Shown one piece after another: positions 1 through 64,000 of a stretch of 64,000 nucleotides of DNA. How positions within the stretch are numbered: position 1 is the first letter of the stretch; each line of letters begins with the position of its first letter. The position numbers and the translations under genes are program-made. The stretch lies in NCBI GenBank assembly GCA_029260115.1, contig JAJDDW010000115.1, forward strand, positions 1 through 64,000, in the 5' to 3' direction. The notes under the pieces were generated by a model. The model saw nothing but the letters and a program-made list of their open reading frames with translations, was not told where the DNA came from and made no database searches. This stretch comes from Phycisphaerae bacterium. GTDB taxonomy: Bacteria > Planctomycetota > Phycisphaerae > UBA1845.

Positions 1-73
1 GCCCCCATCGTCTAGTGGCCTAGGATACCGGCTTTTCATGCCGGCGACAGGGGTTCGAGTCCCCTTGGGGGTG
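1..73 (+). tRNA. tRNA-Glu (anticodon TTC)
   Basis: The sequence folds as a full cloverleaf. The acceptor stem pairs bases 1-7 with 66-72, with one G-U at the end. The anticodon loop reads CTTTTCATG with anticodon TTC, and the T-arm is GGGGTTCGAGTCCCC. The start GCCCCCATCGTCTAGTGGCC closely matches bacterial tRNA-Glu. The discriminator base is G73 and no CCA is encoded. The window begins exactly at the first tRNA base, so the promoter cannot be seen. Confidence 0.97.
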
Positions 74-214
74 TTTTGGCTGGTGCCCATACGCAATGGG
101 CAGGTCGCACATGTTCGCAAGAGGCCGCTGCCCCACGGGTGCGGTTCTGTTAGGGCACAGCGCTACCAGCACGCGATATTTGCCATTTCCAATGAGGCGT
201 GAGCTATAGCCGCC

Positions 215-1957
215 ATGAATCAATCTGAGATAGCTAAGGCATTTGAACGGATCGCCGACCTGCTGGAGATCGATGGCGGCGATCGGTTTCGTATCAATAG
301 CTATCGCCGCATTTCCCGCACTATTAAAGATTCCACCGAAGACCTCGATGCCCTATCTAAAGCGAACAAGCTGACAACTTTGCCCGGCGTGGGTAAGGGT
401 ACGGCTGAGCGCATCCAACAATTTATCGAAACCGGAACGTCTGATGTGTTGCAAGAGTTAGAGGCGAAGCTTCCGCCTGGGTTGCCCGCGCTGCTAGAGA
501 TTCCAGGCATGGGGCCTAAGAAGGTCGCGCAAGTTCATGACACGCTCGATGTTAAGAGCGTAGATGAACTCAAGGTAGTGATCGAGTCCGGGGCATTGGC
601 CAAGTTGCCGGGACTCGGGGCGGCTAGCGTAAAAAAAATAGCTGAAGGTATCGCTTTTCTGGAAAGTAGCGGCGGACGAACGCCGCTTGGTATAGCCTGG
701 CCTATGGCTGAGGCGCTGGTGGAAAAGGTGCGCAGGCTCACGGGCGTGCGGCGCGTGGAAATCGCTGGCTCGGTGCGACGCGGAAAAGATACTATCGGTG
801 ATATAGACATTCTCTGCGAAGCTGACGACGGTGAAGCTATCATCAAGCAATTCGTTTCATTTAGCGATGTCAAACGCGTGCTGGCATCTGGGGCTACGAA
901 GGGTTCGGTCACAGTCGAGCGCGGTAATGGGAAAGAGCTGCAAGTCGATCTTCGGGTCGTACCTACGGAATCATTCGGGGCGGCTTTACAATATTTCACC
1001 GGATCGAAAGAGCACAATGTGGGGCTGCGAGAAATCGCCGCTAAGAAAAAACTTCGGCTAAATGAATATGGCCTATATAAAGGTGAGCAATCGATTGCGG
1101 GACTGCGAGAAGAGGACATCTACCAAGCGTTAGATGTGTCGTTTGTACCGCCTGAATTAAGAGAAGATCGCGGGGAATTTGATCGCGAAGCTAACTTCGA
1201 GGCCTTAGTCACGCTGGCTGATATTCGCAGCGATTTACATATGCACACGGTGGCTAGCGATGGTAAAAATACCATTGACGAGATGGCAGAAGCCGCGAAG
1301 GCGCTAGGTTATGAATACATAGCCATTTGCGATCACTCCAAAAGTAGCACCATTGCCAATGGCTTGTCGATTGAGCGCATGCAGGCGCACATCAAAGCCA
1401 TACGCGAGGCCAATGATTGCATAGATGATATTACCATTCTCGTTGGCAGCGAGTGCGACATTTTGCCAGATGGCGAGATGGATTATCCTGCAGAAATACT
1501 TGCGCAGTGCGACTGGGTTGTTGCGAGTATTCATTCGGCGATGGGCAGTGGTGGCAAGAAGCTGTCAGCCACCGAACGAACGATCGCAGCCATGGAAAAT
1601 CCGTATGTGTGCGTGATTGGCCATCCTACGGGGAGACTTATCAATCGCCGTAAACCGATGGACATGGACATGGCTACGGTTGTTGAAGCAGCGAAACGAA
1701 CGGGCACCATGTTAGAGATCAACGCCGCTTGGCAGCGATTGGATTTGAAAGATGGTCACGTTCGACAAGCCATAGCCGGTGGCGTGATGTTATCGATCAA
1801 TACGGATGCGCATCACACGCAGGGGTTTGAACAGATGCGTTATGGCATCGTGACGGCCCACCGAGGTGGCGCGAAAAAGCATGACATCGCAAATTGCCTG
1901 CCCTTGGAAAAGCTACAGCAGCGGGTAGCCCAGAAACGGCAGCGCACGACAGGCTAA
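215..1957 (+). CDS. polX: DNA polymerase/3'-5' exonuclease PolX
   Basis: This is a family X DNA polymerase of bacterial PolX type, expected to fill short gaps during base-excision repair. The 580-residue length is typical. Residues 1-150 are the helix-hairpin-helix-rich N-terminal part (LPGVGKGTAERI near 56, IPGMGPKKV near 96, LPGLGAASVKKI near 131). The palm carries GSVRRG (185-190) and the metal-binding pair D196 and D198, with the third Asp at D245 in QVDLR. Residues 338-570 are a PHP phosphoesterase domain that starts with SDLHMHTVASDG and keeps the His/Asp set (CDHS near 372, SIH near 439, GHP near 469, NTDAHH near 529). This domain is the likely 3'-5' exonuclease or end-processing unit. 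The gene stands alone after the tRNA. Confidence 0.95.
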   Translation: MNQSEIAKAFERIADLLEIDGGDRFRINSYRRISRTIKDSTEDLDALSKANKLTTLPGVGKGTAERIQQFIETGTSDVLQELEAKLPPGLPALLEIPGMGPKKVAQVHDTLDVKSVDELKVVIESGALAKLPGLGAASVKKIAEGIAFLESSGGRTPLGIAWPMAEALVEKVRRLTGVRRVEIAGSVRRGKDTIGDIDILCEADDGEAIIKQFVSFSDVKRVLASGATKGSVTVERGNGKELQVDLRVVPTESFGAALQYFTGSKEHNVGLREIAAKKKLRLNEYGLYKGEQSIAGLREEDIYQALDVSFVPPELREDRGEFDREANFEALVTLADIRSDLHMHTVASDGKNTIDEMAEAAKALGYEYIAICDHSKSSTIANGLSIERMQAHIKAIREANDCIDDITILVGSECDILPDGEMDYPAEILAQCDWVVASIHSAMGSGGKKLSATERTIAAMENPYVCVIGHPTGRLINRRKPMDMDMATVVEAAKRTGTMLEINAAWQRLDLKDGHVRQAIAGGVMLSINTDAHHTQGFEQMRYGIVTAHRGGAKKHDIANCLPLEKLQQRVAQKRQRTTG

Positions 1958-2202
1958 GGTGGTGAACACGCACGCGCAACGAGCCGCACGCTTCACAACA
2001 AATTGCATCAACGAATTGCTTACACCTTGCCTTATGAACGATTGGACGCCATCAGATCTGTATGGGCAAGCCAATTCACAACGTCTACATCGAATGCATG
2101 AACGAATACTGGTTCTTGTCTCTGGCAGATGCTCGAGACGAGCTAATGGCATGGCCAAAAGACTATAATGAATCGAGACTTCATAGAGCACAGGGCATCG
2201 GC

Positions 2203-4470
2203 CTATACTATCGTAGCAGGCAACACTGCCGCGCCAACCCAATGCTGGCGAATTGTCTCCATCAACTTGACCCGGTTGATCGGCTTGGTCGCGTAGTCAT
2301 CGAATCCGATCTCAAGGTACTTCACCCGGTCCCCGTTCATCACGTGGGCGGTCAGGGCGATGATTGGCTTGGTGTAGCCCTGGTCGCGTAGTCGCTTGGT
2401 TACTTCGTCACCGTCCATGAGAGGCATTTCAATGTCCATCAGAATAACATCGAACGGCTTGCATTCATTCTGTGCCGCCAACGCGGCATCAAACGCGAGC
2501 ATGCCGTCCTTGACAGCGGTTATCTCGGCACCTGCCTTCTTGAGAATGCCGACAACGAGAACTTGGTTGGTTGGGTTGTCCTCGGCCAGCAGGATGCGGC
2601 AAGCGTGCAACGGCGGTAGCTTTGGCGATTCTATTGGATCGCTATCGGGCGTCGGTTGACCGCTGCGTACATACTCAAGAATTAGGTCGATCAACCTCTT
2701 TCGGTCAACGGGCTTGGTCGCGTAGTCGTCGCACCCGGCCTTTATGCATTTCTCACGGTCGCCCGCCATCGCGTGGGCGGTCAGGGCGATAATCGGCGCG
2801 GTGTAGCCCTTTTGGCGTAGTTGCACCGTGGCTTCGTAACCGTCCATCACAGGCATCTGCATGTCCATCAGAATGACATCAAACAGTCTTCCCTCGTCGC
2901 GTGCCGCCAGCGCGGCGTCCAGTGCGAGCTTGCCGTTCTCCTCGACCATCACATCCGCACCGGCCTTTTTCAAGATGAACGATATTAACCGCTGGTTGTC
3001 CGGCCCGTCCTCAGCGTACAGGATACGGAGACCGTGAAGGTCGAATTTAGCAACCTGTGAAACGGTGCGCGCAGCGTCAGCCACAATGGTCATTGACATG
3101 GGGTCTTCGAGCATCTTCACGCCGTCGAGTGGCCCAGTGGAAATAGTCGCGCGGAAGGTGGTTCCAACTCCCAATTCGGTTGTGGCTACCGTTATATCGC
3201 CGCCGAGCAACTCAGCGAAGCGTTTACTAATTGTCAGACCGAGGCCAGTTCCGCCGAAGTTTCTCGTGGTTGAATTGTCAGCCTGCATAAACGGCTGGAA
3301 CAGTTTGGCGACTTGGTCCTCCGTCATGCCCCGCCCCGTGTCGATCACATCGAATTGCAAACATGGTGTGTCGCCGTCATCAACTAAGCGTGTGGCAATT
3401 CTGACGGTTCCGGTCTCGGTAAACTTGATCGCGTTGCCAATCAAGTTGATAAGAACCTGACGCAGGCGTGCGGCGTCGGTATAGATGGTTTCCGGAATCG
3501 CCCCGATGTATTCGATGTTGAATGGCAACACCTTTGCGTCTGCTCGTACACGAACCAGTGAAGCCACCTCCGCAATGACTCTGCATGGCTCACAAACGCG
3601 ACTCTCGACGGTCATCTTTCCCGCTTCGACCTTGGACAGATCGAGGATGTCGTTGATGAGGTCGATCAGGGATTCACCGTTGCGGCGGATGGTGTGGACG
3701 CAATTTACTTTCTCCGACTCTGACTGGTCAGCGTCGAGTAGGTTCTCGGCGAAGCCAAGGATGGCCGTCATGGGTGTGCGAATCTCGTGGCTCATGTTGG
3801 CCAGGAAGTCACTCTTGGCTCGATTGGCATCGTCGGCTGCGGCTTTTGCTTCTGTTGCTGCCGACTCCGCGATCTTGCGTTCGGTGATATCTGTCCGAAT
3901 GGCGGTATGGTGTGTGATACGACCGGCCTCATCCTTGAACGGAACGATTGTCGAATCCATCCAATACAGGGAGCCATCCTTTGCCCGGTTGCAGACCTCG
4001 CCGTTCCAAACTTTTCCGGTCTCGATCGTCTTCCATACCTCGGCCCAGAAGGCACGAGGGTGGAGGCCTGAATTGACGATCCGGTGAGTTTGCCCAATCA
4101 ATTGCTCCCGTGAGTATTGGCTGATCTTACAGAACTTGTCGTTTGCATAGGTGATCCTGCCATATGGATCGGTAGTGGCAACGATGGAGTGTTGGTCCAT
4201 TGCGAGCTTCTGTGATTCCAACGCTGAGAGGGCTTTCTGTGTGTTGTCATGCATGGGGCGAATAAGTAGTAGCCACAGCAGGGGCAGGCTTCCGAAACTG
4301 AGCAGGATAGCATCGGCTAGAGCCTCGAGCCACGGTTGAACGTGGGGCGGCATCAGCATGGGCAGTAGAAGCATTACGCAAGTCTCGACCACGAAGTTGA
4401 TCATCAAAATCGTGGCAAGGATGCGCCTACGGCTCAAATGGGACTTTGATTTGCCGTTAGATGTACGCAT
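2203..4470 (-). CDS. Hybrid sensor histidine kinase with PAS and two receiver domains
   Basis: This is a membrane-anchored hybrid sensor kinase. Two hydrophobic segments lie near the N terminus, with little between them. A PAS/PAC domain follows (TTDPYGRITYANDKFC, then KDGSLYWMDSTI). The HisKA phosphoacceptor is in MSHEIRTPM, followed by the ATPase N box (NLIGNAIKFTETG) and G boxes (DTGRGM, GGTGLGLTISKR). Two tandem receivers follow, each with an acidic pair (YAEDGPDNQ; LAEDNPTNQ), a phospho-Asp (ILMDMQMP; ILMDIEMP) and a conserved Lys (YATKP in both). The ATG at 4470 has GAGG about 9 bases upstream. An in-frame TTG at 4485 is the alternative. No output regulator is adjacent, so the partner and the signal are unknown. 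Confidence 0.93.
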   Translation of the reverse strand: MRTSNGKSKSHLSRRRILATILMINFVVETCVMLLLPMLMPPHVQPWLEALADAILLSFGSLPLLWLLLIRPMHDNTQKALSALESQKLAMDQHSIVATTDPYGRITYANDKFCKISQYSREQLIGQTHRIVNSGLHPRAFWAEVWKTIETGKVWNGEVCNRAKDGSLYWMDSTIVPFKDEAGRITHHTAIRTDITERKIAESAATEAKAAADDANRAKSDFLANMSHEIRTPMTAILGFAENLLDADQSESEKVNCVHTIRRNGESLIDLINDILDLSKVEAGKMTVESRVCEPCRVIAEVASLVRVRADAKVLPFNIEYIGAIPETIYTDAARLRQVLINLIGNAIKFTETGTVRIATRLVDDGDTPCLQFDVIDTGRGMTEDQVAKLFQPFMQADNSTTRNFGGTGLGLTISKRFAELLGGDITVATTELGVGTTFRATISTGPLDGVKMLEDPMSMTIVADAARTVSQVAKFDLHGLRILYAEDGPDNQRLISFILKKAGADVMVEENGKLALDAALAARDEGRLFDVILMDMQMPVMDGYEATVQLRQKGYTAPIIALTAHAMAGDREKCIKAGCDDYATKPVDRKRLIDLILEYVRSGQPTPDSDPIESPKLPPLHACRILLAEDNPTNQVLVVGILKKAGAEITAVKDGMLAFDAALAAQNECKPFDVILMDIEMPLMDGDEVTKRLRDQGYTKPIIALTAHVMNGDRVKYLEIGFDDYATKPINRVKLMETIRQHWVGAAVLPATIV

Positions 4471-4485
4471 GCAACAGAACCTCAA

Positions 4486-5038
4486 AACCTCACTTTATTG
4501 CCTTCATGCGTCGATCGATTGACCGAAGATCGCATGTCTCCCATCGACTCGATGACGACGCGCCTGGACTTGAGAGTAGCCATATATTAATAAGCTGCAT
4601 TCAGCATCCGATAACGCGACATAGTCAAGCATCGAGACTCAGGAATGAGATGGCGATCATTTACGGCCAGTCCGTCGAGGGATTTCGAGATAGCCGCCGA
4701 CCCCCTGCAAAGTACGGGTACTTCGCGACGACTACAGCGAGGCATACCATCACCAGAATGGACGCCGTTAACATGCGTTTACGATCTGTCCATTGCGATT
4801 TCGCTCTCTTGTGCTGCTGAAAATGCACCGAGCCATTGATATTGTCGTAGTTGGCACCGCGCTGTTGTCTACCCCCGCTTCCCGGCCCCCAACCGTCCAG
4901 GCATGGACAATTAGTAAGCTCCGTGCCATACTTCGCCTGAGGGTTTCGACCCGCGCCACAGGTGTTGATATCCTGCGATGCAGCATCTATTGAAAACTAA
5001 TTTTGTATGGGCACTCGAGAAGGGCAAGTGGTAAAGAT
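4486..5038. other. Gap between divergent genes with no recognised gene
   Basis: These roughly 550 bases separate the divergently transcribed kinase and sucD, so promoters for both should lie here. The open frames present are not protein-like in composition and have no good ribosome-binding site. I see no RNA gene, repeat or clear operator. Confidence 0.5.
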
Positions 5039-5929
5039 ATGAGCATTCTGGTCAACCGCGAAACGAAAATCATCTGCCAGGGTATCACGGGCAAAGCCGG
5101 GGCCTTTCACACAGCTGCGTGCATTGAGTATGGGGCGAAGTTTGTAGGCGGCGTGTCTCCTGGCAAAGGTGGCACCAAATCTGAACATGGTCTGCCAGTG
5201 TTTGATTCCTGTCATGCGGCGGTAGCAGAGACCGGTGCGGAAGTATCCATGATCTTCGTACCTGCGGCCTTTGCTGCGGATGCCGTTATGGAGGCATCGG
5301 ATGCGGGCTGCTCATTGGTCGTGCTTATCACGGAGGGCATTCCGACCTTAGACATGGTGCGTGCCCGACATTATCTCGATGAGCAAGGCACGCAACTCAT
5401 AGGCCCGAATTGTCCCGGTGTGATTACGCCGGGCCAATGCAAGATCGGTATCATGCCAGGTTATATCCATAAAGCACCTGGTCAGGGCGCTAAGAACGTC
5501 GGCATCATTTCCCGTAGTGGTACGCTGACATATGAAGCAGTTTGGCAATGCACGAGTCGCGACATCGCGCAGTCTACCTGCGTGGGTATCGGCGGAGACC
5601 CGGTGAAAGGACTGAACTTCATCGAACTCCTTGATATGTTCCAGGCTGATAGCGAAACGGATGGCGTCATTATGATTGGCGAAATCGGTGGCACGGACGA
5701 AGAAGACGCAGCCAAGCACATTGGCGAGCATATCACGAAGCCGGTCGTGGCGTTTATCGCCGGTCAAACCGCACCTCCTGGCAAGCGCATGGGACATGCC
5801 GGTGCGATCATTAGCGGCGGAGAAGGTACCGCTGGCTCTAAAATCGCAGCCCTGCGAGAAGCTGGGGTCACCGTCGCAGATTCACCAGCCCAGCTCGGCG
5901 AAGCGATGCAAAAAGCCCTTGCTGCGTAG
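5039..5929 (+). CDS. sucD: Succinate-CoA ligase (ADP/GDP-forming) alpha subunit
   Basis: This is the alpha subunit of succinyl-CoA synthetase, the TCA-cycle enzyme that interconverts succinyl-CoA and succinate with substrate-level phosphorylation. The chosen ATG gives the family's usual N terminus [18 protein letters not shown] and a 296-residue protein, the usual length. An earlier in-frame ATG at 5003 would add an unrelated 12-residue leader. The CoA-binding Rossmann part covers about residues 1-125. The phosphohistidine is H253 in [10 protein letters not shown]. The beta subunit sucC is not next to it, which is unusual, since the two normally form one operon. A REP-like hairpin follows at 5954. 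Confidence 0.96.
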
Positions 5930-5953
5930 CGTATTGTGGATTCTTATGTAGTC

Positions 5954-5973
5954 ATTCCCGCGCAGGCGGGAAT
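5954..5973. repeat. REP-like palindrome (ATTCCCGC family)
   Basis: This is a perfect 8-bp stem, ATTCCCGC / GCGGGAAT, with a 4-base loop, starting 25 bases after sucD. A degraded inverted partner (CCGGATCCCCGCATG) lies near 6002. The same family recurs at 38025. There is no T-tract, so it is a repeat hairpin rather than a classical terminator. Confidence 0.7.
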
Positions 5974-6064
5974 CTAGTGCGGTATGATATATGAGCTAAG
6001 ACCGGATCCCCGCATGTGCATGTATTTCATAGTGGCTGCAAATGATGCACGTTGACAATGGACG

Positions 6065-6937
6065 ATGATAGACGAACAAGACGATTCTCCGACTGAGTCA
6101 ACGCCCTATACCCTACCCGAATTCCCTTTTGAAATTCCCACAGCCAGACCTATCGCAGATATGTCCGGAATCATCGCCCGGCCAATCGACGCCATGATGC
6201 TGGCCCCCATTAGCAAAGGGGCTGCGTGGGCAGACATGGGCTTGGTCGTGCTGATTCTTATAGCTAGCGAATTTCTCGTAGGATTTATTGCGACGTTTGG
6301 TTTTGCAGTTGATTTCAATAATGAGGCCGAGCTTGCAGATTTTGGACGGCGCATGCTCATTCCGACCATCGCGATTCGTACCGCAGTCGTCCTATTTGCG
6401 GTTCCCTGGCTGACGCGCCGCAGACACCTGCCTGCCATCGCCAATGGTTTAACTTGGCGAAATTTCCCTTTGAATGCCGTGCTTGGCATCGGGGCAACGC
6501 TTGTGGCGTACGTGATGATATATGCAAGCCTCTTTGCTTGCGCGATGGCTTGGCCCGAAGCCATAGAGCAGATGCAAGAAAACGCCGGGCGTATTATGTC
6601 TCTCATACCCAAGCAACACCCCCTCGTTTTCGCCCTTATCTCGCTCATGATTGGGCTATACGAAGAGGTTCTTTTTCGCGGTTTTTTGATGACACGATTG
6701 CGTCGCGTGAGCGGAAGCTGGGTGGTAGGGGTACTGATTACGACTGCCATATTCACCGCCCTCCACGCCCCAGACCAAACCCCCATGGCCCTGGTGTTCG
6801 TAGCGATTCTCGGTCTGGTATTCAGCCTCGTGACAATTTGGCGACGCTCGCTGGTGCCAGCTATTGTTGGACATATGCTTTTTGACCTATCTCAGTTCAT
6901 TGCGCTGTACCTTCAGGCTGGCGATTCTTGGCAATAA
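6065..6937 (+). CDS. CPBP-family intramembrane metalloprotease
   Basis: This is a multi-pass inner-membrane protein of the CPBP (Abi/CAAX protease and bacteriocin-processing) family. After a hydrophilic 50-residue N terminus there are about seven hydrophobic segments. The conserved motif 1 is intact as EEVLFRG (E200, E201, R205). Motif 2 is the His in TALHAP (H234). Motif 3 is GHMLFDL (H270, D274). This is the full set expected for an active glutamate-dependent protease. The substrate is unknown. It stands alone between sucD and the helicase. Confidence 0.9.
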   Translation: MIDEQDDSPTESTPYTLPEFPFEIPTARPIADMSGIIARPIDAMMLAPISKGAAWADMGLVVLILIASEFLVGFIATFGFAVDFNNEAELADFGRRMLIPTIAIRTAVVLFAVPWLTRRRHLPAIANGLTWRNFPLNAVLGIGATLVAYVMIYASLFACAMAWPEAIEQMQENAGRIMSLIPKQHPLVFALISLMIGLYEEVLFRGFLMTRLRRVSGSWVVGVLITTAIFTALHAPDQTPMALVFVAILGLVFSLVTIWRRSLVPAIVGHMLFDLSQFIALYLQAGDSWQ

Positions 6938-7135
6938 GTGCCTTGGTGTGCGATTGAGGCTTCCTATTTAGCCGTTTGGTTTACATGAAGCAGGGTCGGG
7001 ACTATAGTGAATGACGTGTGCGTGTCGCGCGATGGCGAATCGCAGCTGATTATCACAGGCAATATGTTGCCCTTCGCATGTGTGGGGGCGTCAAATGGAT
7101 TCATAGCTGAGCGAAGTGCTCGGCGATGCTCGCTT

Positions 7136-8419
7136 ATGCAAAAACACCCCGACTTACCCGAAGCCTTTGCCGAATTAGGCGTTGAAGTCCGATTCCTCAA
7201 AGCGCTGGTCAAACTCAATTTCGTAAAACCTTCCGATATCCAGCTAGCCATGATCCCTCCCGCGTTGGCGGGCAATGATATTTTGGGGCAAGCGCGAACG
7301 GGTACGGGCAAGACCGCGGCCTTTGGGCTTCCCATTTTACAAAATATTGATCCAGCCGGTCGCCTCCAAGCGATTTGCTTAGTGCCCACACGCGAATTAG
7401 CCGTGCAGGTTACCGCGGAGCTTACCCGGCTTGCGCAATGTACAGACCTGCACGTCGTCGCGGTTTACGGCGGTCAAAAGGTAGCGACGCAATTGCATCA
7501 ACTCGGACGCAAGCCTCATTTTGTCGTCGGCACGCCAGGTCGCGTGCTAGATTTTATGCAGCGCGGCGTGCTCGATTTGAAATCGTTAAAATTTGCGGTT
7601 CTTGATGAAGTGGATCGCATGCTCGACATTGGATTTCGCGAAGACATTCGCAATATCCTTGGCCGCATTCATTCGGATCATCAAACGATTTTCGTATCAG
7701 CGACCATCGAAAATGAAATCCGTCGGTTGGCGAAGCGATACATGACCGATCCCATTGAGCTAGACGTCTCAAAAGATCAGATGACCGTTGATGCGATTGA
7801 CCAGTCTTATGTGAGCGCAGAGCCACGAGATAAATATCACTTGCTACGTTTAGTACTCAAGCAGGAACAACCACCGATTTGTATCGTGTTTACAAATACA
7901 AAAGCCGTAGCCCGCAAGATCACCAAGAAACTTCATGCTGATGGCATAAACGCCATGGAAATTCACGGAGACTTAGCCCAAAACCAGCGCGATCGCGTCA
8001 TGGCTAGTTTCCGCAACCATAAGATTGATGTGCTCGTAGCCACGGATTTAGCAGCCCGCGGGATCGATGTCAGTGAAATCTCTCACATTATCAACTATGA
8101 TATTCCGCAAGACCCCGAGGTTTATGTACACAGAATCGGCCGTACGGCACGCATGGGCGCGCGTGGTGTCGCGATCACTTTTGTCGGTAATGAGCAAGGC
8201 AAAGAATTAACGAACATCGAAATACTTATTAACGAGCAGGTTCGCCATCGCGATGTTGATGGATTCAAAGCTAGCGCACCATATCAGCCCCCAGCGCCGC
8301 AACAGGCATCGCCATCCCAAGTATCTACCGCGGCTGATGGGTCAACCAAGTCTGTAACTGCCGCCCCTAAGCAAACGCTGGGTAGCAAGTTTAAGACCAG
8401 GCGACGACGGCGACTATAA
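7136..8419 (+). CDS. DEAD-box RNA helicase
   Basis: This is an ATP-dependent RNA helicase of the DEAD-box superfamily, likely acting in ribosome assembly or mRNA turnover. From the chosen ATG it has 426 residues. The Q motif region is followed by motif I (ARTGTGKT, 53-60), Ia (PTRELA), Ib (GTPGR), motif II as DEVD instead of DEAD, motif III (SAT), motif IV (IVFTNT), motif V (ATDLAARGIDV) and motif VI (HRIGRTAR). The last 60 residues are low-complexity (Pro/Ala/Ser/Thr) and end in a basic cluster, KFKTRRRRRL, a likely RNA-binding tail. An in-frame start at 7007 would add 43 residues unlike the family. Which paralogue this is (RhlE, CshA, DeaD type) cannot be told. Confidence 0.94.
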   Translation: MQKHPDLPEAFAELGVEVRFLKALVKLNFVKPSDIQLAMIPPALAGNDILGQARTGTGKTAAFGLPILQNIDPAGRLQAICLVPTRELAVQVTAELTRLAQCTDLHVVAVYGGQKVATQLHQLGRKPHFVVGTPGRVLDFMQRGVLDLKSLKFAVLDEVDRMLDIGFREDIRNILGRIHSDHQTIFVSATIENEIRRLAKRYMTDPIELDVSKDQMTVDAIDQSYVSAEPRDKYHLLRLVLKQEQPPICIVFTNTKAVARKITKKLHADGINAMEIHGDLAQNQRDRVMASFRNHKIDVLVATDLAARGIDVSEISHIINYDIPQDPEVYVHRIGRTARMGARGVAITFVGNEQGKELTNIEILINEQVRHRDVDGFKASAPYQPPAPQQASPSQVSTAADGSTKSVTAAPKQTLGSKFKTRRRRRL

Positions 8420-8494
8420 CGTAATGAACAAGTCGCGATTCGCAGTAGCAGATACATTCATCCTTCACCTTTGACTGAACCAGCCGCTTTTACG

Positions 8495-9562
8495 ATGACC
8501 AAGCCAGACGAACAGATCGACGAGCCTAACAATGATGACGCAAACGTGTCACCATTAGATGCCGAAGGTGATGCTGCTGGCGAGCAATTGTTGCAGCACT
8601 TCGTTAACAAACGAGTGACCGGGCGCCGGCTCGATAAATATCTGCAACACCTACATCCTCGAATATCGCGGTCTGTGATTCAAAGGTATATCAAACAAGG
8701 CGAGGTGACGGTAAATGGAATGCCAAGTAAGGCGAGTTATGAACCTGCAGCTAATGACCGAATAGAAATTCGTTTGCCACCCCCGCCGCCTTCGCGCTTA
8801 GTCCCGGAAAATCTCCCGTTGGACATTATCTACGAAGACGAATGGATGATGGCTATCAATAAATCTGCGGGCATCATATGCCACCCGGCCAATGCTACCC
8901 AATCGGGAACGATCGCCAACGCCGTAGCCTACCACGCGGACACATTAAGCCAGGGCAGTGAATCGTTTCGGCCTGGTATCGTCCATCGCTTAGACAAAAA
9001 TACCACAGGCATCATGCTGATCGCCAAATGCGACGAGGCCCATTGGCGTATATCACGACAATTTGAACATCGGACTATTCGGAAGCAGTATTTCGCTGTC
9101 TGCTGGGGAGATGTGAAGCTGGATGGCGACCTGATAAACCAGCCACTCGCGCCTCACCCTGACACTACCCAGCGCATGGTGCTGCCAGCTGCGATGCCGC
9201 CGCGCCAGGCGATGTTCAAAGAGGCCATGACTGAATATCGCGTAAACAAACGATATCGTGGGTTTACGACCGTCGACCTATTTCCCAAAACAGGGCGTAC
9301 CCACCAGCTACGCGTTCATATGTCATCGATCGGTCACCCCATGGTGGGCGACAAGATGTACGGCGGGAATATCGTCAGTGAATTCGATCTAACCGGACAA
9401 GGAAGCACTGATTCGCTGATCGATTATCAAGCACTGCACGCAAGGCGCATCAGCCTTATGCACCCCATCTTAGAAAAGACCATCGAGTTTGAAGCGCCGC
9501 TACCTGAGCAACTGCAACACTTGTGCGATTTGCTGGAAATAAGAGCGTCAAAAAGCGCATAA
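8495..9562 (+). CDS. RluA-family 23S rRNA/tRNA pseudouridine synthase
   Basis: This is an RNA pseudouridine synthase of the RluA/RluD group, which isomerises specific uridines in rRNA or tRNA. An N-terminal acidic stretch leads into an S4 RNA-binding domain (GRRLDKYLQ ... QGEVTVNG), then the catalytic domain. The catalytic Asp sits in HRLDKNTTG. Downstream are the family blocks KQYFAVCWG and LFPKTGRTHQLRVHM, then GDKMYG. The first ATG is at 8495. A TTG at 8471 is in frame and could add eight residues. Neither has a clear ribosome-binding site. The RNA target cannot be predicted from the sequence alone. Confidence 0.92.
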   Translation: MTKPDEQIDEPNNDDANVSPLDAEGDAAGEQLLQHFVNKRVTGRRLDKYLQHLHPRISRSVIQRYIKQGEVTVNGMPSKASYEPAANDRIEIRLPPPPPSRLVPENLPLDIIYEDEWMMAINKSAGIICHPANATQSGTIANAVAYHADTLSQGSESFRPGIVHRLDKNTTGIMLIAKCDEAHWRISRQFEHRTIRKQYFAVCWGDVKLDGDLINQPLAPHPDTTQRMVLPAAMPPRQAMFKEAMTEYRVNKRYRGFTTVDLFPKTGRTHQLRVHMSSIGHPMVGDKMYGGNIVSEFDLTGQGSTDSLIDYQALHARRISLMHPILEKTIEFEAPLPEQLQHLCDLLEIRASKSA

Positions 9563-9610
9563 ATAATATGTTAGTGCGCGATCGCAAGGCAATTAATCTA
9601 TAGCCGGGTG

Positions 9611-9641
9611 GCAGGGGTTAGTGATTCAGCTTACCCGTGTC
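9611..9641. repeat. Palindromic repeat, GGGTAAG family, copy 1
   Basis: This is an imperfect hairpin, GGCAGGGGTTAG ... CTTACCCGTGTC, lying between the convergent rluA-type and ridA-type genes. A better-paired copy with the same arms occurs at 54601-54630, after another gene. It may act as a bidirectional 3'-end hairpin, although there is no T-tract. Confidence 0.6.
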
Positions 9642-9689
9642 GCCAATGGTAGTACTAGTGCCACTACCAGTCACAAAAAACGGCGCAAA

Positions 9690-10151
9690 CTAGCTTCTGA
9701 CTTCGACCGTTAGTTCTAATTCGACAGCAGCGTTAAGAGGCAATTCAGCCACGCCCACCGCCGCGCGAACATGTCGGCCAGCCTCACCGAATATGCTGGC
9801 ATAAAAATCACTCGCACCATTAGCCACTTTGGGTTGATCTGTAAATCCGGGCGCGCTACAGACGAAAACAGCCACGCGAATGATGCGTGATATGTTATCA
9901 ATCCCCCCAGCCAAATCCGCAGCCGCGGCCAACCCATTCATCGCTGAGACGCGGGCTGCCTCCGCCGCTTCTTCCAGCGTCACATCTGAGCCAACTTTCC
10001 CTCTACAGGTGATTTTTCCGTCGAAAAAGGGAATTTGCCCGCTGGTATAAATGAGGTTGCCAGCTCGAATCGCGGGTACGTAACTACCAACGGGCTTAGC
10101 TACGGCCGGGAGCGCCATCGATAGGCTCGCTAACTGTTCACTTGGTTTCAT
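9690..10151 (-). CDS. RidA/YjgF-family protein (enamine/imine deaminase-like)
   Basis: This is a small 153-residue protein of the Rid superfamily, whose archetype RidA hydrolyses reactive enamine/imine intermediates from PLP enzymes. Visible blocks are IRAGNLIYTSGQIPF, the central Ala-rich helix with NGLAAAADLAGG, and the C-terminal HVRAAVGVAELPLNA-A-VELE. That block keeps the Arg that binds the substrate carboxylate in active members. The ATG overlaps the scpA stop as ATGA, so it is translationally coupled and last in the trpS-scpA-ridA unit. The exact Rid subgroup, and whether it is a deaminase, is not settled. Confidence 0.9.
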   Translation of the reverse strand: MKPSEQLASLSMALPAVAKPVGSYVPAIRAGNLIYTSGQIPFFDGKITCRGKVGSDVTLEEAAEAARVSAMNGLAAAADLAGGIDNISRIIRVAVFVCSAPGFTDQPKVANGASDFYASIFGEAGRHVRAAVGVAELPLNAAVELELTVEVRS

Positions 10152-11209
10152 ATCAGCTCTCCTGCTTGATGATCATCGTTCGCCGGCTGGCTGCGTTCGG
10201 CCAGCTGATCCCGTGTCGACGTCATTGGCTCATCGCCATTGCGCGTTTTATCAAGCTCAATAAAGTCGCGGTCGACTGTTTTTTCAACAATAGGATTAGC
10301 CAGCACGTCTTCTTGTGTAGCGTTGTCCTGCGAAGCATCTTCCATATTTGAAGTCGGCGATTCACCTACACCATCGGTATCTTGCTCCGGCGAAGACTGT
10401 CCTTCATCGCCTTCTAGTTCACTTTCGGAATTGTATTTCGCGGCGTAGTTGTTGTATTCCGCATCAAGGTCTTCGACGCCGTCTAGTGGGGTCGCATCCA
10501 AAAGGTGAATATGAATCTCAGCCGCGTTTGTCGCCTGTTTTACGACAATACGTTTCTGTCGAATAAGCTCCAATAACGCCAGAAACAAGCCGATCATTTC
10601 AGGGCGAGTTCTTCCCGCAAAAATACGACTGAATTCGTAGCTTCCGTTAGCCCGCTGCAACACATCAATTACATCGACAGCGTGTAGTGCAATGGGCGTG
10701 TCATCAACAGGGACACGGTGAACAGCTTCACTTTTCCCCGTTTGTTCGAGGATATGATTGAAAGCATCAAAAAGATCCCAGATTTCCAGGCTATCCATTT
10801 CGACTTCATCAGGATCACGCGGCGGTAATACCGGGCTTCTCGCATGCTTGAGGGCCTGCTCGAGCGCAGAATCTTCGAGTGAGCGAGCCGCTTCCTTATA
10901 TTTTTTATATTCCAACAGCTGATGAACGAGTTCGAGACGAGGATCGATCATCTCGTCGTCAATTTCTTCCGGTGGCGGTGTCGGTAATAACAGCCTCGAC
11001 TTTATTTCCATCAACGTCGCTGCGAGGATAAGAAATTCGCCCACACTTTCCGGGTCAAGTTTCTCCATCACCTCGACATATTGAATATATTCTTTCGTGA
11101 TGAGCGAAATGGGAATGTCGTAGATGTCGACCTCTTCTCGCTGAATCAAAAACAGCATGAGATCGAGCGGGCCATGATAAACATCTAGCGCTACTTTGTA
11201 ATTAGCCAC
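10148..11209 (-). CDS. scpA: Segregation and condensation protein A
   Basis: This is the kleisin subunit of the SMC-ScpAB chromosome condensin. The N-terminal SMC-head-binding domain is clear (YKVALDVYHGPLDLMLFLIQ, then EEVDIYDIPISLITKEY and EFLILAATLMEIKSRLLLP). The central part, and the winged-helix region near residues 210-250 (RIVVKQATNAAEIHIHLL), fit the family. About 100 extra C-terminal residues are acidic and low-complexity (Glu, Asp, Asn, Gln), making it longer (353 residues) than the usual 240-280. The start overlaps the end of trpS by 8 bases. scpB is not in the window. Confidence 0.95.
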   Translation of the reverse strand: MANYKVALDVYHGPLDLMLFLIQREEVDIYDIPISLITKEYIQYVEVMEKLDPESVGEFLILAATLMEIKSRLLLPTPPPEEIDDEMIDPRLELVHQLLEYKKYKEAARSLEDSALEQALKHARSPVLPPRDPDEVEMDSLEIWDLFDAFNHILEQTGKSEAVHRVPVDDTPIALHAVDVIDVLQRANGSYEFSRIFAGRTRPEMIGLFLALLELIRQKRIVVKQATNAAEIHIHLLDATPLDGVEDLDAEYNNYAAKYNSESELEGDEGQSSPEQDTDGVGESPTSNMEDASQDNATQEDVLANPIVEKTVDRDFIELDKTRNGDEPMTSTRDQLAERSQPANDDHQAGELI

Positions 11210-12194
11210 GATGCGTATCCTTTCCTACCATCAATCCGCACACCTCGCGCACCTCAGCCATGACTTCCCCCGCCACCGCCCGCGCACGCCTCGCCGCCGT
11301 GTTCAATACATCCTCAACATAATCCGGATCAGCCTCTAACTTTTCACGTCGCTCACGGGCCGGACCTAAGATTCGCTCAGCGACTTCAAACAGTTGCTGC
11401 TTTGCCTCGCCGTAGCCCATGCCGCCGCGCCGGTAGTTTTCTTCGAGTTGCGCCACCTCATCGGCATTAGCCAATAATTTATAAATGGCGAACACGTTGC
11501 ACGTCTCAGGATTCTTTGGCTCATCCACAGGGGTTGAGTCGGTCTTGATACCCATAATCTGTTTACGCATTTTTTTGGGCGTATCGAATAAATTTACGGT
11601 ATTGCCATAGCTTTTCGACATTTTTTGACCATCTAGCCCCGGTACGATTTGGGCTTCATTGAGTCTAGGCTGCGGGAGCTTCAACACATCACACCCATAG
11701 GCATGATTGAAATGACCGGCCATGTCCGCTGCCATTTCCACATGCTGAGTCTGATCCTTCCCCACGGGAACTATGTCGCTCTTATAGATCAAAATATCCG
11801 CCGCCATTAAGACAGGATAGCAGAACAAGCCCATCGACGGGGCAATTTCTTTAGCGATTTTGTCTTTGTAAGAAGTCGCACGTTCAAGTAGCCCTTTTCC
11901 TGTGACAGTGGAAAGAATCCACGCCAGCTCAGTAACTTCCGGGATGTCACTCTGCCGAAAGAGGTTAGCCTTATCCGGTTCAAGCCCCAGGGCGAGATAA
12001 TCCAGGGCCACGTCGATGGTAAGCTGCCGCAGCAGCTTAGCGTCGCGAACCGTCGTGAGCGAATGGTAATTAGCAATAAAGTAAAAACACTCATTTTCAC
12101 GCTGCAGCTCGATGTGCTGCCTCATCGCACCCAGGTAATTACCCAAATGCAATTTTCCGCTAGATTGGACCCCAGATAGCACACGCATATTCAT
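11202..12194 (-). CDS. trpS: Tryptophanyl-tRNA synthetase
   Basis: This is a class I aminoacyl-tRNA synthetase that charges tRNA-Trp. Its 330 residues are the bacterial TrpRS length. The HIGH-type signature appears as HLGNYLGA (from residue 16). GVQSSGKLHLG is the normal N-terminal block. The KMSKS loop is exact (residues 191-195, GLDGQKMSKSYGN). The tryptophan-pocket region includes FCYPVLMAADILIY and VGKDQTQHVEMA. It is the first gene of the overlapping trpS-scpA-ridA set and starts at ATG, with kdsC divergent about 140 bases away. Confidence 0.97.
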   Translation of the reverse strand: MNMRVLSGVQSSGKLHLGNYLGAMRQHIELQRENECFYFIANYHSLTTVRDAKLLRQLTIDVALDYLALGLEPDKANLFRQSDIPEVTELAWILSTVTGKGLLERATSYKDKIAKEIAPSMGLFCYPVLMAADILIYKSDIVPVGKDQTQHVEMAADMAGHFNHAYGCDVLKLPQPRLNEAQIVPGLDGQKMSKSYGNTVNLFDTPKKMRKQIMGIKTDSTPVDEPKNPETCNVFAIYKLLANADEVAQLEENYRRGGMGYGEAKQQLFEVAERILGPARERREKLEADPDYVEDVLNTAARRARAVAGEVMAEVREVCGLMVGKDTHRG

Positions 12195-12334
12195 CTACCT
12201 CCCGTGCGAGGAAGGTCGGCGTTTGTCGGTCTGTTGTCAAGACTGCCTATCTCTAAGAATCGCTAGAATTGTATGCCACATCTAAGCTTGACCGCCGCTG
12301 TTGGGGGTAGGATACTGTACTTTTCCCCGGGGGA

Positions 12335-12826
12335 ATGAGACGATTTATGGATTTCAAGGCCATTCAACTGCTAATACTAGATGTGGATGGTGTGCTTACC
12401 GATGGCCGAATCGTTACAACCGTCGATGGCGAGTCAGAAAAGGTGTTTTATGTTCAAGATGGTTTAGCCATCAAACGCTGGCAGGCAGCCGGCCGTGCAG
12501 TCGCCCTGCTGACAGGGCGAAATTCAACTGCGGTCGCATACCGAGCTGCGGAACTAGGCATCGATCACGTGCGTCAGGGCGTTAAGGATAAAATTGGCGT
12601 CTATCAAAATTGGCTGAGTGAACTTGGCGTGTCCGATAAACAGGTCGCTTATATGGGCGACGATTGGCCTGACCTAGAGGTTATGCAGCAGGTCGGACTC
12701 CCCATCGCCGTGGCCAACGCGGTCCCTGCGGTTAAGCGGGCAGCGGAATACATTACGCGCCGTCAAGGGGGCAGCGGAGCCGTGGCGGAAACTATCGAAG
12801 TCCTTCTGCAAAAGCAGACACAATGA
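12335..12826 (+). CDS. kdsC: 3-deoxy-D-manno-octulosonate 8-phosphate phosphatase (KdsC-type HAD)
   Basis: This is a small C0-type HAD phosphatase matching KdsC, which makes Kdo for lipopolysaccharide. The nucleophile and acid/base Asp pair is in LDVDGVLTDG (D16, D18). Motif II is LLTGR, followed by HVRQGVKDK with the Lys of motif III. Motif IV is MGDDWPDLEVM. The 163-residue length is normal, and an ATG at 12347 would give 159. The stop overlaps the next start as ATGA. That next gene is an LptC/LptA-like protein, the same order as kdsC-lptC-lptA in proteobacteria, which supports the assignment. Confidence 0.9.
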   Translation: MRRFMDFKAIQLLILDVDGVLTDGRIVTTVDGESEKVFYVQDGLAIKRWQAAGRAVALLTGRNSTAVAYRAAELGIDHVRQGVKDKIGVYQNWLSELGVSDKQVAYMGDDWPDLEVMQQVGLPIAVANAVPAVKRAAEYITRRQGGSGAVAETIEVLLQKQTQ

Positions 12827-15800
12827 TAAAAGTGAACACAACAAACGATCAATCACGCTACCAGCGCTTATCTCGACGCTCGCGCCGCCGGGCCAGCGGT
12901 CTGCTGCGCGGCATTGTGGTCGGCTTAGCGACGCTCGCGATTTTGCTCGTATGTTTTTCCATCTACCAGTTCAGTCAAATTGACCCGCAAGCCACCGGTT
13001 CCAAACAAACGACGCGCCTGCCCGAATTGCCGCAAAAAATTCCGGGGCAACCACAGAACACAGATGATGGCGTGCCTGTCTCTGGTGGCCGAGTGGGAAC
13101 GGCGCTACGAAGCAAGCTATCTCTATTTCGTCCCGATAGTGACCGCGCCTGGGGCGAGGTAGAAGTTGGCCGGCTAACGCCCGTAGCTGGAGAAGGCAAC
13201 GAAATCGCACTCGAAAACCCGGTCATTCGACTGCGCACGCAAGATGGTCATGGCGTACGCATCACCTCAAAAGAGGCTATCGTCGAAGGACAAATTAGTC
13301 ATGGCCTGACGCCGATGCGGGGCAAATTATTTGGCGGCGTTATCATCGAATACGATCGACTGTCCGAAAAGCAACGAGCCCTCTTGCCTGAAGATACCCG
13401 ACACGTACTAGAACCATCGCAGGTCGTTCGTATTGAAGCCAACGAAATCGTCTTTGACGTCGAGTACTCAAAAGTTGTCGTGCCCGGCGACATCGCGATT
13501 CTAGCTTCGGACATTTCTTTTAGATCAGCCAATATGGAAATACGTTTCGACGAATCGGCCGGTCGTGTTGACTATCTTCGCATCGAAAGCGGCGGCACGA
13601 TAGAACTCAGCGGCCAGGCCTCAACCCTAGGCATAACCAACGGACAAGAAGCTCAGCCAGGAAATTCCGTGGTCAACTGGATACGACAAACCATCGCATC
13701 GAACATCCTCGCCGCACAACAACAAGCCGATAAGGGCACGCTAATTGAAGAGCCAAAAGAAAGTGCGACCGACGAAACCGTGCCCACATTCTCCGCTACG
13801 GATGATCCCGCAGAAGCGGAGGTAGCCAAACCGACGTTGAAATACATCGCTCGCTTCGCAGACCATGTCGATGCTAGGCAAGTAGCGGGCGATAAAACTC
13901 TGGCACGACTCGAAGCTGACACGCTAGATATTTTGCGAAGTGTGTCAGCTAGTGATCGTAAGCAGGTGCAATCACAAACCAATACGGCACAAGAAGCTTC
14001 ACCGCAGACTGCTGCGGCAATAGAAGAAAAGATTTCACTGTCATGGCAAGGACACTTTTCGCTAGAAGCTTGCGGAAAAAATGATGAACGATGTGCGCCG
14101 AAGGTCAGGTCTCAACTTACCGCGAAGGGTTCCCCAGTTAGACTTTCCAACGACGAAGGCGAAGCCACCTGTGGCCAATTGATATACAACCCGGACGATG
14201 GCAGCGTGACGCTCAGCGAGTCGGAAAAAACGACGGTGGTTGTACGCTCTTTAGCTGATGGTGAGATTTACGGGACGGGCATTGATCTAAAACCTGGCGA
14301 GGAAGACATAGCCATCCTCGTCACGGGGCCGGGCAAATTGGTTCGTAACAACCATGCGCAAACCGCAACAGGAACCAGCCAAAACCCGCCGACTGGTCGA
14401 ACACCATTGTCGGTTGCGTTTAGCGACAGCCTTGAGGTCATAGGCCATTACGAAAAACGCACCAAGCTAAGCTTCTCCGGAGGTCTTCGACACACACGAG
14501 CTCGTATACTCGATAAAGCCATATTCCTCGGCAACGTAGACCTCATCGAGCAAGATGCCTCACTCTCCGCTGACCAACTCGCATTGTATTTTGGCAAAGA
14601 CACCATCGGGCGACAGCAAGAGCAATCCATTCAGCGTGTTGAGACCAGAGGTCATGTGCGTCTAGATCGACTCCATGATAGCATGGTCTGTAGCGAATTG
14701 GATGTTATCGTCACGACCGACGCCGATGGCCGACTGATGCCCTTGATGGCCACCGCCAGAAGAGACATCGTTGCTAGCCAGGAAGACCGCACGATTCGTG
14801 CCCGCGACCGTCTCGTCCTCGACTTTCAAACAGTTACTCGGCCAGCGTCACCCTTTGACCCCGCCAAGGCCTATCAGGCTGCGATCAGCGCCGGGGTTGA
14901 TCCTCAAAAAGTTGATTGGGAGGCTCGTAGACGAGAGCACGAAATGAAAGTGCGTACGGAGATCGGTGCGAAACGATTGCGCGCTTATGGCGATGTCATG
15001 GTCACCGATGAATCACAAGCCTTAGAACTGAGCGCACAAGAATTAGATTGCACGATCGTCAACGGTAGCGATATCGATAAAACGCTGATCGTCGGCACGC
15101 AAACCCAACCCGCCTCCGTCACAATTGGTGAATTCACCGTGACAGGCGAGCAGGTTAACGTCAACGTGCTTGATGAATGGGCTCAGGTCCCCGGCGCGGG
15201 GCGAATGACATTTCAGTCGCACAAAGATTTAGACGGCAGACAATTAGATCAACCTATTCCCGTATCCGTGACGTGGGAAGAATGGATGAAATTTCAGGGT
15301 CGCGAAAATCGCTCTGTCTTTTCGGGAGAGGTACACGCCACGAGTGCCAGTGGTACGACGTTTGATTGTAGTCAATTGGTCGTTGAATTTGATGACGTAG
15401 CGCTCGCCAAGACGCAGCCACAACGCCGCGATTGGTGGATTTTTGATAAGTTCGTTCAACGATTCGAGCAGGATAAAAACGGCACGAGTTCCGCCCGTGG
15501 CATTCTCGCCAAAGAGCCAGCCTACATTTTAGCCACCGGTCGGGCCGTGGTGCAAACGACTTCTTTGGATGAATTAACCGGGGAACCACGAACCAGAGCG
15601 CGTCTCGCAGGACCGCAATTATCCGTTAACCTGCGCCGCGGTATGTCAAAAATGCTCATCGAAGGCGCGGGCGATTTATTGATCGAAGATTTCACGCTCG
15701 CCCAGTCAAGCAGCTCACAACTAAACGAAGCTACCCCGCGCGGATTCTTGGGGACAGACGCCAATTCCGGACCCTCAAAAACATTCGTCACTTGGTCCGA

Positions 15801-16281
15801 AGCTATGTGGTACGACTTTTCGATCGATCAAACGAGATTTGAAGGCGATATTAACCTGAAACATTTCAGCGGCGAACATCTGAAACGCCTATTCCCTGAT
15901 ACAAAGAATGTCGACACGGACACGGCTTCGGGGCGGGCCACGTTTCTATTGTGTGACGTGCTTACCATCGATTTCCTTGGCGAGCAATCAGCCAGCACCC
16001 ACCCGCAGCAGCAAATGGGAAGATTAAGCACAACACAGTTGCGACAGTTCCATGCGTCGGGCCAAGTGAGGTTGCAAGACCAGACAGAAGGACTTTCGCT
16101 CACTGCCAGCGACTTGACATTCGAGCGGGAACGAGAACTACTCATCATACAAGGCCAGCCCGCGCGAATTATTCAACAACGACAAGGACAATTGCCTGTA
16201 GATGCAACGGTAAAAAGAGCGTTCTATAACTTACGCACCAAAAGACTCGAATCAGAACAAGCCATCATTCGAGGCCGATAG
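12823..16281 (+). CDS. Giant LptC/LptA (OstA)-like envelope protein
   Basis: This is a 1152-residue protein with one N-terminal membrane anchor (about residues 28-48, after an Arg-rich cytosolic start), so most of it should lie in the periplasm. The region after the anchor resembles LptC in position and pattern. The rest is dominated by short beta-strand repeats typical of the OstA/LptA jelly-roll family (e.g. ARLEADTLDI, ETRGHVRLDR, ASGQVRLQDQTEGLSLTASD). LptC and LptA are each about 190 residues, so this would be a fused and greatly expanded bridge protein. Coupling to kdsC by ATGA overlap supports a role in LPS transport. No lptB, lptD, lptF or lptG is in the window. The family link is by pattern only. 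Confidence 0.72.
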   Translation: MIKVNTTNDQSRYQRLSRRSRRRASGLLRGIVVGLATLAILLVCFSIYQFSQIDPQATGSKQTTRLPELPQKIPGQPQNTDDGVPVSGGRVGTALRSKLSLFRPDSDRAWGEVEVGRLTPVAGEGNEIALENPVIRLRTQDGHGVRITSKEAIVEGQISHGLTPMRGKLFGGVIIEYDRLSEKQRALLPEDTRHVLEPSQVVRIEANEIVFDVEYSKVVVPGDIAILASDISFRSANMEIRFDESAGRVDYLRIESGGTIELSGQASTLGITNGQEAQPGNSVVNWIRQTIASNILAAQQQADKGTLIEEPKESATDETVPTFSATDDPAEAEVAKPTLKYIARFADHVDARQVAGDKTLARLEADTLDILRSVSASDRKQVQSQTNTAQEASPQTAAAIEEKISLSWQGHFSLEACGKNDERCAPKVRSQLTAKGSPVRLSNDEGEATCGQLIYNPDDGSVTLSESEKTTVVVRSLADGEIYGTGIDLKPGEEDIAILVTGPGKLVRNNHAQTATGTSQNPPTGRTPLSVAFSDSLEVIGHYEKRTKLSFSGGLRHTRARILDKAIFLGNVDLIEQDASLSADQLALYFGKDTIGRQQEQSIQRVETRGHVRLDRLHDSMVCSELDVIVTTDADGRLMPLMATARRDIVASQEDRTIRARDRLVLDFQTVTRPASPFDPAKAYQAAISAGVDPQKVDWEARRREHEMKVRTEIGAKRLRAYGDVMVTDESQALELSAQELDCTIVNGSDIDKTLIVGTQTQPASVTIGEFTVTGEQVNVNVLDEWAQVPGAGRMTFQSHKDLDGRQLDQPIPVSVTWEEWMKFQGRENRSVFSGEVHATSASGTTFDCSQLVVEFDDVALAKTQPQRRDWWIFDKFVQRFEQDKNGTSSARGILAKEPAYILATGRAVVQTTSLDELTGEPRTRARLAGPQLSVNLRRGMSKMLIEGAGDLLIEDFTLAQSSSSQLNEATPRGFLGTDANSGPSKTFVTWSEAMWYDFSIDQTRFEGDINLKHFSGEHLKRLFPDTKNVDTDTASGRATFLLCDVLTIDFLGEQSASTHPQQQMGRLSTTQLRQFHASGQVRLQDQTEGLSLTASDLTFERERELLIIQGQPARIIQQRQGQLPVDATVKRAFYNLRTKRLESEQAIIRGR

Positions 16282-16736
16282 TTTACCCACCACCCGATAC
16301 TTAATAATTAACCCGGTTTTACCAGCAGAAAACACTGTTTCCTAAATGACTTACACAAATTTTTACATTTTACTTGCTTCCGATAACCCACGAGGCATAG
16401 AATTTTACAGTGAGATGGCAGCAGCTAACTACCAGTAAGTGCGGGCCTGTAATTGGCCTTCATATTCTCAGCCTACGAATAAGGCGTGAGATGATTGAGC
16501 ATGCATAGCGACCAACCTACACGGCCACGATCAATGCGTTGTGGCATACTTTTGTCAACCGAAATAAGCCTTGGCTAGAGTAAGTTTTTGTATTGTGTAG
16601 TAATAGAAACTCGGTTTTTCCCAAAAGGTTGTCGTAACAATGCGATACACAATAACGTAGGATGCGATGGCGAAATAACGAAGCATTCGTTTTTCCCTTG
16701 CATGTAGTATCGAATGATGCACTGAATATTAGAGAG
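16282..16736. other. Gap upstream of the candidate RNA
   Basis: These 455 bases hold no protein-like frame. A perfect 9-bp inverted repeat, TATTGTGTA (16591-16599) / TACACAATA (16646-16654), lies about 80 bases before the candidate RNA. A weak promoter-like pair (TTGCAT at 16698, GAATAT at 16724) immediately precedes it, but the 20-base spacing is poor. Confidence 0.4.
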
Positions 16737-16883
16737 ATGGTGGTGGAATGATCCTGTGTCGCGTTAGAAACTGTGCTTTCCGTATGGGGAAAGAGGAGGA
16801 CGCGACCGTTGCGATGGATGCTTGGGTGACAGAACCGTTGGAGCGCGAGCCTTCACCCAAGTATCCGTCCATTCCATCACCAT
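16737..16883 (+). ncRNA. Candidate structured RNA, three-way junction
   Basis: The sequence folds into a compact three-helix junction. P1 pairs 16737-16750 with 16870-16883 (14 pairs). P2 pairs 16758-16764 with 16800-16806, with an inner hairpin 16776-16781 / 16788-16793. P3 pairs 16813-16829 with 16853-16869 (17 pairs), and its 3' arm runs straight into the 3' arm of P1. The only three non-Watson-Crick pairs in P1 and P3 are G-U on the plus strand and would be A-C on the minus strand, which points to a plus-strand transcript. It matches no RNA family I recognise. A 45-codon frame (16748-16885) overlaps it. Confidence 0.55.
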
Positions 16884-16921
16884 AACTAATTGCGCCCTAA
16901 TAATTCAGAATCGAGATTGAC

Positions 16922-17542
16922 TTACTCCGGCAATATATCCACACGACCGTCAGCCAGGCGAATTCGCTGCTCACAAAATAAACGTACGGCTTCAGGATAT
17001 GCGATACATTCCTGCTCGAACACTTTTCCAGCGAGCGTCTCGACAGTGTCATCGGTGCTCACATCGACTTTGCGTTGTAAAACAATCGGACCATGGTCGT
17101 ATTCATTATCGCAAAAATGAACGGTACAACCGCTAACCTTTTTACCTGCAGCAATTACCGCTTCATGAACGCGATGACCAAACATCCCCTGGCCGCCAAA
17201 CGCTGGTAGCAGTGCAGGGTGAATGTTCATCACCCGCCCCAGAAAATTCTCCGGAATGTGCCATAACGACAAGAAACCAGCCATGCACACCAGATCAACC
17301 GATTGAACGGCTTCAGTTATCTCAGCCTGAAAATCAGCGCTGCTGAGTTTTTTTCGTTCGATGAGAATGATGGGTAAGCCGCATTGCTTTGCACGCTCGA
17401 CGCCAGCGACATCGGCCCGTGAACTAATCACGATATCAATCTGCGCGTTTAGATGCTGTTCGCGTATATGTTCGTGCAGATTAACCATTGTCCGACCGCC
17501 ACCGGACAACAGTACCGCCAATCGTAATCGCTTCTCGTTCAT
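16922..17542 (-). CDS. purN: Phosphoribosylglycinamide formyltransferase
   Basis: This is GAR transformylase, the third step of de novo purine synthesis, using 10-formyl-tetrahydrofolate. The N-terminal block LAVLLSGGGRTMVNL matches the family's G-S-G glycine loop. The active-site blocks are MNIHPALLPAFGGQGMFG (catalytic Asn and His) and the catalytic Asp in DNEYDHGPIVLQ, preceded by SGCTVHF. From the ATG at 17542 it has 206 residues. A TTG at 17569 would add nine. It sits alone just upstream (5' side) of nothing purine-related, though guaA and guaB lie in the same 10 kb. Confidence 0.94.
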   Translation of the reverse strand: MNEKRLRLAVLLSGGGRTMVNLHEHIREQHLNAQIDIVISSRADVAGVERAKQCGLPIILIERKKLSSADFQAEITEAVQSVDLVCMAGFLSLWHIPENFLGRVMNIHPALLPAFGGQGMFGHRVHEAVIAAGKKVSGCTVHFCDNEYDHGPIVLQRKVDVSTDDTVETLAGKVFEQECIAYPEAVRLFCEQRIRLADGRVDILPE

Positions 17543-17662
17543 CAGTATTGGTTCAATGCGCCTATCCAAACATGGCTAAGTTGCTGGCTGTCCCTAGCGA
17601 CGTCTTTGGGAAACTGCGGACGCTGTAAATGTCGCATACCATGATAAAACTAGCTCAACTAA

Positions 17663-20600
17663 TCAACGCCCGCGTTTCTTTTTCCGGGTAGCCGGAGACT
17701 TCTTAGCTGAACCCTTTTTCTTGGCCTTGGTCTTTGTTGTGGCTTTCGCTTTTGTTTTAGTTTTCGCCTTCGCTTTTGAAGTCGGCTTTGCTTTTGTCGT
17801 AGTTTTTGCTTTAGCCTTGCGTGGTTTCGACGACGATTTCCTAGTTGACCGCACACCGAATTCTATTGTCGCTTGAGCCGCGGCCAATCGCGCAATAGGT
17901 ACTCGATACGGACTACAGGACACATAGTCCAGATCGGCTTCATAGCAAAAACGAATTGAAGCAGGGTCGCCGCCATGTTCACCGCAGATGCCAAGCTTGA
18001 GTCCCGGCTTTGCTTCTCGTCCCGTTTCGCAGGCAAGCTGCACCAATAACCCAACGCCATGAACATCAAGCGACTGAAACGGGTCTTGATCGAAAATCCC
18101 GGCCTTGGCTTCGTCCACATAGTCAGGCAAAAACCGACCGGCATCGTCACGCGATAAGCCCATCGTCATTTGCGTGAGGTCGTTCGTGCCAAAGCTAAAA
18201 AATTCAGCCACCTCCGCCATCTGGTCCGCTACGAGTGCCGCTCGTGGTGTTTCGATCATCGTACCCACAAGATAACCAACTTTTACTTTTTCTTCTTTAA
18301 GCACAGTCTCAGCGACGTCGCGCGTTTGGTCTACGAGTATAGCCAGCTCTGTCGCGTCGATGCTAAGCGGAATCATAATTTCCGGCAGCACCTTAATACC
18401 ACGGCGTTTGCACGCCACCGCCGCTTGCATAATAGCCCGCACCTGCATATCCAAAATTTCTGGATAGGTGATACACAAACGACAGCCACGATGTCCCAGC
18501 ATAGGATTAGACTCGTGCAATTTTTCGATGCGATCGCAAATGTCTTGAATCGTAAACTTCACGCACTGTACCGCTTGCACGCCCTTAGTCTCTTCACGCA
18601 GCGCATCATTGAGGTCATCCACCGCGGCCCGGAGCGCAACTTCATTGTCAGGCTGTGGTAAAAATTCATGAAGTGGCGGATCTAACAAACGAATCGTAAC
18701 GGGCAGACCATCCATTGCTTCGAAAATACCTTCGAAATCACGCCGCTGATACGGGAGAAGTTTTGCCAGCGCCGACTTACGATGTTCGAGCGTATTGGCT
18801 AGGATCATTTCGCGCATCGCCCGTATGCGTTGAGGCTCAGCCGGGTCAAAGAACATATGCTCCGTGCGACACAGACCGATGCCCTCAGCCCCGAAACCAA
18901 CGGCCTTCGCGGCGTCGGCTGGGGTGTCGGCATTGGTGCGCACTTTGAGGTCTCGCCGTTGATCGCACCACTTCATAAGCGTGTCATACTCCGCTGGCGC
19001 TTGAGGCCGAGCAAGATCGATCACGCCATCATAAATGTCGCCAGTTCCACCATCCAGTGTAATCGAATCGCCTTCGCGAATCACTCGGCCATTAAATGAG
19101 ATTTGGCTCATGGCGTAATCGACGACCAGATCGCTACTGCCAACGATACAGCACTTACCCCATCCACGAGCGACCACGGCTGCGTGAGATGTTTTCCCGC
19201 CGGTAGAAGTCAAAATCCCGGCTGCGACATGCATACCGCCGACGTCCTCAGGGGAAGTTTCTTTTCGTACCAGAATCACCGTCTTCCCTTCGCCCGCCCG
19301 CTGCTCAGCCCGCTCCGCAGATAATGCGACCTCGCCACACGCCGCCCCAGGGACCGCGCCAATACCCGAGCCAAGTCTTCGCTGCGCCAATTCGCCAGCG
19401 GACACATTGTCATCAAGCACCGGATAAAACAACCGCTCGATATCAGCCTCTTGCATGCGCAGTATCGCTTCGTCCTTAGTGATGATGGCTTTGCTGGCCA
19501 GCGCTAGGTACTTTTTAGGAAGGTATTTTTTCTTAACCAAAGCTGTAGCTGCGGCTGGTGTGGTCAATCCTTTCGTCGCCTGATCGACGGCAATCTTAAA
19601 GGCCGCCTGCGGTGACCGCTTACCGGTTCGACACTGCAACATATACAACTTGTTGCGCTCAACAGTAAACTCGAGGTCTTGCATATCCTTATAATGTAGT
19701 TCGAGAATCACCCTCACCGCTTCGAGCTGACCATAGGCCTCAGGCATGGTTCGCTTGAGTTCGACCAACGGAATCGGCGTGCGCACGCCAGCGACCACAT
19801 CTTCACCTTGGGCGTTGATCAGCAAATCGCCATAAAAACACGCCTCGCCCGTACTAGGATCGCGCGTGAAACATACGCCCGTTCCGCAATCGTCGCCCAT
19901 ATTGCCAAACACCATCTGGCAGATATTGACGGCTGTGCCTTGCAATCCGGTAATGCTTTCCACCCGACGGTAGGTCTGGGCTTTCTCAGAATTCCAACTG
20001 CCGAATACCGCGTTGATGGCGCCCTTTAGCTGTTCGAACGGAGACTGCGGAAATTTTTCGCCGCATTGCTCGGTGTAAATCTCTTTGAACGTCGCCACAA
20101 GCTCAGCCAACTCGTCAGCGTCAACGTCGGTGTCTTCAACTTGCTCATCCGCAGATTTTTCTAGTCGAGCGCGCGTCTTATTATTTTTCAATTCGTCAAA
20201 TGCATCTTCGAACAACAGACGATCTACGCCTTTCGCTGTAGACCCATACATCATGATAAGTCGTCGATAAGCATCGAATGCAAACCGGCGATTATTGGAA
20301 GCCTTAGCCAATCCTTCCACCGATTGGTCGTTTAGGCCAAGATTAAGAATCGTTTCCATCATACCCGGCATGGACTTCGCAGCCCCTGACCTTACGGAAA
20401 CGAGCAAGGGGTTTTTCTTATCGCCAAGTTTTTTCTTGCACGCTCGTTCCAACTTAACGAGCATAGTCCGCACTTGTTTTTCCAGCCCGCCAGGCCACTT
20501 ACCACCTGATTTATTGTAGGCAGCGCACACGTCTGTTGAGATCGTAAAGCCAGCAGGGACAGGTAGCCCAATGTTGGTCATCTCCGCTAGGCCTGCGCCT

Positions 20601-20695
20601 TTGCCACCGAGTAATTCTTTTTGATCACCACGTCCGTCAGCCTTGCCGTTACCGAAAAAAAAGACCTGTTTGCGAGCCGCTTGCGTCCTTGCCAT
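17663..20695 (-). CDS. ppdK: Pyruvate, phosphate dikinase with a lysine-rich C-terminal tail
   Basis: This enzyme interconverts pyruvate, ATP and phosphate with PEP, AMP and pyrophosphate. The N-terminal nucleotide-binding domain has LLGGKGAGLAEMTNIGLPVP. The phosphohistidine is in GGKTSHAAVVARGWGK. The C-terminal PEP/pyruvate barrel has GLCRTEHMFF, GTMIETPRAALVADQ, FSFGTNDLTQMT and the catalytic Cys in LGICGEHGGDP. Standard PPDK ends near residue 915. This one runs to 1010, with about 80 added residues almost entirely Lys, Ala, Thr, Ser and Arg, in (T/S)KAKAKTK-type repeats. The tail could bind nucleic acid or polyphosphate, but that is only a guess. No PPDK regulatory protein is adjacent. 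Confidence 0.96.
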   Translation of the reverse strand: MARTQAARKQVFFFGNGKADGRGDQKELLGGKGAGLAEMTNIGLPVPAGFTISTDVCAAYNKSGGKWPGGLEKQVRTMLVKLERACKKKLGDKKNPLLVSVRSGAAKSMPGMMETILNLGLNDQSVEGLAKASNNRRFAFDAYRRLIMMYGSTAKGVDRLLFEDAFDELKNNKTRARLEKSADEQVEDTDVDADELAELVATFKEIYTEQCGEKFPQSPFEQLKGAINAVFGSWNSEKAQTYRRVESITGLQGTAVNICQMVFGNMGDDCGTGVCFTRDPSTGEACFYGDLLINAQGEDVVAGVRTPIPLVELKRTMPEAYGQLEAVRVILELHYKDMQDLEFTVERNKLYMLQCRTGKRSPQAAFKIAVDQATKGLTTPAAATALVKKKYLPKKYLALASKAIITKDEAILRMQEADIERLFYPVLDDNVSAGELAQRRLGSGIGAVPGAACGEVALSAERAEQRAGEGKTVILVRKETSPEDVGGMHVAAGILTSTGGKTSHAAVVARGWGKCCIVGSSDLVVDYAMSQISFNGRVIREGDSITLDGGTGDIYDGVIDLARPQAPAEYDTLMKWCDQRRDLKVRTNADTPADAAKAVGFGAEGIGLCRTEHMFFDPAEPQRIRAMREMILANTLEHRKSALAKLLPYQRRDFEGIFEAMDGLPVTIRLLDPPLHEFLPQPDNEVALRAAVDDLNDALREETKGVQAVQCVKFTIQDICDRIEKLHESNPMLGHRGCRLCITYPEILDMQVRAIMQAAVACKRRGIKVLPEIMIPLSIDATELAILVDQTRDVAETVLKEEKVKVGYLVGTMIETPRAALVADQMAEVAEFFSFGTNDLTQMTMGLSRDDAGRFLPDYVDEAKAGIFDQDPFQSLDVHGVGLLVQLACETGREAKPGLKLGICGEHGGDPASIRFCYEADLDYVSCSPYRVPIARLAAAQATIEFGVRSTRKSSSKPRKAKAKTTTKAKPTSKAKAKTKTKAKATTKTKAKKKGSAKKSPATRKKKRGR

Positions 20696-20819
20696 CGAAA
20701 TTGTCCTGATAAAAGTATACCTAACAGTTAATCGTTGGATCGATCATAGCCAGCCAAGAAAGGTCGTCAATCGGAAAAGGTGGGTATAGAAACGGTAGGC
20801 GGTGCAAAGGCCACTGGCA

Positions 20820-21296
20820 TCACGACTGCTGTATCGCCCAGTCTAAAGATACTTGTTCGAAGCAGGTCAACGCTGAATCCGGGCCGCAGTTGTAAATCTC
20901 AATGTCCGTATCAGCCAGCACCTCAGCCGCATGTCCCATCATGCGGATCATTTTGGGGATTTCGGTGTTTTCATGATTGGCGGAGACGCTGTCCCGCCCG
21001 AAGAAATGTGTTGGGCCTTGATTATACTTTAGGTCCAGACCTAGATGAATGATTTTCATAAATCCCAAATAAATAGCCACTTGCATCGCCAGACAGGAAA
21101 CCGTATATCCGCTGTATACTCCCTTTTCCAGATTAAAACTGAATCTTTTCGACCCTAGCAAATGAAACGTGTCGAATTGGTCAAAAAAAATGACTGGATT
21201 ACCCAGTGACTTCGTAAGCTGTCTCATAATGCGCCTCGGCTTATCAAATAGCCTGGCGCCAGGCCGGCGACCTGCAGCATAAGCACACGATCGCAC
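20820..21296 (-). pseudogene. C-terminal fragment of an MptE/DUF115- or GT42-like protein
   Basis: The 158-residue frame contains a block (SGYTVSCLAMQVAIYLGF, then MKIIHLGLDLKY) resembling the serine-containing central motif of DUF115/MptE-like proteins and of GT42 sialyltransferase-like proteins. The N-terminal Rossmann half found in those families is missing. A stop codon (TGA) lies two codons before the only start (GTG at 21296), and the first 20 residues look like translated non-coding sequence. A decayed surface-glycan gene is the likeliest reading. The family call is tentative. Confidence 0.45.
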
Positions 21297-21735
21297 GTTT
21301 CATCCTCGGCATTAGCGTACCAGCAAACATACAAATCATTCGTGGCGCAACCGCGATAGAAGTCGCGTGGGCGTGGGGATAGGCAGACGAGGAATTACGC
21401 AGCAGTTTTGAATTATATTTAAGATTGAAAACGCACGGATTTCCCGACCACTACGGAACAATATGCATACTATCGACGGGTGATGACGAGTAAGCGATCT
21501 GTGATAGCGCCTAGCATCGTCCGAGTTTCTAGACCTGTGTCGTCACATTCATAGCCATGTGAGAGATATCACCCAATATACCTGAAGGCATGTAGCAACA
21601 TCTCCTGATGTTTAATATATGTAAGACAGGCTTTGCCTGAACCTAGACTAAAGACTAATACGTCGTGCCGGAGTAATCTCGCGGGCACTCATTACCGCTA
21701 CACAACAACAAAAACCTACCCCACAGCTATGCCCG
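21297..21735. other. Gap downstream of guaA, probable decayed sequence
   Basis: These 440 bases lie between the end of guaA and the gene fragment. No protein-like frame is seen on either strand. A small hairpin, CAGGC ttt GCCTG, near 21627 is the only structure. The stretch is probably the eroded 5' part of the fragment plus the guaA 3' region. Confidence 0.4.
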
Positions 21736-23286
21736 TTATTCCCACTCAATCGTCGAAGGCGGCTTAGAAGAAACGTCATACACCACGCGATTCACCCCTT
21801 CGACTTCATTAATAATCCGCGTCGAGATTCTACCAAGCACTTCATAGTCAATGCGCACCCAGTCCGCCGTCATAAAGTCCTCACTCTCTACAAAGCGAAC
21901 CGCGATCACATGCTGACCAGCGTACGTGCGATCGTCGCCCATCACCCCGACCGTATTGATTGGCAGCAACACGCCAAACGCCTGGGCAATTTTATTATAC
22001 CAACCAGCCGAGCGAATCTCTTCAAGAATTACATCATCAGCCGCGCGAAGAATACTCAAGCGATCAGTCGTAATCTCACCCATAATACGTACGGCTAAAC
22101 CCGGACCAGGGAACGGATGTCGCCAGACAATTTCCTCCGGAAGCCCCAGATGCTCGCCCACCCGGCGGACCTCATCCTTAAACAGATCCCGTAAAGGCTC
22201 AACCAATTCAAAACCCAGGTCTTTGGGCAACCCGCCCACATTATGATGAAGCTTAATGTTAGCCGTCGCCCCAGACACGCTATGACCAGACTCGATCACA
22301 TCGGGATAGAGCGTTCCTTGAGCAAGAAAACGCGCCCCGTCAATATCTTTCGCCTCAGCCTTAAAAACCCCTATGAACTCATGCCCAATGATTTTTCTCT
22401 TCTCTTGCGGGTCAGTTACGCCTTTTAATCTAGTCAAAAATCTTTCAGACGCATCGACACACCGTAGGTTCATTTTGAAATGCTGCTTAAAGGTGGCCTC
22501 CACAAGATCGGTCTCACGATTACGCATCATGCCGTTATCGACATAAATACAAATCAGCCGATCACCAATAGCCTCATGAATCAGGGCCGCGACCACACTG
22601 CTGTCCACACCGCCAGACAAGCCGCAAATGACCCGATCTGTTTCACCAACCTTCTCACGAATCGCTTTAATAGATTCGTCGGCGACGTGATCGACTTGCC
22701 AATCTCCGGTGCAATGACAGATGTCATAAAGGAAGTTGCGTATGATCTGATTGCCGCACGGCGTATGAAAAACCTCAGGATGAAACTGCACACCGAACAT
22801 CGGCCTAGTCTTATGCCTCATAGCCGCGTATGGGCACGTATTGGTTTTCGCCAAAGCCACGAAATCATCTGATAACGTTTTAACTATATCGCCATGACTC
22901 ATCCAAACCGTAGCCTGGGTGGGTACGTGATTGAGCAAGGCGTCTTCAACGATAACTTCAACCTGCGTGCGACCGTATTCGCGAGAATCACCCGCGCCGA
23001 CATCGGACCCCAATAAATCACAAGCCAATTGCATACCATAGCAAATCCCCAGTACGGGAAGCCCCATGTCCATGATTTCCGGTGAACACTTCGGCGCATC
23101 AGCCGCGTACACACTAGCAGGCCCGCCAGAAAAAATGATGCCAACGGCGTTGTGATCACGTATCTCTTGCAGGGTAACACGCGGCGATACAATGACACTA
23201 TGCACGCGGTTCTCGCGCACCCGACGAGCGATTAGCTGAACGAATTGACTACCAAAATCGATGATGACTATTGTTGCTGGTTTCAT
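21736..23286 (-). CDS. guaA: GMP synthase (glutamine-hydrolysing)
   Basis: This enzyme converts XMP to GMP using glutamine and ATP. Residues 1-190 are the class I amidotransferase with nucleophile C82 in GICYGMQLA and the catalytic His/Glu in FHPEV. Then comes the ATP pyrophosphatase domain with the P-loop [10 protein letters not shown], and the C-terminal dimerisation domain ending in [13 protein letters not shown], the standard GuaA terminus. The length of 516 is normal. The gene is last in the same-strand run guaB - lipoprotein - zinc-ribbon membrane protein - guaA. This suggests the two unknown proteins are co-transcribed with the XMP/GMP branch. Confidence 0.98.
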
Positions 23287-23366
23287 GTTTGCCTCGTCAC
23301 ACCTCTGAAGTTAGGTAGCATGGATAAGCACCAGCTTGTCCGTGCTTTCCTCATTAACTTCGCCTT

Positions 23367-24329
23367 CTAAAAATCAATACGCATAGCCTTAAATAACAAT
23401 TGCTGCACGCTACCCACGCCATACCACCACGCAAAAGCCAACCCCGTAACAATAGCCGGAGCGCCGATGGCCATGAACGCCACCACCCGCTGCCGTGTAT
23501 CCTTTGGCGCAGTCGCCGCCAGTCTTAATAGCCAAAACCACCACAATATTAATACAATAGCAGTCATAATACTGGCCACGATCGTTAGTGCTGCGGGTAC
23601 AGAAGCGCCGAACCAACCTGCGATTTTCACGCCCTGAACCAACGGAAATAACAGCATCACGCCACATGCCGCTGCCAACGGAACCAACCAAGAACAACCA
23701 TAATGAATCGCGGCGGACATGCGCTGCTCATGTCGATAAGCTAAGCTATGAGACTTCAAAATCCCCACTCGCATCAGCCACAGAAATAGCCAAATTGATA
23801 GTCCTCCGCCCAACAAACCCAACACGAACCCGGTGATAGACTGCGCGGGGTTCCACCAGAAATCTACAATCGTTTGCGGCGCAAGACCCGCCGGTAACGG
23901 GCGAGGCCTAGAAGCCACATGTCGCCAAAGCTGTCCGACTGGTGTGATTGAACCCGTCGCCTCGACTGCTGGGATCGAAGTCACCCCGCGCCATCCTACG
24001 ATCGAAAGTTGAAGCACACCAAGTGATAGAGCCGACATCGCCACAATCAGCCAAGCAAATCTTCTAGAAGCCGCTGACGAACGCATCAATGCCAAGTGTT
24101 TTAGACGATGGCTGCCTGCAAAATAAACCCACTGGCACATGGCCCACCATCCGCGCTCGCGATTGGCGAAGTGTTTAGCATAAGGCGAGACATCTGCCCC
24201 CGTGACCCGATCATCGCCAAACTTAAAACCACACAAACTGCACTGTGCATCGCGCTCTGGCCCTACCGGTTGCCCACAGGCCGAACAACGTAAGACGGTA
24301 GTTGAAGTTGGGTGATCGGTTAGAGTCAA
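23367..24329 (-). CDS. Membrane protein with N-terminal zinc ribbon
   Basis: This is an unrecognised 320-residue protein. Residues 14-38 form a zinc ribbon with two CxxC pairs (CSACGQ and CSLCGF). The rest contains five or six hydrophobic helices (from about residues 90, 168, 211, 240 and 280), so it is a polytopic membrane protein with a cytosolic metal-binding head. Such heads are common in planctomycete membrane proteins of unknown role. The first in-frame start is TTG at 24329. No ATG comes before the first membrane region, so the start is uncertain. It lies between the lipoprotein gene and guaA on the same strand. Confidence 0.75.
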   Translation of the reverse strand: MTLTDHPTSTTVLRCSACGQPVGPERDAQCSLCGFKFGDDRVTGADVSPYAKHFANRERGWWAMCQWVYFAGSHRLKHLALMRSSAASRRFAWLIVAMSALSLGVLQLSIVGWRGVTSIPAVEATGSITPVGQLWRHVASRPRPLPAGLAPQTIVDFWWNPAQSITGFVLGLLGGGLSIWLFLWLMRVGILKSHSLAYRHEQRMSAAIHYGCSWLVPLAAACGVMLLFPLVQGVKIAGWFGASVPAALTIVASIMTAIVLILWWFWLLRLAATAPKDTRQRVVAFMAIGAPAIVTGLAFAWWYGVGSVQQLLFKAMRIDF

Positions 24330-24467
24330 GCCTTTTCGTCTTATCTTTCTATGAATTCCAAAAGCAGCTCGCCTGCTTCAATAGGTAATAATCGGGCGTC
24401 GTGGCACGATCCGCTGAAGACAAGCACATAACGCCAGAGCCAGCTAGACAAGGGAGTGAAACTGCCG

Positions 24468-24959
24468 CTACGGCGTCACTTCTTCGTCATCTGTCGTGGC
24501 GGCCACTTCCTCCTCTTGCATAGTCTCTTGCGAAGTTGTGCCCACATCCGCTACCGCGACTGGCACCCAAGGCGGAGACGCAATCGCACTGATAGGCCAA
24601 AAAGCAAGGTTGAATCCATAACGAATCGGTCCGAGCATATAATAGAATGGTTCTTCCAATGTCCAAGCAAACTGGTCGTCGTCACTACCACGCAGCTCGA
24701 ATGGGTCTTCAAAATATAGAGGCCCATGCGTGCAACTACCCGTATGCGCCGCACAAGGCACCGCTTCAAAAGGCCGAACCTGTTGACTAACAACTGTCAC
24801 CTGTGCCTCACGCACGCCCCGCTCCGATGGTGTCATCGTGGCCGGGTTATATGATAGCTCATCGTAATTCGGATTTACCATCAATGAACACCCGCACGAC
24901 ACACCCAAACTGGCAAGGGTGATGAAACCCACGACTCGTCGGCTAGCTGATTTAATCAT
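24468..24959 (-). CDS. Putative lipoprotein
   Basis: This is a 163-residue secreted protein with a lipoprotein signal: a basic start (MIKSASRR), a hydrophobic core and a lipobox-like LGVSCGCS near residue 20. Two Cys lie close together, so the lipidated one is not certain. The mature part has no family I recognise. It ends in an acidic tail (EEEVAATTDDEEVTP), and there is a Cys pair near residues 70-76. Its start overlaps the last bases of guaB by 8 bases, which implies translational coupling to guaB. The reason for linking a lipoprotein to IMP dehydrogenase is unknown. Confidence 0.72.
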   Translation of the reverse strand: MIKSASRRVVGFITLASLGVSCGCSLMVNPNYDELSYNPATMTPSERGVREAQVTVVSQQVRPFEAVPCAAHTGSCTHGPLYFEDPFELRGSDDDQFAWTLEEPFYYMLGPIRYGFNLAFWPISAIASPPWVPVAVADVGTTSQETMQEEEVAATTDDEEVTP

Positions 24960-26451
24960 TGTGACTCTCCATGGCGAAATTCGGTGACTCTTTCGTAATG
25001 GTCACATCGTGTGGCCGAGACTCCGCGACTCCCGCAGATGTCACACGGGTAAACGTCGCTAATGTTCTAAGATCGTCAATCGTCGCCGTTCCGCAATACC
25101 CCATACCCGAACGAAGCCCGCCGACAAGCTGATAGACAAATTCCGACAAAGGCCCACGAAATGGTACACGCCCCTCCACACCTTCTGGCACAAGCTTTCG
25201 AGAAGGCGCATTCGCCGATTGGCCATAACGCTCCGCTGAGCCTTTCACCATCGCCCCCAGTGAACCCATGCCCCGATATTCCTTAAACCGTCGGCCGCGC
25301 CATGTAACCGTCTCGCCGGGCGCTTCTTCTAATCCAGCGAACAGCGAACCGAGCATCACCGTATGTGCCCCCGCAGCTAGCGCTTTGCTAATATCGCCCG
25401 ATTGGCGAACGCCGCCGTCCGCAATAACAGGAACATCAGCCGCATTAGCCACCGAGCACACATTCATGACCGCACTAAGCTGTGGAACGCCAACCCCAGA
25501 AACCACGCGTGTCGTGCAAATGCTGCCAGGCCCAATACCAACTTTCAAGGCATCTGCCCCAGCTTCAATCAAATCCTTAGCTGCCTCAGCCGTGGCAATA
25601 TTTCCAGCGATGATGTTGATATTATGACGTTTCTTAATCTGCTTAATCGTATCAATCACGTTGTCGCTATGACCATGAGCCGTGTCCACTACCACGACGT
25701 CAACATCGTTGGCTATCAGCGCCTCCACGCGATCGTAATCATGCACGCCCACCGCCGCCCCGACACGAAGTCGGCCACGGTCGTCCTTACAGCTTACCGG
25801 AAAATGTCGACTCCGCTCAATGTCCCGCATCGTAATGAGGCCAGTGAGCTTATTGTTTTTATCTATCAGAAGAAGCTTTTCGACCTTTTTGCGCTTAAGA
25901 ATTTCCCACGCTTCAGCCAAGCTAGTTCCAGGAGGCCCGGTGACCAGATGCTGAGCGGTCATCACATCACGAATTTTGAGATGCTCGCTCTCAAGATATT
26001 TCATATCTCTCCGCGTGATTATACCCACAAGCCCATGATCTGGATCAATGATGGGTATGCCGGAGATATTCTGCAGCGTCATTAGCTCTTTAGCCCGCGC
26101 GACAGGCTCATCCGGGGCGAGCGTCACCGGGTCGATGATGACCCCACTCTCAGAACGCTTAACAATATTGACCTCGCGACACTGGGCCTCGATGGGCAAA
26201 TTCTTATGGATGATCCCGATGCCACCCTCTTGGGCGAGACTAATCGCCAATCGAGATTCCGTCACGGTATCCATCGCAGCAGACACCAACGGAATGTTTA
26301 GCGTAATACCGCGTGTCAATCGTGTGCGCAGATCTATATTGTCTGGGAGAATGGATGAACGGCGCGGAAGCAGCAAGACGTCGTCAAAAGTCAAAGACTC
26401 TGATAAAATTCGCGACTTCGCCCCATCAAAGGCGGTTATATCCTTGGACAT
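24952..26451 (-). CDS. guaB: Inosine-5'-monophosphate dehydrogenase
   Basis: This enzyme oxidises IMP to XMP with NAD, the committed step to GMP. The 499-residue protein has the TIM barrel interrupted by a CBS (Bateman) pair at about residues 105-225 ([18 protein letters not shown] ... [23 protein letters not shown] ... [10 protein letters not shown]). The catalytic Cys loop is [15 protein letters not shown]. The phosphate-binding [13 protein letters not shown] and the flap region [12 protein letters not shown] are both intact, as is the C-terminal SGMGYCG block. It is first in the run leading to guaA. Control by GTP or ATP at the CBS pair is known for the family. Confidence 0.98.
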
Positions 26452-26623
26452 CTGGGTACCTTTCGATCCAGCACCTGGAAAGATACGGTACGTCAGGCGA
26501 CGTCAATCGTCAAGTTTTATCCCGTTTGCCAGAAACCTCAAATCAAAGCGCGCATCGCATGACGCTTGGCTATAAAGGCCAAATATATGTTGAAGTCAGT
26601 ACTGGTAAGATCGTAATCGACGC

Positions 26624-29128
26624 CTATCGACGGGAGGCGCCACGAGACGAACTACGCTTAGGCCTAATTTTCTGGTCGATCGCCACGCTTCTTCGATTTC
26701 CAAAAGAAACTAACTCAGCCGCATTGACCTGTCCATCCGCATTTGTATCTGCTGCTTCTAGTTCAGACCAACCATGCCTTCGTAATTCTTTTATGGAAAG
26801 CGCTACCACAGGTTCGTAGGGTCCAGATACGGCACTTGGTACGATCAATGGGCAGCAAGTTGTCAGCGCGAGTAAATTGAATGATTCCAAGACAAATGCC
26901 TCATCCAAAGCATCCACTAACCCGTCCGCGTTAATGTCTGCGTGAGGGCCAACCGTGCCACACGGTGTGTTCGGATCCAAGACGTCATTCAGTTGAGCAA
27001 TCACAGCCGCTAAATCAACCAAGTCAATAGCAGCATTGCCGTCAAGATCGCCGCCGATCAGCCAATTTCCATTCAATAGGGGATCACCAACGAACGAAGA
27101 CTTATAGACCTTACCGGATATGGTCACTCGGCTAGAAGACGGCAATGTGTGTAAGGGATCACGTACCGTCACACACGAGTAATCGCCTCGAGGGACGTCC
27201 ATTGAAATTTGCGCAAAAGCAGACATGCGATGCCGAACAAACGTAACTTCCTGCTTAGTGACTATGGGATCACCAGCGCAATCGCTAAATAGGGTTATCT
27301 CTAGGCAACGGTCCATTTGATCCGCCAAAATCGGGGGGGATAATTCGGCTTCGACTTCCAAAGTGTGTAGATTGGCTACATCGACCGTCCATTGGCAATC
27401 CGCTATGGCCCCGCAACTGTCCTGCGCCGTGCACTGGAAATCGTAATGGCCAGGCAGGAATATGCCACCCCCGGCTACCAATGTATTGGGGTTGATGATA
27501 CCGCTGCCACCCGTAGCAGAACAATCGACGCTGAGCGGACCATCGCAGCCACCAACCGCCGTAGGCGCATCCCAAAAGGTAGTCGCCGTCGTGGCTCTAG
27601 GATCCAAATTCGTCGTCACACTTGTTGGACACACAATTTCAGGCGGCGCACCAGTCACCCGCAGATCGTTCAAACAACAGGCGTGATACGGAACCGATGC
27701 CCCCTGCGTGTCAGTCAGCAATGTATTCTTAGGCCCATCATCGATAAAACATATGTCCGTGCTGTCACAGGCCGTAAGCGCTTCAAACTTTACCATGGCC
27801 ATAGGCACTTCCCCGTTAGATCCGGGATGATTGAACGGCGTCCCTATAGCATAAAAAATGCTACCAACGCCCTCATCAACAATCTTGGCTAATTGAGAAC
27901 TAAACGGAGATTCGACATTCGCCACGCTGCCCGGCAATACCGAGATATATTTGAGCTTGCTCGGATCATATTGGATGTTGAATTGCCCGCCAAAAATGCC
28001 AGCTGAACTAACACCAAGTTTAACATGCACATCGAACACATCGCCTTGGCTATAACACGAAACCGCAGGGTCGGCTTGCATAATGCAAAGGTCTGGTTCC
28101 AAAACGCAAGAACAAACGCCATTAGATTGATCGCACACAGAAAACATGCAGTCGTCATCTACCATGCATGCGATCGTATCGATAGGCGTCCCTGTACAAA
28201 TGCCAGCCTCGCTGCAGGCATCGTTCACCGTGCAATCTTCAAAGTCGTTACAGGGATCAACACAGAACTGCTGGATAACGTCAAACAGCACGCCAGCTAA
28301 ATCGCCCCCAGGGTCTTGTGTTTGGCGGGCCACGCCACCCGTCCCACCAGCTAAATCAGCGGCCAACTGCAACACGCACGCATCTGCGCCAGTGCCGAGG
28401 ATGGGTGCCACAATAACGCCGTTAGCCCTAGCAACGAGCATGGCATTGGTAATCGCGTCTCTATCCGCTCCAGGATCACTACATCCCTCTGGAAAACTAC
28501 CGTCGCACGATCCTTCATCGCTCATAGGAATGATGATACGTCGAGAACCAGTCGTCCACGGGAATTCCGCAGCCACAATAGCGGTGGCAGGGCCCCAAGA
28601 TTCGCGTGACGAAAATGTGTCTGGGAACTGGCATGCGCCACCATCGCCAGGAACGTCCGGACCAAACATGGTGACCACATCATTGGTTAAACAGGCAAAG
28701 TGCCGTCCCGGCGTCTCTGTCACACCTAGGAAAACGGGATTGACTTCAATGCCTTCAAGTGCCAAGTCTGCGACGACGCCAGTCATCTGATTACACAAGG
28801 CAGCAGCTTCGTCAGCCATCGACCCTGATGTATCCATAATGAATACGACATCGATCGGCGGACAAGCTGGATCATAGAGGCATGGCACACAGCCAGCTGT
28901 CGCGGTGGACTCACAAACATTATTAACGCACTGGTCAACCGTACACGCATTGAAATCGTCGCACTGCGCGTTGAGGGTACAACCACCAGATCGACGGACA
29001 GCGCCTTTACTGTCACCAAGAGCCACGTTGCCGCAGGCCATGACAGCACACACGACCATACACGCACGCATGGACAGCTTCATAAACTTAGTCAATGTCC
29101 TACTGGACAATAGTCGCAAAACAAACAC
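26624..29128 (-). CDS. Secreted vWA / cohesin-like / HYR / dockerin protein
   Basis: This is an 834-residue exported protein. A hydrophobic signal lies near residues 20-38. Residues 50-90 are Cys-rich. A von Willebrand A domain follows (about 92-290) with MIDAS motif DTSGSM at D99. A second Cys-rich linker follows, then a cohesin-like beta domain (about 345-500, with VFDVHVKLGVSSAG and FNIQYDPSKLKYI). A HYR/Ig-like domain follows (about 505-600). The end has a dockerin-like EF-hand pair (GDLDGNAAIDLVDLAAVI, ADINADGLVDALDEA) and a third EF-hand (DTNADGQVNAAEL). The frame opens with GTG at 29128. An ATG at 29083 gives a tidier signal peptide. It probably makes protein or surface contacts; the partner is unknown. 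Confidence 0.8.
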   Translation of the reverse strand: MFVLRLLSSRTLTKFMKLSMRACMVVCAVMACGNVALGDSKGAVRRSGGCTLNAQCDDFNACTVDQCVNNVCESTATAGCVPCLYDPACPPIDVVFIMDTSGSMADEAAALCNQMTGVVADLALEGIEVNPVFLGVTETPGRHFACLTNDVVTMFGPDVPGDGGACQFPDTFSSRESWGPATAIVAAEFPWTTGSRRIIIPMSDEGSCDGSFPEGCSDPGADRDAITNAMLVARANGVIVAPILGTGADACVLQLAADLAGGTGGVARQTQDPGGDLAGVLFDVIQQFCVDPCNDFEDCTVNDACSEAGICTGTPIDTIACMVDDDCMFSVCDQSNGVCSCVLEPDLCIMQADPAVSCYSQGDVFDVHVKLGVSSAGIFGGQFNIQYDPSKLKYISVLPGSVANVESPFSSQLAKIVDEGVGSIFYAIGTPFNHPGSNGEVPMAMVKFEALTACDSTDICFIDDGPKNTLLTDTQGASVPYHACCLNDLRVTGAPPEIVCPTSVTTNLDPRATTATTFWDAPTAVGGCDGPLSVDCSATGGSGIINPNTLVAGGGIFLPGHYDFQCTAQDSCGAIADCQWTVDVANLHTLEVEAELSPPILADQMDRCLEITLFSDCAGDPIVTKQEVTFVRHRMSAFAQISMDVPRGDYSCVTVRDPLHTLPSSSRVTISGKVYKSSFVGDPLLNGNWLIGGDLDGNAAIDLVDLAAVIAQLNDVLDPNTPCGTVGPHADINADGLVDALDEAFVLESFNLLALTTCCPLIVPSAVSGPYEPVVALSIKELRRHGWSELEAADTNADGQVNAAELVSFGNRRSVAIDQKIRPKRSSSRGASRR

Positions 29129-29319
29129 TCCCCAACACCTAATAAACGCGAATCACTGTACCCCTCCATTTGGATGTAGTGAAATCAACGATCCTTCGAA
29201 CGTGAACTGCTCCTAATAGGTTACAGCCGTTCATTGATACAAGTCAACATCTATTTTTTTCACACCGATAAAAGCCTTGAGAGTAATTCTCTCTAATACT
29301 TAGCTCACTTGTCTTCATA

Positions 29320-31884
29320 TCAAGGACCTTGAAGTCCCCCTTGAATAACTGCAAAATCAGCTTGCTCCACAGTACCGTTGCTGTCCACATCGAATACACG
29401 GGCACACGCTGCCGAGGGGGGCGAAAATCCAGTGACACTGCTATGGCCTGTAAAGCACCCCATAATCCCAGCAAGATCCCTTAAATCAAGTAGGCCATTG
29501 TCGTCAACATCTCCGAGCAAACAGCCATCACGGCAATCGCTAGAAAGCTGACAAACGGGGAAAAAAGACGGAATAGCTACACAATCTGCTATGGATAGAA
29601 TTCCGAGGCATACGCCACTATTGGGATCACCAAACAAACAACACAGATCGGGGTCAGGGCATACGCATAATCCGCCAGGATTCGTGAGAGGACATAAATC
29701 TTCGCAGTCCGATAAACCGTCGCTATCCGTATCCTCATTATCTACGCAGACAGAATTCGCATCACACTCCGAATCATTGAAACAAGGCTGACCAAAATCT
29801 GTGCTGCCGTTGCATATACGATCGCATACGCTAGGCAGCCCATCCCCATCGCAGTCCTGTTCGCACTCGTCCGGAAAAGAATTACTATTGCAATCGCCAC
29901 TCACTTGGCCATTGCCATCAGGGTCTGTCGGGTCGGTGTCACAATTGTCCGGTACGCCATTACCATTACAATCAATGAAAGCAACTTCGCACTCATCGGG
30001 GATACCATGACCCTCCACGCCTAACGGCTGACAGTCCGTACTCAACCCGCACATCGGAATAGCTACGCAACCCGGCGCATTACAATCAACGTCGCATTCA
30101 TCCGGAATACTATTACCATTGCAATCAGCCGGACCGACCGAAGGCCCTACCGAAGATGCCGTAATTCGGTCACTGGTGCCGGGCTTAAATAATCCCAGCG
30201 CAACCGTTGTCACAGCTGGCTGAGCAGGCGAAATGAATCCGAAACTATAAAGCGTACTAAATCGTAGCGCGTTGCCATTGACACTGGCGCCATAGCTAGG
30301 AAACAACGGCGCACAACTACCCACGGGACCATCCATGCAGTCGCCATCATTAAAACATGAAGCCCCAATGTTAGCGCCCGCCGTGCATTGCCTTGCCTGC
30401 AATCCACTGCATTGCCCAGACACGCTACCAACACAATCACTATGATCGACACATCGCGCGCCATCTAAATCACCGCCGACGCACGTATCCAATTGATAAG
30501 GCTGACACAGCCCACCATTTATGCAATCAACATCAGCTACGCAAGACGTTCCATCAAGGTCGCCCCCCACGCACCTATGCGCAGACCAAGTAATCGCATC
30601 GCTAGCTTCCTTGGCTACCCAGTCGGTTAAGTCAAATACTTCGCCGCTATGGTAGTCCACATCATGAAAGTAGAGGTCTCTTACTTGCTGGTTGACGGGA
30701 ACGGGCACGCGAAAAAACGCCCCGGATCGATCTGAATTAAAATTGAAAATGGCATAATCATAACGCCACTCAGACGTCCGCAACGGACTAGCCTTAGCTG
30801 CGAGAATAAACTTGCCTTCTCCTGGTATTTGAATCGTGGTTTCAGTCACACCCACGCACGTATCACCCGTAACACAATCAGCCGCGGTGATGCAAGGGGT
30901 TGCGTCGGCCTGGCAATATCGGTTCGGAAGACACATTTCGCCTACACCTGGGCAATCCGCGTCAAGCACACAAGGCGACAAAGCCACGTCACACAGGCCT
31001 TGTGCATCATGCTTGCCCCAAGCAAAAATAGCCGCCTCACCTGGCATGGTGACGCCTTGTGCATCAAATCGAAACAGGCCATTGGCCATGTTTACATCTG
31101 CCGGGCGGTATGACGCATTATTCGTCGCATTACCAAACGCCGCATCATCCTGAGCTATGTACTGCGATTCTAAATAATACGAAGCACCAACATTTAATGC
31201 AGGATCAAGATCTACATCATTAACTTGCAATCGACCACCAGTCACTGGATAAGAACAAACCAGCGTGTCGCAATCTTCAATGACTGTACACAAATTGCCG
31301 TCATCAACTCCGCCCACGCAAAACTTGTCAGGGCGTCGCGGCGACGGCGGGAACTCACCGGTAAACGCATTAACCTCCGAATGCGGGCCTAGGCCACTTC
31401 GATTTCCATTCAGATTGCTGGCGTATGTATCCCCGCAGTTCACACCGAGCGAGTTCGCTGGAGCAGCTTGGCAACCTGTGCAGCAAAAATCGCACGAAGT
31501 GTCGCATAAAGAACAATCTTTAGTCTCGGTGGAAAAACCATGCTTAAGCCAGGAAAGTCCAATGTGCTCAAAGCGGCCGGATTTTAAACGGTAGACATTC
31601 TGCATGATAACCGGGTGCAGCGACGATGCCGCGTCCCAATTTGCAGGTTGATCGCCGATGTTGCATGAGGTGGTAGCAAATGAATACGCCGAGGTGACAC
31701 CATCAGTACCCCAGCTAGTTTGGCCAGCATTGAGAAAAGCAACATCCGATACAATAATGTCAGGCCCAGTCACAATAGACGTCGCGACCACCTGGTTTTG
31801 CGAAATGCGTAGCCCCCCCGCAGTAGCCAGTATAGAGCCTACTATGACGATCATGCCCAGCGCGATGCGAGACCTTAACCTCAT
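29320..31884 (-). CDS. Secreted Cys-rich repeat protein with dockerin-like end
   Basis: This is an 854-residue exported protein. The start ATG has a strong GAGGGGG upstream and is followed by a signal peptide (residues 1-30). The middle carries at least five short repeats of the type C-x-GG-D/N-x-x-G-x-x-C-x-x-x-x-DC (CVGGDLDGTSCVADVDC, CVGGDLDGARCVDHSDC, CTAGANIGASCFNDGDC and similar). A block of thrombospondin-3-like calcium repeats follows (DCNGNSIPDECD, DCNGNGVPDNCD, DCNSNSFPDECE, EDTDSDGLSDCED). The C terminus is a dockerin-like EF-hand pair (GDVDDNGLLDLRDLAG; FDVDSNGTVEQADFAV). It is probably a calcium-stiffened extracellular protein. No enzymatic domain is recognised. It shares end architecture with its downstream neighbour. 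Confidence 0.8.
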   Translation of the reverse strand: MRLRSRIALGMIVIVGSILATAGGLRISQNQVVATSIVTGPDIIVSDVAFLNAGQTSWGTDGVTSAYSFATTSCNIGDQPANWDAASSLHPVIMQNVYRLKSGRFEHIGLSWLKHGFSTETKDCSLCDTSCDFCCTGCQAAPANSLGVNCGDTYASNLNGNRSGLGPHSEVNAFTGEFPPSPRRPDKFCVGGVDDGNLCTVIEDCDTLVCSYPVTGGRLQVNDVDLDPALNVGASYYLESQYIAQDDAAFGNATNNASYRPADVNMANGLFRFDAQGVTMPGEAAIFAWGKHDAQGLCDVALSPCVLDADCPGVGEMCLPNRYCQADATPCITAADCVTGDTCVGVTETTIQIPGEGKFILAAKASPLRTSEWRYDYAIFNFNSDRSGAFFRVPVPVNQQVRDLYFHDVDYHSGEVFDLTDWVAKEASDAITWSAHRCVGGDLDGTSCVADVDCINGGLCQPYQLDTCVGGDLDGARCVDHSDCVGSVSGQCSGLQARQCTAGANIGASCFNDGDCMDGPVGSCAPLFPSYGASVNGNALRFSTLYSFGFISPAQPAVTTVALGLFKPGTSDRITASSVGPSVGPADCNGNSIPDECDVDCNAPGCVAIPMCGLSTDCQPLGVEGHGIPDECEVAFIDCNGNGVPDNCDTDPTDPDGNGQVSGDCNSNSFPDECEQDCDGDGLPSVCDRICNGSTDFGQPCFNDSECDANSVCVDNEDTDSDGLSDCEDLCPLTNPGGLCVCPDPDLCCLFGDPNSGVCLGILSIADCVAIPSFFPVCQLSSDCRDGCLLGDVDDNGLLDLRDLAGIMGCFTGHSSVTGFSPPSAACARVFDVDSNGTVEQADFAVIQGGLQGP

Positions 31885-32084
31885 GCTTCCCCCCTCAGGT
31901 TAGCGAATGCGGATACGCCAACAATTCTACCCCGTAAAAATAGCGACAGCGGTTGGCTCCTGAATCGCTACCTAAGTCCCTAACCCCAGTAACTCATTCT
32001 AGCAAAGTAAAACTGCACATTCAACGGCTAACTACTCATGAATCAAGTTTCTGACTATGTTCCGAAAAGACATGAGCTAATTGG

Positions 32085-32969
32085 CTAATTACCGGCCAGC
32101 ATCATCGTATAGGCCAGGCCGGCCGTGGCTAAATGTATGATAAGCGGCACCAAAAAACTATTGGTCCGATAAGCAATGAAAGCCAGAATAACCCCGCCAG
32201 GCAATGACAAGATTAATTCTCTTGGGTCTTTACTCAAATGTACCAAGCTGAAATGTAGTGCTGATACACACACCGCAACCACGCAGCCATCCGGGATGCC
32301 CAACCATCTCGTCACCCCGACTAATCCTTTAGCCCCACAAGTCGGTGGGGCCAACCCGAACCATTGCAAATATTTCCTTGCGCCACTGACCGTCGATTCA
32401 TAAACATCAGCCGTAGCAGGCCAACGTAAATTCTGCCTAGCCAATGCCAACACCACACCATGAAATAAAAAAAGCTCTACAAACATATTCAATATGTTGA
32501 AGCCAACGAACGCAGCATGGCCCGCTCGCGCGATATAAGGCTTATAATAAGGGGTAAATTGATCGCTTTGCGTCATCCACACAATAAACGGCAGCGACAA
32601 AATAACGCTCGCCATAATAAGCCTGATGCCAATCTTGTTGGGAACGCGTAGCCCCAGGTCTGCTGGTCTACCGCGACCAATCATGAGCATGATTAGGTAG
32701 GGGATGATTCCCATACACAATAACATGTAGACATGGTTTCGTAATTCAGGAGCCATCGGGCCTTCATACACCATCTGCACAGCCGACGAGACCCCCCGAA
32801 GAATCGGTGTATAAAAGAATAGTTGCGTCGTGCATAGCGAAGCGGGCCAGCTAGTTGGAAAGAAATCTAGCAGCGATAAGCTATAAACAAACGAAACGAT
32901 GATCGCTATGATGCCCGCTGCCCACGACCCGCGAGGATTGTTTTCAGTAACTACAGTGGTGCAATTCAT
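32085..32969 (-). CDS. CPBP-family membrane protein with an altered active site
   Basis: This is a polytopic membrane protein of about 294 residues with roughly eight hydrophobic helices. It matches the CPBP (CAAX-protease-like) family in its C-terminal half. Motif 1 reads VELFLFHG rather than EExxxRG, so the first Glu and the Arg are replaced. Motif 2 is ALHFSLVHLS. Motif 3 is LIIHLATAG, with His but without the usual Asp/Asn four residues later. The missing Glu suggests a pseudoprotease or a divergent activity. ATG at 32969 is preferred to a TTG at 32981. It lies downstream of the secreted-protein genes on the same strand. Confidence 0.7.
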   Translation of the reverse strand: MNCTTVVTENNPRGSWAAGIIAIIVSFVYSLSLLDFFPTSWPASLCTTQLFFYTPILRGVSSAVQMVYEGPMAPELRNHVYMLLCMGIIPYLIMLMIGRGRPADLGLRVPNKIGIRLIMASVILSLPFIVWMTQSDQFTPYYKPYIARAGHAAFVGFNILNMFVELFLFHGVVLALARQNLRWPATADVYESTVSGARKYLQWFGLAPPTCGAKGLVGVTRWLGIPDGCVVAVCVSALHFSLVHLSKDPRELILSLPGGVILAFIAYRTNSFLVPLIIHLATAGLAYTMMLAGN

Positions 32970-33477
32970 GCGGTTCAACAATATAAATGGCTTAAGCCCG
33001 TATCAGCCCAATACGACATCAAGTACCAACTGGATAGCATGATAGCTCACCATGGCCAGCTTGAAATATATTTATCAGTGGTACTTGATACGACACATTA
33101 TACGCGCCATTCGCGAAACATGCAGATAACATTATCGGAATAAGATATATTTTTCGGAAAGAACCGCGATAGTTGCCAGGTTACATTGAAAGACGCCCGC
33201 AGCGGGAATATACTCGGTAGCTGAAATAGTCGCGCGATGGGAAAGTTAGAACGTTATAGGTGGGCGGTATCATGGCCAAACCTATGACTAAGTGACTACG
33301 TACGTCGGCTGCCGGACTGGGGAAAGACCGCGAGTAAAAGGGGGGAAGATTTAGTTCTTCCAATTCATAGCCAACGGTAGCTTGGTCGAGTGGACGCTCC
33401 AGCGTCACTGACTGAGGGTTAACTTCCTCATTAAAGCGACCGCAACTAATTGAAAAGAACAAACTGGGGTTTCTAAC
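32970..33477. other. Divergent intergenic region with an inverted repeat
   Basis: About 500 bases separate the divergent CPBP-like and secreted-protein genes. Near 33018-33031 and 33078-33091 there is an inverted repeat with the perfect arm TCAAGTACCA / TGGTACTTGA, a possible operator or a decayed repeat. A minus-strand frame of about 100 codons (33181-33498) runs through, but it overlaps the next gene's start and is not convincing. Confidence 0.4.
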
Positions 33478-35277
33478 ATGACAAGTAAAAAATCGCACCT
33501 AACATTGTCTCTACTGGTTACTCTTTGCTGCATGGCAAGTGCGCATGGTCAACTGACCCCACTTATTACAGCCGATGACTGCGCTAATGCGGATGTTATT
33601 AGCGGTACAGGCGCATTCACATATAACAATCTCACTGCAACATCGGTCGGACCAAACCACACAGCCTGCCTGAATTCAGGATTTGATGGGATCGATGCAG
33701 ATGTGTGGGCGTTGTGGACGGCGCCATGTTCGGGTTTCGTCAAGCTAGACACTTGTGGCGACTTAACAGTTGATTCCAAATTAGCGGTCTACTTCGGCAG
33801 CGTCTGTCCGACAGGCGACGCATCACTGTTAGACTGCAACGATGATGATTGTAATCTACAATCTCGTGTGTGGTTCCAAGCCACAGGAGGAGAGAATTAT
33901 CTGATTCGCGTTGGAACATTCACTGGTGAAGCGCCGGGTTCTGGCGACTTGAATATTGATATAATTTGCGATACCCAGGCGTGCAGTAAACCTATCGAAA
34001 ACTGCCAGGATTTTGATACCACCGGTGCTTCCGCCAGTAACGGAACCACTTTTCGTGTTGCAGAAAATTTCACCCCCAATTGCAGTGGCGACTTATCCAG
34101 CGTTTGCTGGTGGGGTGAATACGATACGCTCAATCCACGAATGGATAATTTTACTATTCGCTATTACGACGACAACGCCGGGTTGCCTGGAAGCCTGCTA
34201 GCCACGTTTACCCAGGGAGCCTCGCTAAGTGTGTCGGGGCCTTTACTGGCTTTCGATGATGTAGATGGGCAGGGTGCTCGATTCACCATTTATGGATATA
34301 CCGCGAATCATGCTCCGCTTTCCGTGTCCTCCGATCAGCAATATTGGGTAGAAATTACCAATAATGAAACGGGCACTTGGTTTTGGAGTTTTGCGATATT
34401 TGGCGATCAGCTTTCGGCCAGAGACAATGCCCCATTTGCTTACGACCAAACAGACCTCCAAGCGCGGAACTACGCCTTCTGTACAAATACTATCATGACC
34501 GCCCCCCCAGAACCTTTGTGCGTAGGTGCCACCGGCGCTTGCGCAACTGGCGGCAACGGAACAGCGGGCTGCGACGAATTGTCTTGTTGCGAGCGCGTTT
34601 GTCTGTGCGACCCTTGCTGTTGTGAGGCGGACCTGTCCATACCCGGCTGCCTAGGCATTTGGGACGCAGTCTGTGCTGGACAAGGATTTGGTAACAGCGG
34701 CTGCGGGGCAGCAGCAATTTGCGGTGCACCTTGCGGCGCGTGCGTAAACATCGACGTTGCCGATCCGATCAATTGCTCTATGGATATAGCTATCCCCCAC
34801 GACCGCGGGAGTAGCACACCGACATTTGCACCTTCGACAGTTACGCTAACTATGACCAATGGCGGTGACGCCGATTGTGATACGTCCAATGTAAACTTAG
34901 CAAATTTCAGCATTCGATTCGTACCGGCGACACCGATCGGCGCGCCAAGCATCACGGACGTAATGACAGCCAACAATGTAGCCACCGTGGTGCTCGACGG
35001 ACCCTTGCCTGCTGGCGTATGGACCTGCATCGCACATAGTGCTGGCGCAGAAGTTTGCAGCGGCAGTTTACCGGGTGACATAGATAGAAATGGCTTGAGT
35101 GCTGCCTCGGACGTCAGCACAATGAAGGCCGCGCTGACCCTTGGCGCTGCAGAAGACATCGACCGCAGCGGTTCGCAAAACACACTTGATTTACTGGTTA
35201 CGCTAGACCTCTTAGCTGGGGCAGATGCCTTTAGCGTATGGCTAGATGAGTTCGCAGGTCCTTGCCCGACTCCCTAA
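33478..35277 (+). CDS. Secreted Cys-rich protein with dockerin-like end
   Basis: This is a 599-residue exported protein with a signal peptide ending near AHGQ (residue 25). The first domain (about 30-165) resembles the pre-peptidase C-terminal-like beta fold seen in planctomycete secreted proteins (DADVWALWTAPCSGFVKLDTC, then LIRVGTFTGEAPGSGDLNI). A second beta domain spans about 170-340. Residues 345-425 are very Cys-rich, with CC pairs (ELSCCERVCLCDPCCCEAD). The last 65 residues are a dockerin-like EF-hand repeat (PGDIDRNGLSAASDVSTM, AEDIDRSGSQNTLDLLV). No catalytic domain is recognised. The ATG at 33478 has only a weak upstream purine run. It may belong to the same extracellular system as the two proteins at 26624-31884. 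Confidence 0.78.
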   Translation: MTSKKSHLTLSLLVTLCCMASAHGQLTPLITADDCANADVISGTGAFTYNNLTATSVGPNHTACLNSGFDGIDADVWALWTAPCSGFVKLDTCGDLTVDSKLAVYFGSVCPTGDASLLDCNDDDCNLQSRVWFQATGGENYLIRVGTFTGEAPGSGDLNIDIICDTQACSKPIENCQDFDTTGASASNGTTFRVAENFTPNCSGDLSSVCWWGEYDTLNPRMDNFTIRYYDDNAGLPGSLLATFTQGASLSVSGPLLAFDDVDGQGARFTIYGYTANHAPLSVSSDQQYWVEITNNETGTWFWSFAIFGDQLSARDNAPFAYDQTDLQARNYAFCTNTIMTAPPEPLCVGATGACATGGNGTAGCDELSCCERVCLCDPCCCEADLSIPGCLGIWDAVCAGQGFGNSGCGAAAICGAPCGACVNIDVADPINCSMDIAIPHDRGSSTPTFAPSTVTLTMTNGGDADCDTSNVNLANFSIRFVPATPIGAPSITDVMTANNVATVVLDGPLPAGVWTCIAHSAGAEVCSGSLPGDIDRNGLSAASDVSTMKAALTLGAAEDIDRSGSQNTLDLLVTLDLLAGADAFSVWLDEFAGPCPTP

Positions 35278-35293
35278 TCGACTGATCAACTGG

Positions 35294-35653
35294 TTAGCCG
35301 ACTGAAGCGCCAAATTCGATGTCGCTGTCTGTGGTAACAACAATCACCCGCTCGTGGGCAGAATCGCTAGCCGCGAGCAACATGCCTTGGCTTTCCAAAC
35401 CGCGCATCATACGTGGCGCGAGGTTAGCCACGATGATGATGTTTTTATCCATGAGCGATTCCGGCGTGTAATGGCCCCGCAATCCTGCACAAATTTGCCG
35501 CTTTTCATCGCCTAGGTCCACCTGAAGTACAATCAGCTTGTCCGCATTGGGGTGTTCTTTCGCTTCGATCACTCGGCCAACACGTAATTTGACCTTTACG
35601 AAATCGTCGAAAGAGATCGTATCATCAGCTGGCGGGGCGGGTTGGTCAGTCAT
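35294..35653 (-). CDS. Stand-alone MetRS beta/Trbp111-type tRNA-binding protein
   Basis: This is a 119-residue OB-fold protein matching the C-terminal tRNA-binding domain of methionyl-tRNA synthetase, encoded here as a separate chain. Family blocks are ISFDDFVKVKLRVGRVIEA, HPNADKLIVLQVDLGDEKRQICAG, NIIIVANLAPRMMRG and SQGMLLAAS. The ATG at 35653 follows GAGGA at the right spacing. An earlier start at 35683 lacks this. A catalytic MetRS is not adjacent. It could be a MetRS subunit or a general tRNA/structural-RNA-binding dimer. Confidence 0.9.
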   Translation of the reverse strand: MTDQPAPPADDTISFDDFVKVKLRVGRVIEAKEHPNADKLIVLQVDLGDEKRQICAGLRGHYTPESLMDKNIIIVANLAPRMMRGLESQGMLLAASDSAHERVIVVTTDSDIEFGASVG

Positions 35654-35929
35654 GTTTTCCTCGTTTCTTCTCAAGAGCCGCATGCTTCAGCTTGCGGGGC
35701 GTAAAAGCGTTATCTGCGTTCAAAAAAAATGGCGCTGCATCCGAGTGTACTAGGTCAGTAAATCGTTCGCAACCGATCACCAATGTCAGCCTGGAAGCCT
35801 ATATTGACCGCAATAGTAAGTAGCACTTTGCTTGCGGACCTAAGCGGCGTCTCTACAATCCATACGAGTCTCTATTGTGCGCGTGATTTCAGCGATGCCA
35901 TGATTTTTTTTGCGATTGGCGATTCCAAG

Positions 35930-37051
35930 ATGAAGCTATACCCACTGACATTTGATCCGATTTTCAAGCCTAAAATTTGGGGTGGGCGTAAGCTCAAGAC
36001 GCTGCTGGGTAAAAATCTACCGCCGGACGTACCAGTCGGCGAATCCTGGGAAATTGCTGATCTGGAAGACGATCAATCGGTCGTGTCGGATGGGCCAGCG
36101 AAGGGCAAGACGATTCACGAGATGATGGACCTGTGGCGCGATGAACTTCTCGGCTCCGCAGCGCCTTTTGAAGGGCGATTTCCTCTGCTGATCAAATTTC
36201 TCGACGCCAACGAAACGCTCAGCGTTCAGGTTCACCCGGACAAAGCCATGGCTCAGCGACTAGGAGGCCGGGTTCGCATCAAAAACGAAACGTGGTACGT
36301 CGTTGCTGCCGAGCCAGAGGGTCATATTTATCGTGGCGTACGCGAGGGCGTTGATGCCGCAGCATTGCAGACCGCTATCCAAGAAAACCGCGTCGAGGCG
36401 CTGCTGAACAAAATCCCTGTTCGCCAAGGCCACGCTTATTATCTGCCCAGCGGAACCATTCACGCCCTCGGGGCCGGGGTTGTCGTCGCTGAAGTGCAAA
36501 CTCCGTCGGACATCACCTACCGCGTTTACGACTGGAATCGTGTCGAAAAAGCTACCGGTAGGCCTCGAACACTGCATATTGAAGAGGCCATGCAGTGCGT
36601 TTCGTTTGATACCGCCCCCATCGCCGGAGAAGAAGTTCACCACATGGCCAGTGTCTGGACCTCACAGACGACACTAATTCGTTGCGAGTCGTTCGCACTA
36701 GACCGCGTGCGTATGGCTGCGGGCGTCGACCAGACCATCCCGACCGATGGTTTCATGATCTGGATGGTCTTAGATGGACAGGTGTCCATTCGTTGCGAAG
36801 GCTACACCAAGCCGTTTACGTTTGGGGCTGGTCAAACTATCCTAATTCCTGCGGGAATCAAAGATGCGCGGGTCGAGAGTGATACATCCTCTATGTGGTT
36901 GGAGGCATCGCTGCCTATCGCCAGTCCGCTGAGTGGATTCGAAAGGCCCGACAGAGAAAAATCGAGCAACGCGCACGCAGCGCACGAAAAATTTGTGCAG
37001 ATTAAAACACCTGGACAATCATCGCCGACCGACGAAAAGCAAGGCGAATAG
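35930..37051 (+). CDS. manA: Mannose-6-phosphate isomerase, type I
   Basis: This is a zinc-dependent isomerase linking fructose-6-phosphate and mannose-6-phosphate, a source of GDP-sugars for glycans. The ATG at 35930 gives the classic start MKLYPLTFDPIFKPKIWGG and 373 residues. The frame opens further upstream, at 35783, without homology-like sequence. Zinc-ligand and active-site blocks are VQVHPDK, the Glu in NETWYV, and YLPSGTIHALGAGVVVAEVQ followed by SDITYRVYDWNR, all normal for the cupin barrel. The final 30 residues are polar and variable. It is followed after 66 bases by an unknown membrane protein on the same strand. Confidence 0.94.
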   Translation: MKLYPLTFDPIFKPKIWGGRKLKTLLGKNLPPDVPVGESWEIADLEDDQSVVSDGPAKGKTIHEMMDLWRDELLGSAAPFEGRFPLLIKFLDANETLSVQVHPDKAMAQRLGGRVRIKNETWYVVAAEPEGHIYRGVREGVDAAALQTAIQENRVEALLNKIPVRQGHAYYLPSGTIHALGAGVVVAEVQTPSDITYRVYDWNRVEKATGRPRTLHIEEAMQCVSFDTAPIAGEEVHHMASVWTSQTTLIRCESFALDRVRMAAGVDQTIPTDGFMIWMVLDGQVSIRCEGYTKPFTFGAGQTILIPAGIKDARVESDTSSMWLEASLPIASPLSGFERPDREKSSNAHAAHEKFVQIKTPGQSSPTDEKQGE

Positions 37052-37117
37052 ATGCGGATTGGAGAGAACCGCTAATCCACTTCAAGAGTTAATCTGGCAG
37101 GAAAGAACGTAGCAAGT

Positions 37118-37987
37118 ATGCCGTCATTTACGATGGAAAAACTTCGGCGGGCCAAGAAAACGATTTACCTCGTAGCCTGCCTCTATATCGTCGTCGGGTT
37201 AGTGGTGGCTATGGTCGCGGCTTTGTCCGGTGATCGATTAAGCGCCTTCTTAGGCTTTCTAATTATTACCGGCGCGCTAGCCTGTGGGGCGGTGCTCATC
37301 GTGCTGCTACGATTTGGCGCTCACCTGTCATCTATCGGCGATCAATTGTCGACGCTTCATCAACAAATAAGCAACATACAACAAGTGCAACGGCAGTTTA
37401 ACTCAGCCGTGGCTGATGATCCGCCGCAGCCACAAACCCTGCCCCTTCCTGATCGTAGCCATCGCCCAGTGGAGGAGTCGCTCGTTGCAGCCACGCTGGA
37501 TAGAAGCCGCTTTCCTCGCCTAGCCAAGATCATGGACAATGAACCGTCCGGGCAAATCCCAGTCGCTGATAAATTATCGCGAAGTCAATCTCCAAGCACC
37601 ACGCGTAGCCAGCGCGATCCCGTCATCGAAAAACCCATCAGTATGCGTGCGTACACGACACTGCCGCGCACCTGGCAAACCGCGCACCGTGAAGGTGACA
37701 TCGCAGCCTGTCGGGCGATGCTTTCTACCTACGTGGATACCGCAGATGCTGACGCGATCGATGTGATGACGCTTCAGCTTGAACAACTCATCGACCAGGC
37801 GGCTGCCCATTTGCGTCAATCATTCGCCGGACATATTCACCGAGAAGATTATGAAGGAGCGCTAGCCGTAGGACATCGCATCGTCGAACTCATGCCAGAG
37901 CACGACATAGCTGAAGATTTTGAACAGATTAAGCCTTTCCTTTTCGAACGCGTCAAAAAAATCGCACAAGCAACAGCGACGGTGTAG
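37118..37987 (+). CDS. Hypothetical membrane protein, possible coiled-coil
   Basis: This is a 289-residue unrecognised protein. Two N-terminal membrane helices (about 15-36 and 43-67) form a hairpin. A heptad-like stretch follows (GDQLSTLHQQISNIQQVQRQ). Then comes a Pro/Ser-rich linker (90-170). The C-terminal helical domain (175-285) has the look of TPR-type alpha repeats (HREGDIAACRAMLSTYVDT; EDYEGALAVGHRIVELMPE). That suggests a membrane-tethered scaffold facing the cytoplasm. It is probably co-transcribed with manA. No function can be assigned. Confidence 0.7.
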   Translation: MPSFTMEKLRRAKKTIYLVACLYIVVGLVVAMVAALSGDRLSAFLGFLIITGALACGAVLIVLLRFGAHLSSIGDQLSTLHQQISNIQQVQRQFNSAVADDPPQPQTLPLPDRSHRPVEESLVAATLDRSRFPRLAKIMDNEPSGQIPVADKLSRSQSPSTTRSQRDPVIEKPISMRAYTTLPRTWQTAHREGDIAACRAMLSTYVDTADADAIDVMTLQLEQLIDQAAAHLRQSFAGHIHREDYEGALAVGHRIVELMPEHDIAEDFEQIKPFLFERVKKIAQATATV

Positions 37988-38022
37988 ATAATCTAGTAAT
38001 TTCAGCAGGGGCATCTTTTTCA

Positions 38023-38135
38023 TCATTCCCGCGCATGCGGAAATCCAGCGACGAACGTACGCGCAGCTTATGATATGGCCCGCTAAGTTACACAAACACG
38101 ACGCAAGGCTGGATACCTGCATTCGCTGGCTTGAC
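38023..38135. repeat. REP-like inverted pair (ATTCCCGC family)
   Basis: Between two convergent genes lies ATTCCCGC gcat GCGGAAAT (38025-38044), a REP-like stem with one mismatch, the same family as at 5954. About 60 bases later the region CTGGATACCTGCATTCGC is a degenerate inverted copy. The arrangement is that of a paired REP unit. Confidence 0.6.
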
Positions 38136-38150
38136 TGAAGCGATATGGTG

Positions 38151-39425
38151 TCAGTAAGCGCGTTGTAACAGACTGCCGGGGAAATAGTACCGAAGAATTT
38201 CTGCGGCGCTCTTACCTTCGCGGGCTTGCCCTTCCATGCCCCACTGGCAAAGCCCAAGTCCGTGGCCATAGCCTCGACCATTTTCAAATATGACCGCATC
38301 CCCAACCACACGCATGCGAAAATCGGAACTGCGCAGCTTACTGCCGTCTAGACACAATCGAAACTGTTCGACCAGCATATTTTCATGTTGATCGTCGTCA
38401 CCATACAAGCGAATAGTCACTGGCCGCCCTTGTGCTGAACGCTTAATGATGGACAAATTCCGCAGTTTTCCGAGTGATCGCAATGAGGGGTTGCGGGCTG
38501 CGACCAGACGAAAAATGACTTGTTTCGTATACCGTACCGGTCCCCATCGATAATTATTTCTTGGCGCGATTTTACAATAGTCGCACGAGACGCCTCCGGC
38601 TAGCGGAGGAATGTCATCAGCCGGGCCGAAGATAGCCGCTGATTGGGTCATACCGCCGCAAGCAGCACTGTAGTAGGTACGTACGATTTGTGGCGCGGTG
38701 CCATCGTCATAAATGCAAACGATGCCTTCCGTGTACTTCGCCGCCTGAGTGGCAAGTCGGCCTGTGCGGTCCTCACGCAACCCGGCATAAACTTGTGAGC
38801 TTTGTCCATCTGTTACGTCCCACTCTTTCGATTGTCGATGTTGCATCTGACATAACGCAAAACTTCGTGACGCAATGGCCTGGGCGCGATAAGCCTGCGG
38901 GGCAAACGTTGGCCAAATTTCTCGGGCGACGACGCCAGCAACATAGGTTTCCACCTCAACTTGATTAACGATGTGAATTTTCTTGGCATTTGAAATAAAA
39001 CATCGAAACGAACCTGGATAAGAAATCGCCTCAGACCACCCGCGCTTACGTCGCATTGATAATTTAATCGGCGCATCCGGCAATGATCGCACAATGAACG
39101 CTACCATGCTATCGGCAACGCCATTTATTTTTATCTCACCGTTCATGACCCGGATGCGTACCCGCTGGTTTGGCGTCGTTTGATGAAATATCTCCCCGTC
39201 AATATTCTCGAATGTGAGGGTATTGGCGCTACGAAAGTTGAACGCCTCCACATTCCGGCCAACCAGTACACGAACCCCGCGCAACGCGGTTTTGGTATTA
39301 GACGAAGAACTATTTTTCGCGTGGGCGGTGGAATGGATGATAACGAGCGAGGCTAACGCGCAGCCTAACCAAGCCGCAGTACGTGAACTGAAAATACTAG
39401 CAATGACCCTGTACGTTTTCGACAT
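38151..39425 (-). CDS. SpoIID/LytB-domain protein
   Basis: This is a 424-residue exported protein with a signal peptide (residues 1-36, ending AHAK). The SpoIID domain spans about 130-400. It has VNQVEVETYVAGVVAREI, the AQAIASRSFALCQM helix with the conserved Arg, the YYSAACGGMTQSA block, and the final GRGYGHGLGLCQWGMEGQA signature. In Bacillus SpoIID is a lytic transglycosylase acting on denuded peptidoglycan. In Gram-negative bacteria homologues are thought to act in cell-wall remodelling. A Glu in the VAREIWP block is in the place of the known catalytic residue. Monocistronic. Confidence 0.9.
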   Translation of the reverse strand: MSKTYRVIASIFSSRTAAWLGCALASLVIIHSTAHAKNSSSSNTKTALRGVRVLVGRNVEAFNFRSANTLTFENIDGEIFHQTTPNQRVRIRVMNGEIKINGVADSMVAFIVRSLPDAPIKLSMRRKRGWSEAISYPGSFRCFISNAKKIHIVNQVEVETYVAGVVAREIWPTFAPQAYRAQAIASRSFALCQMQHRQSKEWDVTDGQSSQVYAGLREDRTGRLATQAAKYTEGIVCIYDDGTAPQIVRTYYSAACGGMTQSAAIFGPADDIPPLAGGVSCDYCKIAPRNNYRWGPVRYTKQVIFRLVAARNPSLRSLGKLRNLSIIKRSAQGRPVTIRLYGDDDQHENMLVEQFRLCLDGSKLRSSDFRMRVVGDAVIFENGRGYGHGLGLCQWGMEGQAREGKSAAEILRYYFPGSLLQRAY

Positions 39426-39556
39426 TAGGCCGGACCCGGCATCACATGCGGTCAGCTAGATTTGCTCTAGCTCGTTGTTTCGCTCGAAGCAGCCATCAGC
39501 TCGGTAGGGCTATACCAGACCACGAGCAAGGCGACTTCCAACGCAGCGTGCGAGAT

Positions 39557-40531
39557 TTATGATGCGCGGAACGATAAACCAAATCGTTCTAATTGGGTCT
39601 TAATTTCGTTAAGCGATGTCTGACCAAAGTTTTGGATAGAAATAAGTTCATGCTCAGTCTTTTCAGCCAACTCACCCATGGTCGCAATGCCCATCCACTG
39701 CAGGCATTTTCTTGAACGCACGGAAAGTTCCATGTCCGATACTGAGCGACTCATATTTTCAACTGCGTTAGCAGCCGGGGCCGCCGGGGCAGGTGCGGGG
39801 GACTGTACCATCGCAGAAGGTTCGCCACGCGTCGTCTGACCAAGTTGAAGATGTTGATTGTCGAGCAGGTTCTTGATCTCACACAACGAAGTTTCACCAA
39901 AGTTTTTATACGTAAGAAGCTCTGCTTCGGTCGTCCTCAGCAAATCGTTCAGCGTGTGAACGCCCATCTGTCGCAAGCAGTTTCGGCTACGCACACTAAG
40001 TTCAAAATCGCTGATCGGCTGTTCCAGCGTGGCCGATTGCTTTTCGCGCTCCATCGCACGACGCTCATCGTAGACCATGGTATACGAGCTTTCTACCGAT
40101 TTGAGAAAGTGTCGCGCACGCCAATTGTTAGGGTCGGCCTCAAGAACGGCCCGAATACATTTCTCTGCCTCGGATAATCGCCATCGGTCTTCAAACATGA
40201 TAGCCATGTTCAGAAGAACCTGGATAGAGACTTTCTCCCCGCCAATACATTCCTGGTAGTAATTGAAAGCTGCATTATCATCGCCATACTGGTCGCTGAT
40301 ATTAGCCAAGCGAAAAGCCGCGTCCTGATGGTGCGGGTCCGATTCCAACGCCTCGAAATAACAATCCATAGCACCGATGCGGTCACCGCCAGCTTCCATA
40401 AGGTATCCCTTGAGGAACTGCAATTCCGCTCGGTTCTCTTCTGTTTCCTGGCTCGTGGCCAATGCTTCTGTCGCTTTGTCTAGTTGGTCGTTCTTTATTT
40501 GTTGTGAGATCGATTGGAGTGTGGCCGTCAT
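39557..40531 (-). CDS. TPR protein with two RNA polymerase alpha C-terminal domains
   Basis: This is a 324-residue soluble protein. Residues 1-165 are TPR-like helical repeats (LQFLKGYLMEAGGDRIGAMD; AAFRLANISDQYGDDNAA; VLLNMAIMFEDRWRLSEAEK). Residues 172-231 and 263-323 are two copies of the RNA polymerase alpha-CTD fold, split by an Ala/Pro linker. Both keep the SVRS core whose Arg equals DNA-contacting R265 of E. coli alpha (here R181 and R272). The first keeps the adjacent Asn (N184); the second has Lys (K275). The Lys equal to K298 is Thr in both. It could bind UP-element-like DNA or sigma/activators, a proposal based on domain homology only. GGAAGG precedes the ATG. Confidence 0.85.
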   Translation of the reverse strand: MTATLQSISQQIKNDQLDKATEALATSQETEENRAELQFLKGYLMEAGGDRIGAMDCYFEALESDPHHQDAAFRLANISDQYGDDNAAFNYYQECIGGEKVSIQVLLNMAIMFEDRWRLSEAEKCIRAVLEADPNNWRARHFLKSVESSYTMVYDERRAMEREKQSATLEQPISDFELSVRSRNCLRQMGVHTLNDLLRTTEAELLTYKNFGETSLCEIKNLLDNQHLQLGQTTRGEPSAMVQSPAPAPAAPAANAVENMSRSVSDMELSVRSRKCLQWMGIATMGELAEKTEHELISIQNFGQTSLNEIKTQLERFGLSFRAS

Positions 40532-40699
40532 TGCCTGCCTTCCGCGTTACTTGATTGTGTGTAATATCTGCTACGAATAAACAATCCAACTACATCGCCA
40601 GCCTATAGCGATTGAATTCGTAACCCCGGTGTCCACATAGGGAGGCTTATTGTACGGAGGAATTCAATAACTGACAACCACCCGGCGGTGCGCGATTTT

Positions 40700-41086
40700 T
40701 CAGGCAGGCCCGGGAGTATCGATCGACAGCTTACGTAACATACGAAAATCGTAAATTCCGGCATTATGACCATCCGACCAAATGAACTGAATCGCGTAAT
40801 GTCCCACCAGCTGGGCATTGGTGACACGCCAGCTTGTGGGGTCGGTTTTTAGTATCTGCAATGGGTTTTCCTGCTTTTTATCCCGCTCCGTTCGGCAAGT
40901 CGCACAAGGGCATACCCGCCGCAATTGGGATAGGGAAAACTCGCTGGACTGGCCATCCTGCCACTGTATGCGCAAAGTTTGCGCGGCCATGTTGACCTTC
41001 AAATCCGCTGGCGATGCATCTTCCAGACCTGTTGGTGGGCTGGTAGGCGGTGTCTTGTCGGTAGAATTATCTTGGTTGGTCATCAT
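40700..41086 (-). CDS. DUF971 (GBBH-like N-terminal domain) protein
   Basis: This is a 128-residue protein of the DUF971 family, related to the N-terminal domain of gamma-butyrobetaine hydroxylase. The diagnostic blocks are present: LRIQWQDGQSSEFSLSQLRRVCPCATCR with a CxxC pair, and HYAIQFIWSDGHNAGIYDF with the His/Asp pair. In other bacteria these proteins are often fused to or lie near Mrp/ApbC-type iron-sulfur carriers and bind a metal. No such gene is adjacent here. The first 30 residues are Thr/Pro-rich and variable. It lies downstream of the hydrolase on the same strand. Confidence 0.88.
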   Translation of the reverse strand: MMTNQDNSTDKTPPTSPPTGLEDASPADLKVNMAAQTLRIQWQDGQSSEFSLSQLRRVCPCATCRTERDKKQENPLQILKTDPTSWRVTNAQLVGHYAIQFIWSDGHNAGIYDFRMLRKLSIDTPGPA

Positions 41087-41120
41087 ACAGGGGCATCATA
41101 CCACCATAGTTTGCGGCGAG

Positions 41121-42194
41121 CTATGCTGCAGAGCCTACCAATTGTGGAGCGGCTGATTCAGTTGGTTTCGCCAGCCTAGCCGTAGCCAAGGCGGGTCGAG
41201 GCAGGTGTTTGTCGAAAAATTGGGTAATCCGCCGACCGTAAGCATCTGGCGCGATAGTCACGGACTGGTTGTGCTTGGCGTTCGACACGATCCAAATTTC
41301 CTTCGGGCCCTTAGCTAATTCATACAGGCTTTGAGATTGTTGGTACGGGATGTAGCTATCTTTTTCGCCGTGGATGAACAAAATGGACCGACGGCGCAAC
41401 CGCTTAACACCTTTTCTCACCGAGGGAAAACGGCATTGATGCGTGCTTGCGAACTCCTTAAACACAAACCAGCGATGCAGTTGCCAGGCCAGCGGAGGAT
41501 GATATTTCACAATAAATCGCAGCCGAGCGAAGGTCATGGCGAAACGTTTGAATAAAAATTCAAGGGCGGTATCGCTGCTGAATGCCCCGTCGGTCACGAT
41601 CACACGCACGTTTTCTCGCTCGGCAGCCGCCAGGATAGCCGCACCGCCACCACGCGATACGCCAAACAATCCCAAATCCTTCGATCGCCCCCGACTCTCT
41701 AAATATTCCCCGATGAAATCGATGGCAGCCAGCATATCCGACTGTTCACGATGGCTAGGCCATTGTCTCGGTCGATAATCCGGCTCGTCCTGGGATTGGC
41801 CATGACCTCGAAAATCAAAGGTGAAAACGTCATAACCAGCCTCAAGCAATGATGAAGCATATCGAAAAGCGCTGGATCGTTCGCTGGCGAATTCGTGGGC
41901 GAATACGATCATACCCAGCGGCGGTTTATCTGTGGCTCCGGAAATGATCAGGCCGCGCAATCCGAATCCATCAACAGATTGAAAAGTAACTTCTTCGCAG
42001 GGATATTTGGAAGTTACGCCGTTGCCAGATTCAGGCGTAGGTGCGGCGCCGTCCATCAAGCGTATCGCGACACGGGCATATTTTCGCAAAATGGAGATGG
42101 GGTAGCAAATGAATAGCAGAGAAACGACGACAACCACGCTGGCCCATTCATGCTGGCCAATGAAATCTAAAAATCCATAAAAAAACGGCATCAT
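41121..42194 (-). CDS. Membrane-anchored alpha/beta hydrolase
   Basis: This is a 357-residue alpha/beta-hydrolase with an N-terminal membrane helix (about 17-36, VVVVVSLLFICYPISI). The fold is clear from MIVFAHEFASERSSAF (oxyanion region), DVFTFDFRGHGQSQ, and the nucleophile elbow GVSRGGGAA with its Ser. The acid Asp is in FIHGEKDSYIP and the His in SNAKHNQS. It resembles serine aminopeptidase S33/BAAT-like hydrolases. The active site would face the cytoplasm or the periplasm, depending on topology, which cannot be decided. Substrate unknown. Confidence 0.87.
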   Translation of the reverse strand: MMPFFYGFLDFIGQHEWASVVVVVSLLFICYPISILRKYARVAIRLMDGAAPTPESGNGVTSKYPCEEVTFQSVDGFGLRGLIISGATDKPPLGMIVFAHEFASERSSAFRYASSLLEAGYDVFTFDFRGHGQSQDEPDYRPRQWPSHREQSDMLAAIDFIGEYLESRGRSKDLGLFGVSRGGGAAILAAAERENVRVIVTDGAFSSDTALEFLFKRFAMTFARLRFIVKYHPPLAWQLHRWFVFKEFASTHQCRFPSVRKGVKRLRRRSILFIHGEKDSYIPYQQSQSLYELAKGPKEIWIVSNAKHNQSVTIAPDAYGRRITQFFDKHLPRPALATARLAKPTESAAPQLVGSAA

Positions 42195-42464
42195 GGTTAT
42201 ATCAGCACATGGCGCGCTTTGCCTTCGCCATTTTTAATTTGACCCGATTCGTTCCACCCTAATGGCATACTTCGTCAAGGTATATCACTTTAATGCGACA
42301 TTCTTCTGGGAACTACTGATTTTTGAGCGCTACATCAAAATAGAGCTTGCTCTAGCTTGGAACGCCTGTGCCAGAATGATAGCAGTGTTTACCGAACACT
42401 CTCCAGTTTGGCAAGTAATTTTGTCAATTGTTTCTTCGCCACCCAGCTTGTCGAAGTGTCCATC

Positions 42465-43424
42465 TTAACGATAGATGTGGGCGGCCGATACCGGAGGCAG
42501 GCCTTGCAATACGCGGATGACATCTTCAGCCACCGCGCTCATCCTGGTTTGACTCATGGGCGTCTTAGCCCCGATATGGGGGGTGAAAATAATATGCGGC
42601 GCAGCCAATAGCGGATGATTAGCCGCAGGAGGTTCTTCGTCTAGTACGTCCAACGCTGCGCCGCTGAGCGCGCCATTACGCAAGCGATTGGCCAACGCCA
42701 AGCTATCGACCACCTGCCCCCGAGACGTGTTGATGAGCATCGCCCCCGACTTAAACTGTGATAGAGCCTCTTTATCAATCAGCCATCTAGTCAACTCAGT
42801 GAGCGGAACATGTAAACTCACAACGTCAGCCTGTTTGTATAAAGCATCTTTTTCAACGAACGTAGCCTGGAAATCCAACGGCTGCGGATCGATGATGTCA
42901 TGATAAATCACCGACATGCCAAACCCAACTTGGCACCGTCGCCCCACAGCTTGGCCAATGCGGCCCATTCCAATAATACCCAGCGTCATCTCAGATAATT
43001 CATTAGCCATCGCATTCGTGCGGGCCTGCTCATATGCACCAGAACGAATGGCTGCGTCGTTGGCGGGAATGTCTCGAAGCAGTGAGAGCATCAAGCCAAT
43101 CGTCAGCTCAGCCACCGCCCCGGTCGCAGCCGCAGGAGTATAAACTACGGTAACGCCATGTTCGGTAGCGGCAGTCGTGTCGATATTGTCCAGGCCAACC
43201 CCGCCCCGGCCAATGACTTTCAGATTCGGCGCATGCTCAATGACATGGCGTGTAACTTGAGAATAAGTGCGCACGAGCAAAGCGTCGCAATCAGCCACCG
43301 CTGTGAGCAGACAACCCTCATCGCAAGAATCCAGCACTGTCACGCGACCCGCCGCCTGCAAGCTTTCCATAGCCTCACGTGATAATCGCTCGGCGACGAC
43401 GATATGTAGCTGTGATGGTGCCAT
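42465..43424 (-). CDS. D-isomer-specific 2-hydroxyacid dehydrogenase (SerA-like)
   Basis: This is a 319-residue NAD-dependent dehydrogenase related to D-3-phosphoglycerate dehydrogenase. The substrate-domain block [16 protein letters not shown] is typical of SerA. The NAD-binding motif is [15 protein letters not shown]. The catalytic Arg is in [10 protein letters not shown], with Glu in LDVLDEEPP and His in TPHIGAKT. The C-terminal ACT/ASB regulatory domain of full-length SerA is absent, so this is the short form. It could supply serine, or act on another 2-hydroxyacid. Start ATG at 43424. Confidence 0.88.
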
Positions 43425-43635
43425 CGATTATAATGATCCTAGGTGTAGCGGCGAGCGTCAACGGCCCTGCGGTGGATGCGTCATTAACATGGCGAATAAC
43501 TCATGCCACATCAACTCAAGAACAATTCGATTTGCTCCAGCGAACCCAACTCTTGAACGACACGGGCAAGCTGCATCTTACCCATGCCACCCATTGTTCG
43601 TGTTGTAACGAGGCCTAGGCGAAGAATATGGCACA
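43425..43635. other. Gap with no supported gene
   Basis: About 210 bases upstream of the dehydrogenase. A plus-strand frame of about 79 codons (43379-43618) overlaps the dehydrogenase start, has no good ribosome-binding site and has unremarkable composition, so it is not called. Confidence 0.4.
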
Positions 43636-43755
43636 TCAACCCACCGGCTGAGACCAGAGCGCCGCCAGGAAAAAGGCGAGAGCCGCAGCTGCGATTAGCC
43701 AGAATCGGTGGTGGGCACCAACTTCAAAATGTCGGGGGTCTAAAACAGTAGGCAT
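43636..43755 (-). CDS. 39-residue membrane microprotein
   Basis: This short frame encodes 39 residues. The ATG at 43755 is preceded by GGAGGAT at ideal spacing (6 bases). The peptide has a polar N terminus (MPTVLDPRHFEVGAHHR) then a single hydrophobic helix (FWLIAAAALAFFLAALW) and a short tail, SQPVG. The strong ribosome-binding site plus the clean membrane segment make it a credible small membrane protein. It has no recognised family. The next genes on this strand downstream are the dehydrogenase and hydrolase. Confidence 0.6.
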   Translation of the reverse strand: MPTVLDPRHFEVGAHHRFWLIAAAALAFFLAALWSQPVG

Positions 43756-44045
43756 AATTAAATCCTCCTGCATGGAGCATTAGCCGCCATCTGCGGCCAT
43801 ACCGAGATCGCACCAATGGGCGATTTGAGGCTCATTATCGACCTCTCAGGGCGCTCCGCCATAAAGCATACCATATGATTTCACCCCGTGCGGCCAAAAA
43901 TTGATTTGCCCGCGATATCGGTCCTGTGACACTTCCAGCAGGTGCCCCATATGAATCAAGGCCTCCAAAACTGATATGCATCCGAAATAACTCTCTGATT
44001 CCACTCCACTGGCCAAACTAATTGTGTCACTTATGATCGTTCGCT

Positions 44046-44870
44046 GTGAACCAGACTGTTTATCATGACGTCTTGTCGTTAGCACGCGAACTAGCCCACG
44101 ATGCGGTGGGTATGGCTGCTTCCTACCTGGGAAACGCCGCTACCAGCTTCAAGGCCGATCAAAGCGTTGTCACCGAAGCAGACCAAGCCATTCAGGCACA
44201 TATTGCCCACCAAGTAGCCAAGCAGTTTCCTGACCATGCGTTTATCGGTGAGGAGTTGATTGCGTCCTCACCAGCCAGCATTGATCCGCTCACCGCTCGG
44301 TTTACCTGGGTGGTCGATCCCATCGATGGCACACGAAATTTCGTAGCTGGCTTCCCCAGTTACGCCACGTCGATCGGCGTGCTGGAACATTTCAAACCGG
44401 TCGTCGCGGTGGTCCACGAGCATATGTTGAATCGTAGTTATACGGCGGTGAAAGGTGATGGCGCCAAGCTTGATGGCCACGCCATTTCCGCCGTCGCGCC
44501 CCCGCTAGGCGCAGACCTCTTGATGGCCGGGCCTTCGAGTAAAGATCAGCCGACGACGAAAATTCTTCAACAGATTATCATATCGAAAGGGTTAATCTAT
44601 CGCAATGTAGGAAGCTCAGCCATGCACCTTGCCATGGTAGCCGACGGTTGTTGTGCGGGCGCTTTCGCCCACCGATGTAAACTCTGGGACATTGCAGCTG
44701 GCCTGTTGCTCGTGGAGGAGGCCGGGGGGGTCGTGACGATGCTAACCGGTGAACCGCTCACCCCGTTTAATCTATCTGCAGACATGCAGGCCAACATCCC
44801 CTTCATCGCGGGTAATCCTAGAGATCATCAGCTACTACTGGAAATAACCCGGCCGATGTTCGCACTGTAA
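44046..44870 (+). CDS. Inositol-monophosphatase-family phosphatase
   Basis: This is a 274-residue Mg-dependent phosphatase of the inositol monophosphatase/CysQ/HisN-type superfamily. The metal-binding motifs are intact: HAFIGEELI (Glu), WVVDPIDGTRNFVAGFP (Asp-Pro-Ile-Asp-Gly-Thr) and the C-terminal KLWDIAAGLLLVEEAGG. GSSAMHLAMVADG is the usual block before the last motif. Starts at GTG 44046. It may act on inositol phosphate, histidinol phosphate or PAP; the sequence does not separate these. Monocistronic. Confidence 0.9.
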   Translation: MNQTVYHDVLSLARELAHDAVGMAASYLGNAATSFKADQSVVTEADQAIQAHIAHQVAKQFPDHAFIGEELIASSPASIDPLTARFTWVVDPIDGTRNFVAGFPSYATSIGVLEHFKPVVAVVHEHMLNRSYTAVKGDGAKLDGHAISAVAPPLGADLLMAGPSSKDQPTTKILQQIIISKGLIYRNVGSSAMHLAMVADGCCAGAFAHRCKLWDIAAGLLLVEEAGGVVTMLTGEPLTPFNLSADMQANIPFIAGNPRDHQLLLEITRPMFAL

Positions 44871-44911
44871 CGTGCCAATTATCTGGCACTATCAAAATTC
44901 GAAGCCAGGAA

Positions 44912-46216
44912 CTAGTGACCATTGGCCGCGTCATCACGCAATTTTCGTAAATCGTCGCGAAATAACTCTGCCTCTCTGCGGGCGACGTCTGCGGCATCTC
45001 GCGAGATAGCTGCTTCTGTACGCGATCGATCCAACTTTTCAAGCATGTTCGTAGCGTCGAAAAGCTTTTGTTCGAGTTGAGATCGTTTTTCAACAATATC
45101 GCCTAACGCTTCGCTGGCCTGGGACCACTGATCTTTGACCTGCGTATTGAGCACGTTAGCCAATTTGCGAATACCAGTTTCGATTTCTCCTACGGCTTGA
45201 TGTGCGCGCTCCGGGCCATAATTACTGTACACAGTTCCCGAAGTCGGTGTGGCCGATGCGTCTGCATTCACGAAGTTTTCATCAGCCTGAGGCACGTCGC
45301 TGGCTAGGTTATCCGTCTGCGTGGTGTACTGAAATTCGTCCGCCGCGGCAAAGTCTTGCGCTTCAACCACTATAACTTCGTCGACGGAAGCCGTGTCAAA
45401 TTGGACTTCCATGGCTGACTCTGACGCTGACGCTGAATTGCATGGTTGAGTGTTGTGAGCGGCGACCTCGCTCTGCATTGACGCTTGGGGCACATCATTT
45501 ATCGGCGACTCAAAAACAGGCGCCGATACGGGCGGCTCGCCTATCGCATCCACTGCCTCTTCCATGTCATTAAAGGCTTTAGCATCCTCGGTAGTAGCTT
45601 CGTCTTGCATCTGAACGTCATCAGCCACGCTAGACTCCGCGATTTCATCCTGCGCGAGATTGTCGACCGTAGCTTCTTCATCAAGACTTGCTTCAGCGTC
45701 AGATGTTATCAACACTGCAGCGAATTCGACATCGGGGCTACTATCTTCAACAAGCTCAGACAGCTTGGCTTCCGCCTCCGCGAGCATAACGATAGCAGCA
45801 TCCGCAGACGCTACATTCGCTACGGTTGAGGACCGATCGCCATCCTCGAAAGCACCAATCTCCACAGCTTCCTGCACAATATTTTGAGCTTCATCATTCA
45901 CAACAGACATCATGATTTCCTTTCGCGTATTTGGAAATGCGCGGTCAATGTGGTCAATCATTTCTTCGACGAGCGGATGCTCGGCATCATGCAAAATAGT
46001 TTCCAGCTCCTCGTGATCGGCATCGCTAAACATGCCGCGAGGCGCTTGCCCAAAGGGCGTGCAACGAAACACCACTTGTCGTCGCGCGCGGCGCAATATT
46101 TCTAGCTCAGTCCGCAACCGACGCAGATCGTGCGGATTGTTTACCACAATGGACAGCACCTGGCCGTCGCGTGGAATGGAATAATGTCGAGGGAAGTAGT
46201 CCATCGTTTCATTCAC
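44912..46216 (-). CDS. Hypothetical acidic protein with C-terminal coiled coil
   Basis: This is a 434-residue unrecognised protein. Residues 1-110 form a compact mixed alpha/beta domain (QVLSIVVNNPHDLRRLRTELEI; RRQVVFRCTPFG). Residues 110-325 are very acidic low-complexity sequence (Glu, Asp, Ala, Ser). Residues 330-430 are heptad-rich coiled coil (EKRSQLEQKLFDATNMLEKL, with alternating Arg/Asp). There is no signal peptide. GTG at 46216 or ATG at 46204 could start it. The layout suggests a cytoplasmic scaffold or filament-like protein. Confidence 0.65.
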   Translation of the reverse strand: MNETMDYFPRHYSIPRDGQVLSIVVNNPHDLRRLRTELEILRRARRQVVFRCTPFGQAPRGMFSDADHEELETILHDAEHPLVEEMIDHIDRAFPNTRKEIMMSVVNDEAQNIVQEAVEIGAFEDGDRSSTVANVASADAAIVMLAEAEAKLSELVEDSSPDVEFAAVLITSDAEASLDEEATVDNLAQDEIAESSVADDVQMQDEATTEDAKAFNDMEEAVDAIGEPPVSAPVFESPINDVPQASMQSEVAAHNTQPCNSASASESAMEVQFDTASVDEVIVVEAQDFAAADEFQYTTQTDNLASDVPQADENFVNADASATPTSGTVYSNYGPERAHQAVGEIETGIRKLANVLNTQVKDQWSQASEALGDIVEKRSQLEQKLFDATNMLEKLDRSRTEAAISRDAADVARREAELFRDDLRKLRDDAANGH

Positions 46217-46512
46217 CAGTGCTGAGCCAGCCTACAAGCGGCAAGAAGCACTCTCTTCCTCGATCGGCCGATAATGAAATCACGCGCTCACCGCGCCAAG
46301 CACACCCGTATCGTTCGTCGGATTTTGACCATGGCATCTTCATCTGGCCAAAGACCACAAACATCACATCGGACCTAAGCGCCAGCCGATGACTTACCCA
46401 TATGGCTGGCTTTGATGTATAACCCAGCCAGTGTTTTTTAGGTTTGAACAAGATTAATAGTTGCGCTACTTTGACGAATTCGTAGCAAACTCCGATAATT
46501 GTTGCACCAACC

Positions 46513-48774
46513 GTGAAAGATAAAACGTTTGACATGTATGGGTGGACTTCAATCATCAGGGCCTGGCCTCGCTCGGTCGTAGGCATTTGGCTGTTGCTCG
46601 CAATCGCGTGCAGTTGGGGTGCGCCACGAATCCCAACACTTCTAGAAGATGATCGGACTCAATTTCTTCCTCAAAATTTACCCTCCCAACAAGCGGCGAC
46701 ACTGCTAAGAGAAGAGTTTCCCCTGGCAGCCTTCGCCAGTCGGTTCGTCGTAACCTTGAGCCATGAAGACGGACTTACTGCAGACCATCGAGCAGCTATC
46801 AAACGAGCGGCCGTGGCGATTCAAGCACAAAGCCAGGCAATGGATTGGCGTGTGCGATCGGCAAGTTTAATACCTTTTCTCGCCCCACTACTAGAGAGCG
46901 AAGATGGCCAAGTCGCACTCATCGTTGTGGAATTACCTGCTGGCCCGCTAACACACCATAGCGTCAAAAGAGCGCGTCAGGTGCGAGAGATTGTGCAGCA
47001 CGAGACCAAGGCGTCTTCGCTTACCGTCGAGTTCACCGGCGACGCAGCCCTTGGCGAACTGCTCGACGATAAAGCCAAGCATGATGTAGATCGCACGACG
47101 CTGTGGGCTTTTATAGCCGTCGCAACCATTCTTCTTTTTGTATACCGCTCGCCAGTGGCCATGTTGCTGCCGGTGGCGACAGTCGCGATCGCGCTAATGG
47201 TTTCGTTGGGTATGATAGGACGAGCCGCGGCCTGGGGCCTGCCGGTCAATGGCCTGGTTGAGATGTTCATCATTGTCATCTTGGCTGGGTCGGGCGTGGA
47301 CTATTGTCTTTTTCTTTTCGCACGGTTTCGAGAACGCATAGCGGCGGGGGATGACGCCCGACTAGCCGTCCAGACCTGCCTGCGACATATCGCCCCAGCT
47401 ATTCTCGCTAGCGCGGGGACCAACGCCGCAGCGATGTGTACGCTTGCCCTAGCCTCTAACAGAAACTTATCGACCTCCGGCCCAACCATTGCCTTCGCCG
47501 TTGTCATGGTCACCGCTACCGTATTGACTCTGACACCAGCTATGATGTGCTTGGTAGGACGATACTTGGTTTGGCCTATGCGCATCGAACCGGCCAACGA
47601 GGATCACCGCCTGTGGTCACTGGTCGCAAATATAGTCACACGACGACCCGGACTCATTATATTATGTACACTCTTGGTGATGACGCCGTTTTGCATGGTT
47701 GGCATGAGGGTACAGCCATTGTTTGATGCCTATGAGGAATATCCAGCGGACTCGTCGTTCGTTCGCGGGGTAAAATTAATCGATGCCCATTGGTTTAATG
47801 GTAGCCCGGTCGCAGAGCAAACGTTGCTTGTCACCTTGCCGGAGACTGTTGAAACCGTTGATCAAGAAGGGCGGCTGTCATCGGCGATGGATGCGCTCGC
47901 CACGCAACTCGCCAATCGGTTTCCGGTGGCCTATTATCGTGATTATTTTCATCCTCTCGGGCGTGCTGCGGATAAAGATGCCAAGACAACGTCCCTACCC
48001 GCTTGGCTATCCATTCCAAAATCGTTAACCAGGCCTTATTTTATCGGAAAATCAGGACGAGTGTTGCGCATTGACATCGGCCTACGTGGCGAGCCTCGAT
48101 CCAATGAGACCATGAATAAAGTCGAGCCGTTGAGACAAGTTGTCCTGGACGCATTAAACCAATCGTTCTCAAATTCGAAGGCGCCGTTTCCGGTTGAGGT
48201 TCACATCGCCGGCGGCTCGGCCGACTATGCAGACATTCGTGACTTGCGAGATCGAGACTTCAAAATAGTCGCAACAGTAGCCGTGCTAATGGTCGCTATG
48301 ATTTTGTATTGGTTGGTGCGATCGTTCGTTCAGTCAATTATTTTGGTCGCAGCGACGATGGTCACGTACATAGCTTCCTACGGGATAACGTGGTGGCTTG
48401 CGGTAAGCTTTCTAGGCGTATCAAGCCTGAGTTATCAGGTTGATTTTCTACTTTTTATCGTCATTCTCAGCCTGGGGCAAGATTACAATATCTACGTGGT
48501 GACGCGTATCAGCGAGGAGCTTGAGCGCGCGAACCCGCAAGAGGCGATCCGAACAGCCATCGTCAAGACCGGTCAGGTCGTGAGTAGCTGCGGACTTATC
48601 ATGGCTGCAGCGTTTGGATCTCTCATTACTGGCTCACTGGTACTCATGAAAGAATTTGCCATTGCCTTGGCACTGGGTATTCTGATCGACACCTTTGTCG
48701 TACGCCCCTTGCTCGTACCGGCAGCGTTGCTCCTGTTGGCCCGTCGAAATCGCATGAACGGACCCGATGGATAG
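46513..48774 (+). CDS. MMPL-family RND transporter
   Basis: This is a 753-residue membrane protein of the MMPL/hydrophobe-exporter RND group, with 12 predicted membrane helices in two halves. Each half keeps the proton-relay Asp-Tyr motif: GSGVDYCLFLFARFRE in the first, SLGQDYNIYVVTRISEE in the second. Periplasmic loops (about 50-180 and 420-560) separate helices 1/2 and 7/8. Such proteins export lipids or hydrophobic compounds; hopanoid or lipid export is possible. GTG at 46513 or ATG at 46534 could start it. It is followed after 3 bases by rnpA, so the two are probably co-transcribed. Confidence 0.92.
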   Translation: MKDKTFDMYGWTSIIRAWPRSVVGIWLLLAIACSWGAPRIPTLLEDDRTQFLPQNLPSQQAATLLREEFPLAAFASRFVVTLSHEDGLTADHRAAIKRAAVAIQAQSQAMDWRVRSASLIPFLAPLLESEDGQVALIVVELPAGPLTHHSVKRARQVREIVQHETKASSLTVEFTGDAALGELLDDKAKHDVDRTTLWAFIAVATILLFVYRSPVAMLLPVATVAIALMVSLGMIGRAAAWGLPVNGLVEMFIIVILAGSGVDYCLFLFARFRERIAAGDDARLAVQTCLRHIAPAILASAGTNAAAMCTLALASNRNLSTSGPTIAFAVVMVTATVLTLTPAMMCLVGRYLVWPMRIEPANEDHRLWSLVANIVTRRPGLIILCTLLVMTPFCMVGMRVQPLFDAYEEYPADSSFVRGVKLIDAHWFNGSPVAEQTLLVTLPETVETVDQEGRLSSAMDALATQLANRFPVAYYRDYFHPLGRAADKDAKTTSLPAWLSIPKSLTRPYFIGKSGRVLRIDIGLRGEPRSNETMNKVEPLRQVVLDALNQSFSNSKAPFPVEVHIAGGSADYADIRDLRDRDFKIVATVAVLMVAMILYWLVRSFVQSIILVAATMVTYIASYGITWWLAVSFLGVSSLSYQVDFLLFIVILSLGQDYNIYVVTRISEELERANPQEAIRTAIVKTGQVVSSCGLIMAAAFGSLITGSLVLMKEFAIALALGILIDTFVVRPLLVPAALLLLARRNRMNGPDG

Positions 48775-48777
48775 TCA

Positions 48778-49146
48778 GTGTCGACGAACGATCAGACATT
48801 TCGATCACGTGAACGGTTACATCTGCGATGTGACTATGCGCGGGCGTTTGCACAAAAGCGTAGCGCCGCTGATGACGCCTTCGTGGTATATATCGCTGAA
48901 AACGGATTGTCGTGGTCCAGACTGGGCCTAAGCGTGAGTCGCCGCCTGGGAAACGCGGTGATTCGAAACTACGCCCGCCGCCGTATTCGAGAAGCGTTTC
49001 GTCGCGTAAAATATGACATTCCGCAGGGGTTGGATGTCGTCTGCGTAGCCCGAAATGGCGTGCTAAATAAAAAGACAAATCTAAAGCGGGCGATGGTTCG
49101 TCTGGTGAGCAAGGCCGCAGCTCGGCAGCTGCGGAATCAGCCATAA
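48778..49146 (+). CDS. rnpA: Ribonuclease P protein component
   Basis: This is the basic protein subunit of RNase P, which trims tRNA 5' leaders. The 122-residue length is normal. The central RNR signature is seen as GLSVSRRLGNAVIRNYARRRIREAFR. It starts at GTG, 3 bases after the transporter stop codon, which implies coupling. In most bacteria rnpA follows rpmH near dnaA. Here rpmH, yidC and dnaA are absent from the window. Confidence 0.93.
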   Translation: MSTNDQTFRSRERLHLRCDYARAFAQKRSAADDAFVVYIAENGLSWSRLGLSVSRRLGNAVIRNYARRRIREAFRRVKYDIPQGLDVVCVARNGVLNKKTNLKRAMVRLVSKAAARQLRNQP

Positions 49147-49236
49147 CGCCGCTTAAGCCAGGCTGCTGTGCCCAGCCCGCAACCCTGCCCGGTACGACCC
49201 TATCAGCCGCACCGGGAGAGCCTGCGATTTTTTGCG

Positions 49237-49590
49237 TTACGCCTTTAACAGGCGCGAGACGTTTTTATCTACAAAATAGCGACCTTCTTTGAGATCGATA
49301 TTCACGCCAGCGTCTTCGAGATTATTCAAATATCGAAAAACCGTGCGGCGTGACGACTTCAATTTACGACCTAAATCAACGATGGATACACCCTTTTCCA
49401 TAAGGTTAATCATCTTAAGCTGTCGGCCATAAATAGAGCGCTCGCTTTCCAATTCTTTACACAACACCTCAGCCGCTTTCTTGACGGCAGGATTCTTGTC
49501 GTAATGGTTCGATTTACGTGCGGCCTTCAAGGCTACGTGAATTGCAAATGTCTCGGTAAAATCAGATCGAGAGCTTAACTGTCCAGCCAT
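49237..49590 (-). CDS. HTH-domain protein
   Basis: This is a 117-residue basic protein. The C-terminal 60 residues form a winged helix-turn-helix of HTH_11/DeoR-like type (VSIVDLGRKLKSSRRTVFRYLNNLEDAG, then a wing, GRYFVDK). The N-terminal half is helical and Lys-rich. The ATG has AGGAG 8 bases upstream. It is a probable small transcription regulator. The aminotransferase at 49820 is divergent, about 230 bases away, and is the closest candidate target. Confidence 0.75.
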   Translation of the reverse strand: MAGQLSSRSDFTETFAIHVALKAARKSNHYDKNPAVKKAAEVLCKELESERSIYGRQLKMINLMEKGVSIVDLGRKLKSSRRTVFRYLNNLEDAGVNIDLKEGRYFVDKNVSRLLKA

Positions 49591-49819
49591 AATTACTACT
49601 CCTTAAAAATAAAATGTCGCTAACCTTAATAGTAGGCCTAAATCCCGCAGGCAGCTGATTATTCCATTCTGCGACGCGACGGTGTATCATTTTTTACGCC
49701 CTACGATACGATAGCCTAGTTGCGGTGTACTGACAATAGCTGGCACTAAAAAAAATTAATTTATTTGTGACGTGCTAGGGGCACTCACTGGTCTAAATAT
49801 TATTTTAGGAGCATACCCC

Positions 49820-50896
49820 ATGTCCTACTTACATTGGTCTAAGACGCGTCCCCGTGCGCGATACAATCTAGCCGGTAGCGGCGTGCCCTCCGCCGAACCG
49901 ACAACTTTTGACACCAACCTACCAGCCGTCACTATGACCAGCAAAGGGCCTTATGGTGATCCGGTCCTGCTTGAGGCGTTAGCGAATCGCTATGGTGTGG
50001 ATATCAACCAGGTGCTCCCCGTCCCCGGAACCAGCATGGCTAACTTCGTCTCCATCGCCGCAGCTGGTCAGAACGGCCACCCTGTAGCTATGGAATCGCC
50101 CGTCTACGACCCGATCACCCTAAGCAGCCTATTTCTCAAAATACCCATTCTACCGCTATCTCGCTCCCCGGAGGACGGTTTTCGCGTAAACCAAGAAGAG
50201 CTAGCTCGCGCACTCGCAGCAGGGGCTATGCTCGTCATGTTGACAAACCTACATAACCCTTCAGGCCAGTACATCGAAGCCGAGACGATCTTGGGTATCG
50301 CAGAACAATGCAATAAAACAGGCGCAACCTTATTAATAGACGAAGTTTACCTTGATGCGGTCCCGATTGCTCGCGGTACCTCATGGTGGTCCGCTGTAAC
50401 CCTGGCGAACAATATCGTGATCACCAATTCGCTGACCAAAGTATACGGGCTAAGTGGATTACGTTGCGGATGGATCGTAGGCCCGGAAGATATCATTTTG
50501 CACGCACGAGAAGTAGTTAATCTGCTTCACGTTGACCTGCCCACTCCATCCAGCGAACTAGCCTTACGGGCATTGGATCAGTTTCCGACGCTAGAAAACC
50601 GCCATCGAGCGATCCACCAGGCCGGTCAGCCCATATATCGCCAGTGGGCCAGTGGTGAAAGCAGAATTCGATCGTATCCGAATTTCGGGGCACTTTTCGA
50701 GTGTTTTCAACTACCCCCAAGCGTCACTTCAGACCAGCTAGAAGCTCATTTGGTATCAAAATACGAGACTCAGGTGGTCCCTGGACGGTTTTTCGGCATT
50801 GCCGACCACGTCCGCGTCAGCACAGCCTTGGAGCCTGCAGAACTTACAGAGGGCTTATCTCGAATCAGTCAGGCGTTGGACGATTTAGTAAAGTGA
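49820..50896 (+). CDS. PLP-dependent aminotransferase, class I/II
   Basis: This is a 358-residue fold-type I aminotransferase. The ATG at 49820 has a well-placed AGGAG, which decides the start over an upstream GTG at 49772. Family blocks are LHNPSGQYI (Asn binding the cofactor), LIDEVYLD (Asp and Tyr) and the Schiff-base Lys in NSLTKVYGLSGLRCGW. C-terminal Arg candidates lie in HVRVSTALE. The substrate cannot be read from the sequence. The protein is shorter than aspartate aminotransferases (about 400) and lacks an N-terminal arm. Confidence 0.9.
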   Translation: MSYLHWSKTRPRARYNLAGSGVPSAEPTTFDTNLPAVTMTSKGPYGDPVLLEALANRYGVDINQVLPVPGTSMANFVSIAAAGQNGHPVAMESPVYDPITLSSLFLKIPILPLSRSPEDGFRVNQEELARALAAGAMLVMLTNLHNPSGQYIEAETILGIAEQCNKTGATLLIDEVYLDAVPIARGTSWWSAVTLANNIVITNSLTKVYGLSGLRCGWIVGPEDIILHAREVVNLLHVDLPTPSSELALRALDQFPTLENRHRAIHQAGQPIYRQWASGESRIRSYPNFGALFECFQLPPSVTSDQLEAHLVSKYETQVVPGRFFGIADHVRVSTALEPAELTEGLSRISQALDDLVK

Positions 50897-50928
50897 TAGT
50901 CAACCTGCCAAGCAGGCATCTTGGCAAG

Positions 50929-51978
50929 TTAACCGAGCATAGCCGTTGTTTTCGGATCCCAGGCCAAAGCAAAGCGCCCACCTTCTTCTCTCCGCCAGTG
51001 CAACGCCGCATGCAACGGTAACGGAGACAGGGGCCAAGTGTGTCCCACGTCGGTTGTAGCCAATACCGGATTCACCCATGAGGCTGGCAAGTGATATTGC
51101 AACAGTGCCATCATGGACGCCCGTTGATCGTTTTCACCCCAATGAAAATCGCCCAGCAAAATCCCTGCACATTCGTCCCAATAATTAGCCAGCGTCAGAT
51201 GAGACAGAAATCTGTCGAACCTCTCTATTTTATCATTAAAATCTTCCAGCATCAGCCAATGCCCCCTTGGCCGAACGAAACGGTCATAGCGCGAGCCAAT
51301 CACCGCTGAAAGCACCGTAAGATTTCCACCCACCATCCGCACCTCATCAGCACCAGGCCCATCGCCCATCAGCAGGTCTGCACGAATTGTTCTTACCGTT
51401 GGTTTACCCGCCAACATATTAACCACGTCGCGAAAAAAACTTTCACACTCCGGCTTTAAATGTTTTCTCGTCCAATCCGGCGGATGATCACGGGCCTCCG
51501 AAGGCGCGTCCGGATGGTGTGAGGCGTAGCGTAGCAAGCCATAGGTTAAAAATGCCGGCCCCATATCGTATAGGCCAATGCCCATCTCATACGCACCAAC
51601 GATGTTAACCATCGGCGTCAGTTCGCTAAATCCAAAAAATGCTACCGGCGATGTTCGGGTCAACAGTACATCAAAATCGATGTGTGGCAGAATGCGTGTA
51701 AACCATGCCCCACCGCGCACGGTAACGATAGCCCGCACGTCCGGGTCAGCCATCGCGTTTTGAATATCCGCCGCTCGCAGCAAATCATCCGACCTGCCGC
51801 CTAACTCGTCCGCCTCCTTCGGGGCCAGCAGCCCAGCATCAGCCGTAACTTCCAAAGAGTCGCCAACCGCACGCTGCACGAAGTCAACGAACGCATCATT
51901 AGTCTCTAAGTTAAGACGCTTAAAAAACGTGGCACACGAACCGGCCGGGGCGATCAAATGCAACTTGGGTTTATTCAC
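50929..51978 (-). CDS. S66-family LD-carboxypeptidase-like peptidase
   Basis: This is a 349-residue serine peptidase of family S66 (LdcA / MccF type). The nucleophile is in FFGFSELTP, the equivalent of the GYSD motif. The catalytic Glu and His belong to the C-terminal blocks (GILLGDF; VLATTDVGHTWPLSPLPL). GGAWFTRILPHIDFDVL matches the family's RGGYG-type region. Known roles are trimming the terminal D-Ala from murein tetrapeptide during recycling, or cleaving microcin-type conjugates. It starts 5 bases after the BtpA-like gene ends, so it is co-transcribed with it. Confidence 0.86.
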   Translation of the reverse strand: MNKPKLHLIAPAGSCATFFKRLNLETNDAFVDFVQRAVGDSLEVTADAGLLAPKEADELGGRSDDLLRAADIQNAMADPDVRAIVTVRGGAWFTRILPHIDFDVLLTRTSPVAFFGFSELTPMVNIVGAYEMGIGLYDMGPAFLTYGLLRYASHHPDAPSEARDHPPDWTRKHLKPECESFFRDVVNMLAGKPTVRTIRADLLMGDGPGADEVRMVGGNLTVLSAVIGSRYDRFVRPRGHWLMLEDFNDKIERFDRFLSHLTLANYWDECAGILLGDFHWGENDQRASMMALLQYHLPASWVNPVLATTDVGHTWPLSPLPLHAALHWRREEGGRFALAWDPKTTAMLG

Positions 51979-51982
51979 TGAA

Positions 51983-52765
51983 TTACGCTAGCCCCGCAGC
52001 TTGGACAAAGGCTTTCGCGCGATCGGGATCAACCGGATTGACGGTAATACCATCTTGCTTGAGGGCTGTCCCGACGATGACGCCGCCGGTTTTCCCCAGC
52101 AATTCACCCACCGTTTCATGCGTAACGCCACTCCCCACGAACAATCGTCGATCGGGCACAGCGTTGCGAACCACATCAATATCGCGTGGGTCTGTTGGCG
52201 ATCCCGTAGCCACCCCTGAAATAATCAGCCCGTCAGCCATACCTCGATAGGCGGTTTCTTTCGCGGCATCGCCCAAGTCTTGTTGACCAAGAGGCACTGC
52301 GTGTTTGACATGCACATCAGCCAGTACACATACCCGCTTACCGAGTAGTTTGCGATAGCGCAGGGTCTTAGCCGCCTGACCTTCGATCATGCCCTGATCA
52401 GTCACCATCACCCCGGTATGCACATTGACACGAATAAACGATGCCGAAGTAGCCGATGCGATACCTAGTGCCGCCATGGCGTCATTACGCAACACGTTTA
52501 CACCAAGCGGGACGTTAGTTATTTGCGCGATGCGATCAATCGTCCGGGCCATCCCCGCGATAGTGGCAGGGCCTACGTCGGTCGCGGAAAAAGGCTGGTC
52601 ACCGAAGTTTTCGATAATCAGCGCGTTGAACCCGGCCTCGACGAGAATCCGGGCGTCGCTCATAGCCCGCTCTAACACCGCGTCCATGCCAGTGTGATTC
52701 GGCGAACCCGGCAACGCGGGAAGATGAATCACGCCAATGAGCGATATGGAAGGTAGATCAATCAT
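51983..52765 (-). CDS. BtpA/SgcQ-family TIM-barrel protein
   Basis: This is a 260-residue protein of the BtpA family, named for a cyanobacterial factor that stabilises photosystem I. The group also includes SgcQ-type barrel proteins of unknown chemistry. Family blocks are LIGVIHLPALPGSP, GFNALIIENFGDQPF, PLGVNVLRNDAMAALGIA and VGSGVTHETV. The ATG at 52765 has GGTGA upstream. An ATG at 52786 would add seven residues. As this is not a phototroph-looking region, a metabolic role is likelier. Next downstream is the S66 peptidase. Confidence 0.87.
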   Translation of the reverse strand: MIDLPSISLIGVIHLPALPGSPNHTGMDAVLERAMSDARILVEAGFNALIIENFGDQPFSATDVGPATIAGMARTIDRIAQITNVPLGVNVLRNDAMAALGIASATSASFIRVNVHTGVMVTDQGMIEGQAAKTLRYRKLLGKRVCVLADVHVKHAVPLGQQDLGDAAKETAYRGMADGLIISGVATGSPTDPRDIDVVRNAVPDRRLFVGSGVTHETVGELLGKTGGVIVGTALKQDGITVNPVDPDRAKAFVQAAGLA

Positions 52766-52859
52766 GCATTCACCGCGATGTTCCACGAACAGGTGTCATT
52801 AATATTGCCGATGATGGTTCGCATCCTAGCGCGAATAAGCCGTGCGTTGATGCGAAGAG

Positions 52860-53186
52860 TCAATCGCTTGAAGGTCGAAAGACAGCGACCACGTCTTCGA
52901 TGGGCACGACGAATAGGCAATTGTCTTTCTCGAATTCGACCGGAATGGCTTGCTTAGGATTAAACAGCACGCGGTCATATTGACGCACCGGAAAGTTTTC
53001 GTCTTTCTCAATCTGGGCCGAAACCGCCACAATACGCCCCGTGATGTTAGGGATTTCGATCGAATCTGGAAGCTCAATGCCGCCCTTGGTAACTTTCTTA
53101 TCCTCATCTTTGCGAATCAGTACCCGGTCACCGAGCGGTTCCACGGTATCAAGTCGCGCACTCTTTGTCTTTGGTTTATTAGGCAT
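52860..53186 (-). CDS. groES: GroES-type co-chaperonin
   Basis: This is a 108-residue co-chaperonin 10 family protein. Blocks are VEPLGDRVLIRKDEDKKVTKGGIELPDS (core plus mobile loop), GRIVAVS and QYDRVLFNPKQAIPVEF. The C-terminal FVVPIEDVVAVF is standard. The mobile loop lacks the common GGIVL pattern but keeps KGGIELP. groEL is not adjacent, which suggests an extra, stand-alone copy. The first gene of a same-strand run with BtpA-like and S66 genes; the gap to the next gene is about 95 bases. Confidence 0.88.
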   Translation of the reverse strand: MPNKPKTKSARLDTVEPLGDRVLIRKDEDKKVTKGGIELPDSIEIPNITGRIVAVSAQIEKDENFPVRQYDRVLFNPKQAIPVEFEKDNCLFVVPIEDVVAVFRPSSD

Positions 53187-53445
53187 TCTAAAGGTCCCAT
53201 CGTCATATAATGGCCGCAGCCTTCACTCATGTCGCAACCGCTGCATGCGTAACATATAATAGGCCAATTCCGCCTAAAGGACCACGCCCCAGACAAATCC
53301 GACTATAGACGCGGTATTGGTTCTGATGCTAGGCATCCCGCTTGCCAAATCCTCCCAAAAAGGTAACGTCAATAGTTCGATTGCAGGCAGAAGGAAGGTG
53401 ACGCCGAACGTGGCGCGAAGAACCTAACATAGTGGGGATGATGAT

Positions 53446-54564
53446 ATGAAAGATCCGCGGATTACAAAATTAGCTAACGTGCTCATCAACTATTCAACGG
53501 CGCTTAAGCCCGGCGAGAAAATTCTTATCGAAGCCATCGACATTCCTTCCGAGATGACCTGCGAATTGGTCCGCGCAGCCAGGCAGGCCGGCGGCGAGCC
53601 TATCGTTACGCTCAAAAGCCAAGCGGTCCACCGCGCGCTGTTGATGAATTCGTCCGAGGCGCAGATGAATCTCATTGCAGAAGTCGAGGCCCTACGCATG
53701 AGCAAGGTCGACGCCTACATCGGGCTTCGCGGCTCACACAACATAGCCGAGACTTCCGACGTGCCCGAAGCTGCCCACAAACTCTACCAAAACACCATTT
53801 GGCAGCGCGTGCATCAGGAAATTCGCGTTCCCAAAACGCGATGGGTCGTCCTCCGCTGGCCTCACCCCGCCATGGCCCAACAAGCCAACCGCAGCACGGA
53901 AAGTTTTGAAGACTTTTACTTTGACGTGTGCACCATGGACTACGCACGCATGTCGACAGCCATGCAGCCTTTAGCGGCCCGCATGAACAAAACCGACAAG
54001 GTTCATATTGTGGGGTCAGGAACCGATTTGAAAATGTCGATCAAAGACATCCCGGCTGTCCCCTGCGACGGCAAGCTTAACATTCCCGACGGCGAGGTCT
54101 TCACCGCCCCCGTGCGCGACAGCGTAAACGGGACATTGCAATACAACGCCCGCACCATCTACCAAGGCGTGGTTCACGACCAAGTGCGCTTTGAATTCGC
54201 CAACGGGAAAATCGTCAAAGCCACGAGCACAAATTCCGAGCATCTCAATAAAGTGCTAGACTCCGACGAGGGTGGGCGATACATCGGCGAATTCGCTATC
54301 GGCTTCAACCCCTTCGTCACCGAACCCATGCTCGATATTCTCTTTGACGAGAAAATCGCCGGCTCATTCCATTTTACGCCAGGCCAAGCTTACGAAGAGG
54401 CCAACAACGGCAATAAAAGTGCCATCCACTGGGACATCGTCTGCCTCCAAGACCCAGCCCACGGCGGTGGCGAGATTTGGTTTGACGGCGAGCTAATTCG
54501 CAAAGATGGCCTATTCGTGGTAGACGACCTAAAAGGCTTGAATCCGGAAAATCTCAAGGGCTAG
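53446..54564 (+). CDS. M29-family aminopeptidase
   Basis: This is a 372-residue aminopeptidase of the M29 (AmpS/AmpT/PepS) family, cobalt- or zinc-dependent enzymes. The N-terminal block YSTALKPGEKILIEA and the domain around DLKMSIKDIPAVPCDGKLNIPDGEV are typical. Metal ligand residues fall in the DSDEGGRYIGEFAIGFNP and SAIHWDIVC blocks (Glu, His, Asp), as in the family. It starts at ATG 53446; 'gggg' upstream is a plausible ribosome-binding site. Cytosolic, with broad substrate range. A REP-like hairpin follows at 54601. Confidence 0.92.
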   Translation: MKDPRITKLANVLINYSTALKPGEKILIEAIDIPSEMTCELVRAARQAGGEPIVTLKSQAVHRALLMNSSEAQMNLIAEVEALRMSKVDAYIGLRGSHNIAETSDVPEAAHKLYQNTIWQRVHQEIRVPKTRWVVLRWPHPAMAQQANRSTESFEDFYFDVCTMDYARMSTAMQPLAARMNKTDKVHIVGSGTDLKMSIKDIPAVPCDGKLNIPDGEVFTAPVRDSVNGTLQYNARTIYQGVVHDQVRFEFANGKIVKATSTNSEHLNKVLDSDEGGRYIGEFAIGFNPFVTEPMLDILFDEKIAGSFHFTPGQAYEEANNGNKSAIHWDIVCLQDPAHGGGEIWFDGELIRKDGLFVVDDLKGLNPENLKG

Positions 54565-54965
54565 CATCTATCCCGCTATCGCATCCTGAACCGGGAGGGT
54601 GACAGGGGTAAGTTACCGCTTACCCGTGTCTTCCGAGGCCTAAGGCAACCAGCAAGCCCCGATATATCGATGCTATATGGTCACCAAAAGACCTGAAGCC
54701 ACGCGACCTAGCTCCCAGGCTGGATTGGGTATCGAATCATCCCAGATTCGTAGCCATTAAGTGAGCTAATATCCGTTACAAAAAAATATTCGGCCATGCC
54801 CCTTGTGGCATCCAAATAGTTCTTGACGCCGACTTTACTCACAATAAAATTCCAGCGGAATCGCGGTCGTGGGGATAGCCATCGACCGCGAGCGGTTTGA
54901 CGATTTGCGGCGCGGGTTAGGCGTCAATATAGTTTTTTCCAGTTAAGGAATTTGCGAGGTTGGAC
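54565..54965. other. Gap with REP hairpin and no gene
   Basis: This 400-base stretch contains the GGGTAAG-family hairpin near its left end. The remainder has no protein-like frame. The last 100 bases are AT-rich in places and must contain the promoter of the next gene. Confidence 0.45.
54601..54630. repeat. Palindromic repeat, GGGTAAG family, copy 2
   Basis: This is a hairpin with 11 of 12 arm bases paired, GACAGGGGTAAG / CTTACCCGTGTC, around a 6-base loop. It lies 36 bases after the M29 peptidase stop. Same family as the copy at 9611-9641, which also follows a gene. Confidence 0.65.
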
Positions 54966-55361
54966 ATGTCACACGAAACTTTTTTTGACGCTCATAGCGT
55001 CCAGTTGTCGTCGCAAGCAACGATGGAATTATTGCCTGATATGACACCGCTGGCCAATGGCCAATTGTCTCCGTATAGCGATGCGATAGAAAACCAAAAG
55101 GACACCACGGTACCCTACCGCCATGCCGACAATGGACACAAAGTTCAACCACGCGACCCTTGGCCACTTAACATGCATGACACCCTAGAGTTGGCCTACG
55201 AGCGCGCGATCTCACCACTTGCCTTTGACGCCGACACTGAGGATGTAGATTTTGATCTTGATGACGACGATGACGATGATTTGGACATCGATTTTGATGA
55301 CGACGACGATGATGACGACTTTCTCGATGACGATCTTGACGACGACGATGATGATGACTAG
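54966..55361 (+). CDS. Small acidic protein with poly-Asp tail
   Basis: This is a 131-residue unrecognised protein. The first 90 residues are unremarkable, without a signal peptide or membrane helix. The last 40 are almost only Asp, with scattered Phe, Leu and Ile at regular spacing (DVDFDLDDDDDDDLDIDFD-type). The ATG at 54966 follows GAGG. The Asp tail could bind calcium or other cations, or mimic nucleic acid. No paralogue lies in the window; an Arg-rich protein of similar size follows. Confidence 0.68.
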   Translation: MSHETFFDAHSVQLSSQATMELLPDMTPLANGQLSPYSDAIENQKDTTVPYRHADNGHKVQPRDPWPLNMHDTLELAYERAISPLAFDADTEDVDFDLDDDDDDDLDIDFDDDDDDDDFLDDDLDDDDDDD

Positions 55362-55535
55362 TGTCGTCCGACCTTTCAATACGATTACGCTTTAGCTTCG
55401 ATAAAACAATTTACTCAATTTGTTAGTTCGTAGTCCGAGAATATTCATTGGCTATGATGCGTTTTAGCGTGCTGGCACAAAGCGCGCAATCCAAGTTACA
55501 GCTATGATCAAGTCGCCTCGTGCAATTTCCGATGC

Positions 55536-55922
55536 ATGAGCATGTCTCAAACACCAACTGAACTAGCCGCTGATCAAAGAACCTCGGTCGAAACGGATCG
55601 GCGGGCGGGCCGCAAAGCAGGCCGGGCCGCAGTCGATCGACGATCGGGTATGGATCGCCGTCGCGGGCCGGGAAGACGTCGCGGCGAAGTGCGAAGGGCG
55701 GCCGAAGAAGGTGAAATTACTGGTGAACTACTCGAGTTCATCATGACCATTGACGAATACAAACGCATCAACGAACGACCATTCCCCACATGGTCCGAAG
55801 TCTTCGAGCTCATCCACTACCTAGGCTATCGCAAGGTCGCGCCACGCGCAGACCACATAAACGACGCCAGCGGTAGCGATGCGCTAGAATCCGAATGTGG
55901 CGACGACAACGAACCGTCATAA
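55536..55922 (+). CDS. Small Arg-rich protein
   Basis: This is a 128-residue unrecognised protein. Residues 18-56 are an Arg-rich run with DRR/GRR repeats (DRRAGRKAGRAAVDRRSG; MDRRRGPGRRRGEVRR), like the basic linkers seen before PilZ domains, but no PilZ fold follows. The C-terminal half (60-105) is a short helical domain with ITGELLEFIMTIDEYKRINER and WSEVFELIHYLGYRKV, then a polar tail. ATG at 55536, or ATG at 55542. It follows the acidic protein after about 175 bases on the same strand, so the two opposite charges may be paired; that is speculation. Confidence 0.65.
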   Translation: MSMSQTPTELAADQRTSVETDRRAGRKAGRAAVDRRSGMDRRRGPGRRRGEVRRAAEEGEITGELLEFIMTIDEYKRINERPFPTWSEVFELIHYLGYRKVAPRADHINDASGSDALESECGDDNEPS

Positions 55923-56044
55923 CCTACCCGCAAACTTCTTCGCATTGCGCACTCTTTTTGTGGTTTATATGCGTGCGATATGGTGAAACTGATCTAACTT
56001 GAAACATCAGATACGATCTCCGCTCGAAGCGTCTGAGTGAAGAC

Positions 56045-56665
56045 TTACGGCCTACCACCACGAGAATTACCACCGCTGTTTTGCCCTCTACCACTACCTC
56101 CCGGTCGGCCAATAGTTACACCGCGCTCCGCCGCACGGCCACGAAGCGCAGCCATATATGTCATGCGTTGGGCCGTTTGATCCGGATTTCGCGACTCCGA
56201 ATTGGTCTTACGCTCCTGTTTGCTTTGGTTTCGAAAAATACTTTGAAAATTCTTCCTCATATTGTCGTCTTCACCAGCCTCTTTGCGCCGTAATTCCATC
56301 TCTTTCATTCGCTTTTGAAACTCATCAATTTGCTCGTCCAATAGTGCTTGTTTATCATCTTCGTTCGCCGCAAAATAATTATCGATCCGTTCCTGCATGG
56401 ATGAACGCCTGACATTGCGCATGTTACGCATTAGCTCGCGCCGCTGCTCGTCAGTCAGTTCTTCATCACGCAAGACTGAACGCAACGCACCTGGATGACC
56501 AACTGCGGCCTGGAGCGCTTCTACCGAAAGATGATCCGGAAGCGTGGTTGCTTGTTGGGGCACATCTCGACCTATGATCGCCCACACCGTGGTACAAACC
56601 ACCACGAAGACTAGCAAGCTAATGAAAAGCGGATTACGCGATCGAGGTTTTGGCTTGGGTTTCAT
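56045..56665 (-). CDS. Single-pass membrane protein of unknown function
   Basis: This is a 206-residue protein with a basic N terminus (MKPKPKPRSR), one membrane helix (11-30, NPLFISLLVFVVVCTTVWAI) and a polar exported part. The exported region is Arg/Gln/Glu-rich and helical, with a Met-rich piece and a Gly/Ser/Arg C terminus. The ATG has GGAG upstream. It follows the pseudopilin gene after 10 bases on the same strand, so a role with that protein in secretion or pilus assembly is a guess. Confidence 0.68.
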   Translation of the reverse strand: MKPKPKPRSRNPLFISLLVFVVVCTTVWAIIGRDVPQQATTLPDHLSVEALQAAVGHPGALRSVLRDEELTDEQRRELMRNMRNVRRSSMQERIDNYFAANEDDKQALLDEQIDEFQKRMKEMELRRKEAGEDDNMRKNFQSIFRNQSKQERKTNSESRNPDQTAQRMTYMAALRGRAAERGVTIGRPGGSGRGQNSGGNSRGGRP

Positions 56666-56675
56666 CTATGAACTC

Positions 56676-57263
56676 CTAGTTCTCAAAGTCGGTGACGTGG
56701 CCATCGCTATACAGGTATCGCCGCGCACCACGTTCGCCAGCTTTTCCGTGAAAGTTATCGTAGTCACGCATGATCCATATCGTGTTATCCGCAATTGGTT
56801 GACCGGTGAAATTGGCGATGCGCGTAGCTATTTCTGCCACCGTACTTCCGCCCAGTCTTGGTCGACTGCGATACTCGTAACTTGATCGCTCTGATTCGAA
56901 GTAACTCAAGCCACCGTTTGGATCAGGGCGAGCAGCACCCGGCTCATCTTTCGGACAACGAAAAACTTCAGAGGCATTACCGACGTGTTCAAGCAACTCA
57001 TCCGCAATGTAGATAGGATTCTTGGTGTTCAAAGGCAACGGACCTGTCGATGGCAAAAAAGAAGCGTAAGGCAGTCGATCGTTATTCTCTGAAAGATACG
57101 ACTGCATACCAACCCCGATCTGCCTGAGGTTGGAAGCACAAGCCATACGCTTGGCCTGAACCCGAACGTTGAACAGCCCGGGCAACAAAATACTGATGAT
57201 CAACGCCAGAATCGTAATGACGACCAACAGTTCAATCAACGTGAAAGCTTGGCGTTTTCTCAT
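56676..57263 (-). CDS. Type II secretion/type IV pilin-like pseudopilin
   Basis: This is a 195-residue protein with a class III prepilin signal: [20 protein letters not shown], with cleavage before FTLIE. The ATG at 57263 places this at the N terminus. The frame opens earlier, at 57344, but that would bury it. The hydrophobic helix is followed by [22 protein letters not shown], the usual pattern of planctomycete pseudopilin G-like (DUF1559-type) proteins. The C-terminal [11 protein letters not shown] is the family's DGHV ending. These proteins are numerous in Planctomycetota; the exact role is unknown. Probably in one operon with the following membrane protein. Confidence 0.85.
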
Positions 57264-57525
57264 CGTGCTATACCAGTAAATTTCGACACCTGTAGTAGGA
57301 CAAGCACTCTTTCTTATATCCGACATTTCTCTATTGTCAGACATCGATCATCAAATCGCAATCGTATCCAAACAGACGACTCGATTCAACCAATATCGGA
57401 GACCTATAGAAAAAACATGATCCGACCGTGGTCCGAGCCGCATGCCTTACAATAATTTGCTGATACTAATGTCATTACATCGCATCCAAGCCACCGCCAT
57501 ATCCAAGCAGGTTGGAATCTAGATC

Positions 57526-58569
57526 TTACCGCCTGTCAGCAGAGGTAGGCAGCACAGTGTTCAGCCCATCACCGATAGAACCGTCTTTCGGACGACGTAG
57601 GAAGCTCACGACCGCTTGTACGAATCGTGGCGATGTTGTCTCCAAATGCGCCGCGTGATCGCCGCCGGGAAGTACCACCCATGCTCGATCCGCATGCCCA
57701 AGCCGTGTGAAGAACCAGGCGTGCGTGTCGGTTTTCGCGAATGGGTCGAACTGCCCTTGCAGGATCAACGTCGGCACATTGATTTTAGCCGGGTCGACTT
57801 CGTTGTATTCGTGCATCGCAGTTACATCCACACGAACAGGATCCGCTGCTAGAGCAGCCCTGACGTACGCTTCGATGGCCCGCTTGCTGATCGAACCGGG
57901 CGTTATGAAGTCCGAAGCAGCTGCCTTAGCCGTGTTCTGTTTTCTCGAGGGCGCGAGTGGGGTAGGGCGCTCTTCGATTACCGTGTCGAGACTACCAGGG
58001 TACCCGTAAAGAATTAGTGCCGACAATCGGGCACTATGCGCTTGAGCACAGAGTGCCGAAATCATCGAGCCCATCGACCAACCCAGCAGTGCAGGTTTAC
58101 CGTCGAAGCGTTCACGGTCATCGATCCATTTGAGGATAGCCGCTACATCGGCGGCGGCACGCTTGGGAGAAAACCAACCACTCCGATCTCGAGGCGTGCC
58201 CCCGTAGCCACGAAGGTCAACGGCGTAGGTGGCAAAGCCTTCACCCGCGAGAGCGTCCATCAGCGAGAGGTTCTCACCATCAACCTGCAAGTCGAAGTCC
58301 GGCACACTACTCCAAGTTCGACCGTGTACGAGAAGGATCGCCCCATGCGCATTCGTTTGGCGCTTCTCCCAAACAGCAAACGGGTGACCATCGACAGTCA
58401 CGGTATGATGGGTACGGGGAAACCGCTTCCTTTCGACCGGTTCCTCGCCAAGCACAGCCACAGTTGTAACCAACAAAACGACGAAGACCGTGCCGAGCGA
58501 GATCAGTGACGTTGGGCGTATCCTACTAACAGTCGCGCGTCGGCAGGGATGGGGTTTCAGAAGGCTCAT
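57526..58569 (-). CDS. Exported alpha/beta hydrolase
   Basis: This is a 347-residue alpha/beta-hydrolase with an N-terminal signal/anchor (about 20-40, ISLGTVFVVLLVTTVAVLG). Fold markers are GAILLVHGRTWSS (oxyanion), YAVDLRGYGGTP and the nucleophile elbow LLGWSMGSMIS. The acid Asp is in QGQFDPFAK and the His in GGDHAAHLE. It resembles lysophospholipase/S33-type hydrolases. Substrate unknown; it is probably periplasmic. Monocistronic on the minus strand. Confidence 0.88.
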   Translation of the reverse strand: MSLLKPHPCRRATVSRIRPTSLISLGTVFVVLLVTTVAVLGEEPVERKRFPRTHHTVTVDGHPFAVWEKRQTNAHGAILLVHGRTWSSVPDFDLQVDGENLSLMDALAGEGFATYAVDLRGYGGTPRDRSGWFSPKRAAADVAAILKWIDDRERFDGKPALLGWSMGSMISALCAQAHSARLSALILYGYPGSLDTVIEERPTPLAPSRKQNTAKAAASDFITPGSISKRAIEAYVRAALAADPVRVDVTAMHEYNEVDPAKINVPTLILQGQFDPFAKTDTHAWFFTRLGHADRAWVVLPGGDHAAHLETTSPRFVQAVVSFLRRPKDGSIGDGLNTVLPTSADRR

Positions 58570-58723
58570 CCAGTGAATCTCCGTATGGCTATTGGCTGAT
58601 TATTCTCGTATGTCGAACGCCAATTGTCCATACAGTTCGTAGTTTTACTTGCGCGGTCCTGCAAACTTTGTCAGGTGAATATGAAGGTTGGCCTTTCAAG
58701 AAATATATCTTGCCCACGGCCCG

Positions 58724-59947
58724 TTAGTTATCGAATAGACTGTGTGTGTCTGACGATTGGTGCGGTGGTTCGTTCATGCTTGGAAAAAGGGCCGCTTGCA
58801 TCGATGACGATTCGTGCAGCACGATCGGATACCCGCTTAACCTGTCGTATAGCGTAACCAACTGCTTCGCGAATCGCTTTAGACCAAACCGCTTCCGCGC
58901 TAAGAGATGTCCCTGCTCGGCCAAAAATTCTCGTCGCTCTGGCTGGGTAATTACTTCCCGCAGCGCGACAGCCAACTTGTCAGGACTGTGCGGCGGAACA
59001 AGCAGTCCGTGCTTACGATCCGTAATGATTTCAGGTATCGCCCCGACCGTCGTAGCCACCACCGCGAGCTTGTAAGCCATAGCTTCTAACAGCGAAATCG
59101 GCAAACCCTCATGATGACTAGCGACAACATACACCTCGGCCCATTCAAGCAATTCGGTCTTCTTATCCCCACGCACTTCACCCACATAACGCACCACACC
59201 GTTAAGACCAGCCGCGGTAATTTTCTGGCTCAATAATTGCGCATTTCCCGCACTGCCTTCCGGGCCTGCGAGTACCAGTTCAAACGTCTCGTTTTCGTTA
59301 TGCAAACGTACACAGGCACGTAGCAAATCATCAATACCCTTCCAGTCATCCATGCGCGCTAGCAATAGCAAGCGACTTGGCCCCTGCTGTTGAACGGAAT
59401 TTTTGTCTGCTGGTATTTCGACTGCGTTTTCAATGACGTGTATTATTGCACGAGGTGACATGTCTGCGATGCATGCCTGCCAAGCACTTGACAGTGCAAT
59501 GACCGCGTCCGCCCTAGCCAATGACCAGCGCACGAAACTCCGACGAATAAAGCCGAGCTTTGCATAAAACTCGTCGAAAGCCGCCCCGTGTATATGCAGC
59601 ACCGCACGAGCACCCACTTGTTGGGCAATAAGCATATCCAACACCGAACGAAAAAATGAGAATCCGCTACAGGTGTGAATGTGAGCCATGGGCGATTGGC
59701 TAGCCCGCAACTTACGGCGTAAATCAAAGAGACGACCTACATGTCGTCGCAGGCCCGCGGTCAACGATTCTTTCGAACCACTACGATGCGTCGTCTCAAA
59801 AAGCTGTACAGTATATTGCCCAGAATAATCAAGATCAGCCATCTGCCCAACGACGGTAGCTATCCCGCCCACCGCTGAGACCGGTGGGCCTACAACGGTA
59901 ATGATCTTGGGCGCATCACACTGAGTTGGTTTGGCACCTCGTCCCAC
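58724..59947 (-). CDS. GT4-family glycosyltransferase
   Basis: This is a 407-residue GT-B glycosyltransferase. The N-terminal Rossmann domain starts IITVVGPPVSAVGGIATVVG, with the glycine-rich loop. The GT4 C-terminal domain has LLLLARMDDWKGIDDLLRA and ends with the donor-binding EGLPISLLEAM (E-x7-E). GTG at 59947 is the only plausible start. No other glycan genes lie next to it. Donor and acceptor sugars are unknown. It probably acts on surface glycan or LPS. Confidence 0.9.
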   Translation of the reverse strand: MGRGAKPTQCDAPKIITVVGPPVSAVGGIATVVGQMADLDYSGQYTVQLFETTHRSGSKESLTAGLRRHVGRLFDLRRKLRASQSPMAHIHTCSGFSFFRSVLDMLIAQQVGARAVLHIHGAAFDEFYAKLGFIRRSFVRWSLARADAVIALSSAWQACIADMSPRAIIHVIENAVEIPADKNSVQQQGPSRLLLLARMDDWKGIDDLLRACVRLHNENETFELVLAGPEGSAGNAQLLSQKITAAGLNGVVRYVGEVRGDKKTELLEWAEVYVVASHHEGLPISLLEAMAYKLAVVATTVGAIPEIITDRKHGLLVPPHSPDKLAVALREVITQPERREFLAEQGHLLARKRFGLKRFAKQLVTLYDRLSGYPIVLHESSSMQAALFPSMNEPPHQSSDTHSLFDN

Positions 59948-60098
59948 AGACGCTTCTCCGAGACCGCAATAATTACGGCTAACACGCTTACAATCCGTTA
60001 CCGTCCTGATAACTTCTATGCGTATTCGTCGGTAGGCTATGAGCGATGGTTTAGATAGGTTTTACAAGGCAAAACGGAGAAAGCATCAGGTCTGAGCA

Positions 60099-60143
60099 TT
60101 TCCCGTTTCCCAGCCAGCTTACTTGGCTATTGGAAACGGGAAA
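60099..60143. terminator. Long hairpin downstream of recA
   Basis: A perfect 12-bp stem, TTTCCCGTTTCC / GGAAACGGGAAA, encloses a second stem (AGCCA / TGGCT). It sits about 44 bases after the recA stop on recA's strand. No strong T-tract follows on the minus strand, so termination is only probable. It could also be a repeat unit. Confidence 0.5.
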
Positions 60144-60186
60144 CACGCTTTGAATCTGAAAATATTTAATTGCAGTTCACCCGCCC

Positions 60187-61323
60187 CTACGCACGTTTTC
60201 TTTTTAACGGCTGGGCTTTCTTGGTGACTGGCTTCGACACCGACTTACTTACAGGTTTGGTCGCTACCAATTTAGCTTCGCCCTCGTCCTTAGCTGGCTT
60301 TTCTTCTGCTGGCTCCGGCGGACGCCGCTTAGCCACAACAGCCGCGTAGATTTCCTGAAATAGTTCTGGATTGTCGATCAAATACTGCTTAGCGTTTTCT
60401 CGCCCTTGTCCCAGCCGTATGTCTTTATAACCAAACCACGAACCACTTTTGATGACGATACCATCGGCATCAGCTAGGTCGATCAAATCACCTTCCGCGC
60501 TGATACCGCTATCAAACATAATATCAAACTCGGCTTCACGAAACGGCGCGGCTACCTTATTTTTTACCACTTTAGTCCGCACGCGATTTCCAGATATCGT
60601 GTCGCCGTCTTTAATCGCTGCGATGCGGCGAATATCTAGACGGACCGAAGCGTAAAACTTCAGCGCTCGACCACCCGGCGTGGTTTCTGGACTGCCGAAC
60701 ATGACGCCGATCTTCATGCGAATTTGATTGATGAAAATAACGATCGTATTGGATTTGCCAATGGCTGCGGTCAGCTTTCGCAATGCCTGACTCATCAGCC
60801 GAGCTTGGAGTGCCACATGTGTGTCCCCCATGTTTCCTTCTATTTCCGCACGGGGAATTAACGCAGCTACGGAGTCTACGATGATGACATCGACAGAGCC
60901 GCTTCGCACGAGCATCTCGGTAATCTCAAGGGCTTCCTCGCCAGACTCCGGCTGACTGACCAGCAACTTCTCGATGTTAATGCCACACTTTTTCGCCCAC
61001 GCCGGATTGAGCGCGTGCTCCGCATCGACAATAGCCGACACCCCACCGTCTCGTTGAGCGGCGGCGGCGACGTGTAATGCGAGCGTTGTTTTACCGGAAG
61101 ATTCCGGCCCATACATCTCAATAATACGGCCTCGCGGCAGACCCTTGCCGCCTAGTGCAAGATCGAGCGAAAGCGTCCCCGTGGAAACGCCATCCACTTC
61201 GGCCTCCATTTTATCCATCTGGAGAATCGCCCCCGTGCCGAATTGCTTTTCAATCTGCTGTAACGCTCGGCCAAGTGCTTCCTGTCGTTTTTCTTCTTGC
61301 TTGTCGTTTGTGACAATCTTCAT
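60187..61323 (-). CDS. recA: Recombinase A
   Basis: This is the DNA strand-exchange recombinase and SOS co-protease. Key parts are Walker A GPESSGKT (72-79), Walker [11 protein letters not shown], and the L2-containing block [20 protein letters not shown] with [14 protein letters not shown]. The C-terminal domain is followed by a tail of about 50 residues that is basic and low-complexity ([23 protein letters not shown]), unlike the acidic tail of E. coli RecA. Length 378. Start ATG 61323. Upstream there is an inverted repeat and tandem repeats (61387-61484) that may control it. Confidence 0.98.
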
Positions 61324-61386
61324 GATACCATCCTCGTTGTGTGATGACTTTAAGATTTACGCAGTCTGCGGTAGCGACTGCTTGAT

Positions 61387-61417
61387 ATGTCGGTCCTTAC
61401 GAAGAAATCACCGACAT
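61387..61417. promoter_or_regulatory. Inverted repeat upstream of recA
   Basis: ATGTCGGT (61387-61394) and ACCGACAT (61410-61417) are perfect 8-bp arms separated by 15 bases, roughly 65-95 bases before the recA start. It may be an operator for the SOS-type control of recA, or the 3' hairpin of the PfkB gene. It does not match the E. coli or Bacillus LexA boxes. Confidence 0.4.
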
Positions 61418-61432
61418 GTTTAGTACCTATTT

Positions 61433-61484
61433 ACCTTATCGTTTTACCTGTCGTTTTACCTGGTCGTTTTTACCTAATCGTTAA
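61433..61484. repeat. Four tandem 12-14 bp repeats
   Basis: Four imperfect copies of ACCT-(N)-TCGTTTT follow one another: 61433-61445, 61446-61457, 61458-61471 and 61472-61484. The last copy covers the end of the PfkB-family gene, including its stop codon. They lie 110 bases upstream of recA. Confidence 0.75.
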
Positions 61485-62382
61485 ACTTTAACATGCTGAT
61501 GTACCCATCAACCCGCTGATTAATTTCGTCGCGAGTGATCTTTTCTACACGACGTAATGAAAAATCATCTATCGCATAAGATGCGGCTACCGTGCCATGA
61601 ACCATGGCTCGTCGTATGGTATCGCGATCAAATTTACCTTGCTCAGCCAAGTACCCCAACACACCGCCGGCAAAACTATCGCCCGCGCCAGTGGGGTCGC
61701 GTACGTCTTTAGAAGGGAACGCAGGAATAGCCACCGGGCCTTCTTTGGTAAGAAGCAGCGCGCCGTGCTCACCTTTTTTGACAATGACAAAATTAGGCCC
61801 TAGCGATAGCAAAGATTCGCCTGCTTCGACCACATTTAACTTACCTGTAAGCATCTGCGCTTCGGCGTCGTTAATAATGAGACCATTCACCATGCGCAAG
61901 GTTTCGAGCAAAGACTCTTTTTCAAGATTGATCCACAAGTCCATCGTGTCGCAAACAACCAGCTTGGGCTTGGTTATTTTTGATAGCAATTCACGCTGCA
62001 GCGCAGGATGGGAGTTAGCCAAAAAGACAATGTCGCTATTAGCAAAAGAAGCCGGCACGGATGGCCCATGCTCACCTAAAACATTCAAATCAACCGAGAG
62101 CGTATCCCTTTTATTCACATCATCCTGATACTTGCCGGTCCAGCGAAAGGTCTTACTACCCGCTCGCTCTTCAAGACCGGCTAAGTCTATATTTTTCGTA
62201 GAAAGCGCCTGCTTGAACTCAGCCGGGAAATCATCACCCACCACACCCACGAGACGAACAGGAACATATTGACACGCAGCAAACGCAAAATACACAGCCG
62301 ACCCGCCCAACACGCCATCCGCCTGCCCGTAAGGGGAGATCACCGTATCAATACCAATGCTGCCGGTAACTAATAATTGCAC
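61474..62382 (-). CDS. PfkB-family carbohydrate kinase
   Basis: This is a 302-residue ribokinase-fold sugar kinase. GTG at 62382 is chosen because AAAGGA lies 7 bases upstream and the protein then starts with the beta-strand QLLVTGSIGIDTV. The longer frame, from 62457, has no support. Family blocks are GVLGGSAVYFAFAA (N-terminal GG motif), LVGVVGDDFP, and the C-terminal DPTGAGDSFAGG with the catalytic Asp. The last residue codons overlap a tandem repeat. The sugar substrate is unknown; adenosine-kinase-like and ribokinase-like members look alike. Confidence 0.88.
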   Translation of the reverse strand: MQLLVTGSIGIDTVISPYGQADGVLGGSAVYFAFAACQYVPVRLVGVVGDDFPAEFKQALSTKNIDLAGLEERAGSKTFRWTGKYQDDVNKRDTLSVDLNVLGEHGPSVPASFANSDIVFLANSHPALQRELLSKITKPKLVVCDTMDLWINLEKESLLETLRMVNGLIINDAEAQMLTGKLNVVEAGESLLSLGPNFVIVKKGEHGALLLTKEGPVAIPAFPSKDVRDPTGAGDSFAGGVLGYLAEQGKFDRDTIRRAMVHGTVAASYAIDDFSLRRVEKITRDEINQRVDGYISMLKFND

Positions 62383-62911
62383 GATCGAATCCTTTATATC
62401 GTTTTCGTTTTTCGCCGCGAGGCAAATACCACTTCTTGGCCCATGCCACGCCACCAAAAATGCTACCTAACGATAATGGCTATAGCCGCCGCGAAAAACT
62501 AAATCCAAGAGCGATGACAAAACCACCTTGCTCGTAGATACTACTATATCATCGTCCGCATGGCAAGCATAATGTTAGAGAATTGTTAGGTTGTGAAATT
62601 AGGCTGTCAGCCGGGCGTATTTCACCGAAATCGAAGCATTGATAATGCCACCTTACATGTCACTATGGCCGATTTCGAACCGCGTCTTCAGCCCGCCCGG
62701 ACGCCAAGCCGTATGATGGCCCATCCTAATCTATGCCTTCCCCGTCCGAGCATCCACCGAGCCGCGGGCTTCAGCCTGCGCGGACACCCAATCGCAATCA
62801 TGCTTACAATCATAATCCAGCCCAGTCCGTCTTCCCGATTAGTCAAGATATCATTTCAACCGTAGCCCAGAAAATTCTAGGATTATCGACACGAGACATT
62901 ACAATAGAATC
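62383..62911. other. REP-containing intergenic region
   Basis: These 530 bases between the PfkB gene and the DUF6504-like gene have no protein-like frame. They hold two copies of a CTTCAGCC-type hairpin repeat (62681-62706 and 62761-62790). The rest appears featureless. Confidence 0.5.
62681..62790. repeat. Two CTTCAGCC-type palindromic repeats
   Basis: Two direct copies share the core CTTCAGCC(C/T)GC(C/G)CGGAC(G/A)CC: 62681-62706 and 62761-62790. In the second, CCGCG and CGCGG flank the CTTCAGCC core and can pair. About 50 bases separate them. The family is distinct from the other REP-like repeats in the window. Confidence 0.6.
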
Positions 62912-63229
62912 ATGCCAGACCTTATCAGTGAGAAAATCGTACCCTTCGCTGGCACCTTCGACGCCTCCGCCATGTCGCGCGGCGAACCGGGCCTACCCTC
63001 TGGCTTCACCTGGCGCGATGAAGAATACATCATTGTGAAGCGCATGGACTCCTGGAAAAAGTCATCGCCAGAAGGAGGCAAAGCCGGCAACGAAGTGTAC
63101 CTAAGGCGGCACTACTACAGACTCCGCATGAGCGACGATAGCGTGTGGGTCGTATACTTCGTCCGCCAAACCCCAAAATCCGGCAACGCCAAACACCGCT
63201 GGTTTTTGTATACCTGGGATGAGGGTTGA
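62912..63229 (+). CDS. DUF6504-like small protein
   Basis: This is a 105-residue protein. The block GLPSGFTWRDEEYIIVKRMDSWKK, then LRRHYYRLRMSDDSVWVVYF and the ending WFLYTWDEG, resembles the DUF6504 group (a short beta-rich family with a Phe-x-Trp-Arg/x-x-Tyr motif and a Trp-Phe-Leu-Tyr end). The assignment is from memory of the pattern. Start ATG 62912. Function unknown; it lies between two repeat clusters. Confidence 0.65.
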   Translation: MPDLISEKIVPFAGTFDASAMSRGEPGLPSGFTWRDEEYIIVKRMDSWKKSSPEGGKAGNEVYLRRHYYRLRMSDDSVWVVYFVRQTPKSGNAKHRWFLYTWDEG

Positions 63230-63307
63230 GATATATTGTTAGTGTTGAATGATTGTTCGTAAGGCCGGGTAAGGCTATTGCCTGCCGTCGAGCTTATAGA
63301 TTTTCTC

Positions 63308-63366
63308 GTAGGTCGGGTCATCGACCCGACGTATCTGATTCGTGCCGGGTCGATGATCCGACCTAC
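63308..63366. repeat. Inverted REP pair beside the RAYT transposase
   Basis: Two 23-base units lie in inverse orientation: 63308-63330 and 63344-63366. They match in 21 of 23 positions. Each can also fold on itself (GTCGGGT / ACCCGAC arms with a 5-base loop). They begin about 40 bases beyond the stop codon of the RAYT transposase, as for REP units that RAYT proteins act on. Confidence 0.85.
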
Positions 63367-63407
63367 GCTCTGAATTCGTCGTTTTGGGGCGTTCGTTTTC
63401 GTGCCCC

Positions 63408-63986
63408 TCATTCCATAGCCGTGGCCGCAATATTCTCAAAACGTGGCGGCGGCGATGTGGTGCCCTTACATATACAATACCAATTTTCCGTGTAGATTCC
63501 ACGGCGCACCCATTTACGAAAAGTCGAGAATAGCCACGCATGGGGGCATTGAACGTAGCCATGTTTCACGGCGTTGTAATGGATGTAATTCATGTGCCCA
63601 GCGAAATCATCGTCGTCACGAATCGTATGCTCCCAGAATCGCTGTTGCCATACGCCGCGCATACCCTTGGCATGTGTCGCGGACGTTACGCTGCGTTCTT
63701 GGCCAGTGCTGGATAACAGATACGCGCGCGTGAACCCCTCCTTGATTTTCCTCCATCGCGTTGAGAAGTCGGTATCACCGTCGGGCAACGACCACACGCA
63801 ATGCAAATGATCGGGGAGCAGCACCATACCCTCGACAGTGAACGGACGGCGACGTCTCACATGAGCTATGGATTCACGGAGGAATCGTCGGGCCGTTGGA
63901 TTGCGAAATAGTGGCGCACGTTGATGCGTTACGAGGGTGAAAAAGAATGTTCCACCAGGCGAGAATTCACGAAGATAGTTCGGCAT
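63408..63986 (-). CDS. REP-associated tyrosine transposase (RAYT, Y1/HUH type)
   Basis: This is a 192-residue single-strand HUH transposase of the IS200/IS605-related RAYT group. The HUH motif is HLHCVW in LLPDHLHCVW (His-x-His). The catalytic Tyr is in NYIHYNAVKHGYV. The N-terminal FFFTLVTHQRAPLFRNPT and RWRKIKEGFTRAYL are the other family blocks. ATG 63986 is preferred to a TTG at 63995. The window ends just upstream. It is not flanked by an IS end. The inverted REP pair lies at 63308-63366, 3' of it. It is likely a domesticated enzyme that mobilises REP repeats. Confidence 0.92.
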   Translation of the reverse strand: MPNYLREFSPGGTFFFTLVTHQRAPLFRNPTARRFLRESIAHVRRRRPFTVEGMVLLPDHLHCVWSLPDGDTDFSTRWRKIKEGFTRAYLLSSTGQERSVTSATHAKGMRGVWQQRFWEHTIRDDDDFAGHMNYIHYNAVKHGYVQCPHAWLFSTFRKWVRRGIYTENWYCICKGTTSPPPRFENIAATAME

Positions 63987-64000
63987 GCAGTGCAACGTAT

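Follow-up and report, generated by a model that had tools for sequence, protein, structure and literature searches.

What does the plus strand encode at positions 16737-16883 of the window, the whole 64-kb stretch of DNA analysed here? A preliminary description of this locus had proposed a novel structured RNA on the plus strand, built around a three-way junction, and had left a coding alternative open. We folded the region, searched for homologues of the RNA, which is called RNA-A below, and followed its core into other genomes.

A structured RNA in an intergenic stretch

The minimum free energy of RNA-A was -73.6 kcal/mol, against a mean of -45.5 (sd 4.0) for shuffled sequences (z -7.1), and 0 of 200 shuffles were as good. 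The minus strand of the same interval folded more weakly (-56.7 kcal/mol). The parts of the fold are listed below, with the evidence for each in brackets.

16737..16883, plus strand: RNA-A, structured RNA with a three-way junction (fold, same-locus homologues in G001 and G002, no Rfam match)
16737..16750, plus strand: P1 5' arm, 14 bp, partner 16870-16883 (fold and 3-species alignment)
16758..16806, plus strand: P2, core hairpin inside the 8-bp stem 16758-16765/16799-16806 (fold and alignment)
16773..16794, plus strand: core, GUGCUUUCC-GUAU-GGGGAAAGA, with the hairpin CUUUCC/GGAAAG (recurs in 7 further genomes)
16776..16793, plus strand: inner hairpin of P2 (fold)
16813..16829, plus strand: P3 5' arm, 17 bp, partner 16853-16869 (fold and alignment)
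16853..16869, plus strand: P3 3' arm (fold and alignment)
16870..16883, plus strand: P1 3' arm (fold and 3-species alignment)
16922..17569, minus strand: convergent formyltransferase gene, purN-like (Pfam PF00551, E 2.5e-38)

Folding thus recovered the proposed architecture, namely a 14-bp P1, a P2 with an inner hairpin and a 17-bp P3 whose 3' arm directly abuts that of P1. The wobbles were also as described: on the plus strand P1 has one G-U and P3 has one U-G and one G-U, and among the homologues G-U alternates with Watson-Crick pairs. The earlier strand argument, by which these positions would be A-C on the minus strand and so point to an RNA of the plus strand, holds. The region matched no Rfam family at the gathering score and yielded no credible hit even at E up to 10, in line with the earlier statement that no 5S, SRP, 6S, tmRNA or RNase P signature was recognised. 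The sole Rfam match in the window was a tRNA at 1-73.

RNA-A lies in a 640-base intergenic stretch. To its left is a large plus-strand reading frame (12823-16281) without a Pfam match, and the formyltransferase gene adjoins RNA-A in all three genomes of the genus, as judged by synteny. In the genus of the window, no intrinsic terminator was found after P1, no U-run after the hairpins of RNA-A and no promoter above chance.

Two other elements were observed in the same stretch. A terminator-like hairpin at 16524-16545(+), GCCACGATCAATGCGTTGTGGC, has a T-rich tail and may mark where the upstream transcript ends. The other, at 16607-16676(+), is a dispersed repeat roughly 65 bases long; counting this copy, it occurs in 9 places in the own genome (79-87% alike), and it is also present in G001. 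It contains a TATTGTGTA/TACACAATA inverted repeat, is separate from RNA-A, and looks like an insertion because the same place in G002 is without it.

Conservation of RNA-A within the genus

RNA-A was found at the same locus in both other genomes of the genus (G001 and G002, both metagenome assemblies). In the alignment of the three sequences, 95.3% of the cells were paired, compared with 38-51% when the 3' partners were slid by one to three columns. The paired fraction was 88.9% for P1 and 95.8% for P2. P1 and P2 each contain two pairs in which both partners had changed, four in all. P3 has 13 invariant pairs and three one-sided wobble changes, and is nearly uninformative because it is almost invariant. 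Compensatory changes, which the preliminary description had named for P1 and P3 as the supporting result, appeared in P1 (two pairs) and not in P3. The covariation support for RNA-A is modest, given that the alignment has no more than three sequences and that the observed measures were reached by 14-46 of 500 shuffles. Even so, the same-locus homologues with compensatory changes support the proposed plus-strand structured RNA, and very probably RNA-A is a real structured RNA that is new to Rfam.

One copy was present per genome, by which a mobile or repeated element was ruled out. At the G001 locus (L010), a second hairpin, UUUCC-N-GGGGAAAGA, lies immediately upstream of RNA-A (GATTTTCCTGAGGGGAAAGATTG), as if the core had been duplicated.

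The core of RNA-A recurs in other genera

A search with a covariance model (R1), whose hits rest on sequence and P2 since its P1 and P3 were closed two columns out of register, and then with DNA patterns, located the 22-base core, GUGCUUUCC-N4-GGGGAAAGA, in four further genera of the family, at intergenic loci (G025; G033 and G060; G027, with GGGCUUUCC; G034). Across 397 genomes of the class the core pattern matched in 8, which were 7 RNA-A loci and one doubtful locus; the reversed control pattern gave a single match in the same genomes. G025 is outside this sample, yet it carries the core. Two candidates were set aside: L022 (R1, E 0.3) is without the core, and in G101 (L039) the one match to the core is not followed by a hairpin plus U-run.

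The 6-bp core hairpin was invariant in 8 of 8 sequences, with a varying loop. In the other genera a strong plus-strand hairpin directly follows the core, and then a U-run in G025, G027 and G034. These loci stand alone, in unrelated gene neighbourhoods. The full three-way junction is confined to the three sequences of the genus, and outside it the core hairpin is accompanied by another hairpin. Because the core occurs in the other genera without P1 and P3, these two helices look like a genus-level scaffold, and the core is the shared part. RNA-A is patchy in the family (8 of 51 genomes).

A widespread C-rich small RNA resembles the core in the opposite sense

When the core pattern was allowed two mismatches, a far commoner relative of the core was found, which we call RNA-B. 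At E <= 0.05, the RNA-B model (R3) matched 218 of the 397 class genomes, each of which has 1-10 copies; in a phylum-wide sample it matched only three genomes outside the class, all weakly. RNA-B had no Rfam match. It reads GGCUUCUUUCCCCUCC-GGAAAGCACCG-loop-CGGUGCUUUCUUUUUU, a C-rich stretch followed by an intrinsic terminator, and CCCCUCCGGA was invariant in an alignment of 34 sequences. In the terminator, 9 of 13 pairs had changed on both sides and 98.9% of the cells were paired (0 of 500 shuffles). Of 49 copies, 47 have a U-run on the minus sense and none has one on the other sense, and 15 A-C oppositions turn into G-U on the minus sense. Because of the U-run, the wobbles and the covariation, RNA-B is assigned the sense opposite to that of RNA-A, and on the same grounds the idea that RNA-A is a same-sense relative of RNA-B was dropped. 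A copy from the own genome is as follows.

G000:C107:16215-16279 (locus L103), minus sense: RNA-B

In the family of the window, a copy lies between a ribonucleotide reductase (RNR) gene and rpsP-trmD (rpsP and trmD were named by eye). RNA-B was rejected as an rpsP leader, since the genes that follow it elsewhere are different ones or are oriented the other way. Overall, the comparative sequence evidence strongly supports RNA-B as an undescribed small-RNA family that is C-rich and terminator-ended.

On visual inspection two further features recurred: a TATA-like box, placed about 55-65 bases upstream of the seed, and, close to the 5' end, a GGAGG that possibly pairs with the seed. There is also a second type of RNA-B with a GCUUUUCCCCUCC seed, which often follows an EF-G-like gene (alignment A3, with L074 1460-1605 and related loci). 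Beside it, on the other strand, is a conserved AUGG..CGCC..GGCG..UCCGCAUAA segment.

RNA-A is complementary to the seed and terminator arm of RNA-B

The plus strand of RNA-A carries the reverse complement of the RNA-B seed and of the 5' arm of the RNA-B terminator. The centre of the match has four bases in RNA-A and three in RNA-B, hence a small mismatch in the middle. This relation becomes visible only when other loci are compared. The C-rich stretch is taken as the functional seed of RNA-B on account of its invariance. RNA-B was common, and was present in all 8 genomes with RNA-A.

When the RNA-B of the own genome was compared with both strands of the window, the core was the best site (-38.6 kcal/mol; next best, -32.5). 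In seven further genomes the core gave -40.7 to -49.5 kcal/mol, and the strongest alternative site of the locus gave -30.5 to -36.0. In each of the 8 genomes, 0 of 500 shuffles paired as well (z -5.1 to -7.5). This pairing was limited to the plus strand of RNA-A; the opposite strand reached -18 to -25. Thus RNA-A is complementary to the seed of a small RNA of the same genome, and this partner is conserved and terminator-ended, as is looked for in a sponge.

Co-folding of the full-length RNAs gave no gain in the own genome (-128.2 versus -128.2 kcal/mol separately) and a gain of 2-16 kcal/mol in the other genomes. The core is self-complementary, and its 6-bp hairpin competes with the pairing to RNA-B. 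Compensatory change between the two RNAs is not demonstrable because the RNA-B seed is nearly invariant.

A sponge model and its alternatives

The most conserved part of RNA-A is the reverse complement of the RNA-B seed, so RNA-A probably mops up RNA-B. We give about an even chance to the reading that RNA-A is a stand-alone, structured, non-coding sponge of RNA-B, by analogy with RosA and RoxS in Bacillus. In this model the core, GUGCUUUCC-N4-GGGGAAAGA(AGC), would be displayed on the P2 arm and would pair with the exposed RNA-B seed GCUUCUUUCCCC and with GGAAAGCAC of the terminator 5' arm, across a short mismatched centre. Binding would rest on GGGGAAAGA in RNA-A and UCUUUCCCC in RNA-B. Once paired, RNA-B would have its anti-Shine-Dalgarno-like CCCCUCC masked, and its terminator stem could be opened. 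As a result, the action of RNA-B on mRNAs would be blocked, and RNA-B would perhaps be marked for decay. The model would also explain why the complementary bases are kept and the central four are variable. It presumes that the two RNAs are transcribed and bind each other in vivo, that ribosome-binding sites are where RNA-B acts, and that RNA-A antagonises RNA-B and is not just another of its targets. Weighing against the model are the self-complementarity of the core, the zero gain on co-folding in the own genome, the patchiness of RNA-A beside a common RNA-B, and the lack, in the genus of the window, of an intrinsic terminator after P1 and of a promoter above chance.

It is possible, although we do not favour it, that RNA-A, as a structured non-coding RNA, has a separate function, such as binding a protein by way of the core hairpin. 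Its likeness to RNA-B would then reflect shared ancestry or the coincidence of a palindrome and not a working interaction. Such a function would suit the core hairpin, invariant in all sequences around a variable loop, as well as the elaborate P1/P3 scaffold of the genus, which a sponge does not need, and the lack of net gain when the full-length RNAs of the own genome were co-folded. However, the bases outside the palindrome, GUG, GG and A(AGC), fit RNA-B only in antisense and are conserved, and a plain hairpin would tolerate compensatory changes, of which none were seen.

RNA-A could also be an ordinary regulated target, or a 3'-end or terminator structure between convergent genes, instead of a dedicated sponge. 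It does sit between convergent genes in the window, the core precedes a convergent gene at several loci, and RNA-A has what a C-rich small RNA would need in a target. We consider this improbable, because the hairpins in the genus lack a U-run, the genes next to the loci of the other genera are unrelated and upstream of some loci they diverge, and conservation of a 22-base core across five genera would not be expected of an ordinary terminator.

Finally, the overlapping 45-codon frame is where it had been described.

16748..16885, plus strand: 45-codon frame overlapping RNA-A, judged not coding (codon-position and homologue comparison)

An AFRxGKE-like string can be read in an open frame through the core in 8 of 8 sequences, but a small protein is very improbable: substitutions spread evenly over the codon positions (6/7/7 and 13/10/10) with no third-position excess, G002 has a frameshift (1-nt deletion) and no ATG, the synonymous sites GCT/TTC/GGG/AAA never vary, and the residues flanking the string differ between genera. 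The coding alternative that had been left open is therefore disfavoured; the frame exists and the coding signature is absent.

Discussion

Returning to the sponge model, we tentatively propose, a little less firmly than the model itself, that this planctomycete class, in five genomes of which no Hfq was detected, uses a widespread multi-copy RNA-B, and that some of its genera evolved RNA-A as a target-mimic, terminator-invading sponge. The five genomes searched for Hfq belong to the family of the window, and the same search was positive in 5 of 14 control genomes, including E. coli and B. subtilis. If the proposal is true, there are two new RNA families, RNA-B in more than half of the sampled genomes of the class and the apparent sponge RNA-A, and their circuit operates in genomes without detected Hfq. 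RNA-A and RNA-B would form a specific regulatory circuit that is directly testable, and RNA-B is the most valuable by-product of the analysis.

Very few small RNAs, in 8 distinct families, are annotated in the Planctomycetes-Verrucomicrobia-Chlamydiae group (PMC9029176). The literature on planctomycete small RNAs held nothing matching RNA-A or RNA-B, and a sponge/small-RNA circuit of this kind is unreported from Planctomycetota in the databases and papers searched.

RNA-B resembles RoxS/RsaE and FsrA in having an exposed C-rich stretch, UUUCCCCUCC, with predicted Shine-Dalgarno-like pairing, and an intrinsic terminator. Unlike them, it has no Rfam match, and its seed lies directly against the terminator stem. 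RsaI of Staphylococcus is, like RNA-A, a stand-alone RNA and a proposed binder of C-rich small RNAs; RsaI also has a C-rich region for mRNA targets, whereas none is evident in RNA-A (PMC8216469). The closest analogy is with RosA of Bacillus subtilis, a sponge of RoxS and FsrA with three G-rich regions, two of them predicted to be single-stranded (PMC8216469). RosA and RNA-A belong to different phyla, and RNA-A differs in having one core, placed inside a hairpin on a three-way junction, which also matches the terminator arm of its partner. Nevertheless, both are stand-alone, G-rich and complementary to a C-rich small RNA, in the case of RNA-A by predicted pairing only.
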